Part shown: one piece after another, positions 1-64,000 of the stretch
Layout: every line of letters starts with the position of its first letter
Position numbering within the stretch: position 1 is the stretch's first letter
NCBI GenBank assembly: GCA_036924285.1
Contig: JAYKYS010000004.1
Coordinates: 21,918,001-21,982,000 of the forward strand
Source: Asterella californica
Lineage: Eukaryota; Streptophyta; Marchantiopsida; Marchantiales; Aytoniaceae
Direction of reading: 5' to 3'
DNA length: 64,000 bases
Translations under genes and position numbers: made by a program
Notes under the pieces: model-generated
The model's input: the letters and a program-made list of their open reading frames with translations, nothing else
Databases searched by the model: none
Told to the model about the DNA's origin: nothing

Positions 1-871
1 TTGGTGTGTGATGGTTGTTCGAGAGGTTGACACATGTCATGTTTGACTCCACCTCTCACTGTCATTCCTATTGGACGGTGTGTTTGTCCTCGATGTATAT
101 AGCAGGGATAGCCGATTAGATCTTTGCGTGGTATGGATTGCAGACAGGCGACTAACGATGGGGCAATGTAGCACCCGGCCTCCTGATCCTTGCACCATGA
201 AGGTGTATATCACGTAGTTGAGATATGGAGCTATCTGGAGTTAGAGGGACCTAACCGTCAGTTAGGGGGGCGATTGTGGTACACTTGTGTATGTGTATGA
301 CATCGTCCATGTGTTATGTGTATGTGTGGTGTTCCTTTGACAGCGATGTATGTTGTGTAGCGATGTGTATGCGCACGATAACTCGATGATCGACAATGAT
401 AAAAAAACAAAACTCTCGTCTTTAGAGTACACCCCCTCTTCTCTCCTTTACGTGACCTCCACCGTCACCTAACATGTGTAAAATGATGTCCTAGACAGAT
501 GGCAACAGAAAAATAAAACTTTGGTAAAAATTCAACACGTACTATTTTTTTTACGTGTAAGAAAACTTAATCTACATGTCTTCGCAGATTTATATCTACG
601 GAAGGTTGTCGAGTCTGTCGTACAGTCATTTCTTAATAGCTTCACTCGAAGTAAATCCACCATGGCTACCTGACCACCGGGATCATCTCGTTTTGGAACG
701 TAGAGCCCGAGTTATCATCGTTGTCATTCTCCAGCTCCTTTTAACTTCAAAATGCCATAAATATCTCCTCAAGTATCAGTTTGACTTGATTTTTTGACCC
801 AATTATATCACATGATAAGATTTATATTTCTCTACAAAAGAGTTTGTACTGACTTGTAGTATCTTTGATGC
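1..871 (+). other. Probable 3' end and partial LTR of an unidentified retrotransposon
   Basis: No convincing coding sequence. A short purine run ending in six G sits at about 262-270 and is followed at 275 by TGTGGTAC, which is how a polypurine tract and the start of a 3' LTR look. From about 400 the text becomes A/T- and pyrimidine-rich like an LTR leader. No second copy lies in the window, so the LTR ends cannot be checked. The 73-residue ORF at 576-797 has no recognisable features. Confidence 0.3.
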
Positions 872-2819
872 TGTCACGTTAGTTTGGCTACTCAACTAGG
901 TTGACCGAGTGCGAAGTGGGAAATCCCGATAAGGCCGTTAGTGCAGTTAGGGCAAGTTGGTGGAAGTGCCCACAAGGGGTATACTTCGCAGGTAGGGCTT
1001 GGAGACATCAGTTCTTCAAGTTGAGCCTTCAAGCTCCTGGCTATGGTGGGTAGTCTTGTGAGTGAAATCTGGATTCTCTACGAGCATAGAGTGGATTTGG
1101 CTCGACTGTAGTGATTGTCTAGTGCCGGTTGGCATGGTGAAGTGAGTACATACCTTGTTATCACTTGAAAAACTCACATTGCGAGGCCTGGTTGAGAGAT
1201 TTCAGCTCGCGGATTGCTGCCGGTGGTATCTCTAGAGTTGACAAATCGTTGATATCTTCAATTTGCGATTGCATGCGTGCGTGGAATTATTCATTTTGAT
1301 GTTGTGATCGATCGCTATGTGGATGAGTGTCATCTTAACCTGTTCTCAGTCGATTTGGTGGTGAGGTAGTGCGAAAACGCTGCTGAAATTTGGCAGAATG
1401 TGTTGAAGTGACATGTTTCAGACTGAAGTGCGTGTTTGGACGTGACAGACAAAATAGTCGACAATGTCAGACCGATGTGGGCTCGTTGGAAGCGCACTAG
1501 GAAGACGGACCTAGTGCACGAAGTTTCATGAAGTTTGGTCGAGCAGTTTGTGAGTTATGACAAGTCGAAGTGTCTGGTGACGAGTTTTGATGACAGATTT
1601 GAAGTTGACAGAAGTGCATCGAAGAGTGTCCGGTTGACGTGGATCGACAATCTTTGGTTCTGAAGAGTGCAGTAGGTGCGCGTTGAGAAGAAGATTCCAA
1701 CGCACCAAAAATTGTTCGATTTGGTGAAGGATCGACGGAGTTACAAGCCGAAGAAGATCGCGGGTTAGTCTGAAATCAGACGTAAATTTGGCTAATTTTG
1801 ACCATTTGGAGTGCAATTTCGACATTTGAGTTGCTGTTTTGGGTGTGTCCTCGTTGTACTCGTCCTTCTTGTGGTGTTTGGTCCGAATTCTACTCTACTC
1901 CGAGCGGAGAGTGAGAGCGAAGTGCGAGAGTGCGGAGGCGGAGCGGAGCCTGAGCCCGCGTCCGTCGCAAGTCAGCTTGCTGGCATGCGTGAGAGAGATA
2001 TCCAAGTTTCAGTTGTGTGGGAAGTGTAAAACCAGTAGGTCATCCATCCCAACACTATTTCTAGACTTGAACGTTTAACTCTGTAGTCTTAGTTTTGGCT
2101 GTACCACTAGACCAATAGCTCTTGGTGTCTTACAAGGATGCGTGCAAGTACTTAGGGACTGGTTTAAAGTAGTAGGAGACCTTCTCGCACGTTCTTAGAA
2201 GAGTGGTAAGACGACCCTAGAGTACTAAGGGGAAGCTGTTGTTGTGGTAGTGTTTGTCTATATCGTAAAGATGCATATGAAGGTAGTTAGTGACAGTTGT
2301 CTTGGGTGAACTAGTAGAGCTACCAAGTAGATATTTTTGGAACTACTAGAGGTGCAGACATCTAGGTAGTGACCTTAAGTGCATGTTATGACAGTTGGTG
2401 GTCATATATTGTGCATGTGGTTACCGAAGAAGATGGGATGGGGCTGGGTTTCTCTTTATGTGAATGTTTGAGTGTGGAGGGTTATCGTTTGGACTTCTTG
2501 TGGTTGGAACCCCTCCATATTCTGCTTCCTGTGTGTGCATCACGTTTGCTTATGTTGGCGCTTGATTTTCAGAGTGAGTTCACTCTAGTGTGCTGTCGGT
2601 AGTGAGGCTGGAGTGATGACCAATCAGACTATCTTTGTTTCTCTCACGGTGCAGTTGGAGTGACGACCAAATGACCGTGAGAGGCTGCTTGCGGTGATGG
2701 CAAGTACAAGTTGCCCTTACCTTGACTGTCCTAGTAGAGAATAGGTGAGCTCAGTAGGAGCGGGGATAGGCAAATTGTAGTTACGGTGGTGACGGAGATT
2801 TTGACATTCTGGTTGGAGA
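872..2819 (+). repeat. 5' LTR plus untranslated leader of TE2
   Basis: This stretch aligns base by base, with scattered differences, to 59571-61560 of TE3, and both begin TGTCACGT. No 3' LTR of either copy lies in the window, so the inner LTR border and the primer-binding site cannot be fixed. The region is about 1.9 kb long before gag and includes a purine-rich GAGCGGAG/GAGTGCGGAG stretch near 1.9 kb. The many short ORFs here are not conserved in frame with TE3, so I do not regard them as genes. Confidence 0.7.
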
Positions 2820-3860
2820 GTGTGTCCGCGAGATTCTATCACCACGGAGTTCTCGGGAGGTTCTGGTGGGGACTTCTCGGACAGTGGGTATACACGGAGT
2901 GAGGTGAGGTACCGACTACCTACACCATTGCCGTTGGTTGTTCCAGAGGACGAGTCAGACGTAGACAACATGTTTTCTGATGGTGAGTTTAGTGTCACCA
3001 CATCGTTATTGTGAGACATGGACGAGATCTATGAGGTCACGAAGAGACCTCGACGTTACTCGGGTGCGGTGGGTACCATCGAGCTGGATGACTTCATCCA
3101 AGAGTTCGACAGTTGGTGCGATCTGCAGCAGATGTGGAACCCACAACTGTTTACACCTTTCATGACGTGGAAGGGTTTGTTTCAGCACTTGGAGGGACCG
3201 CCGATGGACGATTACCATGAGTTCATGCGAGACTATGGTGTTGAGATTGAGTTGTGGAGACAACCTTGGTCTCTCAACTACGTTTCTATCACTACAAGTA
3301 TAGTTTCAGGAGGCTTAGCACCTACTAGTTCGGGTGCCAGTAGCAGTGATACATCCACAGGTGACGGAGTACCTACTACCAGCGGTGCGTTCACTAGTAG
3401 TGGAGCAAGTGGTAGTGCAAGCGAGATACCATCAGGGTTTAACCCTGTGGTTCAGTTCTTCCACTGTTTGAGGAAGAACTATCAGGGTGTGCGAACCGAC
3501 AAGTTGAAGAGTCTGCAGGAGTTCCAGCGGAGGACTGGAGAGAGCCTACGCGAGGTGTTTACTCGCATGAGGCGGTTAATCAACGTTATCCAAGGGGTGA
3601 CGGAAGCACAAGCAGTCCAGTTCTGGTATGGGATACTAGACAGAGAGCTGCGTAGGAGAGTCAGAGATGCCACTCTCTTTAGAGACACCACTCCGACATT
3701 GGTGGTTGTCTTTGGTTTGGTTGAGTGGATAGAGCTCAACATGGTAGAGGAGAGGGTGGTGAGTGCTGGGTTCAGCAGGGACTCATCACATGGAGCGACC
3801 TCCTCTTCTCGAGGATCACAGGCTGTGCAACAGCGTGGTGGTGGTGGGGGTAAGGATCGT
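2820..3860 (+). pseudogene. TE2 gag, N-terminal part, interrupted by TE1
   Basis: This is the capsid-type gag region. The reading frame runs from about 2820, is broken by TGA at 3012-3014 (TE3 has TGG at the same place), and continues from the ATG at 3018 to 3860, where the TE1 LTR begins. The ORF from 3018 is 290 residues on paper, but its last ten residues are read from the TE1 LTR. A Ser/Thr/Gly-rich linker lies at about residues 100-145 of that ORF. It is followed by a retrotransposon gag-like helical region (KNYQGVRTDKLKSLQEF, then FWYGILDRELRRRV). The equivalent TE3 region continues straight on into zinc knuckles, so TE2 gag resumes at 12569 on the other side of TE1. Confidence 0.75.
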
Positions 3861-5233
3861 TGTCGCGCCATTTGGCGGCTACATGCTTGACTTGTACTCC
3901 GACGCTTAGGTTTGATAGTTCTAGAAGTTAGCTCATATTACTTCTAGTCCTTTATGTATATGTTTGACACCTTAGCAAACGGTGTTAACACTATTTTGAG
4001 TCCTAGTAGGCTGATAGTATGTTAGTTATCTTGTTCAAGCATTTGTGCGCTTGTGCAAGTGACTTCTTACTTGTCTATGACGTTCAATGTACATAACTTA
4101 GGGTTTCCATGCTGATAGGGGTTTGAGCTCATGGGTTGTACTTACTTGTCGCCCATGCACGCTTTCTAGCTGATTTAAGTTATTTTTCAGGACTACGTGT
4201 CATTTTAGGTAGTTTAAGTTTTACGCTGGCACTCTAGGGGGCTTGACGTGGTAGCCTATGAGTGCAGATAAGTTACCAGGTAGTTTAAGGCACAAAAGGA
4301 CAGTCAAGTGGAGCTATGAACTCCCATTGGTCCATTTTTGTCTTTTGTAAAACTCTAAGTTTAGAAACAGAGCTCTAGAGTGGAGTTCGAGCATTTGGTG
4401 AGGGATCTTCGAAATCTGAGAACACAGGAGGAGAGAGCTCGTCGTGCCAAGCACTGTCAGTGAAATTTTTGCTCGATTTGGATCAATAAACAAGGAGTTA
4501 TGCCCAATTGAAGTTCGGATTGTGTCAAAACTGCATCACTTTTGTTGATTTTGGGGTTTTCGGTGCCAATTGCAGCAGAATTGAGGAAATCACTTCAAAA
4601 CTTCGTGGTTGCGTTCACTGTCAGGAGGGCTACGACTGTCCAAAAAGTTTTGAATCATTTGAGTGACTGAGTAATTCAGGGCGGCCGCTGAAGCAGAGGG
4701 GGTCTGAAAAGCTCTTAATCTAGAGCAACGACTTTAGAGAAGGAGATCTGGAGTTCTACAAACAATCAGGAGTCCCAACTTCACAGGGATGTTCAGCATC
4801 CTGTAGACTTCAAATACTGTGAGAAGATTTGAAATTCATCGAGCCAATTCTCTGTTCTATGTCTGAATAGCTGTCTAGGTACCAGAAATTGCCATAATTC
4901 TCTTATTCAGAACTTTTCTGTCAACATCTCGGTGCTAGAATTCAATCTTAGGCTGAAACTTCGTGTGTGTGTTCAGTAGTGCCTCATTTACATGTAGGGG
5001 AAGTTTAGAAGTCTAAACCTTCATAGTTTTCCTCTCTTTGAGTGTCAAAGTTCACCGCTTAAGCCTATTACTACAAGTGAGATCTAAATTTCGCTTTTTG
5101 AGCATATCAGAGGATCCTACACTCCTGTGTGAGTGTTTATAGCTCCTGTTGTGACCTGAAAGCCAACCTCTGGAGTAAACAACCACAGCCAGAAGCCCGG
5201 CGCTTTCCTAGGTAGACGGATTATACTCCGACA
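3861..5233 (+). repeat. TE1 5' LTR
   Basis: A direct repeat of 11196-12568, same length, starting TG and ending CA. Differences seen by eye include CAAACGG/CATACGG, GCGTTCAC/GCGTACAC, TCTTAGG/TCTCAGG and two changes at the extreme 3' end. It should hold the promoter and polyadenylation signals of TE1. No initiator-tRNA-type primer-binding site (TGGTATCAGAGC) follows. The nearest TGG lies at 5247, so the primer tRNA is unassigned. Confidence 0.95.
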
Positions 5234-5311
5234 TACTCTCTTTTTTTGGTGAACTCGACGTGAAACACCTAGGGTGGGAGTTTTCTTGAGAGTGTTACAG
5301 GATCAGATATC

Positions 5312-7684
5312 ATGGCCAACCAAGGATCATCAAGTGGAGGTGCTGCTGCTGCTCAGCAACCTGCTCAGTTGGATGCTGCTACGATGAAGATGTTCCAAGC
5401 TTTTCACATGTTTATGCAGCAGCAGCAGAGCACAGAGAGGAAGGAGGTGTTAGCAACCAAGGCGTTGCAATCTGTGGTGCATCAGATGGATCAGTTCAAG
5501 GGGACAGATATTTCCAAGTACGTGCGATACTATGCTAGGGAGATGGAGGTGAACAAGGTACCTGAGAAGGAGATGGTGGAGAACTTTGAACTTGCTGTTG
5601 TCCCTGAGATTCGTGGGCGTGTGAAGGAGCTCAAGCAGCAGCAAGGACAGAGTTGGGAGAGCTTTATGCGAGCTTTGAAGGAGGAGTACTACACTGAAGA
5701 TTCAGAGAGGGTGACCAAGAGAACGTTCTTGGAGTGGGTGGTTAAACCTAACAAAGGTTTGTCTGTAAATGAGTTGTTAAGGGAGTTTGATCGTCAATAT
5801 GCTCAGCTTTCTAGGACAGAGAAGCTTACACTAGAGGTTGAGAAGACCGAGCTTTTCCTACAAGCAGCGGACGTGACTATTCAGGAGAAGCTTGAGCTGT
5901 TGCTGGAAGACAAGAGTGAGGAGAGAGGATTGAAGACTGACTGGAAGGAGGTTGAAGAGGCTGTTTCTTTGCTGACCAAGAGACAGAGAAAAAGGGACAA
6001 GGTGGTGGTAAGTGAAGCAGCACCTCTGATAATTCATGTCAAGCAGTTGCCTACTAAGCCTGCTTTGGTAATTGCTAGAGAGGAAGACTCACCGCTTGAT
6101 GAGTTGATTAAGGATATGAAGGAGCTTAAGCTTAAGCTCACTAGGTTAGAAGAGAAGGAGCAGAATGTACAGCCTGCTATGCAGAGACCTCAGATGAGAG
6201 AAGGCTTTGTTCATCGTTGTATATGGTGTGATAGCCTAGACCATGTAAGAAGAGATTGTGGAGAGTTTTCAGATGCATTGAGGAAGGTTCTGATCTTCTT
6301 CAAAGATGGTAAGATCCATTTGAGAGAGACTGGGATGATGTTGGGAACCAACTTTGGCAAGGGTGGTATGAAGAGGCTTGTGAATGAGATATCAGCATCA
6401 CATGCTGTTTCTCTTGTGAATGCTGCTACCTGTGGAGTGAAAGTGGAGATGGAAAGAGAGAAAGGGACTACTGGGTTGTGGTCTGATGTAGTGCGGTCCG
6501 TAGCTAGAACAGAGCTAGACAAGGATGTGCTACGAAGGGTTGGCAACTCAATTCGAGAAGCTACAGGATGGAATGATCCTGTGGATACTATGTCAGTGCA
6601 TGCTTATGTTGCAAGAAGTCAGCATGAAACTGTACTAGAAGAAAAACGCAAGAGGGAGGATGCAGGTGAGGCTTCTACAGCCAAACGACCTACTACAAGG
6701 AGTGAAAGGACTAGACCAGAGGCAAGACATGAGACAACACCTACTCGGGAGGAGACTATGGAGGATCTACCATCTACAACACCAAAGGAGAAGGAGAGGA
6801 GCAAGGAGAAGGGTAAGATGCCTGCATACAAACTTCAGTCTGACATTGAGATTGCTACAGACTTGAAGCAGGTGTTAGAGAATCGTATATTGAATGGGAA
6901 GGTTGAGTTTACCTTGGATGAGATTCTTGGGATTGCAAAGCGTGAGTTCCATGAGGTTATCATAGATATCATCAAGAGGAAACGTCAGATCTTGGGTGAA
7001 GCAGCTACGCTTAACGCTCTAGGGACCAAACTGTCGGAGGATGAGGAAGATGAGATTGCTGGTTATTGCTCTCAAGTATCAGAGGGGAGATCAGATCAGC
7101 ACGTGAGGTTTGAAGATGAGGTGGAAGCATCGCAGAAGAGCCATTACTCTCACAACCATTGGGCAAGAGCAACCACTGAGACCTTGGTGAAGTTGGGAGA
7201 TCTAGAGGAACCTGTGGTGGCATTGATTGATCACGGCTCAGAGATTAATCTGATGTCTAAGGAGCTGTACAAGCGTGGAAGGTGGCCCATAGACACCGAC
7301 CATGGATGGCTTATCCGTGCTGCCAACAACCAGAGGGGAGAGCTCTATGGTGCTTGTCCCAACATCAAGGTAACAGTGGGTGACATCAGTGATGTTCAGA
7401 GTTTCTTTGTGCAAGAGATGTCAACCTATCCTATCATTCTAGGGCAGCCTTACATTACTGCTGTTAGAATGGAGACACGAGTTATGGATGATGGTTCAGC
7501 CTATGCTAGGATACGTAGTAGAGACGGCAAAAGAGCTGTTCAGTTTTTGACCGTTGCTGCAGAACATGAGAGGAATCGTGATAGCTTGAGAGACCGTCCA
7601 CTACCTAAGATTACTCAGGAGTTTAGAGAGTCTAGGGGTTTTGGCAGAGTACCATTGAAGAGCGAGACTTCAACGGTACAGTAG
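5312..7684 (+). CDS. TE1 gag-protease polyprotein
   Basis: This 790-residue ORF encodes the structural polyprotein of TE1. A Gln-rich N-terminus leads into a capsid-type gag domain (about residues 40-230). A CCHC zinc knuckle is visible at residues 303-316 (C-X2-C-X4-H-X4-C). A charged linker precedes a domain from residue 503 (MPAYKLQSDIE to IDIIKRKRQ) of a kind found in gypsy polyproteins of plants and fungi. A retropepsin-like segment follows, ALIDHGSEINLM, with the presumed catalytic Asp at residue 640. The expected D-T/S-G triad reads D-H-G here, which is unusual. The ATG at 5312 lies 79 bases after the 5' LTR. The ORF ends at TAG 7682-7684, 40 bases after the slippery heptamer at which translation is expected to slip into pol. 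Confidence 0.9.
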   Translation: MANQGSSSGGAAAAQQPAQLDAATMKMFQAFHMFMQQQQSTERKEVLATKALQSVVHQMDQFKGTDISKYVRYYAREMEVNKVPEKEMVENFELAVVPEIRGRVKELKQQQGQSWESFMRALKEEYYTEDSERVTKRTFLEWVVKPNKGLSVNELLREFDRQYAQLSRTEKLTLEVEKTELFLQAADVTIQEKLELLLEDKSEERGLKTDWKEVEEAVSLLTKRQRKRDKVVVSEAAPLIIHVKQLPTKPALVIAREEDSPLDELIKDMKELKLKLTRLEEKEQNVQPAMQRPQMREGFVHRCIWCDSLDHVRRDCGEFSDALRKVLIFFKDGKIHLRETGMMLGTNFGKGGMKRLVNEISASHAVSLVNAATCGVKVEMEREKGTTGLWSDVVRSVARTELDKDVLRRVGNSIREATGWNDPVDTMSVHAYVARSQHETVLEEKRKREDAGEASTAKRPTTRSERTRPEARHETTPTREETMEDLPSTTPKEKERSKEKGKMPAYKLQSDIEIATDLKQVLENRILNGKVEFTLDEILGIAKREFHEVIIDIIKRKRQILGEAATLNALGTKLSEDEEDEIAGYCSQVSEGRSDQHVRFEDEVEASQKSHYSHNHWARATTETLVKLGDLEEPVVALIDHGSEINLMSKELYKRGRWPIDTDHGWLIRAANNQRGELYGACPNIKVTVGDISDVQSFFVQEMSTYPIILGQPYITAVRMETRVMDDGSAYARIRSRDGKRAVQFLTVAAEHERNRDSLRDRPLPKITQEFRESRGFGRVPLKSETSTVQ

Positions 7685-7699
7685 AGATAGGATTCTCGC
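7636..7699 (+). promoter_or_regulatory. Predicted -1 programmed ribosomal frameshift signal with H-type pseudoknot
   Basis: The slippery heptamer G GGT TTT (7636-7642) is in the gag frame. The -1 frame, which is the pol frame, has a TAG at 7633-7635 and is open from 7636 onward. After a 6-nt spacer (7643-7648), stem 1 pairs 7649-7653 and 7655-7660 with 7675-7679 and 7668-7673: 11 base pairs with one A/C mismatch. The loop bases GCGAGA (7662-7667) are exactly complementary to TCTCGC (7694-7699), giving a 6-bp stem 2 with a 1-nt first loop and a 14-nt last loop. This matches the general form of viral -1 frameshift elements. It would make a gag-pol fusion at a fixed fraction. Function is inferred. 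Confidence 0.75.
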
Positions 7700-10068
7700 C
7701 TGATCCAGTAGAACATGAAGCTTTATCCTCTAGCTTCTTAGGATTGACTTCATGTGGATCAGTGTGTTATAGGAAGGTTGAGAATCTGAAGAGGTTTGAG
7801 AGGCAACATGTGAAGTATGTACAGCAGTCTTTGTGGGATAGTGGAGAGTTAGGAGGAGATGAATACATATCTGGAGTGTTTGAAGAGCAGTATTTGGTAG
7901 ATACTAAAGGGGAGTTGAAATCTATAGTAGAAAGTTCTATAGATGATGTAGATAGAGTGGTGAGAGTGAGCTCCAAGGAGCTTTATGATGTAATTGATAA
8001 GTTTATAGATCGGCAAGAGGTGTATGTGGAGACCAAGTACAAGTCAGTGGCAAAGAAAGTCAAACCAGTGGCTTTGCCTTTACCACTCGATTACAATCAG
8101 AAGATGGAGCAAGCTGCACGAGAGCCGACGCTCAGAGGACCGAGAAGAATTGGGCACCAGTTCACAGAAACAACACTGAAGGAGCTGAGGATTGGAGGTG
8201 ATGGATTTCTTACTGAGCAAGAGAAGAAGAGCTTCAGGGAGATGCTATCTAGGCATGGTAAGGCGTTTGCGTTTGAGTCACATGAAGTAGGATGTGTAGA
8301 TCCAAGTGTAGTTGCACCTATGGTAATCTTTACTATACCGCATGTGCCTTGGAATCTACGTCTTATCCCTGTACCTAGAGCTCATCTACCAAAGCTGATA
8401 GACTTGCTCCATGAGAGGATTAGGATGGGTATCTTGGAACCGTCTATAGCTCCCTACTCTAGCAGATGGTTTACTGTTCCGAAGAAGAGTGGAGCTTTGA
8501 GGTTTATCCAAGATATGCAGCCAGTTAACAAGGTGACTATCAGGAATATGGGTATAGGACCTATTGTAGACGAGTTTGCAGAGGCTTTTGCTGGTCGTGC
8601 TATCTATTCGATGGGAGACTTATATTCAGGTTATGATCAGTTTCAGTTATCCTCTGAGAGTAGAGACTTGACTACAATGAGGACACCTTTGGGGTTACTA
8701 AGGATGTGCACCTTGCCACAAGGTGCTACCAATTCTGTAGCGCATATGATGAATGGCATGAACAAAGTTTTGAGGGACTTCATTCCTGAAAAAACTATGC
8801 CATTCCTTGATGATGTGCCGATCAAAGGGTGTGCTGAGGAGGAGAAGAATGAGGTAAAAGATCAGAGGGGGTGCCGTAAGTTTGTAGCAGATCACATAGC
8901 TGATGGTGATAAGATACTGAGTCGACTGGAGGAGGTTCATTTGACTTTATCAGGAGCCAAGTCTGTGTTTGGAGTACAAGAGGTGTTAATAGTGGGGCAC
9001 CTGTGTGGATCTTATGGTCGGAAACCTTGTCCAAACAAGGTTGACGCCATTCAAAGGATGAAGGAGACGTGTGGATCGGTTACTGAGGTGAGAAGATTTC
9101 TAGGTGCATGTGTGTTTTATCATATATGGATTCCACACTTTGCACATGTAGCAGATCCGTTGTACAAGTTGCTGAGGAAGGGGCAAAGATTTCAGTGGCA
9201 AGAGGAGCAAAGCGAGTCTATGAGGAAGTTGAAAGATCTTTTGGCTTCACCACCAACTCTACGGAAGGTAACATATGAGTTGGGCAGATCTGTTATCCTT
9301 ACTGTTGATACTAGTCCTATTGGCATTGGATGGGCTGTAGGACAAGACGATGAGGATGGAAATAGATATGTGGTGCATTTTGGAGCTAAGGTGTTAAGTT
9401 CACGGCAGAGAGACTACCCTCAGGTCAAGAGAGAGCTATGGGGAGTAGTTACTGCGATGAAGAGTGATAAGGAATACTTGATAGGAGCACCTGTGGTTGT
9501 GGAGACAGATTGTTTACCTCTTTTGGGAATGATCACTAGCTGTACAACTCCAGATATTGCTATGTTGAGGTGGATAGCATATATCAAGTCCTTGAACCTA
9601 GAGTTTAGACATATTGCAGGAAAAGACAATCCTGTGGCAGATATGTTATCAAGGGCTAGGTATTACGATGAGAAAGAAATGATAAATGACCAGGAGGATG
9701 TGGGAATAGAGTTCTATTCTAGTGCTCTTGCTAGAAGAGATAGAAGCTGTTTTGCAGCCTCGTTGGAGTTATTTGAGGAAACTATGTATGATGGCGAGTG
9801 GTTGGATCTTGGACGCTATTTGAGTTCACTGGAAAGGCAAGAAGGCTCGTCTGATGCAGATTTCAAGAGGATCCGTAGAATAGCTTATGGTTACTTTTTA
9901 CATGGAGGACATCTATGGAAGCGCCCTAAGCTACAAGGAGGTATACCACAGCGGGTGGTACGTGACCTGGAATTGCAGCAGAAGCTGATCAAGGAGTTCC
10001 ATGAGAGTCTATGGGCCGGTCATAGAGGAGTTTGGGCTACATTTGCCAAGATGAAGGAAAGGTATTGA
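7636..10068 (+). CDS. TE1 pol: reverse transcriptase, RNase H and N-terminal integrase zinc finger
   Basis: The -1 frame relative to gag, open from 7636; the first start-like codon is a TTG at 7744, so frameshift entry is more likely than independent initiation. Counting from 7744, RT motif A reads YSMGDLYSGYDQF (about residues 280-295) and the catalytic box is FLDD with aspartates 356-357. RNase H follows, with the first Asp in LTVDTSPIGIGW and a second acidic site in VETDCLPL, ending near DMLSRARY. The integrase HHCC finger begins with FHESLWAGHRG. The ORF stops at TGA 10066-10068 just after KMKERY, between the His pair and the Cys pair. The same frame resumes immediately, so this is a point nonsense mutation, probably from a Trp codon. 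Confidence 0.88.
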   Translation, partial: GFWQSTIEERDFNGTVEIGFSPDPVEHEALSSSFLGLTSCGSVCYRKVENLKRFERQHVKYVQQSLWDSGELGGDEYISGVFEEQYLVDTKGELKSIVESSIDDVDRVVRVSSKELYDVIDKFIDRQEVYVETKYKSVAKKVKPVALPLPLDYNQKMEQAAREPTLRGPRRIGHQFTETTLKELRIGGDGFLTEQEKKSFREMLSRHGKAFAFESHEVGCVDPSVVAPMVIFTIPHVPWNLRLIPVPRAHLPKLIDLLHERIRMGILEPSIAPYSSRWFTVPKKSGALRFIQDMQPVNKVTIRNMGIGPIVDEFAEAFAGRAIYSMGDLYSGYDQFQLSSESRDLTTMRTPLGLLRMCTLPQGATNSVAHMMNGMNKVLRDFIPEKTMPFLDDVPIKGCAEEEKNEVKDQRGCRKFVADHIADGDKILSRLEEVHLTLSGAKSVFGVQEVLIVGHLCGSYGRKPCPNKVDAIQRMKETCGSVTEVRRFLGACVFYHIWIPHFAHVADPLYKLLRKGQRFQWQEEQSESMRKLKDLLASPPTLRKVTYELGRSVILTVDTSPIGIGWAVGQDDEDGNRYVVHFGAKVLSSRQRDYPQVKRELWGVVTAMKSDKEYLIGAPVVVETDCLPLLGMITSCTTPDIAMLRWIAYIKSLNLEFRHIAGKDNPVADMLSRARYYDEKEMINDQEDVGIEFYSSALARRDRSCFAASLELFEETMYDGEWLDLGRYLSSLERQEGSSDADFKRIRRIAYGYFLHGGHLWKRPKLQGGIPQRVVRDLELQQKLIKEFHESLWAGHRGVWATFAKMKERY

Positions 10069-11148
10069 TGGAAGGGTATGTATAAGGATGTAGTGCAGTT
10101 TGTTTCATCATGTATACCTTGCCAGATTTATTCCAACGTACGTCATCGTGATGGATTGCATCCTACTTATCCTTTAGCCATTCATTATAAATGGGTAGTT
10201 GATATGGTAACTATGCCATTTGGACTTGGACAAATGAGGTATCTAGTCTTGGCTAGAGAAGATCTATCTAACCAAGTCGAAGGCCGTGCTCTGAGGACGA
10301 AGACCACTGCTAGTGTCTGCCGCTTTCTACTTGAAGATGTTATTTGTAGGTATGGGTGTGTGGGAAAGATCACTGCAGATAGGGGTGAGCTGGATGCACA
10401 AGAAGCAGTTGAGTTCTTCAAGCGATTGGGAATCAAGTTGGCGTTAACCACTGCTTACAATCCTGAAGGGAATGGCAAGAGCGAACGAGGTCATCCGCCA
10501 ATCATCAAAACTTTGGTCAAAGCTTGCAGGGGTAAGATCCGTGAATGGCCTAGACTACTACCATTTGCTTTGTGGGCAGATCGTACAACTCATAGTACCG
10601 TTACAGGTTACATGCCAGCAGAGTTGATACTAGGACAAAAACCTGTGATGCCGATTGAGGAGGTTGTGCCTACTTGGAATGTTTTGCCATGGGAAGATGG
10701 TAGAAGTACGGAGGATCTTCTTGCGTTAAGGATCCAGCAGTTAGAACGAAGACCTGAGGATGTTGCCAAAGCTGTGGAAAGATTAAAGACTGCTAGAGAG
10801 AGAAACAAAGGCAGATTTGATAGAACGCATAGATTACGACCCAAACCAGTTAAGGAAGGTGATTGGGTGTTAGTCTATGATAGTAGTCTTGATAATCAGC
10901 ATAGCGCTATCAAAAAGTTTTCCAAGAGATGGTTCGGACCTTATGTGGTGTTAGAAGTTTATGATAATGCCACATATTCTTTGAGAGAGTTAGATGGTGC
11001 AGTGCTCAAGATACCAGTCGCAGGGAAGAGAATCAAGCTCTTTAGAAGGAGAGCGGAGGATCAGAATATTGCAGAGCTTACTGAAGATGAAGCTGAAGAC
11101 TCAATGGAGGTTGAAGATGAGTTTGAAGGTGAAGCTGAAGAGTCTTGA
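10069..11148 (+). pseudogene. TE1 pol: integrase core and C-terminal domain, separated by one nonsense codon
   Basis: In frame with the preceding ORF; the first Met is at 10078. The integrase finger is completed by CIPCQIY. The catalytic core shows the first Asp in KWVVDMVTMP, the second in ITADRGELD and the Glu in GNGKSERGH, 34 residues after the second Asp. A C-terminal GPY/F-type module (RWFGPYVVLEVYDNATY) is followed by a highly acidic tail. Without readthrough of the TGA at 10066 this half is not translated from the gag-pol RNA, so the copy is probably not autonomous. The acidic end terminates 47 bases before the 3' LTR. Confidence 0.85.
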
Positions 11149-11184
11149 TCTGGGTCTGGCACATACCGGAGGATGTGCAGGTTC

Positions 11185-11195
11185 AGAGGGGTGGA
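11185..11195 (+). promoter_or_regulatory. TE1 polypurine tract
   Basis: A purine-rich run, AGAGGGGTGGA, ends exactly at the base before the 3' LTR. This is the expected primer site for plus-strand synthesis. A related tract (AGAAAGAGTAGA) precedes the LTR-like start at 59296, in the TE1-like remnant. Confidence 0.7.
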
Positions 11196-12568
11196 TGTCG
11201 CGCCATTTGGCGGCTACATGCTTGACTTGTACTCCGACGCTTAGGTTTGATAGTTCTAGAAGTTAGCTCATATTACTTCTAGTCCTTTATGTATATGTTT
11301 GACACCTTAGCATACGGTGTTAACACTATTTTGAGTCCTAGTAGGCTGATAGTATGTTAGTTATCTTGTTCAAGCATTTGTGCGCTTGTGCAAGTGACTT
11401 CTTACTTGTCTATGACGTTCAATGTACATAACTTAGGGTTTCCATGCTGATAGGGGTTTGAGCTCATGGGTTGTACTTACTTGTCGCCCATGCACGCTTT
11501 CTAGCTGATTTAAGTTATTTTTCAGGACTACGTGTCATTTTAGGTAGTTTAAGTTTTACGCTGGCACTCTAGGGGGCTTGACGTGGTAGCCTATGAGTGC
11601 AGATAAGTTACCAGGTAGTTTAAGGCACAAAAGGACAGTCAAGTGGAGCTATGAACTCCCATTGGTCCATTTTTGTCTTTTGTAAAACTCTAAGTTTAGA
11701 AACAGAGCTCTAGAGTGGAGTTCGAGCATTTGGTGAGGGATCTTCGAAATCTGAGAACACAGGAGGAGAGAGCTCGTCGTGCCAAGCACTGTCAGTGAAA
11801 TTTTTGCTCGATTTGGATCAATAAACAAGGAGTTATGCCCAATTGAAGTTCGGATTGTGTCAAAACTGCATCACTTTTGTTGATTTTGGGGTTTTCGGTG
11901 CCAATTGCAGCAGAATTGAGGAAATCACTTCAAAACTTCGTGGTTGCGTACACTGTCAGGAGGGCTACGACTGTCCAAAAAGTTTTGAATCATTTGAGTG
12001 ACTGAGTAATTCAGGGCGGCCGCTGAAGCAGAGGGGGTCTGAAAAGCTCTTAATCTAGAGCAACGACTTTAGAGAAGGAGATCTGGAGTTCTACAAACAA
12101 TCAGGAGTCCCAACTTCACAGGGATGTTCAGCATCCTGTAGACTTCAAATACTGTGAGAAGATTTGAAATTCATCGAGCCAATTCTCTGTTCTATGTCTG
12201 AATAGCTGTCTAGGTACCAGAAATTGCCATAATTCTCTTATTCAGAACTTTTCTGTCAACATCTCGGTGCTAGAATTCAATCTCAGGCTGAAACTTCGTG
12301 TGTGTGTTCAGTAGTGCCTCATTTACATGTAGGGGAAGTTTAGAAGTCTAAACCTTCATAGTTTTCCTCTCTTTGTGTGTCAAAGTTCACCGCTTAAGCC
12401 TATTACTACAAGTGAGATCTAAATTTTGCTTTTTGAGCATATCAGAGGATCCTACACTCCTGTGTGAGTGTTTATAGCTCCTGTTGTGACCTGAAAGCCA
12501 ACCTCTTGAGTAAACAACCACAGCCAGAAGCCCGGCGCTTTCCTAGGTAGACGGATTACACTTCGACA
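11196..12568 (+). repeat. TE1 3' LTR
   Basis: A 1,373-bp direct repeat of 3861-5233. The outer flank is TCGT, the same four bases that precede the 5' LTR, followed by TE2 gag sequence that continues the interrupted reading. Confidence 0.95.
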
Positions 12569-13670
12569 TCGTGCTGAACACTCACGAGGATGTGGTTACC
12601 TCTGGAGGATCTTATGGGCAGAAGCCCATGCCGTCCTTCTCTAGTCAGCAGCAAGCAGATCCTTGCTGGACGTGTGATGGTCCTCGGATTGTCCACAAAG
12701 GAGAGATAGTTATGAGACATCTGAGACGTCTCAAGCGGTGCCTAGGTAGTGTGAGCACTGCGGGTGATCAGGTCACAGTAGTGATCGTTGTTTTGATCTC
12801 CATCCCGAGCTACGGCAAGGGAAGGCTGATCGTGGATGAGGCGGAGGAGCTCAGAGAGACCGTGGTGGTCGAGCTGGAGATAGAGGTCCAGCACCTGAGA
12901 GAAGATCAGTCGGTCCACCGCCTGCTACGACGTCAAAAGCAAGTATGACTGCTCGGATTGAGCAGTTGGAGCAGAGGATAGCTAGCATGACTATGGTTCA
13001 ACGGAGATCTGGTGGAACAGAAGCTTCCACGTCTTATGGAGGAGAAGGAGGTGACTTCGACTTCATGGCTGGTGTGGCGCAGATTGAGACATCTGCGGCA
13101 GTGACTCGGAGTGCAGTACATATCTCTGAGCCACGAGGTGCGTCAGTGGAGTTGGATTCATAACGCGGAGAGGCTGGTAGACAGGTCAGGCTTCCTCAAT
13201 CGTTCACTCTATTGGAGGCATTGCGGACCACTTCTATGGTTCCTAAACGGCCTACCGATGGTGTAGTGGAGTTAGAGATACGACATCCAAGCGTGGGAGT
13301 AATGCAAGTCAACCCTCGACATATGTGGATGCGACGTCGAACTCCATGTTGGGGGCGGCTACAACAGTTTTGCAAGTCCCACTATTTTCAGCCACGGATA
13401 TGAAGGCATTGGGAGTCAGCTTGACTCTAGTGTTCCAGATGGCAACCACGCTCAGTGAGAGCGAGGATGTGGTTACCTCTAGTGCTGAGGTGGTTCAGCG
13501 AGAGGTGGTAGATGTGTCTATGGAGTCGAAGATCAGGACAACTACTAGTGGTACTTGGCAAGAGGCGGCGGATACTTGACACTATACTTGGCGGATACTT
13601 GGATACTTGACAAGCGGCGGCTGCCAGGCTAGATGAGTTACCAGCTAGACCGGCAATTGACCGTGCTAGA
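12569..13670 (+). pseudogene. TE2 gag, C-terminal part with degraded zinc knuckles
   Basis: This resumes TE2 gag after TE1. The first knuckle begins CWTCDGP as in TE3, but its second half is lost through a roughly 10-bp deletion that shifts the frame. The second knuckle, intact in TE3 as CEHCGRPGHSSDRC, is only a damaged trace here. A short coiled segment (ARIEQLEQRIASM) starts at about 12,951. Near 13,565-13,615 there is an extra stretch of repeated GGATACTTG units absent from TE3. The basic, Val/Arg-rich translation at about 12.7-12.95 kb is a frameshifted reading and not a separate gene. Confidence 0.7.
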
Positions 13671-14102
13671 TTGGCACCAGGTGTGGTGTTGTTGGACAAT
13701 AGAAGTGGTATCTTTTGTTTGGTGGCACCTTCAGGGAAGGTGTATCGACCGCAGAAAGTGTTGTTAGACTCTGGAGCTCAACCGTTGATGTTGAGGAAGG
13801 CAACGTGTATCGATTTGGGTCTGAGGAAGTCCGAAGTGGAGAGATGTCCATTTCAGCTACAGACATCTCTAGGGGGATAAGGAGGTACAACTCTACACAT
13901 GACACGCGAGTTGCTGACGGTGAGAGTTAGACAAGATCATCTCACGGATGGCTCCATGGTGAGGACCAAGGCTATCGTTACGGCCGCGGAGTCTTATGAT
14001 GTATTGGTTGGAGGTGCTGTATTATACCCTATGGGGTTCGTGATCGACTATTAGACGAAAACAGCATCTTACAAATCGAGTCGGCAGTCCGATGAGGGAC
14101 GA
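13671..14102 (+). pseudogene. TE2 aspartic protease and linker
   Basis: A retropepsin-like domain. After GIFCLVAPSGKVYRPQ comes VLLDSGAQPLML with the D-S-G catalytic triad. Downstream, YDVLVGGAVLYPMGF resembles the C-terminal flap and ILG region of retroviral-type proteases. The frame is interrupted by TAA at about 13,878-13,880 (TE3 reads TCA) and by a TAG soon after GFVIDY at about 14,052. It is otherwise in frame with the methyltransferase that follows, so protease and methyltransferase were originally one polyprotein. Confidence 0.75.
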
Positions 14103-15687
14103 GTGAGCCGCTTACCAGTGCGATTCAGTGCTAGAGTTGGGACAACGGAGCTTACATCCGAGACGATGGCATCCGTTGCAGGGTTCAGTTCGGTCATCAC
14201 TTGGTCTGACGAGTTGTTAGAGGACAATGTCCATGCAGAGGATACTCCAGTCTTTGAGGAGGTGGAGGACAAGCTTAACATGTCTACGTTAGTACCATCT
14301 GCCTTGGATGTTCCACTTTGGAGTTCAAGTGGAGATTTGCAGCAGTATGCTGATCGGTTGGTGCAGCAGGTTTGGAGTGAAGCTTTTGTACCGTCAGTAC
14401 AAGAACATCGGGGTGTTCCTGTTACTGACCTTGTGATCTTAACACCGTTGGATACGACTCCCATTGCATGGCAGTATCCAAAGGAGGGTGTGTGTGTGCT
14501 AGAGCTATTTGGAGAGATCAACACAGATTTGGCTGCGGTATTACAAGCAGGCATACAAGTACAGCGATACTTGTATGTGGAGAGAGATGAGGTCGCAAGA
14601 CGCGTCTCATTGCATCACATGACACGTTTGGTGCAGAGATATCATGAGTTGTTGTCTATATCAGCTGTAGAGGATACTAGCAAGCATTACCGTCAGATAT
14701 TTCGCTGCTAGGGTGCAAAATCTCACGTTTGTTGACATCATTCACTTGGTGATAGCTGGGTGGCCATGTCAAGGTCACACGCGTGCTGGGAGGGATCAGG
14801 GTTTACATGATCCACGATCTAGGATGTTCTGAGAGATGTTACGGATCTTACGACATCTCCATATGCATCAAGTGGATTCTCCAACGTACATCTTGGAGAA
14901 CGTTTCTTTGTTGGGTGATGCTTGCGCACATATGATGACGAGTGTGCACCAAGTGCGATCATGGATCGGACCGGCAGTGTTGTTAGATGCAGCGAGGGTC
15001 GGATCTCGTGCACATCGTCCACGGTTGTGGTGGACAAACTTGTTACTGAAGGAGGTACTCAAGCGCGCACACGATGCAGTGAGATGACCAGCACATCTCA
15101 CAGTTGATGGCATCTTGGATGCAGGACAACGATCTCAAGTAGTGAGAGTCGTCGATAGATCACCCATGGTTGTGGTGAACCTAGTGGGACGACCTATGAC
15201 AGTGTTACCCACTTTGGTGAGCTTTCTAACGTCACATGCTTACAAAGATGGAGGACCTGGGCTTGTGTGGGATGCTCGGTTACAACAGTTGGTGGAGCTC
15301 AATGTCAATGAGAGACAGAGAGCGATGGGTTTTCTTACGGATACGACGACAGTAGCTTCGGTGTCGGAGGCTTCACGTCGTCAAGTGTTGGGTCAAGCAA
15401 TGCACTTGAACTGCTTGACATGGATTGTTAGTCTTGGATTGGCTGAGCAGCGTCAGATGCGATCGACGGGTGTTACTGCTCAGACACTCTTGAGCTCTTT
15501 GTCTATCGAATCGGTGGAGATAAAGGCTGGGGGCAAGGCATGTGGAGTTCGTCATACTTGGACATCATGGGATGTTATAGGAGAGAGTGTGAAGCTTGCA
15601 GCTAGAACTGCAGAAGTTTTTCACACAGTAGCGGTGGAGGTTCTTGGTGATGAGCAGAAGGAAACTGCTCCAGAGGCTGCAAGATAG
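14103..15687 (+). pseudogene. C5-cytosine DNA methyltransferase domain of TE2 (DNMT3/DRM-like)
   Basis: This domain would transfer a methyl group from AdoMet to cytosine C5 in DNA. Motif I (AdoMet binding) is VLELFGEIN followed by LQAGIQVQRYLYVERDE (14,496-14,590). Motif IV is LVIAGWPCQGHTRAG, with the catalytic Cys codon at 14767-14769. Motif VI is the ENV triplet at 14896-14904. Motif VIII is GSRAHRPRLWWTN (15,001-15,039), closest in my memory to the AHRARYFWGN of DNMT3. Motif IX/X appears as NVNERQRAMGF (15,301-15,333) and VLGQAMHLNCLTW (15,385-15,423). Breaks are a 1-bp shift near 14,690-14,710, TGA at 14830-14832, TGA at 15085-15087 and TAG at 15685-15687. The acidic N-terminal linker (about 14.10-14.45 kb) has no recognised fold. 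This copy is dead. Motif order and spacing leave little doubt about the family. Confidence 0.88.
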
Positions 15688-16215
15688 CAGTCAACGACTT
15701 CGTCTTCTACCTCTAGCATGATGACAGAGAATACTTGGGAGCCGGAGATTGGACCCAAGTTTATAGAAGACGAGAGACGAAGAGTTCAGAGATTCCTGAA
15801 GAGCTACAGGAATTGTTTTGCTTTTAGTATGAAGGATTTGGATACCTTGAAGGGACCTTGAAGGGACTTGGTATACGGATCGACTTGGCTAATGACACGG
15901 CAATCTTCTAACGTCCTTATAGATACAGTGACATGGAGAGAACCTTGATCCAGAGTAGGACTCAAGACTTGGTGAAAGCTAGGTTGGTGGTGATGTCGCA
16001 TGGAGAGTATGCATCTGCCACAGTTATGCCAGCAAAGAAGGATATGTATGGCAACTACACGGATAGGCGCATGTGTGGAGACTATCATCTTATCAATCGA
16101 TAGACAAAGTCCGATAAGTATACCATGCCGACACCTGAGGAGATCTTTGATGCAGTAGGGCATGTGAAAGTCTTCAGTACTTTGGATCTTCGAGCAGGGT
16201 ATCATCAAGTCTGTG
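15688..16215 (+). pseudogene. TE2 reverse transcriptase, N-terminal fragment
   Basis: Directly after the methyltransferase comes a Ser/Thr linker, then a gypsy-style pre-RT segment (EDERRRVQRFLKSYRNCFAFSM). An 11-bp tandem duplication (15844-15854 and 15855-15865) shifts the frame. RT resumes with RYSDMERTLIQSR, RRMCGDYHLIN and motif A FSTLDLRAGYHQ, which holds the first catalytic Asp. There are stops at about 15,909 and 16,102. Similarity ends at about 16,215, before the YxDD box. Allowing for the 11-bp duplication, RT and methyltransferase share one frame, so they were parts of one polyprotein. Confidence 0.8.
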
Positions 16216-16839
16216 GATCGGCATTTCTTTACTACGGATTGAGTGTCTACTTCAGCTTCCGACATGATTCTCGCTATATTGCTAATTACATGAGCTGCAC
16301 TCATAATTGCCATTTGGACTAGGATGATTTGATCATAAAGTTAGTGGTATAGTGAGCAGTGGAGGTGCTACGAGTTTTGGATTTGGATACGGGTTACGCT
16401 TCGTGTATTACGAGCTACATGGGTTGCACTCTCAGTCCTCGTTTGGGTTAGAGTGGTCTGACCACCGGGGCTAGTGATCTACTGAGCAGCGAGGATGTAG
16501 TGACGCTATTGCTGACTACAGTACATAAGTTGGATAGCGAGAGGCTGTTGTGAAGCTAACTGTTAGCAAAGAGGTGTTTCTCTTGTTTCAAGTTATGCTT
16601 CTACAATTCTTATCTCAAGATTGGATTTTGAGGCTAGTTTAGGGACTTGGACCAAGACCAGAGACTATTCTAGTTTGCTCATCTCATTTTTGTAGTACAT
16701 AGCGGAAGTGTATGTAAAGTAAGATTTGGATATATCTGAATTCTCATTCTCTTGATTCTGTGTGCTTCTCTCTCTCGTCATTATTTCAAACACACACTTT
16801 ATCTCTCTGTATTATCTCTAGTATTCCTAGATAACTTTC
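16216..16839 (+). repeat. Fragment of an unrelated LTR, related to 40.4-40.7 kb
   Basis: From TE2's broken end the sequence changes character. The stretch at about 16,540-16,740 (GAGAGGCTGTTGTGAAG, then TGTTTCTCTTGTTTCAAG, later GCGGAAGTGTATGTAAA) aligns with 40,463-40,650 in the same order. Both look like R/U5 parts of a Ty1/copia-style LTR. No coding capacity is seen. This fragment probably marks the event that truncated TE2. Confidence 0.5.
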
Positions 16840-17142
16840 ATGTTTGAAAATTGTTATGATACGATACCGCTATCGGTAGAACTCTGTAAGAACTGGCTTG
16901 AAGACGCACTGCATGTTGATTTTGGTGTTCCGTTCGAAGATGTCTTCGAGCTAGCTGTAATCATAGCTGCGGATTTTCTGATCAATGGAGATGTGAAACA
17001 GCGACGACTCCTGAAAGATTTATTAATTCACAAGTTCAGTGTATCGACCATTTATGAAGTTGATAGTTTGCTCGTCGCAAGAGTAGACTTCGAATTCCCT
17101 TGCACTTTGGGTTGTGACGTTTGCTATACCTCGTGGGAGTAG
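16840..17142 (+). CDS. Unrecognised 100-residue ORF with a faint cyclin-box pattern
   Basis: An intact ORF starting at an ATG, encoding an acidic, helix-rich protein with no stop codons or repeats. The stretch from about residue 60 to 90 (LLIHKFSVSTIYEVDSLLV then ARVDFEFPCT) resembles the last helices of a cyclin box, where E-x3-L-L-x2-L-D-F-x-L-P-x-P is common. The first half is less convincing. The hydrophobic periodicity suggests a real fold. It stands alone, with a truncated LTR 5' and two compact hairpins immediately after the stop codon. It could be a captured cellular fragment, a small host gene or a relic of a large DNA virus. I cannot decide between them. Confidence 0.35.
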   Translation: MFENCYDTIPLSVELCKNWLEDALHVDFGVPFEDVFELAVIIAADFLINGDVKQRRLLKDLLIHKFSVSTIYEVDSLLVARVDFEFPCTLGCDVCYTSWE

Positions 17143-17147
17143 TAGTG

Positions 17148-17186
17148 AACAGGTTAGCAACCTGTTAGCGAAAAGCGCTTTCGTTA
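17148..17186 (+). terminator. Two adjacent 8-bp hairpins just after the 16840-17142 ORF
   Basis: AACAGGTT pairs with AACCTGTT around a 3-nt loop (17148-17166). TAGCGAAA pairs with TTTCGTTA with one G-U pair (about 17166-17186). They begin five bases after the stop codon. Palindromic 3' ends like this are known for transcripts of some large DNA viruses, but chance is possible. Confidence 0.3.
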
Positions 17187-20100
17187 GGACATCTGGCTTC
17201 GGGAATGACCATATCGCATTTACATAATGAAGTTTCAGTTAAGAAAAAATTCTAATGCAATAAACTGCGAAAGTCAATTAACAATTGTTTTTGTGTCAAA
17301 GAAGACAAAAAACCCCACGGAAACTGCAGTATTTTATGATAAACAAAATCTAAACTATTTACACAACTATGTGCGATAACACCCAAAGACTCACATGGAT
17401 GTGAAACCGGAAGCAAAGGGAGAGAAAACATAAACGTTTGGTTACGAACAAGGAATGAGTGGGAATTCAGAATTTCGGTTCATACAAAAGTCATAAAGCA
17501 AATGAATCTATATGGAGCGCAAATAGCAGTTTTTGTTAATATAGTGATCTTAACTTACAAAGGGATGGGTATTTAGTTAAACTTACGCGACATTTTTCAG
17601 TTGATTCAGCTTATCTTAGAACAGAACAGACTCGAAAAGAATATTGCAAATGTTTAAGATGAATTTAATGAAATAAATACTAAAACTTAAATAATTATTA
17701 GACTGAAGTATATCATAACTGGATGGGAGACTTACCTGAAGACCCCTTGAGTATATGTTCACTGAACTAAGTTCACTCCGAGCACGTTAGATTCCTCCAT
17801 GTATGAAGAGAACTAAATAATATGTGATTCAGTAATATAGCGTTGTGAATTCTTTTGTGCTAAATTTTCAATCAGGAAAGATCGCGGATCTTAAATAATA
17901 CTATTCTGAACCCTAGCCGTTCATATCTTGGTCTGATATAATCCAAATGAAATAATTTTTTGTATGATCGATAGTCTAGCCTGTCTTATGAATTCAAACT
18001 CAAGTGGATCCTTCTGTCGTGAACTATGATCGAAAAGTTTTGCACATTCTTCTTGGAACCCCAAAAGATCCTTTAGACATATATATCTATTGTAACATGT
18101 GAGAGAGAAGTATCTCCTTTCTGTTTTTCTCCAAAGCAGAAAAAGATAGAATCAGACGAGACTTCTTGGACGAACCAGTTACCGTTTTGACTTTAACAAT
18201 TTGACTTTCTTGCAAGAGATATTCTGCCTTTAGTAAGATTGATCATTCGACTAAGTTCGACCTTAAACTTGTACATGTACATATCAAACTCACTTACTAT
18301 TTAGTTATATTCGTATATCAATTTTTGATAAGTTACTCATCCTCATTAGATAAATTAAATATTTTCTAGAATTTATTATAATAAAATTGAAAAATTATAA
18401 CATTCACTCTGAGTAAAATGCTAAAGTTTTATATTCTAACAATACGCCTAGAAAAGCATAATATTCGTTTATAACGAACAAGAGTTGTGTTCGATAAAAG
18501 ACGATATTATTTATCTTTGTCTTTTAAGAAGTGGCATGTTTGTTTCTTCAAGATATTTTAATGCATGCTTGATTCCTTCAGATTCTTTCTTATGTATTTG
18601 AGGTACTCTCACTGACTGTAATTTTCTTGATATACTTAGTACAAGTTACTGGAGCTATTATGTATAACTTATGTATCACAGTTGGTATAATGGTAACTGG
18701 TAAATGTAACCACTTCGAGCACAGTTAGGTTACGGGACCAACCCTTAATGTAATTTATTTTCCTATATATTGAGAAGGCAACATTCCTACATACTGAAAA
18801 GGGATGTTGCCCTCCGTTTAGTTTCTTTGGTCATACTTGATCCCTTCCTTGATGGAATCTTTCCTCCCTTGTTGGAGTGAGTGTTTTTACCCTAACATTC
18901 ACTCCAACAAGAGTGAGTCTAAACCCTAAACCCTACACTCACCCTTGCTGCAATCCAGTTTAATATGCATCAGAAGTGCCTCGGCTCAAGTAGCCGAGGA
19001 CAAGCGCAGAATGAAGGTCTTTTGTACCGTTCTGTTGTATTACCTTTGTCATATTTTCTTCTATATATATTATATATATAAAGAATTTACATTAAAAAAT
19101 TGAATTTGATTTTTTATCTAAATGTTAAATCACAAGTGAACTGAGAATTGTACCTTCATCCAGATATAACCCATAAGCAAAAACACACAAATGCGCTTTC
19201 TAAAATACATGTACAAGACCAATGCCATGTGTATGAAAAAATATTAATTTCTAATAAAATCAATTTATTACTTCACCCTTCTTGTCAAAATAATTAAGGA
19301 ATAATGCATAAGCATACCACCCTCTTTGTCTTCAGATGGAGATGGTGAATATATATTCATGTCTCATGAACACATTTCAACATACGTTGGGAAGATCACG
19401 TTGCATAGCTTGAGTTCCTCAATCCACCCATCGAGACGTAAATAAGAGATAAAAACAAAATTCTCTATTTGGTAATCCACCCACCGAAGAAGAGTAACAG
19501 ATCGATAAATTGACCAAGCATCCACCACAATAGACAGTTGACACGTCTCTGTCGACTAAGTAGCCCTATTAGATCGGAAAGAACCAATAATGATTACGAC
19601 ACAGCAACATGTCGTTTGTCTCACTGTAGAAGACCCCAAGCTGTCTCGTCGCTAAACATGGTCCTCTCTTATCTGGTGAAATAACTTCTAACACGAAGGC
19701 AATTGGTAACTGTCTATTGTCACATTAATCAATCACAGCCATCTCGGTGAAACTCTCCATTGCATATGTGTTTTCTCATGGCCTATAGAACCGACTGAAA
19801 TTCAGTTTAATCCATGCTAATTAACGATCAATTCATGTTTAAGTTAATTCCATGTAGAATAGAGAATGTTTGAACTAAAAATATTAAAACGATACGTAAT
19901 AACATAAGTCTACTCTGCTCTTCCCAAGCATAAGGCTCCATCTCTCGTCCAGACTCCCGTGCTGGAACATTTGAATCGTCTATCCCATTATCCATGTTGA
20001 CGAGACTTCAGAATTCTCACTATTCAGAGCTTTTGAATGGAGACGAGCTACTGCCATGACTCTTGAATATCATAGTCGTTCCTTCTTTGGGAAGGAATAC

Positions 20101-22074
20101 TTTTTCCCAATCTCTTCCCACCCAAATAATATGCATACAAGATCAACTTAGGAGAACTTTTGCTCGCTTTCTGTTATTAGAAAAGATGAAAAGATGAAGT
20201 GTTATAGAAAAATTCTGTACCAAGTTGAAAAAATTATTTAATTTATCTAAATATTAAATAATAATCGGACTTGGGATGAGAGAAGTCCAGACATAACTGA
20301 CAAAAGGAGCATGAAAGTACACACTTCTTTATCTACATTTGCAATTTTAATTTATTACCTAACTCTTTAGTTGAATATATGCAAGAAGTTACTCTTTAAC
20401 TAATGTTCCAGGTATCGAGAAGAACACTCTACATCGAACTTAGATAAGTGCAATGCTTCCGCATACCTTCTCGACTTGTGTTTATAAAGGTTTTCCATTT
20501 ATGTATTCGTGTAAAATTGTATTTGTGGATATATTTTTGGAGTGTTTATGTTATTTTTACAAGTATTTTACGTAGATATGAGTGAAAACTTGCAGGTATT
20601 AAGAGTTTTCACATCGAAACTGTAATCTCGTCGATAGTATGTATTAACCACAAAGGCAATTTTACGATTATCGAGAATATGTATTTATATAGTTTGTCTG
20701 TAGTGTCACTAGTAATGAAAGCACTAGCAATTAAGCAGACGTGCACTTCTGCCATGTAAATTGCATCAGAATAGCATAACATCTTGCACTAGTACTGCAA
20801 ACAGACAAATTCAACTGTATTCACAGACAATATGCAGAAATTTGCTTAGACTCTAGCTCTGATACGTTTATCGGACCTGATCGCACCGTTCCTAGGATTG
20901 CTCATCTTGACCGTGTATTTGACTGGCAATAGCAAGTTCAGCATTTCGTATCGCAATGTCGTCTGAATGTGACGTGCATGTCGACGGCCGGCCATGGTAT
21001 AGTTTGAAGTGTGAGAATTTCTACAATAGAAGTTAAGTTCAAAATATATGTAGAAATTATCAACCCTTGAGATATTTTACTTTTCTTGTGCAGTGTCTCG
21101 ATATGGCGAAGAACCTGCTGAACCTACTGTGTTCAGTCAGGGTGTGATTAAGATGAGTAATCTTCAAAGGGGTGAGATCAAACCCATCAAACTTATCAAG
21201 AGTATAGTCGAGTAAGTTTCGATACAATATACGCAAACTCTAGTTAACTTAACCATGTATGGTATGTACTGGCTGCAAAGTAGTTAGCTTCATACACAGT
21301 TAAAGTATAATATAGGTTTTGGAAATCGATCCCTTTGTTAAGCCACCAGACTAAGGGTTAGTCTAATGATGCAGACCTTCTGTTGGTAGGGTAGACCGGT
21401 GTGTTGTGTATACAAAATCATCGTTTCCGATGCGCACACTGAAAATGATCCTTATCTTCCGAAACCAAAACAATGCACTAGCTCGATGCGATGCAGGCTA
21501 TATAGGTACACGACATTGCCAACGAAGTGAGTGCTGAAAGCATTTTACACGAAATTTTTCATAGACATCCTAGAAGCTTCGGCTACAGCAGGGGAGTATG
21601 ACCAGATTATTGTGTTACATAGATTCTTTCTGATCCAAATGAATTCTCATGATAGTCGAAGAAATTGTCCGACCATTCGTACAGACTAGCTCCGCTTCAA
21701 CTTAATTTTCACGACAGTGGAGTCCAGGTGACAGCCACCACCAGTTTCCAGAATCCGGCATCAGGTAGGCTTGCCTCATCGTCCAGAAGCTGTGCACACA
21801 CCTACCTTCAAGTTTCTCCATTGGAGCTGTGAGGGCTTTTCACATATGTAAAATCCTGCAATTTTCCTAAAGTTGTGGCCGAACCATCAGAGCAGAAGCA
21901 ACCGACTAGATCCGCTTCTGCCTCAAGGACAACTGGATTTTCACGCACGATCTCGTGTAAACTTTCCCCTCCGTAATTCCTCAGCGCCGTAATATACTCT
22001 TGTCAATCCACTGTTCGTGGAATTATAATATACATGATCTCGCCAGTTTTCTCTGAAGTATGTGTGACGGTTTC
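17187..22074. other. AT-rich non-coding stretch
   Basis: No ORF with family signals. It contains two hairpins: 18,777-18,815 (AGGCAACATTCC against GGGATGTTGCC) and about 18,882-18,914 (GTTGGAGTGAGTG against CATTCACTCCAAC). Next to them is a short telomere-like run at about 18,920 (TAAACCCTAAACCCT). A degenerate double-hairpin repeat lies at 19,255-19,360 and a partial one at about 20,350. A tRNA-like look at 18,677 does not hold up. Confidence 0.6.
19255..19360 (-). repeat. Degenerate copy of the double-hairpin repeat
   Basis: Arm remnants AATTTATTAC/TAATTAAGG (hairpin A) are followed by GCATACCACCCTC and GAGATGGTGAATAT (hairpin B). The order A then B matches the copies at 57.57 and 58.34 kb. 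The upstream flank (AAATGTTAAATCACAAGTGA at about 19,121) is also shared with about 50,940. Confidence 0.5.
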
Positions 22075-22409
22075 TTAATGATCAGCACTTTCATATGAGG
22101 TACAATGTAGTAGTCGATTGCTACTTCGCTTGCTTGATTGATGACAGGATTGGACGAGCTGTACAAATAATGGGTGTAGTATAAAGGGCTTCGCTAGACG
22201 GGGCATGCAGATTCGGATCTGCCGAAAGCGGAGATAGAAATGGGTAGAACCATAAGTGTGTAGAATGATAGAGAGAAGGTTGTAGAACCTGGACGACTTC
22301 GTGTAAAGGGAATTCCTTCCGCTGCCTGTGATTGAGGTCATGTCATGCGTGTGGTGCGAGAAGTGACTGGCTACGCGTGTTACTGACGATGAGGTTTTCA
22401 CTTCTGAGT

Positions 22410-22459
22410 TGTCGTCGTCGTCGTCGTCGTCGTCAGCAGCAGCAGCAGCAGCAGGAGGA
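22410..22459. repeat. Microsatellite (GTC)n-(AGC)n-(AGG)n
   Basis: Uninterrupted trinucleotide runs, GTC about eight times then AGC about six times then AGG, lie about 150 bases beyond the oxidase stop codon, probably in its 3' untranslated region. Confidence 0.9.
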
Positions 22460-22604
22460 GGCGAGTGAAGTCGAACGGACAGCGTCCTTAGGAGGCTCCG
22501 AACTAATCATTAGAATCAAGCAAACTGGGAAGCGAGCGAAGGGAGGGAGGAGAAAACAGAACCTTCCGTACATGGCTGCAGCTCGTGCAGTCGAGTTTGA
22601 CTTC

Positions 22605-25600
22605 CTACTCTCGGAGTTTCTTCAGCACGGAGTGCGCTGTGCAGTAAGCAAGGGACTGGACAGTGATCATCGGATTCACCCCAGAGGCAGTGGGAAACAC
22701 ACTGGAATCAGCGAGGAACAAGCGTTCGGCCTCCCACGTCTCGCCCGTGCCGTCCACAACGCTGGACCTGGGGTCAGCGCCCATTCTGCACGTGCTCATC
22801 TGGTGCGCGGAGCTCACGGGATAGCGCAGATTGTTGCTTCGCATACATTTGTAGGCAGTCGATTTCACTCGCTCAAGGTACTCGTCAAGTTGCGCCGCTG
22901 TAGACGCAGAAACGTTGAGGCTCTCGCCATCGACGTGGTGAGTTCCAAGCTCAGTAGCCCCAGCCGCAACCAACGCTCGCATACCAACCTCGAGGGTCTC
23001 CACCATGTTCGACGCATCCTCAGCCTGCACGGTATACTCGATTTTCGTGGTCTTGCCGTTCCTGTCTAGCATGACTCTGCCACTCCCTCTGTCTCGACAG
23101 ATGGCCAGGACTTGAGCAGTCCGCTTGTACTTCCGCATCATTTCCTTGTGTTTGGAACCCGAGACCCACGGCATGACTCCCCCATAGACGCCGGGATGAA
23201 GGATCGGGACCTCGAGGATAGACCCGTAAGCTGAAGTTTCCGAGTTCCAGTTCGCTGTCTGCTTGGAAACTGCAGTCATGATCGGCCCGTCGTAACTCGT
23301 CCCCTTGGCTCCCTTATCCTCGGGGAAATAGCCCCATGCCATGATGCAAGGGTGGCAGTGGAAGTTCCGACCGATGTTCGGATTCTGGAATCCGCTGAGC
23401 AGTAACAAGGGAGGAGTGTTGAGGGCTCCACAAGCGACCACAGTGGCGCGAGCTTCTACGTAAACGAGGATATCTCCGATCTCCGCCACGACACCCACAG
23501 CTTCACGCTTCCTGTCCGCGGTTCTCGAACAGGAGCTGACACGGTGGAGTACCGCTTTGGCTTGACAGTTGGAGAGAATGAGAGCGCCATTCTTGACAGC
23601 GTCAACGAGCCAGGTCTCGGAGGTGGACTGCTTCTCACCTTTGGAACAGCCAAAATTGCAGAAGCCACAAGAATGTTGCCCCAGAACGTTTCTCGGAATG
23701 TCGCCAATGTCTAGCCCGAGCTCCTCACACCCTTTCCGAAGAACGGCATTCTGAAAACTCTCCTGCTCGCAGTTCGAGTGGACTCCGCCCCTCGAGCAGA
23801 CCGCATCCATCGCTTGTTGATACTCTTCGGTTGCAAAAAATGGAAGCCGGAGCTCTTCGGCCCACTCTCGTCGAACATGCTTAGGCGTTTGGAACGATGC
23901 AGACCAGTTTACGGCAGAGCCCCCGCCGACTGTTCGGCCAGCCAACAGATTCAAACCCCCACAATCCGTGGCGAGGATTCCCCCGCCTTGATAGAGTTGG
24001 TCGTAAGCAGGATATTCAAGCAGAGTGAGGTCGCCTCTGGCGTAATATTGGCCTTGTTCGAGAACCAGAACCTTCTGACCTCCAGTGGCAAGCACGCCAG
24101 CTGCGACACCTCCTCCAGAGCCCGAGCCCAGAACGACGGCATCGCAGCTAATACCGATAACTGTCTTTCCTGATTCATTCTGCTTCGAAAGAGATCGGAG
24201 GTGGGATATATCATCCAGGAGAGTAAATCCTCCGTCTTCTAGGAAAGCTCGCAGGGCATCTGCGCCTGCCGATTCCCCATCCATTACTTTCCCGTCGAGC
24301 GGCCTCGCCGTGGGCACGTTCTCTGACTTCGCTAGCTCAGGTGCTGGACCACTGTAGCCGATGGCATCCCAGCAGCGATTATGTCCGTCTGCACCCACCT
24401 GTAAAGTGAACATCGACCTCGTCACTAGACGTAGACGTCAATTCTAGAGGTAGTATATCAGTTCTCTGCGGTGCACACCGTCAGAGATACAGGAAACGAC
24501 TTCGAGAAACGAGAAATATATGGAGCAGTCATCATCTCACAGCGTACACATTGCAAAACCCCGTGAGTTCTCTCTAGCATGCATATGCTAGGCGCTCTCT
24601 TATGCGACCCAGAATCATTGTCCAGAGCTGCAGCGACATGATGAGACTTCACGAATAGACACGAATTAAATTTCTTGGACGTCCTCCTTGGTGACTTTCC
24701 CAGAACGACGAAGATCCTAAGCTCCAATAATTGCTACTGCACGGGATGGTTACGTAAGAAAAGCAGAATTTCAGAATCTTGCAGTCACTACTGACAGTTC
24801 TACCAACGGAGCTAAACTCCTTGACATGCGTGGTACCAAGCTCAGAGCGTTGGAATCACTGTCCAAAGCGTACCTTGGTGTAGTAGCAGAGCATGGTGAA
24901 GCCTTTGCACAACTTGAAGATCTCTCGGAGCTTCGCGATGGGGCTGTGCGACCAGTAACGCAGTACCCTCTCGCGTTTTGAACGGGGTATATCGGCAAAA
25001 CGGTTGACGAAAGGGAAGCTGGAGCTCAGACATAGATGGCCGCACATGATAAGTGTTCCCAGATACGAGGAGAGCAGCCATAGACCCGCCCCCGCCAACA
25101 GCAATTGCAGGGCCTTCAGTCGATGTGCGAAGAGCCCGGCAACCTGAAATTACACTCGTACACATCGAACGCACAGACATCAGTCTCATTATACACAGGC
25201 CTAGAAACGCACTCAACAAAAAATATCTCCACAGACGACGTCAGTATAGCGTATTCTCATTACGGTACTTGTCCTGACGTCTAATTGCAGAGGCAAGAAA
25301 TTTAGTTTCCCTCGACTGATAACACGCATAGTGCAGAACCCCGTCTGTATTTTCTACCAGGTCTCTGAAGAAACTGAGCTATGACAATCTTAATCTTCAG
25401 GAAACTCTGGACCTTCTTTCGGCGTGTGAGAATTCGAAGGTCCGCCGAGTGACGTAAAATTGACGTGACCTGAAGTATCGTAGGAGCTCATACTCCCATT
25501 CTCAGGCATGCAAACGAATTGCATCTAATGGACCAGAAACTCATATCGCAGTTGTGACAAGTCATGATGCAAATTCATCGAGACTCCCGCGCTGCACAGA

Positions 25601-26582
25601 GGCGCTTGAGACGCACTGCGGGCCACGAGGGGCTGACAGCTGACACATCCCATGTCTTGGTGCAGAATAGAGCTCGATCTCGCGGTCAAAGATAAGAGGT
25701 AGGACCCGAGAGCTGGAGGAGAAGCTGGACCTCTTATTCAACTTGCACATGGCATACGGGGAAGTGGAAGAGCCGTCCATAAAACCAGCTACATGAAAAT
25801 GTACTGCAGCACCTTCGTACGACGGATCACAGAGGACGAATGGCGTGGATCCCACGCAGATCCGAAATCGATATCACTCTCGGTACGTAGGGTTTGCCAA
25901 CAACCCAATCTCAAGGAACGGCTGCACCACTATTCTAGTTCTAGAAGAGCTCTGCCGACTGCTGTGCGAGGAGTAAGAGCCTGCTGAGCAGACCAAGGCG
26001 ATCTTAAAGTTGCATACAGTGTAAAAAGACCTTCACGTGAGATCCACACTCTCTCGGCGGATCCACCCAGGCAGATTCTGTTACTGCCAGTTCGCTTCGC
26101 TTCTAAAAAACCGAACATGGCCAATCCGCCAGACTGGGAAGCTTCGTTACACCTTCGACTGCGACCGTAGACCATACAATGCCTTGGAATCTAAGGACCA
26201 TGTTAGAGGCGATGCTGAAGACAGTGCGGTAAGTGGAACAGAGGACTCGTGAGGCAAGAATGCAACAGACTGAGTTGAAAAATCAAGTTTTTTCGGTTTA
26301 TACCTGTTCTGGAACGCCTGCTTCGACAGCACCCAAGCGGTAGTAGGCGCTTACGCCGTCCAGATTGCTCTTCGCCATAATTTCTTCGGCATTTCGTCCA
26401 TTTTCAGTAAGTCCGGAGGCCTCTAAGGGCAACGAAGGAAGAAAAGTATCACAAATTGCATTAAGCGCTCTCATTTGTCCCTTGCTGAAATTGTTCGGAT
26501 AAGGAGGCTGGCCACCCCTCAATTTGGGATGACCCTTATTCGTACGAGATTCATAATCTCTCTGTTCTACTCCCGCTGCCAT
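22605..26582 (-). CDS. FAO: Long-chain fatty alcohol oxidase (FAO), GMC oxidoreductase family, three exons
   Basis: It oxidises long-chain fatty alcohols to aldehydes with FAD and O2, usually at membranes. I place exon 1 at 26582-26304 (93 codons), exon 2 at 25143-24874 (90 codons) and exon 3 at 24398-22605 (597 codons plus stop), all phase 0. Donors read CAG|GTA and AAG|GTA; acceptors read TTTCAG|G and TTACAG|G. The product is about 780 residues; plant FAOs are commonly about 750. Exon 1 carries the plant FAO N-terminal helix region. Exon 2 has a hydrophobic segment (LQLLLAGAGLWLLSSYLGTL). Exon 3 has the FAD-binding VVLGSGSGGG at about residue 274 and the GMC C-terminal signature HQMSTCRMG with FPTASGVNPMITV. 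The Met nine residues before exon 3 is intron read-through. Exon GC content is clearly higher than the surroundings. This is the only convincing host gene in the window. Confidence 0.9.
24399..24873 (-). other. Intron 2 of the alcohol oxidase gene
   Basis: 475 bp bounded by GT and AG on the minus strand, in phase 0. The short ORF at 24458-24727 lies inside it and has no family features. Confidence 0.8.
25144..26303 (-). other. Intron 1 of the alcohol oxidase gene
   Basis: 1,160 bp with GT and AG boundaries on the minus strand. I see no embedded transposon or conserved gene. Several short ORFs here are chance readings. Confidence 0.75.
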
Positions 26583-27798
26583 GATCAGCAGTCCGTTCTC
26601 GCTGCTGAAAGCCCTCCTCGTTCAGCTTTGTCCCGACAAGTGCGAATGTAATATGTCACACCTCCTCCCGGTAAAATCAGCGTCCTTGAAAGCTTATGAA
26701 GAGGCTTGAATTTACAGGATTTCACGACTTGCAAGTGATAAAGTTTACTGCAATAGAGGCAGGAAAGTCGGATGACAGCTGTGATCTGGGCTAGGATGGT
26801 CGAATCACTGAAACCTTGGGAGCATGCTGTGACCAGTGGCCCTACGCCTCGTCGTCCAAAAGAGTTCGCCCTTCAAGCAGAATATCAGTCGACTGCGCCT
26901 GTGCAGGATCTAGCATCAGTGACGTGTTACACATCCATTACAAGCAAACATCCCCGTCAATGGACGTCAAGCCACCCAAGCTTTCGTCAAGCACTCAAGC
27001 TAGTCGATACCACTTTTCATAGCACCTTACAGCAGCAGCTGCAGTAATTGATCGAGGTTCGGGACCATTCCCTCCCACACAAGGTCAGGAGTTCCGGACT
27101 GGCCAGATACTGGGGAACGAGAATGATCTCCTTGATGGCTGACCCTGCGGACCCGGCTGCTCTCTGCGCCCCCTTCTTTTAGCTAGAAGACTGTACTAGC
27201 AGACTCTCAGCGGCCCACAGTCCCATCGCATGCCGGACACTCCCAGTATAAGTAAGCTTCTTCTCGCTGAAAGGCGGCCAAGAGTTCGAGCAGGCAGGGG
27301 CAGAGATGGCGACCCCAAGTACTGATTTCACTCGTGTTGCACATGCAGTGTCGACTTCGCGTACTTCCAGCTAACCCCCTGGGTCCCCAGGGTCCCCCCA
27401 CCCCGAAGTGTCCGACTCTTTCAAGCTCGGGTTTCCGCGGCCGTCAGCGACCTACACTCTCTCACACTGCTTCTCTCAGTGGCTCGTAACTCTCCTCTTT
27501 CGTACCATCATCAAATTGGTTTCGGGTAACTGTAGTAGCTGAGGGGTTCGAAAGAGCACAAAAGTGTACTTCCATCCAGAAGCTCCATGTCTTGATCCTC
27601 AAGGACTAGAAGAAGCCAGGTACTACCGGTACCGATCTTTCTGGTGCAATCGTACTTCAACTGCAACCGCCGGCATCGACGGTAGCTTCTGACCGGCACA
27701 GTACAAGTCAGCCCTTGCAGGTTGACATCACGCTGTCCCGATCCTCACAAAAGTACTGGTCCGGCGAATTTACACGTTTACACACAGCCCCAGTTGAA
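26583..27798 (-). promoter_or_regulatory. Upstream region of the alcohol oxidase gene
   Basis: This 1.2-kb stretch is less AT-rich than the neighbouring DNA and has a C-rich patch at about 27,370-27,410 (CCCCCTGGGTCCCCAGGGTCC is partly palindromic). The few short ORFs on either strand have no recognisable domains. It probably contains the promoter and 5' untranslated region. No clear TATA box can be assigned. Confidence 0.35.
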
Positions 27799-28105
27799 CG
27801 CTCAACGGGTTTCCAGATGTACCGGATGACGGTTGCTACTATGATCCAAAATAATGCTCCCGTAGAAGGGCGGGGATCTTCTATGGGAGCCTTATTTTGG
27901 ATCATTTTAGTTCAGGTACTGTATTGACTGGCAACGCAGTGTTCCTATACGCTCAACGGGTTTCCCGATGTACCGGATGACGGTTGCTCGTAATATCCAA
28001 AATAAGGCTCCCGTAGACATCCCGGGCGGGGATCTTCTATGGGAGCCTTATTTTGGATCTTTTTAGTTCAGGTACTGAAGTTGTCTGGCAACGCGGTGTT
28101 CCTAT
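27799..28105. repeat. Two tandem 151-bp units, each carrying a long near-perfect hairpin
   Basis: CGCTCAACGGGTTTCC starts each unit (27799 and 27950). In unit 1, bases 27841-27868 pair with 27878-27905, a 28-bp stem with two mismatches and a 9-nt loop. Unit 2 has an equivalent stem of about 24 bp at 27,993-28,058 around a slightly longer loop. The arms carry TCCAAAATAA and TTATTTTGGA. Each unit ends with TTCAGGTACTG and GGCAACGC(A/G)GTGTTCCTAT. Possibilities are a miniature inverted-repeat transposon duplicated in tandem or a hairpin-RNA precursor. Confidence 0.75.
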
Positions 28106-28710
28106 TGGACCGCATGTTGTCCTCTAAATTTTGGCCCTACATGCTTGGCTCTAATCCGGAGCCAGCCTAGATTTTCCCGCTTACCCTGATTTTCCGGGGT
28201 GTGCTAACTGAAAGACTTTTTGTTATCTCACACGCGATTTTTCGGGTTTTCAGAGTCCTTTCACTTTTTTGAACGTTTTGAAATAAATATTATCCGGCGC
28301 CTTCTCCACTTTTCCTGTTTTCCATAAAAGTTGCCGGAATAGGTACAAGGAATGCCGGATCTAGGCTACGGCTTATCTAATGGTGCTTCTCTTACTTCGC
28401 GGTATATTGGCTACAATTATAATCACTTCGGATATAGTCATAATTTTGTTATAATCATCACCTTCTGAAACTAAACAGATATGTTTGGGGAAAACCAAGT
28501 AATAAAGAAATTATTTCTTTTCACATATACAGTGGAAAATTACTTTGAATCCATAATAATTAGATTAGCATTTTGGAATTTAAAACTTTAAGACTCAGAA
28601 TACAATACGATGACACTAAATTTTATTGGTCCTGATTTGTGCTATCCTCAATCTCGAACCTCTGCATATTAGAAGTTAAAGTAACCTTTAGCATGAATAA
28701 GATTTCAATA
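28106..28710. other. Non-coding spacer
   Basis: No gene or repeat recognised. The first 250 bases are C/T-rich with several CCGG sites. The rest is AT-rich and leads into the palindrome array. Confidence 0.5.
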
Positions 28711-29232
28711 AATGATGCACAAGCATCATTTAGTGGTTATAATGAAACAGTGACACCATTTAGTGATAATGCAATAGCATCATTCCATGACTGACTTTGA
28801 AATTTATACTTCTAGAATAATGCCTTAACATCACTATCTCACTTTGTGAGAAAAATTAAATTGTGCAATGATGCTTGTGCATCATTCTCTATCACATCAT
28901 TTCATCAAATTTAAATAATGATATTTTGGCATCATTCAGATGTTGGATCACAATTCATGTACCCATAGTGATACTTTTGTATCATTATGTGTACATTAGG
29001 ATGTTTAAAATAATAAAATGGTGCTAACGTATCATTTCATGGTTCGTTTAAGTTGGAATACGACATGGATGATGTTCTTACATCATTCATTTATGCCGAT
29101 TGATGTTTATTGAAAAGATAACAAAGAATATTTCAATTTCTCAATATATTTTTTATTCTCTTGTACTCGAATGAAAACTCTCCATCAATACACGCCATTC
29201 GTCATCTGGAGGAATGATGCTAGTGCATCATT
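28711..29232. repeat. Regular array of nine 20-bp palindromes with dissimilar spacers
   Basis: Units lie at 28711, 28765, 28816, 28867, 28917, 28967, 29017, 29068 and 29213, each 20 bp with consensus AATGATGCtnntGCATCATT. The first eight are 50-54 bp apart centre to centre, with spacers of 30-34 bp that do not resemble one another. The ninth lies about three periods further on. Some arms change together, for example GATGC/GCATC becoming GATAC/GTATC or GATGT/ACATC. It is not adjacent to any cas-like gene, and the genome is eukaryotic, so I do not call it CRISPR. Confidence 0.8.
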
Positions 29233-29478
29233 CTCTCACATCATACTCTAAGATTTGAACCTTCAACCAAGGTTAGAATGATGTGTACTACCAATTTAAG
29301 GACTAGCTTTACACGACCTATGATCAATCATGACATGTAAGATATCGTCGCATCAATTTAAGGTTTAGTATGTACGATGTACTGGTCTCAAGTCGTTTGT
29401 TAGCGGTTCTCTACGTGGTGGTTCAAGAGAATCTCAAGAGTGACAATCTCCTTCTATAGATGAATGCATCGGTGTTGG

Positions 29479-30009
29479 TCAATTGCAGTGACGTTTGATC
29501 ACAGTATCGAGGCAGCAAGTTCCGACATCACCTTGGGTTCTGTAAGTGTTCTGTAAGTGTGCTTCCTCCTCCTGCAAGTGCTTCAAGGTTGGAAGTCTGT
29601 GGTTCAATTGGAGTGCGTGATATGCAGTGAGTACTTCGTTAAACAATGACATAATCGTGTGCTTACTCAATATTTGGTGCTCAATTCCTGCAGCATGTCG
29701 ACGTCTGTGATTGCAGTTGTAGCACACCAAGACGTTCATTGGGACCGTGTGCCCATTGAAAGAAGTTTGTGGCACATGGCATTTTGCTGTTTGTTGAAAA
29801 CCTCTTACAAGTGCATTACCTAGACTAAACAACCAGTTTTTGCAAAACATATGTTGGAAGTCCACAACATGATTCCTAAAGCATGCAGGTGTGAACATCC
29901 AGTGCCTAAAAGAACAAAAGAGAACATTAGTTTCAAAAGAGACTGATATTCCATGGAGAAGAGAGCTGACCACCTCCCCACAAAATGACAGAGAGTTAGG
30001 AAATACCAT
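29479..30009 (-). CDS. Unrecognised 176-residue ORF, possibly an exon
   Basis: An uninterrupted minus-strand ORF rich in Cys, His and Asn. A CYNCNHRRRH segment lies at about residues 95-105, but it has no complete zinc-finger spacing. On the minus strand a pyrimidine tract ending in AG (complement of about 29,908-29,925) precedes the codons for HWMFTPACF, so the real coding part could be a 3' exon starting there. No family is recognised, and the 5' part looks less protein-like. It may be a decayed transposon ORF. Confidence 0.25.
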   Translation of the reverse strand: MVFPNSLSFCGEVVSSLLHGISVSFETNVLFCSFRHWMFTPACFRNHVVDFQHMFCKNWLFSLGNALVRGFQQTAKCHVPQTSFNGHTVPMNVLVCYNCNHRRRHAAGIEHQILSKHTIMSLFNEVLTAYHALQLNHRLPTLKHLQEEEAHLQNTYRTQGDVGTCCLDTVIKRHCN

Positions 30010-30635
30010 CTAGAGCAAATGGTACCTCGCGTATTTGACTCTCCATCTTCTCTTGTGTTCTTGACATTGTCTTTTAGCTTATTGTCCTATTCAGAGTTCG
30101 CAATGATGCTTGTGCTCAATCCGCGTTGAAAATTTGGGTATCTACATTTTATCTCTCATAGTGAGAATTGTCAATCACATATATTGTTCTACATTATATC
30201 ATACATGAATAAAGAAATCCCTACTGATTATATGCGTCTACTCTAAATCTGCTCTTCCAAAATTTCATCCGATCTTGGAATTATATGGCTGTTGACTTGT
30301 GCTTTGTGATTTCACAAAGACAAATCCTGTACAAGAGCTGTAGGTGTTAATCGAGTATCTCTTCCACAACCTCGTCCTTGGAAGTGGAGCTTGCGTCGAC
30401 CAGTCGGAATGATGACATGAGATTATGTTCCTCAAGTACTGTGAATCTGGTCTCTTGCGCACCCTCTTCTGGTTCATTAGACTGCCTATCACCAACATCT
30501 CCTTCATCATCCTTCAGAGTAATTTGTCTCTTATCGCTCAATTGTGGATACTACCCACTTGCACGAGGAGTTCGATGTCAGCAATTCACGTTCTTGTGTT
30601 ACAACATGATCTGAAGTATTTAGATAGTCAATCTG
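30010..30635. other. Non-coding spacer
   Basis: AT-rich. A single degenerate half of the 28.7-kb palindrome occurs at about 30,103 (AATGATGCTTGTGC). Overlapping short ORFs on both strands at 30,265-30,650 have no family signals. Confidence 0.4.
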
Positions 30636-31020
30636 CATTAATTCATTGAGGATTATTGCACATGCAATCGCAGATTATATTCACGAACCGCATGACTTAA
30701 TGTTTTTAGTTCGTCATTGCACTACTGTAATTTGCATTCGAGGACTACGTGTGTTCTGTCATGGATTCTCTCTCTTGGTTTTATGTTACTGCAGGTTTTG
30801 TGTTACTATTGTTTACATAGTTCTCCATGATGACTGTTCTTCATTATGTGTTGGAATGGGTTGTATTCACTGAAGATTCATCTCAATGACATACACAGTG
30901 GATGATCATCATTAGTTTATTGAGGATTACCGCACATGCAGATTCTATTCATGAATCGCATGGCCTAATGTTGCTAGCTCGTCATTACACTGTGGAAATT
31001 TGCATTCGAGGATTGCTACT
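30636..31020. repeat. Two diverged direct copies of a ~110-bp unit
   Basis: 30,636-30,745 and 30,910-31,020 share TTGAGGATTA, GCACATGCA, ATTC(A)TGAA, CGCATG, TCGTCATT and TTTGCATTCGAGGA in the same order. They are separated by about 165 bases of unrelated DNA. Confidence 0.65.
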
Positions 31021-31262
31021 TGTTGTGACTTTGTTGTTGCGATTATTTTAGGCATTGAAGTAATCTTTCTATGATGGTCCAGTTTAGTTTGAACCGATAA
31101 GTCAACTGACAACACCGTACTACCAAGAGTGAAAGCACAACAACTTAGCGAAGACAACAGGATGAGAATTAGCAAAGAATGCAATAACGGTATCGGATAG
31201 GCACTGGTCTAACTCAAGAAAGGACAATCATCCGAGCTGAAGCTATTACCGACTTTGATATT

Positions 31263-31577
31263 GTGATCTCAGATACTGATGATCATGTAGAGAAGTCAAG
31301 ATGTGCAGATACATTCAAGATAGACAGAGATAAACACTCGGGAAAACAAGAAGATTTGTGTGCAGAATTGAGTGCAGGAGAGAGTATAGAAGAGAATGCA
31401 GAAGTTTATGAGGAGGATGTGGACGAGAAGAAACTGCACTTGGAAGCTGCTGAAGAGGCCACCGAAGATCAAGAACAAACTTTTTCCAACTTTGAGACCT
31501 CAGTTCTCTCAACTCGGTTGGTCAATAGTGATCAAACTTCACAAAAAACTTTATTGGACGCTTCACTTCTACCTTGA
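31263..31577 (+). CDS. Unrecognised acidic 104-residue ORF
   Basis: The translation is dominated by Glu, Asp and Lys (for example ESIEENAEVYEEDVDEKKLHLEAAEE), as expected of a coiled or disordered acidic segment. There are no conserved catalytic or binding motifs. It could be a piece of a transposon polyprotein linker or a chance ORF in purine-rich DNA. I see no splice context that would extend it convincingly. Confidence 0.2.
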   Translation: MISDTDDHVEKSRCADTFKIDRDKHSGKQEDLCAELSAGESIEENAEVYEEDVDEKKLHLEAAEEATEDQEQTFSNFETSVLSTRLVNSDQTSQKTLLDASLLP

Positions 31578-33384
31578 ATAGTTTTCAGATCAAAACCTCA
31601 ATCCAACTTGCTAATATGGATCAAATCTTAATCTATGCTAACTTGAGAGCTTTATAGACCCATGTAGGTTTGATCCAAGACCCTAAACAATCTATTTCAT
31701 CATTCAAGACGAAAATTTCTAAACATCTTATTGATAAGAGATCCCTTAATCCTATAAAGTTTCACTAAGAAATTCGATCTAGAACTCGAGAAATAGTAAA
31801 TCTCTTATCATTGTCATAGTTCACAATATCCGCCATGTCACATCTACATTATTCAACTTTAGTCGATCGTGAGGAACAATTAGAACACCATTGGTCCAAA
31901 CATAGACTAATGAGAGCAAAAAGAGCTCTAAGCTTATCTTTTCCTTGATCAAATCTTTCCACTAAAAAGACTTGTAACATCCAAGAGAACACTAGACACC
32001 ATAAGACTAGAAGAACCTATAAAATCCTTGAGGTATGTTAAAGATTTTTTTGTGGAACATAAATACGCAGAAGCGCTCAACCAGAATGAGACAATTGAGT
32101 TGTCATCTAATACAAAGTCAATATTATAACATGAAAATGATCTACAATGAAAAGTACGACAGAACAGAACGGTGAAACTATCACTTGGTTGAAATACACC
32201 TCTTCAAAGTTCCTCATAATCCATACTCGATGATTATTAACGAGTTCGAGTTTTCATCATATTTCTTGTCACATTTTGGTTCTTTTTGAGCAATTGGAGA
32301 GGTTATTAAGTCGTGCTTATAGAGTTACTTTCAGTTAAATGGTACATAGATAAGTAATTCAGATAGAGCACCGTGAGATCTGTTTATAACGGAGTTTTCT
32401 ACAACTTATACATATTCTTTGGATCATAACAAGCTTTAATATTGAATCGAGAGTGTTCAATGTCACATGTACTAGAAGAGTAGATAGAGAAACATTTAGG
32501 TTGAAAGATCAAGATTAAGAGCCAATCTAATCGAGCCACATACCTCTACACAGTCATATATCCAATGTATTATCGGAAAGAAAAATATATCATACGACAT
32601 CATGTAGTTCGGTTGCATTCGCTTGGGTCTACAAGCACGATCTCGTTCTCCTTGTTCATCATTTTGTGTGATCTCCTGATCCTTGCTCTTCATAGTGTGT
32701 TCTTCGACTCGATGCTTGGGTCTTTCAATATCGCAATAGCGCTCGGAGATCACTTCCGTACACTTCTTTACATTTTGTACATTTCCTCACGTACAAATTT
32801 TTGTCTTTAATGTCATGTTCGACAATACGACATCCAGCAAAGAGTTCACGCTCCATAGAGGATGTCACGGTGGAGTGACAACCGGGAGACTACCATAAAG
32901 ATAGACCAAGTGGTGCCCAAAACATCAAGAGTAAGATCAAACAAGAAACGCTTCTACAGGGTGCGATCAAGTAAATTTCCTAATATATCGAGGTTTCGCT
33001 ATATGACAATACGCAGCGGAGGTGCATGGTTCAACTTGCGGTTATTTTTTCTATTATAATATTTATTTTTTACTTCAAGGGCGCTAGAATTATGAGAATA
33101 TTAGAGCAATGTAACAGAGAGAGGAACTTTAGCTCGAATAGAGGGTTTAATGATATTAGCCGATTAAGACCCAAAAGTGTAAGAGGGAAAGAGAACAATC
33201 GAGCTAGAACTTAAATTGAGAGAGTAAAAGAATAATTTGCAAACAGTCAACTAAGGCTAAGCATAAGAAGAAAATATCTCTCTAATTTCCATATACTATC
33301 AAAACAAATAAAAATAACATTCCAACTCTTGCGAAGAGTACTTTACAGAGAGAGAGACTAGAAGAAGAAGACAAATCTTCTAAT
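31578..33384. other. AT-rich non-coding stretch
   Basis: No gene or element boundary recognised. Short ORFs at 32,496-33,214 lack family signals. The segment at about 33,245-33,310 (AAGAAGAAAATATCTC, AATTTCCATATACTAT) recurs at about 33,700-33,740. Confidence 0.45.
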
Positions 33385-33681
33385 AGGGGGTGTAAAAGTT
33401 GGAACCTTTCTGAAAGATTTTGGACCCGCGGGAGGGAGTTACGACAAAAAATCGACTAGACTTTGTCCGTTTTCTTTTGCGGTAGAGAATCTACTGCTTT
33501 GAATAGTTATTCTTGATGTAAGAATTGGAAAAAAATTAGTAATGAGATCGTAGTTCTCATTCACAAGGATAATCTATAATGAGTTGTGGTTCTACTGAAA
33601 GTTGTCCGCGATAAAATTATGACCTTCTCTCTCTGCCATTGAAGATTATTTCCTCTTAACTTTGACACTACCTAATAGCCA
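33385..33681. mobile_element. MITE-like element with TA flanks, copy 1
   Basis: The left end is TA followed by GGGGGTGTAAAAGTT; the right end is AACTTTGACACTACC followed by TA. Internally it shares GGTAGAGAATCTACTGCTT, TCATTCACAAG and GGTTCTAC with copy 2. About 300 bp, no coding capacity. TA target duplication fits the Tc1/mariner-like superfamily. Confidence 0.6.
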
Positions 33682-34168
33682 ACTAAGATCCAAAAAAGTC
33701 ATAAGAGGAAAATATATCTCAAATTTCCATATACTATAGAAAGAAATGAAAACTCTTCAGAAAAGATCTTGGACTTGAAATCGAGCGAGAGAGTATATGA
33801 ATTCAAATAGTTGACTAGATCCGAAGAAAATAAAGACTTGAATATCTGATATCCACTAGAATTATATGCTCTCAGTGAACTGTGACTATATGCATCAAGA
33901 AGAGCAAAAGTCAAGTAAACAAGCGAAAGAAATGTTGAATTGATGACGAAACATCAATGTCTGTCTCTGGATCATGAATGATTGTCAATGAACGTGAAAG
34001 GTAATATGAAGCATCACGGTAAATAAAAATAAATTATTATTTTTATTCATTTTTAGGTTTCTTTTGCTCTAGGACTTTATGCAACTGTGTGCTGCTAAAC
34101 CCTAGCAGGAAGACTCGACCTCACGCTGTCCATAGTGCCTCGGTTACGGACAGATGGAGTTGCCAACA

Positions 34169-34497
34169 AGCAGTAGGGGTGTCAAAATTGTAACCTTTCA
34201 AGAAGATTCGAGACCCACGGGAAAGAATTATGACTTTGGGTAGACGTCCATGGCTGTTATCTTAACAGCTTTTCACTCTTTCCGCCCATTCTCTTTTGTA
34301 GTAGAGAATCTACTGCTTCTGAGTAATTGTTGAAAGTGTCAGAACTGAAAACAAGTAATGAAAAGGGCATCATGTTCATTCACAAGAGAGATACAAAATA
34401 AAACACGGTTCTACATAAAGTTACTAGCGGTTAACTTATGACGTTTTGTCTCTCAACGATTGAAGAATTATTTCTCGAAACTTTTACACCCCTAATA
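34169..34497. mobile_element. MITE-like element with TA flanks, copy 2
   Basis: The left end is TA then GGGGTGTCAAAATTG; the right end is GAAACTTTTACACCCC then TA. The terminal inverted repeats are about 14-16 bp. Interior order matches copy 1. A further end of the same family occurs at about 57,303 (TAGGGGTGTCAAAGTTT). Confidence 0.65.
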
Positions 34498-34725
34498 GCT
34501 CGTTGATAACCCCATCTTTAAACATTGTTTCTTTTTCCTTTTCCTTTTAGAATGAAAACTGAAAATCTTTAAACATTGCTAATCTAGCTTTGCGAATCGA
34601 CTTACTGGTGCGGTACTGATGCTTCTAATGTTTCTAATCCCATCTCCATATTAGAAAAGTCTTAGTTAGCCACCACTGCCCACCAGTGAATCAATCAATG
34701 CCAGGGATCATATTAAGGAAGGTTC

Positions 34726-35013
34726 TTGTTTTCTTTTCCTTTTCTGTATTTTATTTCATTTCATTTCATTTTTAAGGGTCTTGTTCTATGCTCGATAAGC
34801 TTGAACGGAACGGAGGAATTCCAATACCGTAGGATATTTCGGTTGGCCAAACAAATAAACAATTCGAGTGAAAGGAAATCAGTTCGCCAACTGTTGTCCA
34901 TACTGGGAGACTATGCAAAATATAAGAATATTGTGAAGCGGATAATTTTTTCACCTCACAAGCTTCTTAATCACCTGGCTGAAGTTAGATATCCCATTAG
35001 CATCAAACAGTAA
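34726..35013 (+). CDS. Unrecognised 95-residue ORF
   Basis: The first 27 residues derive from a T-rich tract and are probably not protein. From about residue 28 the translation (LNGTEEFQYRRIFRLAK, then KSVRQLLSILGDYAKYKN) looks like a basic helical segment and has balanced codons. It might be a fragment of a gene or transposon ORF. No family recognised. Confidence 0.2.
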   Translation: MFSFPFLYFISFHFIFKGLVLCSISLNGTEEFQYRRIFRLAKQINNSSERKSVRQLLSILGDYAKYKNIVKRIIFSPHKLLNHLAEVRYPISIKQ

Positions 35014-37620
35014 GAACTTAGGTGTTAGTTATTTATGACACGGATTAATGAAAAATATCATTTGCGTCTCATTATCACTATTTATTTGTTCACTTTTATC
35101 TCTTAACCAACCTGTAAATTATTTCTAGAAAATGAAGATAAACTAAGACAATTGGTTTATTCTGAAGGGAAAGACAAAGAATTTATTTCATAACGAGAGT
35201 TGCTCTTGTTCGTCGGATTATAGTTATACTCTTCGTCACTCACGACTCTGCATCTAAATGTTTATTATGTTATACTTTTTAAATATAAAATTAACTCACT
35301 TTAATTTTTTCACTTTGAACATTTCAAAATCCAAAATTAGATTAAGTCTCTTTATTTATAATTCTCTTCCTCTGATTCTTCCTCTTTGTTTATTACACAT
35401 TATTGAATAGTATTCTCGAATCATTTTTCTTGTCACTATAATGTACTGTTCTTCCAAAATGGATTACAACCAGTGATAGAGATGAATTTTCATTCTCACT
35501 TCCCGAAACTCAGGATATATATATATAAATATATTGACGGTTGAAACGCTACAACTTTCTTAGTTGAACTTAGTTCACATGCAGAAACTTAACAAGCATT
35601 CATGCTTTCTGTCTTCGTGACCGTGATATGTATTAAAGAAAAGAAAAATCTATTATACTTCAAGCTTACGAGGAAAAATCTTAATTTCACTTAAAATCAA
35701 ATATTCACTTGTGGTTTAGGTGAACCGAACTATAAAGAGGTATCCCACGAGGTACAACTGCATCGACTTACCTCGAACTCCACTTGGAGATGAGGTAAAC
35801 TGAAGTCCAGCTGTATACTAGTATCAGACCAACAGGTAACAAAAAGTAACAACTGTCTAATTTCAGTTCCATTCCGATGGTTTCCACACTAGAAAGGAAA
35901 AAAAAGGAAAAAGGAAAAAAAGAAAAAGAAAAGACGCAAGATCAACATACGTACTTCCTTGGGTAAATTGTAATTCCAATATTGGTTTCTCGTCTGAAAT
36001 AATGTTCGGTTGTTTCCACACCTTGTGTATTGTTCTGGTGTTTGCCATTCGGTAGATATATGTGTTTCTCTGAACTCAGGAGAGTAGAATCCATGTTATT
36101 CAAAGAAAAAGAACCTAGGTTTGTCTATGTTATTCGAGTTTCTATGTGCTTTTTGACGCTGATTCATATTATGTCTATCGTCTATCATTCTATCATATCG
36201 TCAAGTCTTTTATTCATCTACTAATTGCAATAAAAATTCTTTCATCTTTTAAAAAAAATGAAAAAAAGACTTGCTCGCTAATCTTTAGCTTTTCTGTATG
36301 ATAGATAGAATTTTCCCACGGTATGATCGCTATCTAGGCAACCGAGTACATGGTAATGACAGTATCTTGTTATTTACAAGTTCATCAGACGGTGCGGACA
36401 TGAAGACTCGCACCACATCAACTAAGAGGAGTTGAGACTGTAGAGTTAACTCTTCTGAGTGTATCTACATGAGTTGCGAACACTCTTGGCTAACGAATGA
36501 GCAAACAAAACCCTACTACAGTACGTGGATGCCTCCTTCCTTTCCCCACATGCGTGGTTACGTGAGGTCCCATGGACGCTATAGTGGTGTTTTAGGTCTC
36601 GAGCTCATTCGCGTGTTTGCCTTCACCATGGTAGCTTTCCCTCGCTTCCCGTTAATATGTGGTTGGCAGCACGTGCAAACCTTGGTATATGGTTGGGAAC
36701 GCGTGGATTTGCACGGTGTGGCTACCCGGTCTGGCTGCTCTCTTGTTCCTTTGTTATTCAACTTAATAAAGTTTTCGGGTGTTCTTTAAGAATAAAAGTG
36801 TTTAAAGAATACTAATTTGATACTTTGCATGAGAGACACATGGCATACAAATGCTCTTAATGGGGACAGGAAACACCAATCAAGCTACTTTAAATAGACT
36901 TATGAAACACAAGAGAGAGTGGGAACAACAAGTCTATAGCTATTCTCGTCTTTCTGCTAAGGCCTCGTGTCAGGATCCAGGCCAGACCAAGTGCTACTAT
37001 AGGTAGTGGAGTGTCGTGACTTGTCTCACAGCTAAGCAAAGGTAATGAATGAGGTGGCGATCCTTGTGTGCTTTGAATTGAAACACGGAGGCTTAGCGAA
37101 GGAAACGTAAGGATCCTCAGTTCACTCTGTCTGTCAGTACCCACCTCCAGTTTTCGGGTCGGAGACGGAAAAGAACTCAAGACGGAAAGTTGAGAAAAGA
37201 TATACGAGCGTGTCAAATCTTTGCCACAATACGCAATAATTGTCAAAACAAATATATAAGATACTCGAGCTAGTATTAGACCTCAAGAATAAAATGTATG
37301 CAACATGAACTTTTGCCAAGAGCGAAAGGAAAAGACAAGTGAAGAACTAGGGAGATAATATCGGGTTCAGAACTGGATAGCTAAAAGAAAATCTCTTCAA
37401 TGTTATTTGGTGTTCCATATTGTTGTGTATTATCTAATAATATGTAACTATTATCTATAAGTTATGAAAAATTAAAGTAAACTAATAAATAACTTTTACT
37501 AATTATAAACAGAAGAGAGAGATGCGAGAAATCCAAACTAAACCCATAAATCAAGAACAGAAAGATACACCGTTGAGAATACAACTGCTAGTTCTATAAC
37601 CATATATACATTATGTACAT
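35014..37620. other. Non-coding stretch with a purine tract and a GC-richer patch
   Basis: A nearly pure A/G run lies at 35,891-35,936. From about 36,520 to 36,770 the DNA is richer in GC than its surroundings and holds an intact 106-residue plus-strand ORF (36469-36789) without recognisable motifs. It ends near AATAAAG at about 36,763, so this could be part of an LTR or a transposon end. The rest is AT-rich and featureless. Confidence 0.4.
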
Positions 37621-37720
37621 TAATTTATTATCTAATTCTTTTTTGTGAAAGAATTAGGTAAAAGAGTATAGTGCATATTTCTCCTTTTCAAAAATGGAAG
37701 AGATGAATAATCTGCATGCA
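37621..37720 (-). repeat. Copy of the double-hairpin repeat
   Basis: Hairpin A remnant TTATTATCTAATTCTT/AAGAATTAGGTA is followed by hairpin B remnant GTGCATATTTCTCC/GGAAGAGATGAATAATCTGCATGC. The order A-B is as at 57.57 kb. Confidence 0.6.
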
Positions 37721-38710
37721 AAGTGAAGTTTGACCGGAAAGAGGAAAAACCAAACATGTACATAAGTCAGAAAATTACGATGAACTACTGGCTGGCTATC
37801 GGTTTCAGAAAGTTTAATGAAAACATTAAACAACATAGAAGAACACAGATGAGGAAAATTACAGTACACATGCTTGACTGAAGAAACATTTAAGAGGGCC
37901 AAGAGAGTAACACATGGCCGCAATAGTCAGAAAACCCATAAGCACTTAACTTGAACGGAAGCTTCTTTTAATTTTACATTTTCCCTTGCATGAGTAAAAA
38001 TATTTTAAATTTAAGAAGTTTAATTTATATCTTAATCCTTCCAAGAAGAAGAGTTAGGACACATTTTAAAGGGTCTGCAGATCCCCCTTATTCCGACCTT
38101 AGAAGAAGGTGATTATGCATATGCATACCTTACTAAGTTATGCACAAGTGCCAAGTGCCATACGGGTGAAAGTGCATAATGGACAAGCAGTAGTAGATCT
38201 TATCTATGATGTTTAACGACTCGAATGTATCATACAATGATACATATTGCATATGCTCGCGTTTGAGCACCATTAGCCTAAATTAAAAAAAAAACTTTTT
38301 AAAACATTTACAAAAGTCGAACCAAACAAAAAGAAGTAAACACTTGCTGGAACCTGGAGCGATTAGCCTAAATAGACAGCTCCACCCGAGTTACAAAGAT
38401 CGAGTCCAATATCAGCGATTGCTGGAAACTGGAGCCTGACCTCTAAACTAGCTAGCCACTCATGATATAGTTACTATGTAATGTCACTTCTCCTATTAGA
38501 TTATTAGAAGTATTTAGGCGAATATTCATTTTACTCCAATACTTAATATTATCTGGTTGTAAACGGTTTTCTGATAAAGTTATACTTTAATTTTTTTCAT
38601 GAAAATCATCGAACCAATGAAGATATGTCACATCCCCATGAGTGTCATTTAAAATACCTAGATTTGAGAGGTATAATCTACAGTCTTTGCCGCATTTTTA
38701 TTTCAGATCT

Positions 38711-38815
38711 TCTTTGCATATTTCATTTCCTCCATCTCTTGATGAAAGAGATAATTATGCATGGATTTAATTTATTATTGTTGAGGTGGGTTAGGTAATA
38801 AACTAAATCGATGTT
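38711..38815 (+). repeat. Copy of the double-hairpin repeat
   Basis: Hairpin B (CTTTGCATATTTCATTTCC to GATAATTATGCAT) precedes hairpin A (ATTTAATTTATTA, then GGTTAGGTAATAAACTAAAT). The order B-A is as at 48.5 kb. A more degenerate copy lies at about 38,015-38,140. Confidence 0.6.
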
Positions 38816-39430
38816 ATTAGTTTGCTGTGTTTGTTAACAGTCTCTCGTACTTGTAGTTTCAAAAGCACGTCTACTCGTGCTTATTTATGAGTTATGTCTC
38901 TACCGTCTTGCAACTGTAAGTGCGGTTTAACACTTATCCATAACTTTAATTTTTTTTTACAGTTTTGTGTAGAACATTCATAACATTTTCATCCTTCCTA
39001 CAATATAAAGCGAGCAAAAGTTTTCCGAACTTATCTTGCATGCATATTAAATTTCTATTTCTATGACCCAAACATTTATAGTCTCTATGGTTGTTTAAGT
39101 TCACAAATGATCTTCAAATAAGTCGAATATTGTCGTGTCATGGGTCAACTTCTGCATGAAAATCAAATTCTAAAATTGTGCATTATTGCTCTAAAAACGT
39201 TCATAAAAATGAACTTTCTACATAACTCTCGAATCTCCACTATCATTGCACTAATTGGTAGAGCTCGTTGTACACTTCTCCTATATACTTCAATTATTAC
39301 ATTGAGACGTTTAATAATGACATTATGAAATCCAAAAGATGAGAAATTCAAGTTAAACATTAGCTTATGGATGCTGATTGGGTAACTGCTATCCCAACGA
39401 ATACTAAGGGTACAAACGATCTGCTTCACT
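38816..39430. other. AT-rich non-coding spacer
   Basis: Nothing recognisable apart from a T-run near 38,950. Confidence 0.4.
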
Positions 39431-40900
39431 ATCTAGGTTGAACGTAAGTATAGATACCTAGTATAAGGGGATGCTTAACAAGTTAGCTCGCACTTGCAAC
39501 ATATCATTTTGGGAGATTGGGAGGTCCAACGCAGATGTGCAAGATGTCAATGGGTTCTGATTTGTGCAAGCTACGCACATGTGAAGACAGTTCACAAAGA
39601 GTTGGATTAGAGAGAGAATTCTAGGCAGAATCGAGACATAGAGAAGAAAGAAAATATCGCTTCAGTTTCCTATGAGCGATTGTTGGACTATTTTGTCGTC
39701 TTGAGCCCAAATTTGTTGTCCTTGGATCCATTAGGATCAGAACAAAATTTCTTCAAAATTGAATTGAAGACCATATAAAGTTTCATATGATTTGAGATAT
39801 AAGGAGAGAGATTGATTCAAATGGAGATATTTTTGTCAGTTCTAGTCCACATAAGGGTGTTTTGTTATTCGTGATCAGTGGATCAAACTATTCGTTCTTG
39901 GTGCTAACGTGATCAATGAATCTTTATCTATGCTTAGAAGAAGACCGTATGTGGATTGGGTTATTGTGTCATGTGTGGTCAGTGAAGTTGAGATGTAGAT
40001 GATAAATTTATTATATACTTTTGTCCAATGTGGTTGAATTTCTCATCTTTCTTCACAAAAGGAGCTCCAAACTGCTTGGTTGGGGAGTCATTGGGATCAA
40101 GGTAATCAAATCAACGTGTAGAGGAAGATGGATCTCATGTCCGTTTGCTGGTGTGCATGTCTTTAAGCCACAAGGATGTGGTTTTGAAGATTCAAGCACC
40201 TACGACCAAAAAATTGAAGATATCTCGGTTATTGAGAGATGGATCTGAAGGTTGTTGGAGTCAAAAGAGAAGACCTTATTGATATTTGAAGACCATTTGG
40301 AGAAAGTAGAAAGTACTCAAATAAGTATTATTTGGTCTCTTCGCTACATTTTCTATCGTTCTAGATTCGTTTGAGCTCCATTTGATTATGTAGACTTGTA
40401 TGTAGCTTGTTTATGCTACAAGCATGTATATGATGAGTTTTGGATCATGTTTTGGATTGTGAGACGCTGTTATGAAGTTTTTTGTTAGCAAATATATGTT
40501 TCTCTTGCTTCAAGTTACGCTTCAAAATGTATTGTCCTAGGTATGGGTTCAAACATTTTTTCAAAGACTTGGATGCAACCCACCGACTATGTAGGCATGT
40601 TTTATCACTATTGTGCTTATAGAGAAAATACGGAAGTGTATAGAAAATGAGGTTTAGTGTATCTAAGGTGCCGATTGAGGTTATTTCTCTCTTTCTCCAT
40701 CTCCTCTCTCTCCTTCACGCAAAATATGATATGAAAACGTATCAAGATATTTCACATCAGGATGGACACTCCATCCTATCAAGAGATTTTACATCAGTAA
40801 TTATACTCAAATTCAATACATTTAAAGATGTAAACATCTTGTCACAATTTAGACAAGAGTAGTGCTTATGCACTTAGTATTGCTCAAGGACTGAGTAGTT
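39431..40900 (+). repeat. Ty1/copia-style LTR or leader remnant
   Basis: The text resembles plant copia LTR-leader DNA (TTTGGATCATGTTTTGGATTG, GTTATGAAGTTTTTTGTTAGC). The part at 40,463-40,650 aligns with 16,540-16,740. The 75-residue ORF at 40021-40248 has no domain. Borders are not resolved. Confidence 0.4.
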
Positions 40901-41080
40901 TAATTAATTAACCAACTGTTTCATCTGCAAAGGAGATTAAGTAATAATCAAACATTTGATCACAATTGTTATAAACACTTTAATGTCATTTGAAGTACTG
41001 GTCCTTACTGGTACCTTGGTTAGTCAAGGTGATTGTTGGAGTGACTAGATAGGTACGTCCGTCTTATCTCATATTACTGA

Positions 41081-42644
41081 CTATGGATGTTTTTCTGAGC
41101 TTGAAGTGCATTTGGTTTGAAGTGTAGTGAAGTGATTCATAATTGCTTGCATGCAGTATGATGCGACTTGTAGGAGTTCTCCTATGCTTAGATCTGCTTC
41201 TTGCTCCATGATACGATCGTCTACGTGCTTTGCATTGCTTTTCCAGCTTGTAAGTTTATCCGGTTCTGTTGGAACTGTAGCTTCTGTTGTATCGGTGTGA
41301 ATATATTTTTCTTGATGTTGAAACAATATCTTCATTGTCTGGATTGCATTTTCTTCTTGTTTCATCAAACTGTCTATGTTGAGGTTATTTTTGTTTGGGA
41401 CTGTCTCGCTCTCCTTCGAGAGGAAATTTGAACTCTTCACTTGTAGAAGGGTATCCGGATCCATTTGCTCTTTGTGGAGCTCTTTCTCGTGCATACATGT
41501 TATCAAGATCTCGGATGACAGTCCGTACAATCCGGTCTTTTTTTTTATCAGATCAGAACTTCACTTCTTCTCTATCTTCAAAAGGAGAGTCAGATCCAGA
41601 TGAGTTCTCATCTTCAAGATTTTTTCTTTTCATTTCTCTGGTCATGATTTTACATTCTTGTACCTCTTTTTCCTGTACAAAAACAGCGTTAGTTTCGACC
41701 ATCCTACATTCTTTTTCTTCAACCCACCGTCTGTCTTGTTGATGTTTAGTAAACAAAAGACATTGTGGATCTCAGATGTGTCTTTTCTTGTAACAATAGA
41801 ATGCAAGTCATATTTTCCGTATTGGATAACAGTGCGTTTGGATATTTGCTTCTACCACCTCGTCTCCTACAACGTCCTCTCCCTCCTTGACGGTGGTGTT
41901 TGATGCATTGAATTTGGTTGATTGGAACATTCTTCTGTTTGTTTATGGGATTGTAGTAGTAATCTTGAATGTTATGAGCGCCCATTTTGCACCAGTAGCA
42001 ACATTTTTTAGTGTTTGTTTTTTTGTTTTTCATCGTTCCTCATAAGCTTTTTAAGCTTAAGTAGTCATGTTTCTTCTTCTTTTTATCTCGGCTGTCGTTA
42101 CTATCCACCTCTCTTTTTTCGAGTTCTTTATACTAGCATTTGTCCTCATCTGCATATCCATCTCGTAATGCAAGGACTCTTTGTCGTTGGCGTAGTCCGA
42201 CTTCCAGTTCATCTGCATTTGCATAACCTCTATCCTCCATTAGATGTAAGTATTTAGATCGTACTACACTTCGTAAGCAAGTGATACGGAGGTAATCCAA
42301 GACAATTGTGGTTAGTCTTGATGATACTACTCGGAAGCGGGTTAAGAAATCACTTATATTTCTCTTTCACTTTGTTTCATGCTACCGAGTTTGAACATGA
42401 TATCCACATCTTCTTTGACCATCCTGAATCCATTTAGAATGATTGTTTCTACTTGATCCCAAGGTGTGATATCAACGATTCTGCTTTGAGTGTACCATCC
42501 AAATGCTCGCTTCTTCAATGTACTTGAAAACAAAGTTGCTTTATCAGTTGGATCTTCTTTGTTTCGAATCATATAGAGCTTGAAGGCTGTTATATGCAGG
42601 TCCATGTCTTCATTTGGTTTCTCTTTGAATAGTGACATGGACAT
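41081..42644 (-). pseudogene. Degraded Ty3/gypsy gag region
   Basis: Read on the minus strand: a retrotransposon gag helix domain (42644-42354; FSSTLKKRAFGWYTQSRI, then WDQVETIILNGF); next, a damaged zinc knuckle (about 42,000; CYWCKMGAHNIQDY, where the last Cys is replaced by Tyr), followed by a basic GRGRCRRRGGR patch. Then an acidic linker (41,756-41,560), and last a segment at about 41,250-41,130 (DDRIMEQEADLSIGELLQVA) that resembles the domain before the protease in TE1. The pieces lie in different frames with stops between. There is no protease or RT after it, so this is an isolated gag remnant. Confidence 0.65.
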
Positions 42645-43059
42645 ACGGAGTCATGACGCCATTATGATTAGATTTGAAATTGATACAAGATTGATATTAG
42701 TAATACGAATTGGATTGGTAATAGGATTCGGACTGGTTGGAGGGTTTAGACTAGGAATGGTTTATGTGAAGAAGTTTGTGTGTTTCCGGTTGTAGTATTT
42801 GTAGATGGAGGAACAATTGTTGGATTGATCGTGATGTTGATTGATATTGTTTGACTAATTGGTGAGGTTTATTGAGTAGTGCTTGATGTGTATAAAATAT
42901 TTGATTTAATGAGAAGATAAGTGTTGTTGTTGGAGAAAGGATTGAGGAAGGTGATAGTACCAGTGTTTTAGCTTTTATGCTCGATTATGTCTTTCTTTCT
43001 TTCCCCAATGAGCTTTGTCGTATGTATAAATTTTGGATCATATCTTCGATCACATTGAA

Positions 43060-43835
43060 CATGCATCCCCAAGCAATGATGGATTTATTGAAGATCTGTC
43101 ATATCAAATTCATCACTTAATATATCCTTTATAAATTGTAAGAGAATCAGATTAGTTGTGGTGAGAATGATATCATCAACATACAATGCAAAGACTAGAT
43201 ATCTCAAGAAATTAGCCTACTCACTGGAATCTGCTGCAGACGGTTGAAATTTATGTTTCAAGTAACTATCCATCTGCTAGAACCAAGTTCTTGAAGATTA
43301 CTTTAGTCCGTAAATCATCCGTTGTAGCTTACAGACCGAAGCGAGATTAGACACATATAATCTTTTAGAAGCTGCATGTACACATCTTTCTCCAACACGC
43401 CGTTTAAGAATACCGTTTTAACGTCCGTTTGATGAACATGCATGTCATGTTGAGTAGTGATAGCAAGAATCACACAAATGGACTGCAAGCTTACCATTGA
43501 CAAGAATGTAGCATCATAATCAATGTTTTTTATTTGCAGAAACAATTGGACCTTAAACCTGTAGACGGGACTATCACGACCAAATTTTTTTGAAGATCCA
43601 CTTGCAGTCAACAGAATGCCGATTAGGAGGTAAGTGAGTAAGTTTCCAAGTCGACATTCTCTCCATAGAGCTGAGCTCCTCTCAAGGATAGCAGCTTGCT
43701 AGTGAATGGAATCCGGTCTTGGCACTGCTTCTTCAAACATCTTAGGTTCTTGTGGCATAACGGATGGATATAGAGCCGATCCAAAAAAAGAGAATGAAAT
43801 TTCAAAAATCATCAAGTAATGTGATCTAGAAAGAC
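43060..43835 (-). pseudogene. Degraded Ty1/copia reverse transcriptase
   Basis: On the minus strand, HQTDVKTVFLNGVLEKDVYMQ (about 43,430-43,370) is the hallmark copia RT segment, with the first catalytic Asp. At about 43,190-43,155 the minus strand reads ALYVDDIIL, the second catalytic box. Between them the YGLK and DSYLK segments are recognisable but carry several stops. It lies 5' (higher coordinates) of the gypsy gag remnant in the same orientation, so it belongs to a different element. Confidence 0.8.
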
Positions 43836-44000
43836 ATGCATGTATCTCAAAGATATAATTTAAACCAAGTCTATTGATTAGTCATTTCGCTTGATTATGA
43901 TTCTTTGGAGTCTGATTCTACAGAGGTAACATAGTCTTCCATAAGAAAGCAAGGACCTCGTCCAAAACAACATTCAGACATCTATTTGTAGAGAAAATGC

Positions 44001-44252
44001 TTAACAATATCTTGTGAATGATATCTTTGAAATCCTAGCATTCTTGTAGAGAGGTGGACAAGCATCCTCCAAAATCTTTTGTCTTTCTTCAGAATTGCCA
44101 CCCTTAGTAATCTCTTCTCTCTCAGCAGTGTCCTCTACCACTCCCATTTCGAATGGTTGTTCATGATGATTTGGATCTTGCGCATCTGCAAATTGAGGAG
44201 CACTTGTTTGCTCATTTAGTGAGTCTAGTACATTAAAAGTTTCAGCTATCAT
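44001..44252 (-). pseudogene. Probable linker region upstream of the copia RT remnant
   Basis: An 83-residue acidic ORF rich in Glu, Asp, Pro and Asn. Low-complexity acidic linkers lie between integrase and RT in copia polyproteins, and the position and strand fit. No direct domain evidence. Confidence 0.3.
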
Positions 44253-47200
44253 CCACTGAGTATTTATGTCCTCGTCAAATAGTGGTTGCTCTAGTCCATA
44301 TCATTTTCATCATCTTTGTCATCTATAGTCTCTACCTGCTTTGGTTTAGTACTCTAGTTTATCTTCTTAGCTTCATCTCACTCACCGTCAGGTGAATCTC
44401 ATGCATCTCTTTTTCTCCAAACTTTGGTAAGGTAATATCTATCATGCTCACACTAGATGTATGTGCACAAGTATAACTTTAATTACTCTGCAACACTTGC
44501 ATCTCTTGCAAGGGCAATGCATTTTGCTCTAGTTATGTTGACGTGCATAACTCTTTTCTCGTCTCAAAAGCTTCAAGTCTTTGTACCCTACTACGTCAAG
44601 ATGTGTTAGAAGTAGTCTACCTCTGGCCATGGGTCTATGGGTTTCAATAACATGCTCCGTTCTATTCTCCCAAGAAATGTATGACACTCTAAAGTAACAA
44701 TTCACGCATGTAATATGTAAATGTGAAGCTTCAAGTATATATATTGCACACTGTGAAAATTAAATCAATATCTAAACATGATATACTCTCTCATCTACAA
44801 AGGTCAGCTTCAAACTATTGTAGAGAAATATAACAAGCTAAATATTAAGTTCTGGAGTCTCAGACTTATATAAAAAAATGTTGAAATAGTTTGAAATGAA
44901 TTAAACAATTTCTCAATTCAAGAATCAAAACAAGAGAAAAACAAAACTTCTAGAACATGATAATATTGCATGTAAAACTAACCTAAAAAATTATTGAAGC
45001 TGATCTTCACATCAATTGCAATGTCAGTTTGAATAATATACGTGACGATACTTTGAAGTGCTACAGCGGACCTCATAAAGTCGAGAACGACGGTTTCTAT
45101 CCACATTGCATTGCATGTGTTATTATGAAGTCATAAATATGTCTCAGTGCTACCTTGAAGTGTTACTCAAGGCAGGAAACTTTCTGGAGAGATTTATCTC
45201 ATCCTAAAGGTGTGTATTGTGTATTCCATCTTCAAAATTGGAAATCATATGATTTTCCTAAAAATCAAGACACATCCTTTTGAACTCTCTTTACCAAGCA
45301 CGCGGTTTCAATTGAGATAATGCTCCTAAAATAAAGTAGACTTCAAATTTACATTAAGAGTTGGCAAGTCTGTAGACGATGACGTATGAAATCAAAATCA
45401 AATAATTGATTATGTATATCGAGAAAACATTATATATATAAAATTCTACATATTTTTAAGTATAAATTCTTATGGATTGGTCTTTCTCGGGTGCACAACC
45501 TTCTATGAAGAACGTTTGAAAAATAGTTAGTTCGTTAGTTTTTGAAGTCTAAAAATATAAAATTGACACTTGTTACTTAGTGTTAGTAATGTTTCTAATA
45601 GCTGATGATTGAGGTGAACATAATTAAGGACATGTGGGTCAATCGTTGCATCTATTGATGACTTCGTCTCTACTGAAACCGTCACCTTTGCATCTTTGCT
45701 CAAATTGGACAGAAGAATCAAACAACAGAAAAATAACCAAGATGAGCTCAAAAAAACATGAAACTTTATACGAAGCATCTAAAACTTGGCGAAACCTCCA
45801 AGCATGATCATTGAGTTTGTACTCCCAAATCTATCCTCACACTCTACATTTGAAGACATTGGTAGTTTGACGTGCAAATAAAAAATGTGTGGAACTAAAG
45901 TTTATGTTGTTGGATGGATGAGCCTTGTCTTGCTGGGCAACTTTCTCAGAATAATTCATGTGAAAACAAGTGGATTGTTGTGTTTTAAGGTCCAAAAACA
46001 AAAGATTGACACTTTAGCTTAGTGTTAATAATGTTATGAGGAAAACAAATGGTGCATTTGAAGCATTTGAAGCTTTCACATTAGTTGAGAGTGCAACAAT
46101 GATCTTTTGAGTTGGAAATTTCTGAAGAAGTTGTCCTCCTTGTAAGTGTGTGTGTACATTCTTCAGTTTTAGAGTTTGATGACATGTAATCAAAGTAAAA
46201 ATCGTTGTAGTCAATTTATTTTTGTTTATCGAAGCATGCGGTTTTCAAAGCTCATATGCTTCAAAACTTTGCAGACATCAGTCACATGATATATGATAGG
46301 TATCTTATTTGAAGAAAGTATATTCAGACCTCATATTGTATTATTACCTTGGGAGTTCAATTCGATGATAGATGAGAAGATCATGAGCCGGTAAGCACCA
46401 AAAAAATTTTCAATTATTCCTGATCATTTCTGCAAGGTCTCTGGCGTTCATTTTGATCTTCTGATATTGACCACAGCTAGAAGATTCTGCCCCTCCTAAG
46501 AGACTCTTGCCCAACAACGTTGTCACTCCTCAATGATAAATATGATACACATCGACAATAGTTATTAATTTTGTTTTAACACCCGTTGTGTATAACCTAG
46601 ACTAGATATAAAGAAGGTTCTTTCACAAGCCTTGGCTCTACGAACTGACAAGATAAATTGTCTTCTTGCACTTCCATCGCTTTGCTTTGTGTCAAGTTTA
46701 TCGTCATTTCTGACTATTTGATTAGGATTGGATGAACACAAACTAGCAACAAATACAGATCAAGTAGCTATAATTCTCGAGATACAACATTTGTTTCCAC
46801 GGATTCATTTCCATAATTATATCTTTTCTCTATGGTCTTGCACTACTAAGTTTCTCTTCTCCTTAGGTTGGTATATATCGTCCTACAGAAAATTCCACTC
46901 ACACAATTAAACTTGATTAGATTAGAATTGTTGCTAGTGAAAATTAAAAATCACAAGAGATATTCTCTTGCTTGAGCTTCAAAACTTGTCAACAACTGGA
47001 TATAGCTTCTCCATGTCAAGTTTTGAATGTCCCTATACAAAAATCCATCCAGGAAATACAACACGTCTAATGAGCGACAGACAGTGTTGTTCGACAATAT
47101 GACAAAGCAAAATTCTGAAAGTCAGAGTCTGATCATATAATATGAGGAGGTTTTTGGAATACATGTGTGGAGGATTCTATGTGCACGACGGACGAACACT

Positions 47201-47661
47201 CTTTCGTGTTTGCATCAGCTGCTGCTGTCTTCACACGGCATAGTATTATCTTATAGTTTTTTGAGAAAAAATACAAGTGTATATGGAGAATCACGCTCTA
47301 AAAAACGTACAAAACCTAAACAAAAAAATGTAATGAACATTGTGGTATGATTTCTTCTTTACGTTATCCCAAACCTTGGAGGGTTTTAGGGAGAGAAAAC
47401 TCCTACCCAAAAAATCTAGAGCATATGTTGTGGGCCGTGATTCCCCAACTTGACGAAAAACCAAATCAGTGTGAAAGAGACAGTTTTTCTTTGGCTCATA
47501 GATTCCTTATGTAAAGGGAAGAGGCCTTACCTTCTTCATCAGCCTTTCTACAATCGTCAGTTCCAGTTGACTGTTGCACGTTGATTTTCATGTTTTGAGA
47601 ATTAATGCTTGCATTGAAAAAAATTTGGACAGTTTATACTAACAAATGTGATATTCAGACT
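44253..47661. other. AT-rich non-coding stretch
   Basis: Possibly further decayed copia sequence up to about 44.7 kb, but no motif could be read. Two diverged copies of a segment (AAATTGACACTT, TAGTGTTA(G/A)TAATGTT) occur at about 45,550-45,600 and 45,990-46,035. No RNA gene recognised. Confidence 0.4.
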
Positions 47662-47768
47662 TCTTTGCATATTCACCTCTTTCCAAGTTCGGAAGAGAAG
47701 AATATGCAAAGAGCTTTAATTTATGTCCTAACTTTCCTCTTGGAAGGGTTAGGCTATAAATTAAAGCT
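47662..47768 (+). repeat. Copy of the double-hairpin repeat
   Basis: Hairpin B: TCTTTGCATATTCACCTCTT pairs with GAAGAGAAGAATATGCAAAG. Hairpin A: AGCTTTAATTTATGTCCTAAC pairs with GGGTTAGGCTATAAATTAAA. Both stems exceed 18 bp with few mismatches. Confidence 0.8.
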
Positions 47769-48499
47769 TAGAAACTAAAAACATATTTTACTCGTGGGAG
47801 GCCGAGATCTTTATACCAACCACAAGTTCTGTCTTCATGAATTACTTATGGTTTTTGTGTAACTCAAGTGACCACGTGTAATCAAATTTACCGAGTGAGT
47901 GCTAATTTTAGTGATTTAAATATAATCTTTTAATTTTAATAAAATAAATTTAGAAAAATTAGTCACAATTTGCAAACCAATCGAGCATCACTCTTCCTTG
48001 TAATTGTACGATTTAGTAAACTTTATTTTTCACTAAATTTTTTGGAAAATTATTGTCAATTAATTACTCATGATTATTTTATGACATGTTTAAACACTTG
48101 TCTTTTTCTTCCTTTCTCCTACAAGTGCAATATGGATGCATATTTTGCTATAGAATTTCAGGCGATTTGCCTCAGTTTATCCATTTCTTCTATGGCCCTG
48201 GAAAGCTGGAAAAGCTTGAAAGTACACCCATCCAATTTGGTGGGAACGAGGAACTGCTAGTCTGGTATGGAATGAGTGAGCTCCATCGTGTGAGGCTGTG
48301 AGCGTACACGAACCACATTCTCTATTGTTAGGTGATCGTAGGAACACACGAAGTTTTAAAATATCGAGATCGGTCTTAATCGAAAGAACATCGGGCTTTT
48401 CAGTTCAAACTTCGAAGGATTCCTCCGGTCTCCTACCTGACAATTCATTAGTAGGTCTTTCTCCTTTTTGGCATAAAACTTACCAATATCACGAGAACT

Positions 48500-48605
48500 G
48501 CATGTATATTCACCTCCTCCATCTTTCGATGGAGGAGGTAAAATATAGAAGCATTTAATTTAGTACCTAACTCTTCCTGTCGGAAGGGTTAGGCACTAAA
48601 TTAAA
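48500..48605 (+). repeat. Copy of the double-hairpin repeat
   Basis: Hairpin B: ACCTCCTCCAT (48512-48522) pairs perfectly with ATGGAGGAGGT (48529-48539), with extended flanking complementarity. Hairpin A: TTTAATTTAGTACCTAAC (from 48554) pairs with GTTAGGCACTAAATTAAA (to 48605). Confidence 0.85.
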
Positions 48606-48637
48606 CTCTGCGTAATTGTATTTATGAGCCCGCATTT

Positions 48638-48845
48638 GTACCTTCTGAAGCACGGCAGAAGAGCCAGTACTTATGGTTTAATCTCCTGTTCTCCCCATGT
48701 TTCTAGGCATGGGCTTAACAGTTCAATCAATCAGCCAATCAGTCAAGTGGATCTGTACCTTCTGAAGCGCAGACGAGCCAATAGTTAGGGTTTAATCTCC
48801 TGTTCTCCTCGTGTTTCGAGGCATGGGCTTAACAGTTTAATCAAA
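48638..48845. repeat. Tandem duplication of a ~117-bp unit
   Basis: GTACCTTCTGAAGC begins at 48638 and 48755. Both units continue with GAGCCA, GGTTTAATCTCCTGTTCTCC and GGCATGGGCTTAACAGTT. A related, inverted segment precedes the double hairpin at about 57,470-57,535. Confidence 0.8.
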
Positions 48846-49429
48846 TGAGTCAACTGTTTTTCTGTCATGTATCTTGTGAACTAATCCGTTCTGTGAACAT
48901 GCACGTTTTAACATAACGTGTAGTCCGTTCACTTTTCCCTCTATCGAATTGTTGTATTTTACCACCTACTTTCTCGCTTGGATTCTTCCCTCTTCTTGGC
49001 ATTCCTCCACTTGGGATGTATATTCTCCTTTTTGGCATAAAACTTACCAATATCTATTGCCACTTTCCACGTGAACGTAATTTTGATTATTACTTTTTAT
49101 TTAGTAGCCATTTGAGAAAGACCTGTTGGATCGCTTTCTCTAGCTGCAGTCATTCGAAGGACCGGTCTTATAAAGGGCCCCACATGAAAAAAAGACTGGT
49201 CCCATGAAAGACCAGTGTTTCTTTTGTAGAAGGCGGCGTAAGTTGTTTGCATTCACCTCTCGCTTGTTCTCCTTATTGACGTGTTTTGTCATTATCATAA
49301 AAAGAATACACCTTGCAGTGAAAAGGGAAGGAAGACATGTTTCCTGTGATCTAGCCTAAGTGCTGCATTGTCATATGAGTGAAAAGCACGTATCATTGGA
49401 TAGAGAGTTGGTCTTTTGGTTTCATAGGA
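48846..49429. other. Non-coding spacer
   Basis: CTCCTTTTTGGCATAAAACTTACCAATATC at about 49,025 repeats a segment at about 48,462. No gene is seen. Confidence 0.4.
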
Positions 49430-49560
49430 GAATAGGTGTCTCAAGTGGTTTAGTGTATCTTCTTATAAGAGAAAGATAGTGGGTTCAATACCTTGTATGT
49501 GCGATTGGAGGTGCATTCGCTTCAAACTGTACATGAAATTTGTGGTGAGTTTCATTGTGA
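49430..49560 (+). mobile_element. Possible tRNA-derived SINE
   Basis: A box-like TCTCAAGTGG at 49439 and B box-like GGTTCAATACC at 49482 are spaced as in a tRNA gene, with anticodon-arm-like pairing TATCTTCTTATAAGAGAAAGATA between. The 3' part is not a tRNA. No poly-A end is clear. Confidence 0.4.
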
Positions 49561-49563
49561 AAG

Positions 49564-49750
49564 ACTCACATGGACAATACCATGGTCCACAAAGACCCCA
49601 AGTACAGATAATATTATTTACTTTTCATTATTTTAACTAGCCGTAAGTCAGTCTATTGTTATAAACTCACATGGACAGTACCATGGTCCACGAAGACCTC
49701 AAGTACAGATAATATTATTTACTATTTATTATTTTAACTAACCGTAAGTG
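49564..49750. repeat. Tandem duplication of a ~101-bp unit
   Basis: ACTCACATGGACA begins at 49564 and 49665. Each unit runs on through CCATGGTCCAC, AAGTACAGATAATATTATTTAC and TTTTAACTA(G/A)CCGTAAGT. Confidence 0.85.
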
Positions 49751-49878
49751 AAAAACTATGGCAAAAAACACCCGTCCAACATGTAGTGCAGCCCTCCATG
49801 TAAATAATCGGAAGACAGAAGCGTACAGATACATATGTACATAGTTGCACGTGGTATAGATTCTTTGTAGATAACTTT

Positions 49879-50247
49879 CTAATCCTGAATATCTATATAC
49901 AACCGATCACATGGAACCATATGTTTGTTGCGCTCGTGGAACTTAGTGTTTTCTAAAAGTGCAATGACACTTCTGTTATCACAATATATATCTACTGTTT
50001 CTGTCACTGACATTCTTGGCGAGACATCTGCAATTAAGGATCGAAGCCAGAGAGCTTTCGTAGCAGCCTTGGACCGTGATATATACTCTGCTTCAGGTGA
50101 AGATAGAGTGACAGACTTCTGTTTGGAACTGTTCCGAGTTACTGGGGCACCGGCTAGCATGAAACAATATCCAGAAGTTGACTCTCTAGTATCTGAATCG
50201 CCTGTCCAGTAGGCATCGGCGATCAAGGGAACTTCAAGAGTAAACAA
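49879..50247 (-). pseudogene. Ty1/copia RNase H domain fragment
   Basis: The 122-residue ORF reads as the C-terminal RNase H of a copia polyprotein: ADAYWTGDSDTRESTSGYCF, then VTLSSPEAEYISRSKAATKALWLR, then DIYCDNRSVIALLEN, and near the end FHERNKHM. The catalytic acidic positions (Asp of ADA, Glu of EAE, Asp of CDN) are retained. The expected RT before it is absent, as is the 3' LTR after it, so it is an isolated fragment. Confidence 0.85.
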
Positions 50248-50571
50248 CCGCTCACAACATCCAGGACCTGCTCACTGGGTCGCGATGTTGTTATTTTCTA
50301 ACCGACGAGTTCAAAATTGACGGGTCTCCAAAAATTAATGATTTGTTAATATATGATTTTACACACTTGTGATAACCACATGTACAGAAATTTTTTATTT
50401 TTTATTTCTTCTATTTTATATATTTTATATATTTTAAAATATATAATAGTAACGCTACGGTTATCTAGAGAGAAAAATCTGTTAATACTCCTATTATGCC
50501 GTTAGTAAGAAGAGTCTAAGGGAGAAACTTTTGTTTATCCCTGGGATAAAGACATATAAAGTAAAAACTGT

Positions 50572-50573
<2 letters not shown>
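50248..50573. other. Non-coding spacer
   Basis: AT-rich; nothing recognised. Confidence 0.4.

Positions 50574-50617
<44 letters not shown>
50574..50617. repeat. (TA)n microsatellite
   Basis: About 22 uninterrupted TA units. The ORF 50494-50952 reads through it as Tyr-Ile repeats and is not credible as a gene. Confidence 0.95.
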
Positions 50618-50619
<2 letters not shown>

Positions 50620-51102
50620 AAGTAGCGATACCTCTTGACCTACGTAGTTAGTTCCATGGTACTCAGATGGCAGAACTATGTACGTCCGAATTAACTGATT
50701 CTTGCTAAACCAAACTCTGATAGAACACAGACTATCATCATCCGGATAAGTTAGATACTTACCAAGTATAAACGACCTACTTGAAGGGAGAGCGCCGACT
50801 CCATGTGAATTTGAAAATTTCTTTGTAGCGTTCTGGTGTAGTGCCTTAAGTGTGTTTTTTTTGTTTATGTTAGGTTTATATATATATAAATAAAAGACAT
50901 CTGTACTAAATAGAATATAAGTTAGCCTTTTTATGTAAATGTTAAATGACAAGTCACTCGAGAATCAAGTCTCACTCGGATATAACCCCTAAGCTAAGTA
51001 TAGAAGAAAGCACCTTCAAAACTACAAGATCGACATTCTATATATTAAAATAATATTAATTTATAAATAATTTTTCTCATAAATTAATAAATAATAAATT
51101 AA
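50618..51102. other. Non-coding spacer with flank of a double-hairpin repeat
   Basis: AAATGTTAAATGACAAGT at about 50,937 matches the flank of the copy at 19.1-19.3 kb. Confidence 0.4.
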
Positions 51103-51155
51103 TGAGCATACCATCCTCTCCATCTGAAGATGCAAAGGTGAATAAGCATATGCAT
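51103..51155 (-). repeat. Degenerate hairpin B of the double-hairpin repeat
   Basis: GAGCATACCATCCTCTCCATCT pairs imperfectly with AGATGCAAAGGTGAATAAGCAT. The neighbouring hairpin A is reduced to AT-rich remnants (ATTAATTTATAAAT, ATAAATTAATAAAT). Confidence 0.5.
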
Positions 51156-51185
51156 GCAAGATGAATGCATGCACACAGCATACAT

Positions 51186-52110
51186 GCACATAACATGCAT
51201 ATATTTCATCGCTAGTCGAAATGTTGCTTCCTCTTTGTCTCTGTCTAGTTGGAACGGAGGAGAAACTTGTTTTACTGCCTTTGTACTGTACATAGTTACC
51301 TAGGCAAGCAAGACAATTTTTTTATCAGTTCCTTACTATATATTGTGTATAATACGATATATAAAATGATAAATATAAAATGATATTATCTATTCCTTAG
51401 GGTCTTTGCTGAGCATGGTATTATCCATGTAAGTCTATCACAGTGGGAATCAAACTTAAAAATTCATTAACAGTTTACCGTGCATGCACCTCCAAACGTA
51501 CTCGGAAGATATTGAACTTACTACCTTTCATATAATAATATGAAATAATAATAATATGCAACAATAAATGCATGCACAAAGAGCACATGCATATATTTGA
51601 TCGCTAGTCGAAATGTTGCTTCCTCTTTGTCTCCGTCTAGTTGGAATGGAGGAGAAACTTGTTTGACTGCCTTTGTACTGTATACGGTTACCTAGGCAAG
51701 CAAGACAAACTTCTTATCAGTTCCCAGAAATTTGCTTGATCACACCCCCAGTAGGTTCGTTGAGTTTGATCATACCCCTCTTAGGTTCTTTAAGCTTGAT
51801 CATACCCTTGACGGGTTATTGACAGTAGAACCGGTCATTTTATCTTTTGGTTCATCATTTTAGTACTTCCAACCTTGACTAAATATCACTGGAATTCAAA
51901 ATATTTAACATCATTTAAAGTAGTTAGACTATACATGCTCTGAAATTTAATATGTGCAGTCTCACATGTGAATAACATCACAAAGTGACTGGTTTTACAG
52001 GCAACAGCCAGTGAGGGGTGTGATCAAGCTCAAGGAACCTACTGGGGGTGTGATCAAGCAAATTGCTGATCAGTTCCTTACTATATATTGTGTGTAATAC
52101 GGTATATAGT
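51186..52110. repeat. Direct duplication of a ~175-bp unit, the second copy split by a MITE
   Basis: Unit 1 (51,186-51,362) and unit 2 (51,586-51,724 plus 52,069-52,110) share TCGCTAGTCGAAATGTTGCT, TCCGTCTAGTTGGAA-like text, GGTTACCTAGGCAAGCAAGACAA and ATCAGTTCCTTACTATATAT. Unit 1 shows the uninterrupted site and proves the MITE insertion in unit 2. Confidence 0.85.
51725..52068. mobile_element. 344-bp Mutator-like MITE with 9-bp target duplication
   Basis: The ends are inverted repeats of about 55 bp, both starting CAGMAATTTGCTTGATCACA (M = A or C), with only a few differences. The flanks are ATCAGTTCC on both sides (51716-51724 and 52069-52077). A 9-bp target duplication with long inverted repeats fits the Mutator superfamily. 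GTGATCAAGC-like motifs recur two or three times inside each arm. It has no coding capacity. Confidence 0.85.
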
Positions 52111-53470
52111 TTGGTAACAAGCCCGCAGTCGCAATGTGTATTCTCAACTCCCTCTCTCGAATAAATTTACTTTATTTGACTCGTGTCAGAACCGTGTATG
52201 TTACGGTCCAACGGTGTTTTTGAGGTGCCCTGTGAAGAAAACTGTCAGTGCATCGTGTGTATACGCGAGCGGACATGGCTTGATTGGAGCGAGATGACAT
52301 GGCTCGATTGGCAAGTTCCAAGCAGACGAGGTTCATATATAGAGCACTGTTGCGACGAGTCTTGAGGTTTTCGATGCATGTGAAGCGTTCTTTTCAGCCA
52401 AGTGTTTTTTGTATCTGTCACATGGTGTCTGTTTTATTCACATATTGTACGTAATTTAATGGTTTTGACATTGTTTGGATGCAGCTTAGCTTGGCTTGGC
52501 TTGGTGTCCACTCGATTCAAGTGCAAAATTGTAGAGAGGTGCGAGCGGTTGTGAGCGAGTGCGTTCGACGGCACGCAACGATGTCCAGATCACTATGTGG
52601 ACTCGTTGAACACAAATGAGTGACAAAAGATCACTATGTGGACTTGTTGAACACCAATGAGCTCATGATCTTCATTTCACTCGATTCGCAGTTGCCGGTG
52701 TTCCATCATAGTGTTGCTAATATGTCCATGTTTAATCGACTGCCGATGGCGCCCTCGTTGCTGAGGCTGGAGCAGATATTTGGATCATCATTGGCAAGTG
52801 CCAGTACGAGTCCATAGTTAACAGAAGACCAAAGGCATGTGATTCGAAATCATAGATCGGTGAGTTCTAGCTTACGTGGAGCATTGCCGCCTACCTCCGG
52901 ACGGAGAATTCGGCAAGATACTGACGAGCAAGATCCAACTGCAGGTAATCAATCGACTGAAGGACGACTTAGTTGAGATATTTGGATGGTTTCAACCTTG
53001 ATAGAATGCAAAAAGCAAGAGGCTGAGGAGGCTCTTGGCCAAACTCAATGCGAAGCTATGGTAACTTCGGATGCTAAATGGAAAGCTATTACTGTTGGGA
53101 TGCGGGAGAAGGACATTACTGCCAAACCTTCTCAACTATAGAACAAATGAGAACAAGTCTTACCCCAGTACAAGCGCATTAAGGATTGGAATCGGATGAC
53201 AAAGATGCACCGTACGAGAGTATGACTCGTCTTGAGAGGAAGGATGCGAAGCTTGCGATGGATTTTCCAGATGTTTGGATGGATCTTTTTGAATCATTTG
53301 TTGGACAGCGGCCCTCGATGAACCCACCGTGTGTTGCTGAATCGTTTGTTGAACCACCTCTTGAGGTGGACGGAGCTGAGGCCGAAGAAAACCCGGTCGC
53401 AGAAGATCCAGAGTGAGTACCACGTGCACCTTCTTGGTTTCATTAATTTATTGCATGAAGTCTACTTGCC
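52111..53470 (+). pseudogene. Decayed, unrecognised coding region, probably transposon-derived
   Basis: Base composition is closer to coding DNA than in the neighbouring stretches. The plus-strand text at about 52,985-53,200 can be read as a charged helical segment (KQEAEEALGQTQCEAMV, then MREKDITAKPSQL) before a stop. Another frame at 53186-53416 gives an acidic 76-residue ORF (LERKDAKLAMDFPDVWMDLF). A near-duplicate of GATCACTATGTGGACT(C/T)GTTGAACAC lies at 52,590 and 52,629. No domain can be named. A gag-like or accessory transposon protein is possible. Confidence 0.3.
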
Positions 53471-53973
53471 GATTTTGTGGAAGGATCTGGACATTTAAAG
53501 GTTAAGCTTGTATCGATGTGAGTTTATGATGTGAGTGTGAGTTTATGCTAAGTATGAAATGGTGTCTATTGTAATTGCTTGTCTCGTTGTCATCTGTGCG
53601 AGTTTATGCTGAGTATGAAACGAGGTCTCGAGATTATGCTCGGTGATCGGTGTTGGTTTCTGCTCAGTACAAAAAATTGATCTTGAGTGAACCGTGTACT
53701 AATCTAGTTGCAACTTCCTGCTTGTACTTTCCTCCTAAGGGAGTAAACATGGTTTCATATATTTGAAGATATAGCCGAAAATGTGTGAGTCAGGATGTAT
53801 TTACATACTCAGTTTTTCTTTTCTTTCATGTTTTTCATTCGTTTTCAGCAATATCTTCAATCTGCTGTGGACCTCCAGAGGGGACCGGGTGATTAACCCG
53901 CGAGGGCGTTTTTGGGGTTCGATTCTCTAATTAATCGAGCGAAAGAACTATTTAAACTGCACAGCGAAAATAA
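53471..53973. other. Non-coding spacer
   Basis: GAGTTTATG(C/A)T(G/A)AGTATGAAA-like phrases recur at about 53,540 and 53,600. Nothing else recognised. Confidence 0.4.
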
Positions 53974-54590
53974 TGGAAAGGGTTGTGAGTCCTGCAAAAC
54001 GAAACTAATGAGGAAAGGGTTGTGAGTTATGCAAAATGTCGAGTCCATATGTCCTGTACAAGTGGTGCTTCCTAAAATACCCCGAGAATGCACAGCAAGC
54101 ATCGAGCGTGGCTTGATATAAACGAATATTCTTTAAGGACTTCACTGTACCAACACAATGCATTCTGAAGATCCTTTTTAAGGCGTTGACTGTACCAACA
54201 CAATGCATTCTGTAGTGCGTTTTAAACTCTCCCTCCCGGCTAAAAACCAGGAAACGTCTTGTGCTTGGGTCTTTCAGGAAACCTAAACTGCCGCCGAAGA
54301 GAAAAACACAACCGGAAGTGCGGACATGCCCTAACTCGGAACATTCCTCTGGGAAAGGACTTCACAGCTAGAACTGCTTATTAGCGGTATCTCGATCACT
54401 TCTGTTTCAACAGTTGTTTACTTTCAAGTATAGAGCAAAGAGTTCGGTGCATGGAGCTGGAGCTGCTCGACTGATGATCATAAACGAGTAAACGTAAACC
54501 AAGTTCAACCGCGTATGGTGCATGGGGCTGGAGCTGCTCGATTGATGATCGTAAACGAGTAAGTGTAAAGCGAAGTTGAACCGCCATGTT
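53974..54590. repeat. Three separate two-copy tandem duplications
   Basis: GGAAAGGGTTGTGAGT at 53,975 and 54,012 (about 37-42 bp unit); CTGTACCAACACAATGCATTCTG at 54,146 and 54,190 (about 45-48 bp unit); GTGCATGG(A/G)GCTGGAGCTGCTCGA at 54,447 and 54,518 (about 71 bp unit). The short minus-strand ORFs here merely translate these duplications. Confidence 0.8.
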
Positions 54591-56420
54591 GATGCTACGT
54601 GATCAAGATTAGTCAAAGTTCAAGTGAAAAGCCAGATCTGTAGTAGCGAGGCTGTACTTCAAGTTGACATACTGACACATACCAAAAGATTCCACGCAGC
54701 CCGACTTACTCAACAGGTATGACCACTCTATCATGACTGTATAAGACTTTATACCATGACAATGATAAGGTCTACGCGCATGCACTCTTGTATGCTGTGA
54801 TGTAGTCAGTTGACGAGCCTCCGAATCCGTGATGTCGTGGCGGTAGGCTCTTCATCAGTTTTTACCATCTTCTTCGTCTGGAACTTAATGCCCTGCACTA
54901 CACATATCTGACTAGAAGCGACACAATGTTTAAGAGAAAAAGGTTCATGGCGACCGACAACAGATCCAAAATCAAATAAAAAAAGAAAACAACAGAAAGC
55001 TGACACAAGCTCAGTCGCCATTTTCTAACGAGATGCAGAATCGAGTGAGAAGTCTACATGGCTGAATTTCTCTTGATCATCTGATGGTATGTACGTACTT
55101 TCATTCCCTTCGAGATACCTCCCTTCCTAACTCGAAGTAGAAAGCCTTCCACGCAAAGAGATGTAGAAATGCACGGTTAAGAATGTCTGCGCTGATATTG
55201 CTGTTCAAACCCGTTACATGCTCTAAGCGAAAGTGATGGCTTTATGCTGCACAGAGTTTCAATCATCCGCACGCTAAGACTGAACTGCTTCAGAGGTTTC
55301 TTCTCGATCAAGTGCGCGCTTTCTAGCTCGTTAAAGGAGCATATGGAGTATCGAAGACAGGCACCATACACGGCAAGCTTGCTTTCCTTCGTTAACGTTC
55401 AGTACAACGAGAAAAGAGCAAGTTTCCGGGCAAAGTCAGACCACATATTTCTGGGGCAAAGAATTCACATCCACAACGTCAAGCCTGAGGCCCAATATGC
55501 ATGTCAACTTGTACATGTACGTTGAAAACTAGGCTGACAGACCGCGGCCGCCTCGCAAAGCTGCAAGTCCTGGATGGCTCGACGAACGCAATAAAGAATT
55601 TCTGCTTTCCTGAAATATCAGTCAACTACTACTTCAAGATCCGTTGTAGTTGCAGCTAGCGCAGCGGACGCAGTTGACACAAACGTCCACCGTTATTATC
55701 CCTCACTGACACAGCCCGTTATTACCGAGTTTTATTAGACGTTTTTATTAGACATAGAAGAGGTTTCAGTTATTTTGTAGTCCGCGAACCATGACTATCA
55801 TCAATTTTTGAAGAATATAATTTTTGAAAAGTTTAAATGGACAAAAGTAGAGTTTTACAAAAGAAAAAATAGAGCACAGCTGTCAAACTGCTTTCACTTA
55901 TCGCGACTGGAGAAGAAAAACTCTTTCTATTTCTCTCGCAGCAAGCTATTTAATTATTTACCGAACTACGCTTGGTATCACTATGATATGGCCAACTGCG
56001 CATGCGATAAGAAATAGTTTCGAAACTACAGTTCATTTCTGCTTCTCGCCTTGTCTTGTGTCGAGCGGGTTAGAAGAATATAAGAAGGTACATCCCATGG
56101 CCACCTGACCTTTCTTACACAGCATTAGGATATAGTTCTTCCAATATTCTTATGCTACAATCTATGGGATAATGTCGTCGGGAATTTACCATCATTTTGC
56201 ACATTTAGCTGACTGTCACAACACTTGGGGTCACTGAGGAAATGTGCGTCAACTTTGTAATCTAGAGTAGAGCACAGACTCCCTCTAATTCTAGAAAGAA
56301 AAGGAACAAGGAAGAGACTCCAATAGTGTGTGTGCGTACAACAATTTAACATGTTCTTTTGTGAATAATCTCGGGGTCATTTCGACTTATTGGTCCAAAC
56401 AACATGAGAGTAGGATCTTT

Positions 56421-56421
<1 letters not shown>
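54591..56421. other. Non-coding stretch
   Basis: Moderate GC up to about 55.7 kb, then AT-rich. ORFs at 54806-55021, 55244-55525 and 55808-56017 were read on both strands and show no family motif or splice context I can defend. Confidence 0.35.

Positions 56422-56455
<34 letters not shown>
56422..56455. repeat. (ATT)n microsatellite
   Basis: About eleven uninterrupted ATT units in AT-rich DNA. Confidence 0.95.
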
Positions 56456-57569
56456 TATTTTATAAATATTTTATCCTAAAAGTCATAAGATGATGTTTAA
56501 TATTTTACTTTTTATTAGAAACATAAATATCATATATCTACAAATTATTTAAATTATTTACAAAAAAGTTATTAAATTAATCTAAATCAGTCCTCTTGTA
56601 CTTGCACGTGGCTAGAACAAATCATATCTATGCTCTCCTGAAGAATAGACTCGTAGATTACTTACCAAACACAATTTCTGGTATTAAATTTGTTACATGA
56701 ATGAGAATGTTCAAGACTAGGAAGATAAATAGGAAGATAAATACAAAATCCTCAATTTACTGTCTTTCAAAACTTGGATGTGTATGATGGGATACTTAAC
56801 TTGATTGGATCGTGAGTACCAGTCTCCCGTAAGTAAATCCCAAGACTACAATTAATCTGATATCAATGTTCGTCGTCAATCAAGATGCTCGGTTTTTCTT
56901 CTGGATACACAAAATTATGCAACTTACTCGAGTTTTCATCACAGCCCTTACTCAAATGCAAAATACTTCAAGTCTCCAGTCAATTTCCTTAGGAGATTGA
57001 AGTATGTATGATGATTATGGAGGTGCGCATATTCATCCTTCCATCTTCACATATCTCCCGGAAAAGTTGATCATAAATTAAAATATATTAGATTTATATT
57101 TTTCTAGTTGTCCTAGAAAAATCTGCGTGGCTCTTCGTAATTCACTTTGCGTACAGTTTTTGGTTCTTCTGCGGCCAAAGGTATACTTTGGAGACGGAAT
57201 ATGAAATACAAGAGAAGAATGAGCTTCTCGCTTTTCCAACCAAGTGTAAGGAATAAAGAAAGAAGATTTTTTTTGTGAAGTGGGTTAGGCTGGCCATTTT
57301 ATTAGGGGTGTCAAAGTTTAGTTGAAATATTTATACACCACAGAAGGGAGAAAGACATGAACTTTTGAACTAGCTATATACTAAGAGTACAGTGTCTTTA
57401 TTAATAATATATACTAAGTAGATGTAAATAATTAAAATATTTTATAAAAAATATCTGTTCACCCATGCCTGGAAATACAAGAAGAGTAGGAGATAAACCG
57501 TAGGTCTTGCCTGGACTGCCGCGCTTCAGAAAGTACAAGACCGAGAAGCTATACTCATTAATACATAGA
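56456..57569. other. AT-rich non-coding stretch
   Basis: Includes a degenerate hairpin-B remnant at about 57,023-57,072 and an end of the TA-flanked MITE family at about 57,300-57,320. Confidence 0.4.
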
Positions 57570-57675
57570 GTTTAATATAATACCTAACCCTTCCTGCTGG
57601 AAGGGTTAGGTATTAAATTAAACGCTTGTATATGTGCCTCCTCCATCAGAAGATGGAGGAGGTGAATATACATGG
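57570..57675 (-). repeat. Best-preserved copy of the double-hairpin repeat
   Basis: Hairpin A: 57570-57594 pairs with 57599-57623 (core TACCTAACCCTTCC/GGAAGGGTTAGGTA, perfect) with a 4-nt loop. Hairpin B: CCTCCTCCATC (57638-57648) pairs perfectly with GATGGAGGAGG (57652-57662). The two are separated by about 15 bases. Confidence 0.9.
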
Positions 57676-58344
57676 ACAGTGAATATGCATGCTGTCTGAG
57701 CTTTCGGCAAGAGAGAAAGCTCAAGATAGTACATGTTAGCCTGACACCATACTCTGATCGGTTATACTGTTAACTACAAGTGTCTTGGTGAAAGAGAGTT
57801 TCCATACGAGTAGACATACATTGCAGATTGCAGCGTCTTTTTATGTGAGAAATTCTTTTCGGAATAGAAGTTGTTTGTTTTCCTTGATGATAACTCAGTT
57901 AAGTTTCACTCCCAGAGTTGTATGACATTGCTAAGTCAATAGACAACAAGATCGAATGGCAACTGGTCTAGATAGATCTGAGCTGGAAAGGACGTGAGCA
58001 TACAGTTTATCTCTATCGGATGAGGTACAATGACCTGCAAGATGGTCTACTGCTGAAGTAAATCATAAGAAGGGGTGGATCGAGTCCGTCATTCTTTCTA
58101 GGAGATAGGAGAAAGTAGATATCAACTTGGTCGTACACAGAAATCAATTAAAGCTATTCAATAGCATGTTCACTTTGTGTTATTAATAAATATATGAATA
58201 TTCTAAAATAATCTAAAGTGAAAAATTAAAACTTTTACTAAAATATTAAGTGTTAACAGAGGAGAGCCATGTGAGAAATACAGACACCACGCATTGACTC
58301 ACCTTCAGAAAGTATAGTTCCAGAACCATCCTGCCAAGTATACA

Positions 58345-58440
58345 TTCATTTATTATCTAACCCTTCCTGGAGAAAGGATACTACATTAAAGTTTGCATGC
58401 CTCCTCCATGTGAACATGGAGGAGGTGATAATGCATGCTT
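58345..58440 (-). repeat. Copy of the double-hairpin repeat
   Basis: Hairpin A is partial (TTATTATCTAACCCTTCC, AGGATACTACATTAAA). Hairpin B is strong: GCATGCCTCCTCCATGT (58395-58411) pairs with ACATGGAGGAGG and then AATGCATGC, leaving a 2-base turn. Confidence 0.8.
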
Positions 58441-58899
58441 GTCAATAAATAGGCAACCAAAATGAATTCTGGCAAGAGGATGCGGAAACAGACAAACAAG
58501 AAGTCTGGAGAAAAACATCTTGAGTGTTATTGACAAATACTTGCTTCCAACAAAACATACTTTGTAAAAGGTTATTCGAGGAATATGTTACAGAAAAAAA
58601 TCTATCTAGAATTCTGCTTCTTTTCGTTCTTTCAAGAATAAATAAAATAAAATAAGTGAAATTAATCATTCCAAACACATACAGTCTCAACAAAGATAAT
58701 CTTAAATATTTTCTATATCAAATAAGATGAGACACTTGAAGCAAATCCTCATAAACTACTATAATTCTGATCGTACAATGCGCGTGTACCTTGGAATAAT
58801 AACTTGTCTAGGGAAGAGCTTCTCGTGATTCTTATTAAGCACTAGGAACGGGCCTAAGGACGTGGAGATTGCAATAGATCGAGTATGAGAGGTGCGATT
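58441..58899. other. AT-rich non-coding spacer
   Basis: The 83-residue minus ORF at 58442-58693 has no recognisable motif. Confidence 0.4.
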
Positions 58900-59295
58900 G
58901 TGAAACAAGACGTAATTTGATCAGCAACATCAACTTTGGCCGAAGACGATTCAGGAGAGTGATTCAGTTCTCGTCTATGATGACAATCAGCATAGCATGT
59001 TGTGGAAGTTCTCCAAATGATGGTTTGGACTGTATGTGGTAGACGAGGTACATACTAATGTGACGTATGAATTAAAGGAGTTGGATGGAACCAAGTTGAA
59101 GATGTCAAGGTTTTCAAACGAGAGACGAGACATGACTGATATCTTATGTGAGTTTGAGCTTGAAGATGATGAGCTTGAGGAAGAGGTTGATGAAAATGAG
59201 CATGAGATTATGAGATCATTTAAGATGTCGATCCACTATTGGTTTACGTAGTTTCTGGTGCATGTCAGAGGATGCGTCGGTTTAGAAAGAGTAGA
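58900..59295 (+). pseudogene. Integrase C-terminal (GPY-type) remnant of a TE1-like gypsy element
   Basis: The segment parallels TE1 at 10,830-11,195. DSVLVYDDNQHS- and WFGLYVVDEV-like readings lead into the ORF at 59036-59251 (NVTYELKELDGTKLKM), then an acidic Glu/Asp tail. Next come the GAGGATGCGTCGGTTTAGA phrase and a purine tract that in TE1 precede the 3' LTR. Frames are broken before 59,036. Everything upstream of this in the original element is missing. Confidence 0.75.
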
Positions 59296-59570
59296 TGTCG
59301 TGTCATGGATCGACTAATCACTGGGATAGAAGTATAGGGAATAAATTTAATAAAACTTGTAGTTCATGCGGTTCTGGTAACAACATCATGTAGAGCTTGC
59401 CAAATAGACTAAAATCTAGCTTTACATCAACACAAATGAACTTATCGAGAGAGAGTTATGATGATTCAAAAATTTTATGTGATAACGAGAGATGTTGGTG
59501 ACTGTGACATATGTTAATAAAATCAGAAGCTAAAAATCCTTACTTCAGAAATATCCAACTCTTGCTTGTA
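59296..59570 (+). repeat. Diverged LTR start of the TE1-like remnant, cut by TE3
   Basis: It begins TGTCGTGTCAT, matching the TE1 LTR start TGTCGCGCCAT, right after the purine tract. Similarity to the TE1 LTR fades after about 25 bases. TE3 starts at 59571. Confidence 0.5.
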
Positions 59571-61560
59571 TGTCACGTCAGTTTGGGCACCTCGACTAGG
59601 TTGATCGAGTGCGAAATGGCGCATCCCGGTAAGGCCGTTAGTGCCGTTAGGACGAGTTGGGGAGAGAGCCCACTAGGGGTAAACTTCGCAGGTAGGGCTT
59701 GGAGGCCTTAGTTCTTTGAGTTGAGCCTTCAAGCTCCAGGCTATGGTGGATAGTCTAGTTGAGTGTAACCCGGATTCTCTTCGTGTTTAGAGTGGGTTTG
59801 GCTTGACCGTTTGTGAGTGATCTTTATTGTAGTGTTGGAGATAGTAATCTCTTCATACAGATTACTCAAAGAACTGAGTGCATGTCGAGGCGGAGTTCAG
59901 TAAGAGCTCGCTGATCTGAAATCTGAAATCGTCCGCTGGTATCTTCGGGCGTCGTCGTTCGTGCTTGGTTGTTGAAGCTGTGATCGAGTTGTCGCTGTGA
60001 TTGAGGTGATTGCTGGTCGCAGATCGATTTGCTGTTGTTGGGGTCGAGTGCAGATTTCTGTCATGCGGAAGCGCTGCAGAAATTTTGCGGAATGTTCTTG
60101 AAGTGTGTTGTTGGAGCCGGGTTGCGCATTTGGGCGTTGCAGACGGAGTACTTGGCAATGTCAGGACGGAGTGGGCTCTTTGGAAGCGCATTGGAGAGAC
60201 GGTTCTAGCGCACTAAGTTTCGTGGAGTTTGGTCGAGGATTGAAGAAGTTATGGCATGTCGAAGTTCGCTGCCGTGTGACCTGAAAGTACCAAAAGGCTA
60301 GTTACGTCAGATTTTGGTGCAATTTGTTATGGAAACTCGAGTTTAGGAGTTTTGTTGTGTGTGTGTGCATTCGCGAAGTGTGTCTTGTGCATTCGCGAAT
60401 CTGTTGTGGTGGTTTTCGGGTTGGATTTGGAGGTTCTTGCTGTTTTACGTCAGATTTTCGTCACCCGTGTGCACCCGCAAGCTGTTTTCGCTGTTTTGGA
60501 GCTTCTTTTGGCGCAATCTTCTGCAATTCGAGTTGGAGCCGAGTCCCTTGGTGTGTGTTGTACCTGTTCTTCTCTACTTCAAGCGGAGCGGAGCGGAGAG
60601 TGAGCGGGAGTGTCGAGGTGTGGAGTGCGAGAGTGCGGAGGCGGAGCGGAGCTGAGCCTGAGCCCGAGTCCGCGCCCGCCGCAAGCCAGCTTGCTGGCGT
60701 GCGTGAGAGAGGTATCCAAGCTTCAGGTGTGTGGGAAGGGTAAAACCAGCTGGTCACCCATCCCAACACTATTCCTGGACCTGGACTCCTGACTCTGTAG
60801 TCTTAGCTTTGGCTTTACCACTAGACCAATAGCTCTTGGTGTCCTACAGGGATGCGTGCAAATACTTATGGACTTGTATAAGGTAGTAGGAGACCTTCTC
60901 GCACGTCCCTAGAGGAGTGGTAAGGCGACCCCATAGTATTAGGGGGAAGCTATAGTTATGGTAGTGTTTGCCTATACCGTAGAGGCGCGTGTGGAGGCAA
61001 TTAGTGGCAGTTGTCTTGGGTGAGCTAGTAGAGCTACCACGTGGATGTTTTTGGAGCTACTAGAGGTGTGGACATCTAGTTAGTGACCTCCAGTGTCAGT
61101 TACGACAGTTGGTGACCATATATTGTGCATGTGGTCACCGACAAGGAGTCGTCAGTCCGGGTGGGGCTGGGTTTCTCTTTATGTGAATGTTTGAGTGTGG
61201 AGGGTTATCGTTTGGACTTCTTGTGGTTGGAACCCCTCCATACTCTACTTCCTGTTTGTGCGCCGCGTTTGCTTGTGTTGGCGCTTGATTTCCGGAGTGA
61301 GTTCACTCCAGTGTGCTGTCGGTAGTGAGACTGGAGTTGCGGACCAGTCAGACTACCTTTGTCTCTCTCACGGTGCGGTTGGAGTGACGACCAACAGCCT
61401 GTGAGAGGCTGCCTGTGGTGATGGCAGGTACAGGTTGCCCTTACCTTGACCGTCCTAGTAGGGGATAGGTGAGCTCAGTAGGAGCTGGATTAGGCAAGTG
61501 GTGGTTACGGTGGTGACGGGGATTGCGACATTCCGGTTGGGGAGTGTGTTAACGGGATTC
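59571..61560 (+). repeat. 5' LTR plus leader of TE3
   Basis: Homologous to 872-2819. It contains a GC-richer segment (60.4-60.7 kb) with GCGGAGCGGAG repeats. The LTR/leader border cannot be placed without the 3' LTR. ORFs here (for example 60324-60743) are not kept in TE2 and are not considered genes. Confidence 0.7.
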
Positions 61561-61627
61561 TCTCATCACGGAGTTCTCGGGAGGTTCTGGTGGGGACTCC
61601 GCGGATAGTGGGTATACACGGAGTGGA

Positions 61628-64000
61628 GTGAAGTACCGACTACCTACACCATTGCCGTCGGTTGTTCCAGAGGACGAGTCAGACGCAGACAGCGCGTTTT
61701 CTGGTGGTGAGTCTAGTGTCACCACACCGTTGTTGTGGGACATGGACGAGATCTATGGAGCCACGAAAGGGCCTCGACGTTACTCGGGTACAGTTGGTAC
61801 CATTGAGCTGGATGACTTCATCCAGGAGTTCGACAGTTGGTGCGATCTGCAGTAGATGCGGAACCCACAGCTGTTTACACCCTTCATGGCGTGGAAGGGT
61901 TTGTTCCAGCACTTGGAGGGACCGCCGATGGACGATTATCATGAGTTCAGACGAGATTACAGTGTTGAGATCGAGTTGTGGAGACAACATTGGTCTCCCA
62001 ACTACGTTTCTATCACTACTGGCGCAGTTTCGGGAGGCGTAGCACCTGCGAGTTCGGGTGCCAGTAGCAGTGGTACAGCCGCAGGTGGCGGAGTACCTAC
62101 TACCAGCGGTGCATCCACAAGTAGTGGAGCAGGTGGTAGTGTGAGTGGGATACCACCAGGGTTTAACCCTGTGGTTCAGTTCTTCCAATGTTTGAGGAAG
62201 AACTATCAGGGTGTGCGGACCGACAAGTTGAGGAGTCTGCAGGAGTTCCAGCGGAAGACTGGAGAGAGCCTACACGAGGCGGTTGATCAGCGTTACCCAA
62301 GGGGTGACGGAAGCACAGGCAGTCCAGTTCTGGTATGGGATACTAGACCGGGAGCTGCGCATGAGAGTTAGAGATGCTACTCTCCTTAGAGACACCGCTC
62401 CGACGTTGGCGGTTGTCTTTAGTCTGGCTGAGCGGATTGAGCTCAACATGGTGGAGGAGAGAGTGGTGGTTGCTGGTTTCAGCAAGGAGACACCACATGG
62501 AGCGACCACCTCTTCTCGGGGATCACAGGCTACGCAACAGCGTGGTGGTGGTGGTGGTGGTAAGGATCGTGCGGAGCAGTCCCGATCTCAGGGAGGTGTT
62601 GGAGGATCTGGTGGGCAGAAGCCCATGCCGTCCTTCTCTAGTCAGCAGCAAGCGAGTCCTTGCTGGACGTGTGATGGTCCTCATCAGCAGAGGGACTGTC
62701 CACAGAGGAGAGGTGTTGAGACGTCAGGGACATCAGGGACGTCTCAAGCAGTACCTAGGCAATGTGAGCATTGCGGACGACCTGGTCACAGTAGTGACCG
62801 TTGTTTTGATCTCCATCCCGAGTTGCGGCAAGGGAAGGTTGATCGTGGACGAGGCGGAGGAGCTCAGGGAGGCCGTGGTGGTCGAGCTGGAGGTAGAGGT
62901 CCAGCACCTGGGAGAGGACCGGTCGGTCCACCGCCTGCTACGACGTCAGAAGCAGGTATGGCTGCTCGGATTGAGCAGTTGGAGCAGAGGATAGCTAGTA
63001 TGGCTATGGCCCAGCGGAGATCAGGTGGAACGGAGGCTTCCACGTCTTATGGAGGAGAAGGAGGTGACTTCGACTTCATGGCTGGTGTGGCGCAGATTGA
63101 GGCATCTGCGGCAGTGACTAGAGGTGCAGCACGTGCCTCTGAGCCACGAGGTGCGTCAGTGGAGTTGGATCCACAACGCGGGGAGGCTGGTAGACAGGCT
63201 AGGCTTCCCCAGTCGTTCACATTATCGGAGGCGTTGAGGACCACATCTATGGTTCCTAAACGACCTACCGATGGTGCAGTAGAGTTGGAGGCATCGACAT
63301 CCAGGAGTGGATGTGATGTGAGTCCATCTTCGACGTCTGTGGATGCGGCGTCGAACCCGATGTTGGGGGCGGCTACAGCAGTTTTGCGAGCCCCACTATT
63401 CTCAGCCACGGATATGAGGGCATTGGGAGTCAACTTGGCTCCAGTGTTCCAGTTGGCGGCCACGCTCAGTGAGAGCGAGGATGTAGTTACCTCTAGTGCT
63501 GAAGTAGTTCAGCGAGAGGCGGTAGACGTGTCCATGGAGTCGAGGATCAGGACAGCTACCAGTGGTACTTGGCAAGCGGCGGCTGCTAGGTTAGATGAGT
63601 TACCAGCTAGGCCGGCGATTGACCGTGCTGGTTTGGCACCAGGTGTGGTGTTGTTGGACAACAGAAGTGGTATCTTCTGTTTGGTGGCACCTTCAGGGAA
63701 AGTGTATCGACCCCAGAAGGTCTTGTTAGACTCTGGAGCCCAACCGTTGATGTTGGGAAAGGCGGCGTGTATTGGTTTGGGTCTGAAGAGGTCCGAGGTG
63801 GAGAGATGTCCATTCCAGTTGCAGACATCTCTAGGAGGATCAGGAGGTACGGCTCTACACATGACACGTGAGATGTTGACGGTGAGAGTTCGACCAGGTC
63901 ATCCCACAGATGGCTCTATGGTGAGGGCCAAGGCCATCGTTACAGCCGCAGAGTCTTATGATGTATTGGTTGGAGGTGCTGTGTTGTACCCTATGGGGTT
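61628..64000 (+). pseudogene. TE3 gag-protease polyprotein, 3' end outside the window
   Basis: The frame is open from before 61628; the ATG matching that of TE2 is at 61742. TAG at 61853-61855 (CAG in TE2) and a 17-bp deletion between GAGG repeats at about 62,278 break it. From 62,283 the shifted frame is open without a stop to base 64,000. It holds two CCHC knuckles, CWTCDGPHQQRDC and CEHCGRPGHSSDRC (62.65-62.81 kb), a Gly/Arg-rich RGG-like stretch, a short coiled segment (ARIEQLEQRIASM), a long Ser/Ala-rich linker and the protease VLLDSGAQPLML (about 63,720-63,755). So gag and protease share one frame, and no gag stop separates them. Confidence 0.85.

What the first reader, a model, noticed from the sequence alone, without database searches (positions are those of the whole stretch)
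14103..15687. A retrotransposon that carries its own C5-cytosine DNA methyltransferase between protease and reverse transcriptase
The sequence shows motifs I, IV (catalytic Pro-Cys at 14764-14769), VI (ENV), VIII (AHRPRLWW) and IX/X in canonical order, flanked on one side by an aspartic protease and on the other by a gypsy-type RT, on one strand. Retrotransposon-encoded DNMTs have been reported in dinoflagellates (copia-type) and charophyte algae (gypsy-type). If this genome is a land plant, it extends that phenomenon. The DNMT3-like motif VIII suggests a de novo type enzyme, which could methylate the element's own cDNA or alter host silencing.
Basis: partly seen in the sequence, partly recalled or inferred. 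Interest (0 to 1): 0.92.

Follow-up and report, generated by a model that had tools for sequence, protein, structure and literature searches.

The report
Liverwort retrotransposon carrying a DNA methyltransferase
A jumping gene present in many copies in a liverwort genome carries its own DNA-marking enzyme, of the type hosts use to silence such elements; the copy in this window is broken, but some other copies still read open.

Summary
Window 12568-16207 is a decayed, truncated copy of a Ty3/Gypsy element in which a DNMT3-type cytosine methyltransferase follows the protease and precedes reverse transcriptase.

Other copies read LTR, gag, protease, DNMT3, stop, RT, RNase H, integrase, PHD finger, LTR. 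The stop after the DNMT has the leaky context CAR-YYA in 20 of 20 copies (UAG in 19), and 16 of 20 stay open at least 84 codons beyond it. So the methyltransferase is probably made with Gag, and RT-integrase by readthrough.

The host is a liverwort. Relatives occur in Marchantia, Sphagnum, Closterium, Klebsormidium and chlorophytes. Trees put DNMT-bearing elements in one lineage, apart from this plant's own DNMT3. Passages in held papers report such elements from algae and dinoflagellates and deny them to land plants; my searches found none describing them in bryophytes. Enzyme activity, packaging and target are inferred, not shown.

The parts
12568..13569 (+). partial gag / zinc-knuckle and linker part of the element copy (5' truncated, no LTR)
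   Evidence: blastn alignment to 20 of 20 fetched copies begins at 12568-12603; 89-91% identity
13600..14053 (+). aspartic protease segment, DSG at 13767-13775
   Evidence: read; Pfam gag-asp_proteas E 0.012, below cut-off; the same segment lies in an open frame in L011
14055..15684 (+). N-terminal linker plus DNMT3-type C5-cytosine methyltransferase, frame broken by one frameshift and two stops
   Evidence: PF00145 E 2.2e-7; 39 other scored copies; in open copy L011 the same region gives PF00145 1.3e-9
14496..14528 (+). methyltransferase motif I (LELFGEINT here)
   Evidence: motif I of P0001 at residues 974-981
14764..14772 (+). motif IV, catalytic Pro-Cys-Gln
   Evidence: aligned with DNMT3A Pro-Cys-Asn
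14896..14904 (+). motif VI, Glu-Asn-Val
15010..15033 (+). motif VIII, AHRPRLWW
15385..15411 (+). motif X region, VLGQAMHLN
   Evidence: aligned weakly with the DNMT3A end segment
15685..15693 (+). UAG stop at the end of the methyltransferase frame followed by CAG-UCA (UAG-CAR-YYA, type I readthrough context)
   Evidence: same stop context in the window and 20 of 20 copies, UAA instead of UAG in one; 16 of 20 copies stay open at least 84 codons beyond it in the same frame
15712..16207 (+). start of the reverse-transcriptase frame, truncated
   Evidence: alignment to the 20 copies ends at 16207; RVT_1 E 0.14 locally, 4.5e-31 in L025

Best explanation
A Ty3/Gypsy LTR retrotransposon family of a liverwort that carries a catalytic-looking DNMT3-type cytosine methyltransferase. 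SHOWN by sequence: the order LTR, gag, protease, methyltransferase, stop, RT, RNase H, integrase, PHD finger, LTR (pieced together from several copies); repeated copies; open frames; the leaky-stop context; selective constraint. INFERRED: ribosomes mostly stop at the UAG and release Gag-protease-methyltransferase, and a minority read through to add RT-integrase-PHD. The protease cuts the products, and the methyltransferase rides in the particle in Gag-like amounts. There it methylates cytosines in the finished double-stranded cDNA before or during integration, so that the new copy enters the genome already marked like resident DNA. The PHD finger, a histone-tail reader type, would bias where integrase inserts. 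Identity and architecture: about 0.97. Readthrough: about 0.75. cDNA as the main substrate: about 0.4.
For: Methyltransferase identity. Copies and open frames. LTR pairs 282-289 bp, K2P 0.007-0.029, in 4 of the 6 extended copies. PHD finger E 9.8e-11 in L012. Leaky-stop context 20 of 20 copies, frame open beyond it. Passages of PMC2754532 give CAR YYA as essential for readthrough of the TMV stop and 32% readthrough of the TMV context in plants. Constraint: pN/pS 0.41 over the methyltransferase in 8 copies against 0.69 expected from the mutation spectrum; RT 0.41 against 0.65. Identity to Marchantia P0004: methyltransferase 76.5%, gag 72.0%, protease 60.2%. Catalytic residues: 114 of 128 family members with the three columns present keep the catalytic Cys, the Glu of ENV and the second Arg of motif VIII.
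Against: No activity, protein or RNA data. In the sections of PMC5890265 that I read, the Klebsormidium retrotransposon enzyme gave no methylation in yeast, which the authors call inconclusive. An ATG lies 33 bases after the stop in all 21 sequences, so re-initiation is possible. The junction is well conserved but not extreme (rank 101 of 2122 windows). Codon positions after the stop, counted on window coordinates, do not show a freer third position (0.983, 0.968, 0.982), though the window copy is itself frameshifted there. No special RNA fold downstream in 20 copies. No matching 4-6 bp target duplications were seen beside the four LTR pairs. Relatives with the methyltransferase between RNase H and integrase (61 of 100) would make it with Pol, so a Gag-like dose cannot be essential to the whole lineage.
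Confidence: 0.5

Rival explanations
1. The methyltransferase acts on host chromatin or on the insertion site rather than on cDNA, marking or silencing surroundings (self-limitation or domestic peace with the host).
For: PHD finger beside integrase suggests chromatin contact. C-to-T type singletons are denser at CG (119 of 376 sites) and CHG (128 of 369) than at CHH (328 of 1490), so copies look methylated in the germ line.
Against: The host has its own DNMT3 and two DRM genes, which would mark copies anyway; the mutation pattern cannot tell the source.
Confidence: 0.25
2. The domain is a non-catalytic or RNA-directed part (nucleic-acid binding like DNMT3L, or RNA methylation) kept for packaging.
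For: Half of the algal relatives have Glu-Cys in place of the usual Pro-Cys in motif IV (50 Glu, 77 Pro of 144). The Klebsormidium enzyme was inactive in yeast (PMC5890265).
Against: The liverwort, Marchantia and Klebsormidium sequences in A1 keep Pro-Cys, ENV and the motif VIII arginines; catalytic Cys kept in 129 of 133 family members with a letter there.
Confidence: 0.15
3. The stop after the methyltransferase is a normal stop and the RT frame is made by re-initiation at the ATG 33 bases downstream, or from a separate or spliced RNA.
For: ATG at that place in all 21 sequences. Marchantia gene models P0007 and P0013 join DNMT to RT without the stop, as an intron would (my reading of the protein text, DNA not seen).
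Against: The nine-base context is the plant-virus leaky one, about 1 in 1500 by chance for uniform bases (arithmetic), and the frame is continuous in most copies.
Confidence: 0.2
4. A recent private capture of this liverwort's own DNMT3 gene.
For: The host has a DNMT3 gene (L041).
Against: Trees separate element methyltransferases (25 of 25 rows, 100/100) from plant DNMT3 including the host's (9 of 9 rows, 100/100). Rows were gathered by similarity to each query, which favours such grouping.
Confidence: 0.03

Closest known systems
KnitGypsy-Dnmt3 of Klebsormidium nitens (PMC5890265)
   Same: Gypsy element with a DNMT3-type methyltransferase; K. nitens protein P0050, probably a copy of it (not checked against the paper's own sequences), has the order methyltransferase, RT, RNase H, integrase and falls in the same DNMT and RT lineages.
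   Different: Land-plant host; stop codon between methyltransferase and RT, absent in P0050; PHD finger found, none in P0050, which is partial; ordinary direct LTRs, whereas the paper's figure legend describes DIRS-like repeats.
SymbioDIRS-Dnmt3 and SymbioLINE-Dnmt of dinoflagellates (PMC5890265)
   Same: Retrotransposons that carry a cytosine methyltransferase; the DIRS enzymes methylate CG de novo in yeast (section read).
   Different: DIRS and LINE elements, not Gypsy; described there as an independent acquisition.
Marchantia polymorpha proteins annotated as hypothetical (P0004 and others) and Sphagnum fallax P0020
   Same: Same family: 76.5% and 75.5% identity over the compared methyltransferase segment.
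   Different: Only gene models seen, no DNA. The P0020 model lacks the stretch with the catalytic Cys.
DNMT3A/DNMT3B
   Same: Best matches among solved structures (profile: DNMT3A 6.3e-24) and unrearranged motif order.
   Different: No ADD or PWWP neighbour found; the PHD finger sits after integrase instead.
Type I readthrough signal of TMV and relatives
   Same: UAG-CAR-YYA immediately (signal as given in PMC2754532 and PMC2194720 passages).
   Different: In a plant retrotransposon; no readthrough measured.

Membership tests
Ty3/Gypsy LTR retrotransposon | order protease, RT, RNase H, integrase | tested here: met
   L011, L012, L025 frames by Pfam; protease by motif DSG and alignment, weak in Pfam
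Ty3/Gypsy LTR retrotransposon | pair of direct LTRs | tested here: met
   282-289 bp pairs in 4 of 6 extended copies; one of the other two gave no pair, the other only a 72.6% match
Ty3/Gypsy LTR retrotransposon | target-site duplication and tRNA primer site | tested here: inconclusive
   no matching 4-6 bp flanks in four copies, LTR ends uncertain by a few bases; primer site printed but not typed
DNMT3 family | closest family among C5 methyltransferases | tested here: met
   57 PDB sequences listed: DNMT3A/B first, then DRM, bacterial enzymes, DNMT2; none named DNMT1, MET1 or chromomethylase
DNMT3 family | motifs I, IV, VI, VIII, X in unrearranged order | tested here: met
DNMT3 family | de novo methylation of DNA | not testable with these tools
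   needs an assay
DRM (rearranged) | motifs VI-X before I-IV | tested here: not met
   element order is I to X; the host's own DRMs (L042, L043) show the rearranged order
KnitGypsy-Dnmt3 lineage | same methyltransferase and RT clade | tested here: met
   P0050 inside both clades; that P0050 is the published element is inferred
KnitGypsy-Dnmt3 lineage | methyltransferase inside one Pol frame | tested here: not met
   stop at its end in 20 of 20 copies
KnitGypsy-Dnmt3 lineage | purifying selection on the methyltransferase | tested here: met
   pN/pS 0.41 against 0.69 expected, weaker than the paper's Ka/Ks below 0.2
Type I stop readthrough | UAG-CAR-YYA with the frame open beyond | tested here: met
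Type I stop readthrough | measured readthrough | not testable with these tools
   needs a reporter assay

The most novel reading that the evidence does not exclude
One capture of a DNMT3 by a Gypsy element before chlorophytes and streptophytes parted, carried mostly by descent into liverworts and peat mosses. In the PR-DNMT-RT branch the enzyme became a Gag-level particle component through a leaky stop, working with a PHD-guided integrase so that the element arrives in the genome already wearing the host's methylation mark. Horizontal transfer between algae and bryophytes is not excluded.
Probability: 0.25. Interest if true: 0.85.

Novelty: new variant of a known kind. Interest (0 to 1): 0.67.

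Why it matters
DNA methylation is a main plant weapon against retrotransposons, yet this family carries and conserves a de novo type methyltransferase. Finding it in liverworts, including Marchantia, puts it within reach of a genetic model plant, where the open question of why an element would methylate DNA can be tested. A dose controlled by a leaky stop and a PHD finger make concrete predictions about where and when it acts. It also suggests that the Klebsormidium case is one branch of a green-plant-wide lineage rather than a private capture.

Tried and rejected
Rejected: a structured readthrough stimulator. The window's own 120 bases after the stop fold better than shuffles (z -2.22, 5 of 200 as good), but 20 copies give z from -0.27 to -1.74, and in L011 the junction ranks 134 of 172 windows.

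Rejected: chance insertion; capture from this host's DNMT3; DRM or DNMT1/CMT origin.

Led nowhere: a scan of viral contigs matched 25 stretches, none confirmed. A genome-wide count of the stop context could not be made: the pattern search did not complete (14 tries). Structure prediction never started (queue full). A first pN/pS run held out-of-frame codons of L025 and is replaced. One search stopped on a script error; one search replaces it. My compared methyltransferase segment (P0001 residues 991-1312) starts after motif I (residue 974), so trees and identities leave motif I largely out. One search, meant to find papers citing PMC5890265, returned general bryophyte papers and no use.

Dropped rows: one search left out P0017, P0032, P0035, P0053 (too short) and sampled every second of the other methyltransferases. 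One search used 46 of those 90 rows. One search took every third of 61 RH-DNMT-IN elements. One search used 54 of 83 rows, leaving out near copies and long branches (P0054 among them). One search used 8 of 20 copies for the methyltransferase, 4 for gag-protease, 9 for RT, chosen because frames are open there; 34 of 36 RT pairs passed the length filter. The 20 copies were taken from the 39 others scored.

Full report
WHAT IS THERE. The stretch 14103-15687 holds a C5-cytosine methyltransferase: PF00145 at E 2.2e-7 on the frame ending at 15687, read with X at two in-frame stops. The upstream piece 14055-14711, which carries motif I, gives no Pfam hit alone. The frame is broken by one frameshift and two stops. 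Against 20 fetched copies the window aligns only over about 12568-13569 and 13600-16207, so gag is partial, RT is cut off, and LTRs are absent.

IT IS A FAMILY. A DNA search of the genome with 14055-15687 scored 40 places (the cap; 2792 first-look candidates, which is not a copy count). One is the window; the other 39 are 90-92% identical and 38 of them cover nearly the whole query. A PF00145 search scored 123 places of 1250 candidates; 16 lie in open frames of 1367-1381 codons. Several of the 123 are host genes.

ANATOMY FROM OTHER COPIES. In L011 one open frame of 1367 codons runs from gag (two CCHC knuckles) through protease (LLDSGAQ) to the methyltransferase (PF00145 1.3e-9), and a second of 779 codons holds RT, RNase H and integrase. 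In L012 a PHD finger (PF00628, 9.8e-11) follows integrase. Four of six extended copies have LTR pairs of 282-289 bp, 9.2-9.8 kb apart end to end, with K2P 0.007, 0.021, 0.029 and 0.029; the other two gave no pair or only a 72.6% match. With a recalled angiosperm rate of 7e-9 per site per year that is roughly 0.5-2 million years, uncalibrated for liverworts. No matching target duplications were seen. No single fetched copy was shown to be open throughout.

THE STOP AFTER THE METHYLTRANSFERASE. In 19 of 20 copies and the window the frame ends in UAG, in one in UAA. The next six bases fit CAR-YYA in 20 of 20, including two copies that differ from the common CAG-TCA (CAA-TCA and CAG-TTA). The frame stays open at least 84 codons beyond the stop in 16 of 20 (6 to 671). 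L028 has a 21-bp duplication that doubles the signal. Passages of PMC2754532 say CAR YYA is essential for TMV readthrough and report 32% for the TMV context in plants; passages of PMC2194720 say it is sufficient in TMV. In Marchantia the frames P0004, P0005 and P0009 and in metagenomes many more end at a like distance after the methyltransferase, but their DNA was not seen. Against: an ATG stands 33 bases downstream in all 21 sequences; conservation at the junction is high but not extreme (rank 101 of 2122); on window coordinates the codon positions after the stop show no freer third position (0.983, 0.968, 0.982), though the window copy is frameshifted there; no special RNA fold in 20 copies.

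WHICH METHYLTRANSFERASE. By one sequence DNMT3A is the best solved structure (6.4e-10); by profile DNMT3A 6.3e-24, DNMT3B 4.8e-21, then DRM 2.9e-13, HaeIII 4.9e-9, DNMT2 1e-7, with no entry named DNMT1, MET1 or chromomethylase among 57. Motif order is unrearranged, unlike the host's two DRM genes (L042, best PDB match DRM2 2.3e-106; L043). The host also has a DNMT3 gene with introns (L041).

THE HOST. The host DNMT3 is closest to Riccia fluitans (60%) and R. sorocarpa (58%) and groups with them at 100/100; the element is closest to Marchantia. So it is a liverwort, species unknown. In passages of PMC9985172 Lunularia is described as swollen by Ty3/Gypsy bursts; I could not test whether this is it.

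RELATIVES AND HISTORY. A search with the methyltransferase part returned 51 proteins: Marchantia (76% for the best), Sphagnum fallax 53% (a gapped gene model without the catalytic Cys), Klebsormidium nitens 42%, Cymbomonas 32%, Monoraphidium, and unnamed metagenome proteins; none named from a vascular plant, at limited sensitivity. A search with RT to integrase gave 728 hits, 120 listed, adding Closterium, Haematococcus and others (Tetstr read as Tetraselmis from memory). Of 165 proteins profiled, 100 have RT, integrase and methyltransferase: 39 with the methyltransferase before RT, 61 with it between RNase H and integrase; 80 of 100 have a PHD finger; 21 have RT and integrase without a detected methyltransferase. 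The sets were seeded by such elements, so these are not frequencies in nature. In the methyltransferase tree 25 of 25 element rows form one group, 100/100 (48 of 48). In the RT-RNase H-integrase tree the elements with methyltransferase form one group, 100/100, with four members lacking it and eight DNMT-less rows outside; the RNase H-DNMT-integrase layout is one nested group, 100/99 (same picture). This genome and Marchantia join at 100/99. The simplest reading is one capture, protease side first, with one later move. Transfer between hosts is not excluded.

CONSTRAINT. pN/pS is 0.41 for the methyltransferase (28 pairs of 8 copies), 0.36 for gag-protease (6 pairs of 4), 0.41 for RT-integrase (34 pairs of 9), against 0.69, 0.68 and 0.65 expected from the same mutation spectra (the spectra themselves bear selection). 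Some single pairs reach 1. Against Marchantia P0004 the methyltransferase is the best kept part of the first frame (76.5%; gag 72.0, protease 60.2), near RT (70-80%); against metagenome P0018 48.3, 26.1 and 39.4. Of 144 family members, 129 of 133 with a letter there keep the catalytic Cys, but 50 have Glu for Pro beside it.

MECHANISM. Inferred: the methyltransferase is made in Gag-like amounts, packaged, and marks the cDNA; the PHD finger helps to choose sites. De Mendoza and colleagues proposed cDNA self-methylation (abstract and discussion read). Copies carry more C-to-T singletons at CG (119 of 376) and CHG (128 of 369) than CHH (328 of 1490) sites, as methylated DNA would, whoever methylates it. 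Nothing here shows enzyme activity.

WHAT IS KNOWN. PMC5890265 (abstract, sections on Symbiodinium, yeast tests and discussion, passages elsewhere) describes KnitGypsy-Dnmt3 as an acquisition in the K. nitens lineage. [quoted passage not shown] PMC12344493 (passages) repeats streptophytes and dinoflagellates. Passages of PMC6317226, PMC6453930, PMC8616336 and PMC9516144 mention no bryophyte case. Searches listed no paper whose title or abstract start describes one. Subscription papers and preprints are not held, so the claim of absence is limited. The proteins themselves are public, annotated as hypothetical.

VERDICT. Real, multicopy, a land-plant branch of a known kind with a new layout: methyltransferase at the end of the Gag frame, leaky-stop context, PHD finger.

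Noticed in passing
window 3854-11488: A second, separate Gypsy element with LTR copies 99% identical over 300 bases and RT, RNase H and integrase frames 7636-10068 and 10069-11148 in one frame, split by a single stop. No methyltransferase seen in these two frames.
   Followed up: partly
window 22605-24437, minus strand: Host gene in a single open frame of 610 codons: GMC oxidoreductase, PF00732 8.9e-66 and PF05199 1.6e-21.
   Followed up: partly
relatives such as P0039, P0042, P0044, P0045: In 61 of 100 relatives the methyltransferase sits between RNase H and integrase instead of before RT; one nested group in the RT tree.
   Followed up: yes
family members: 50 of 144 have Glu-Cys instead of Pro-Cys in motif IV of the methyltransferase, which is odd for this enzyme class (the oddness is recalled).
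   Followed up: no
20 copies: Six copies share the same open length after the leaky stop (183 codons) and three share 84, so later stops recur at the same places: inherited or mutation hot spots.
   Followed up: no
L028, junction: A 21-bp tandem duplication doubles the stop and its CAR-YYA context.
   Followed up: no
P0036 and other hits: Some metagenome and Closterium polyproteins also list PF00098 (zinc knuckle) beside the methyltransferase; animal Cordylochernes Gypsy proteins are the nearest DNMT-less hits in the RT search.
   Followed up: no
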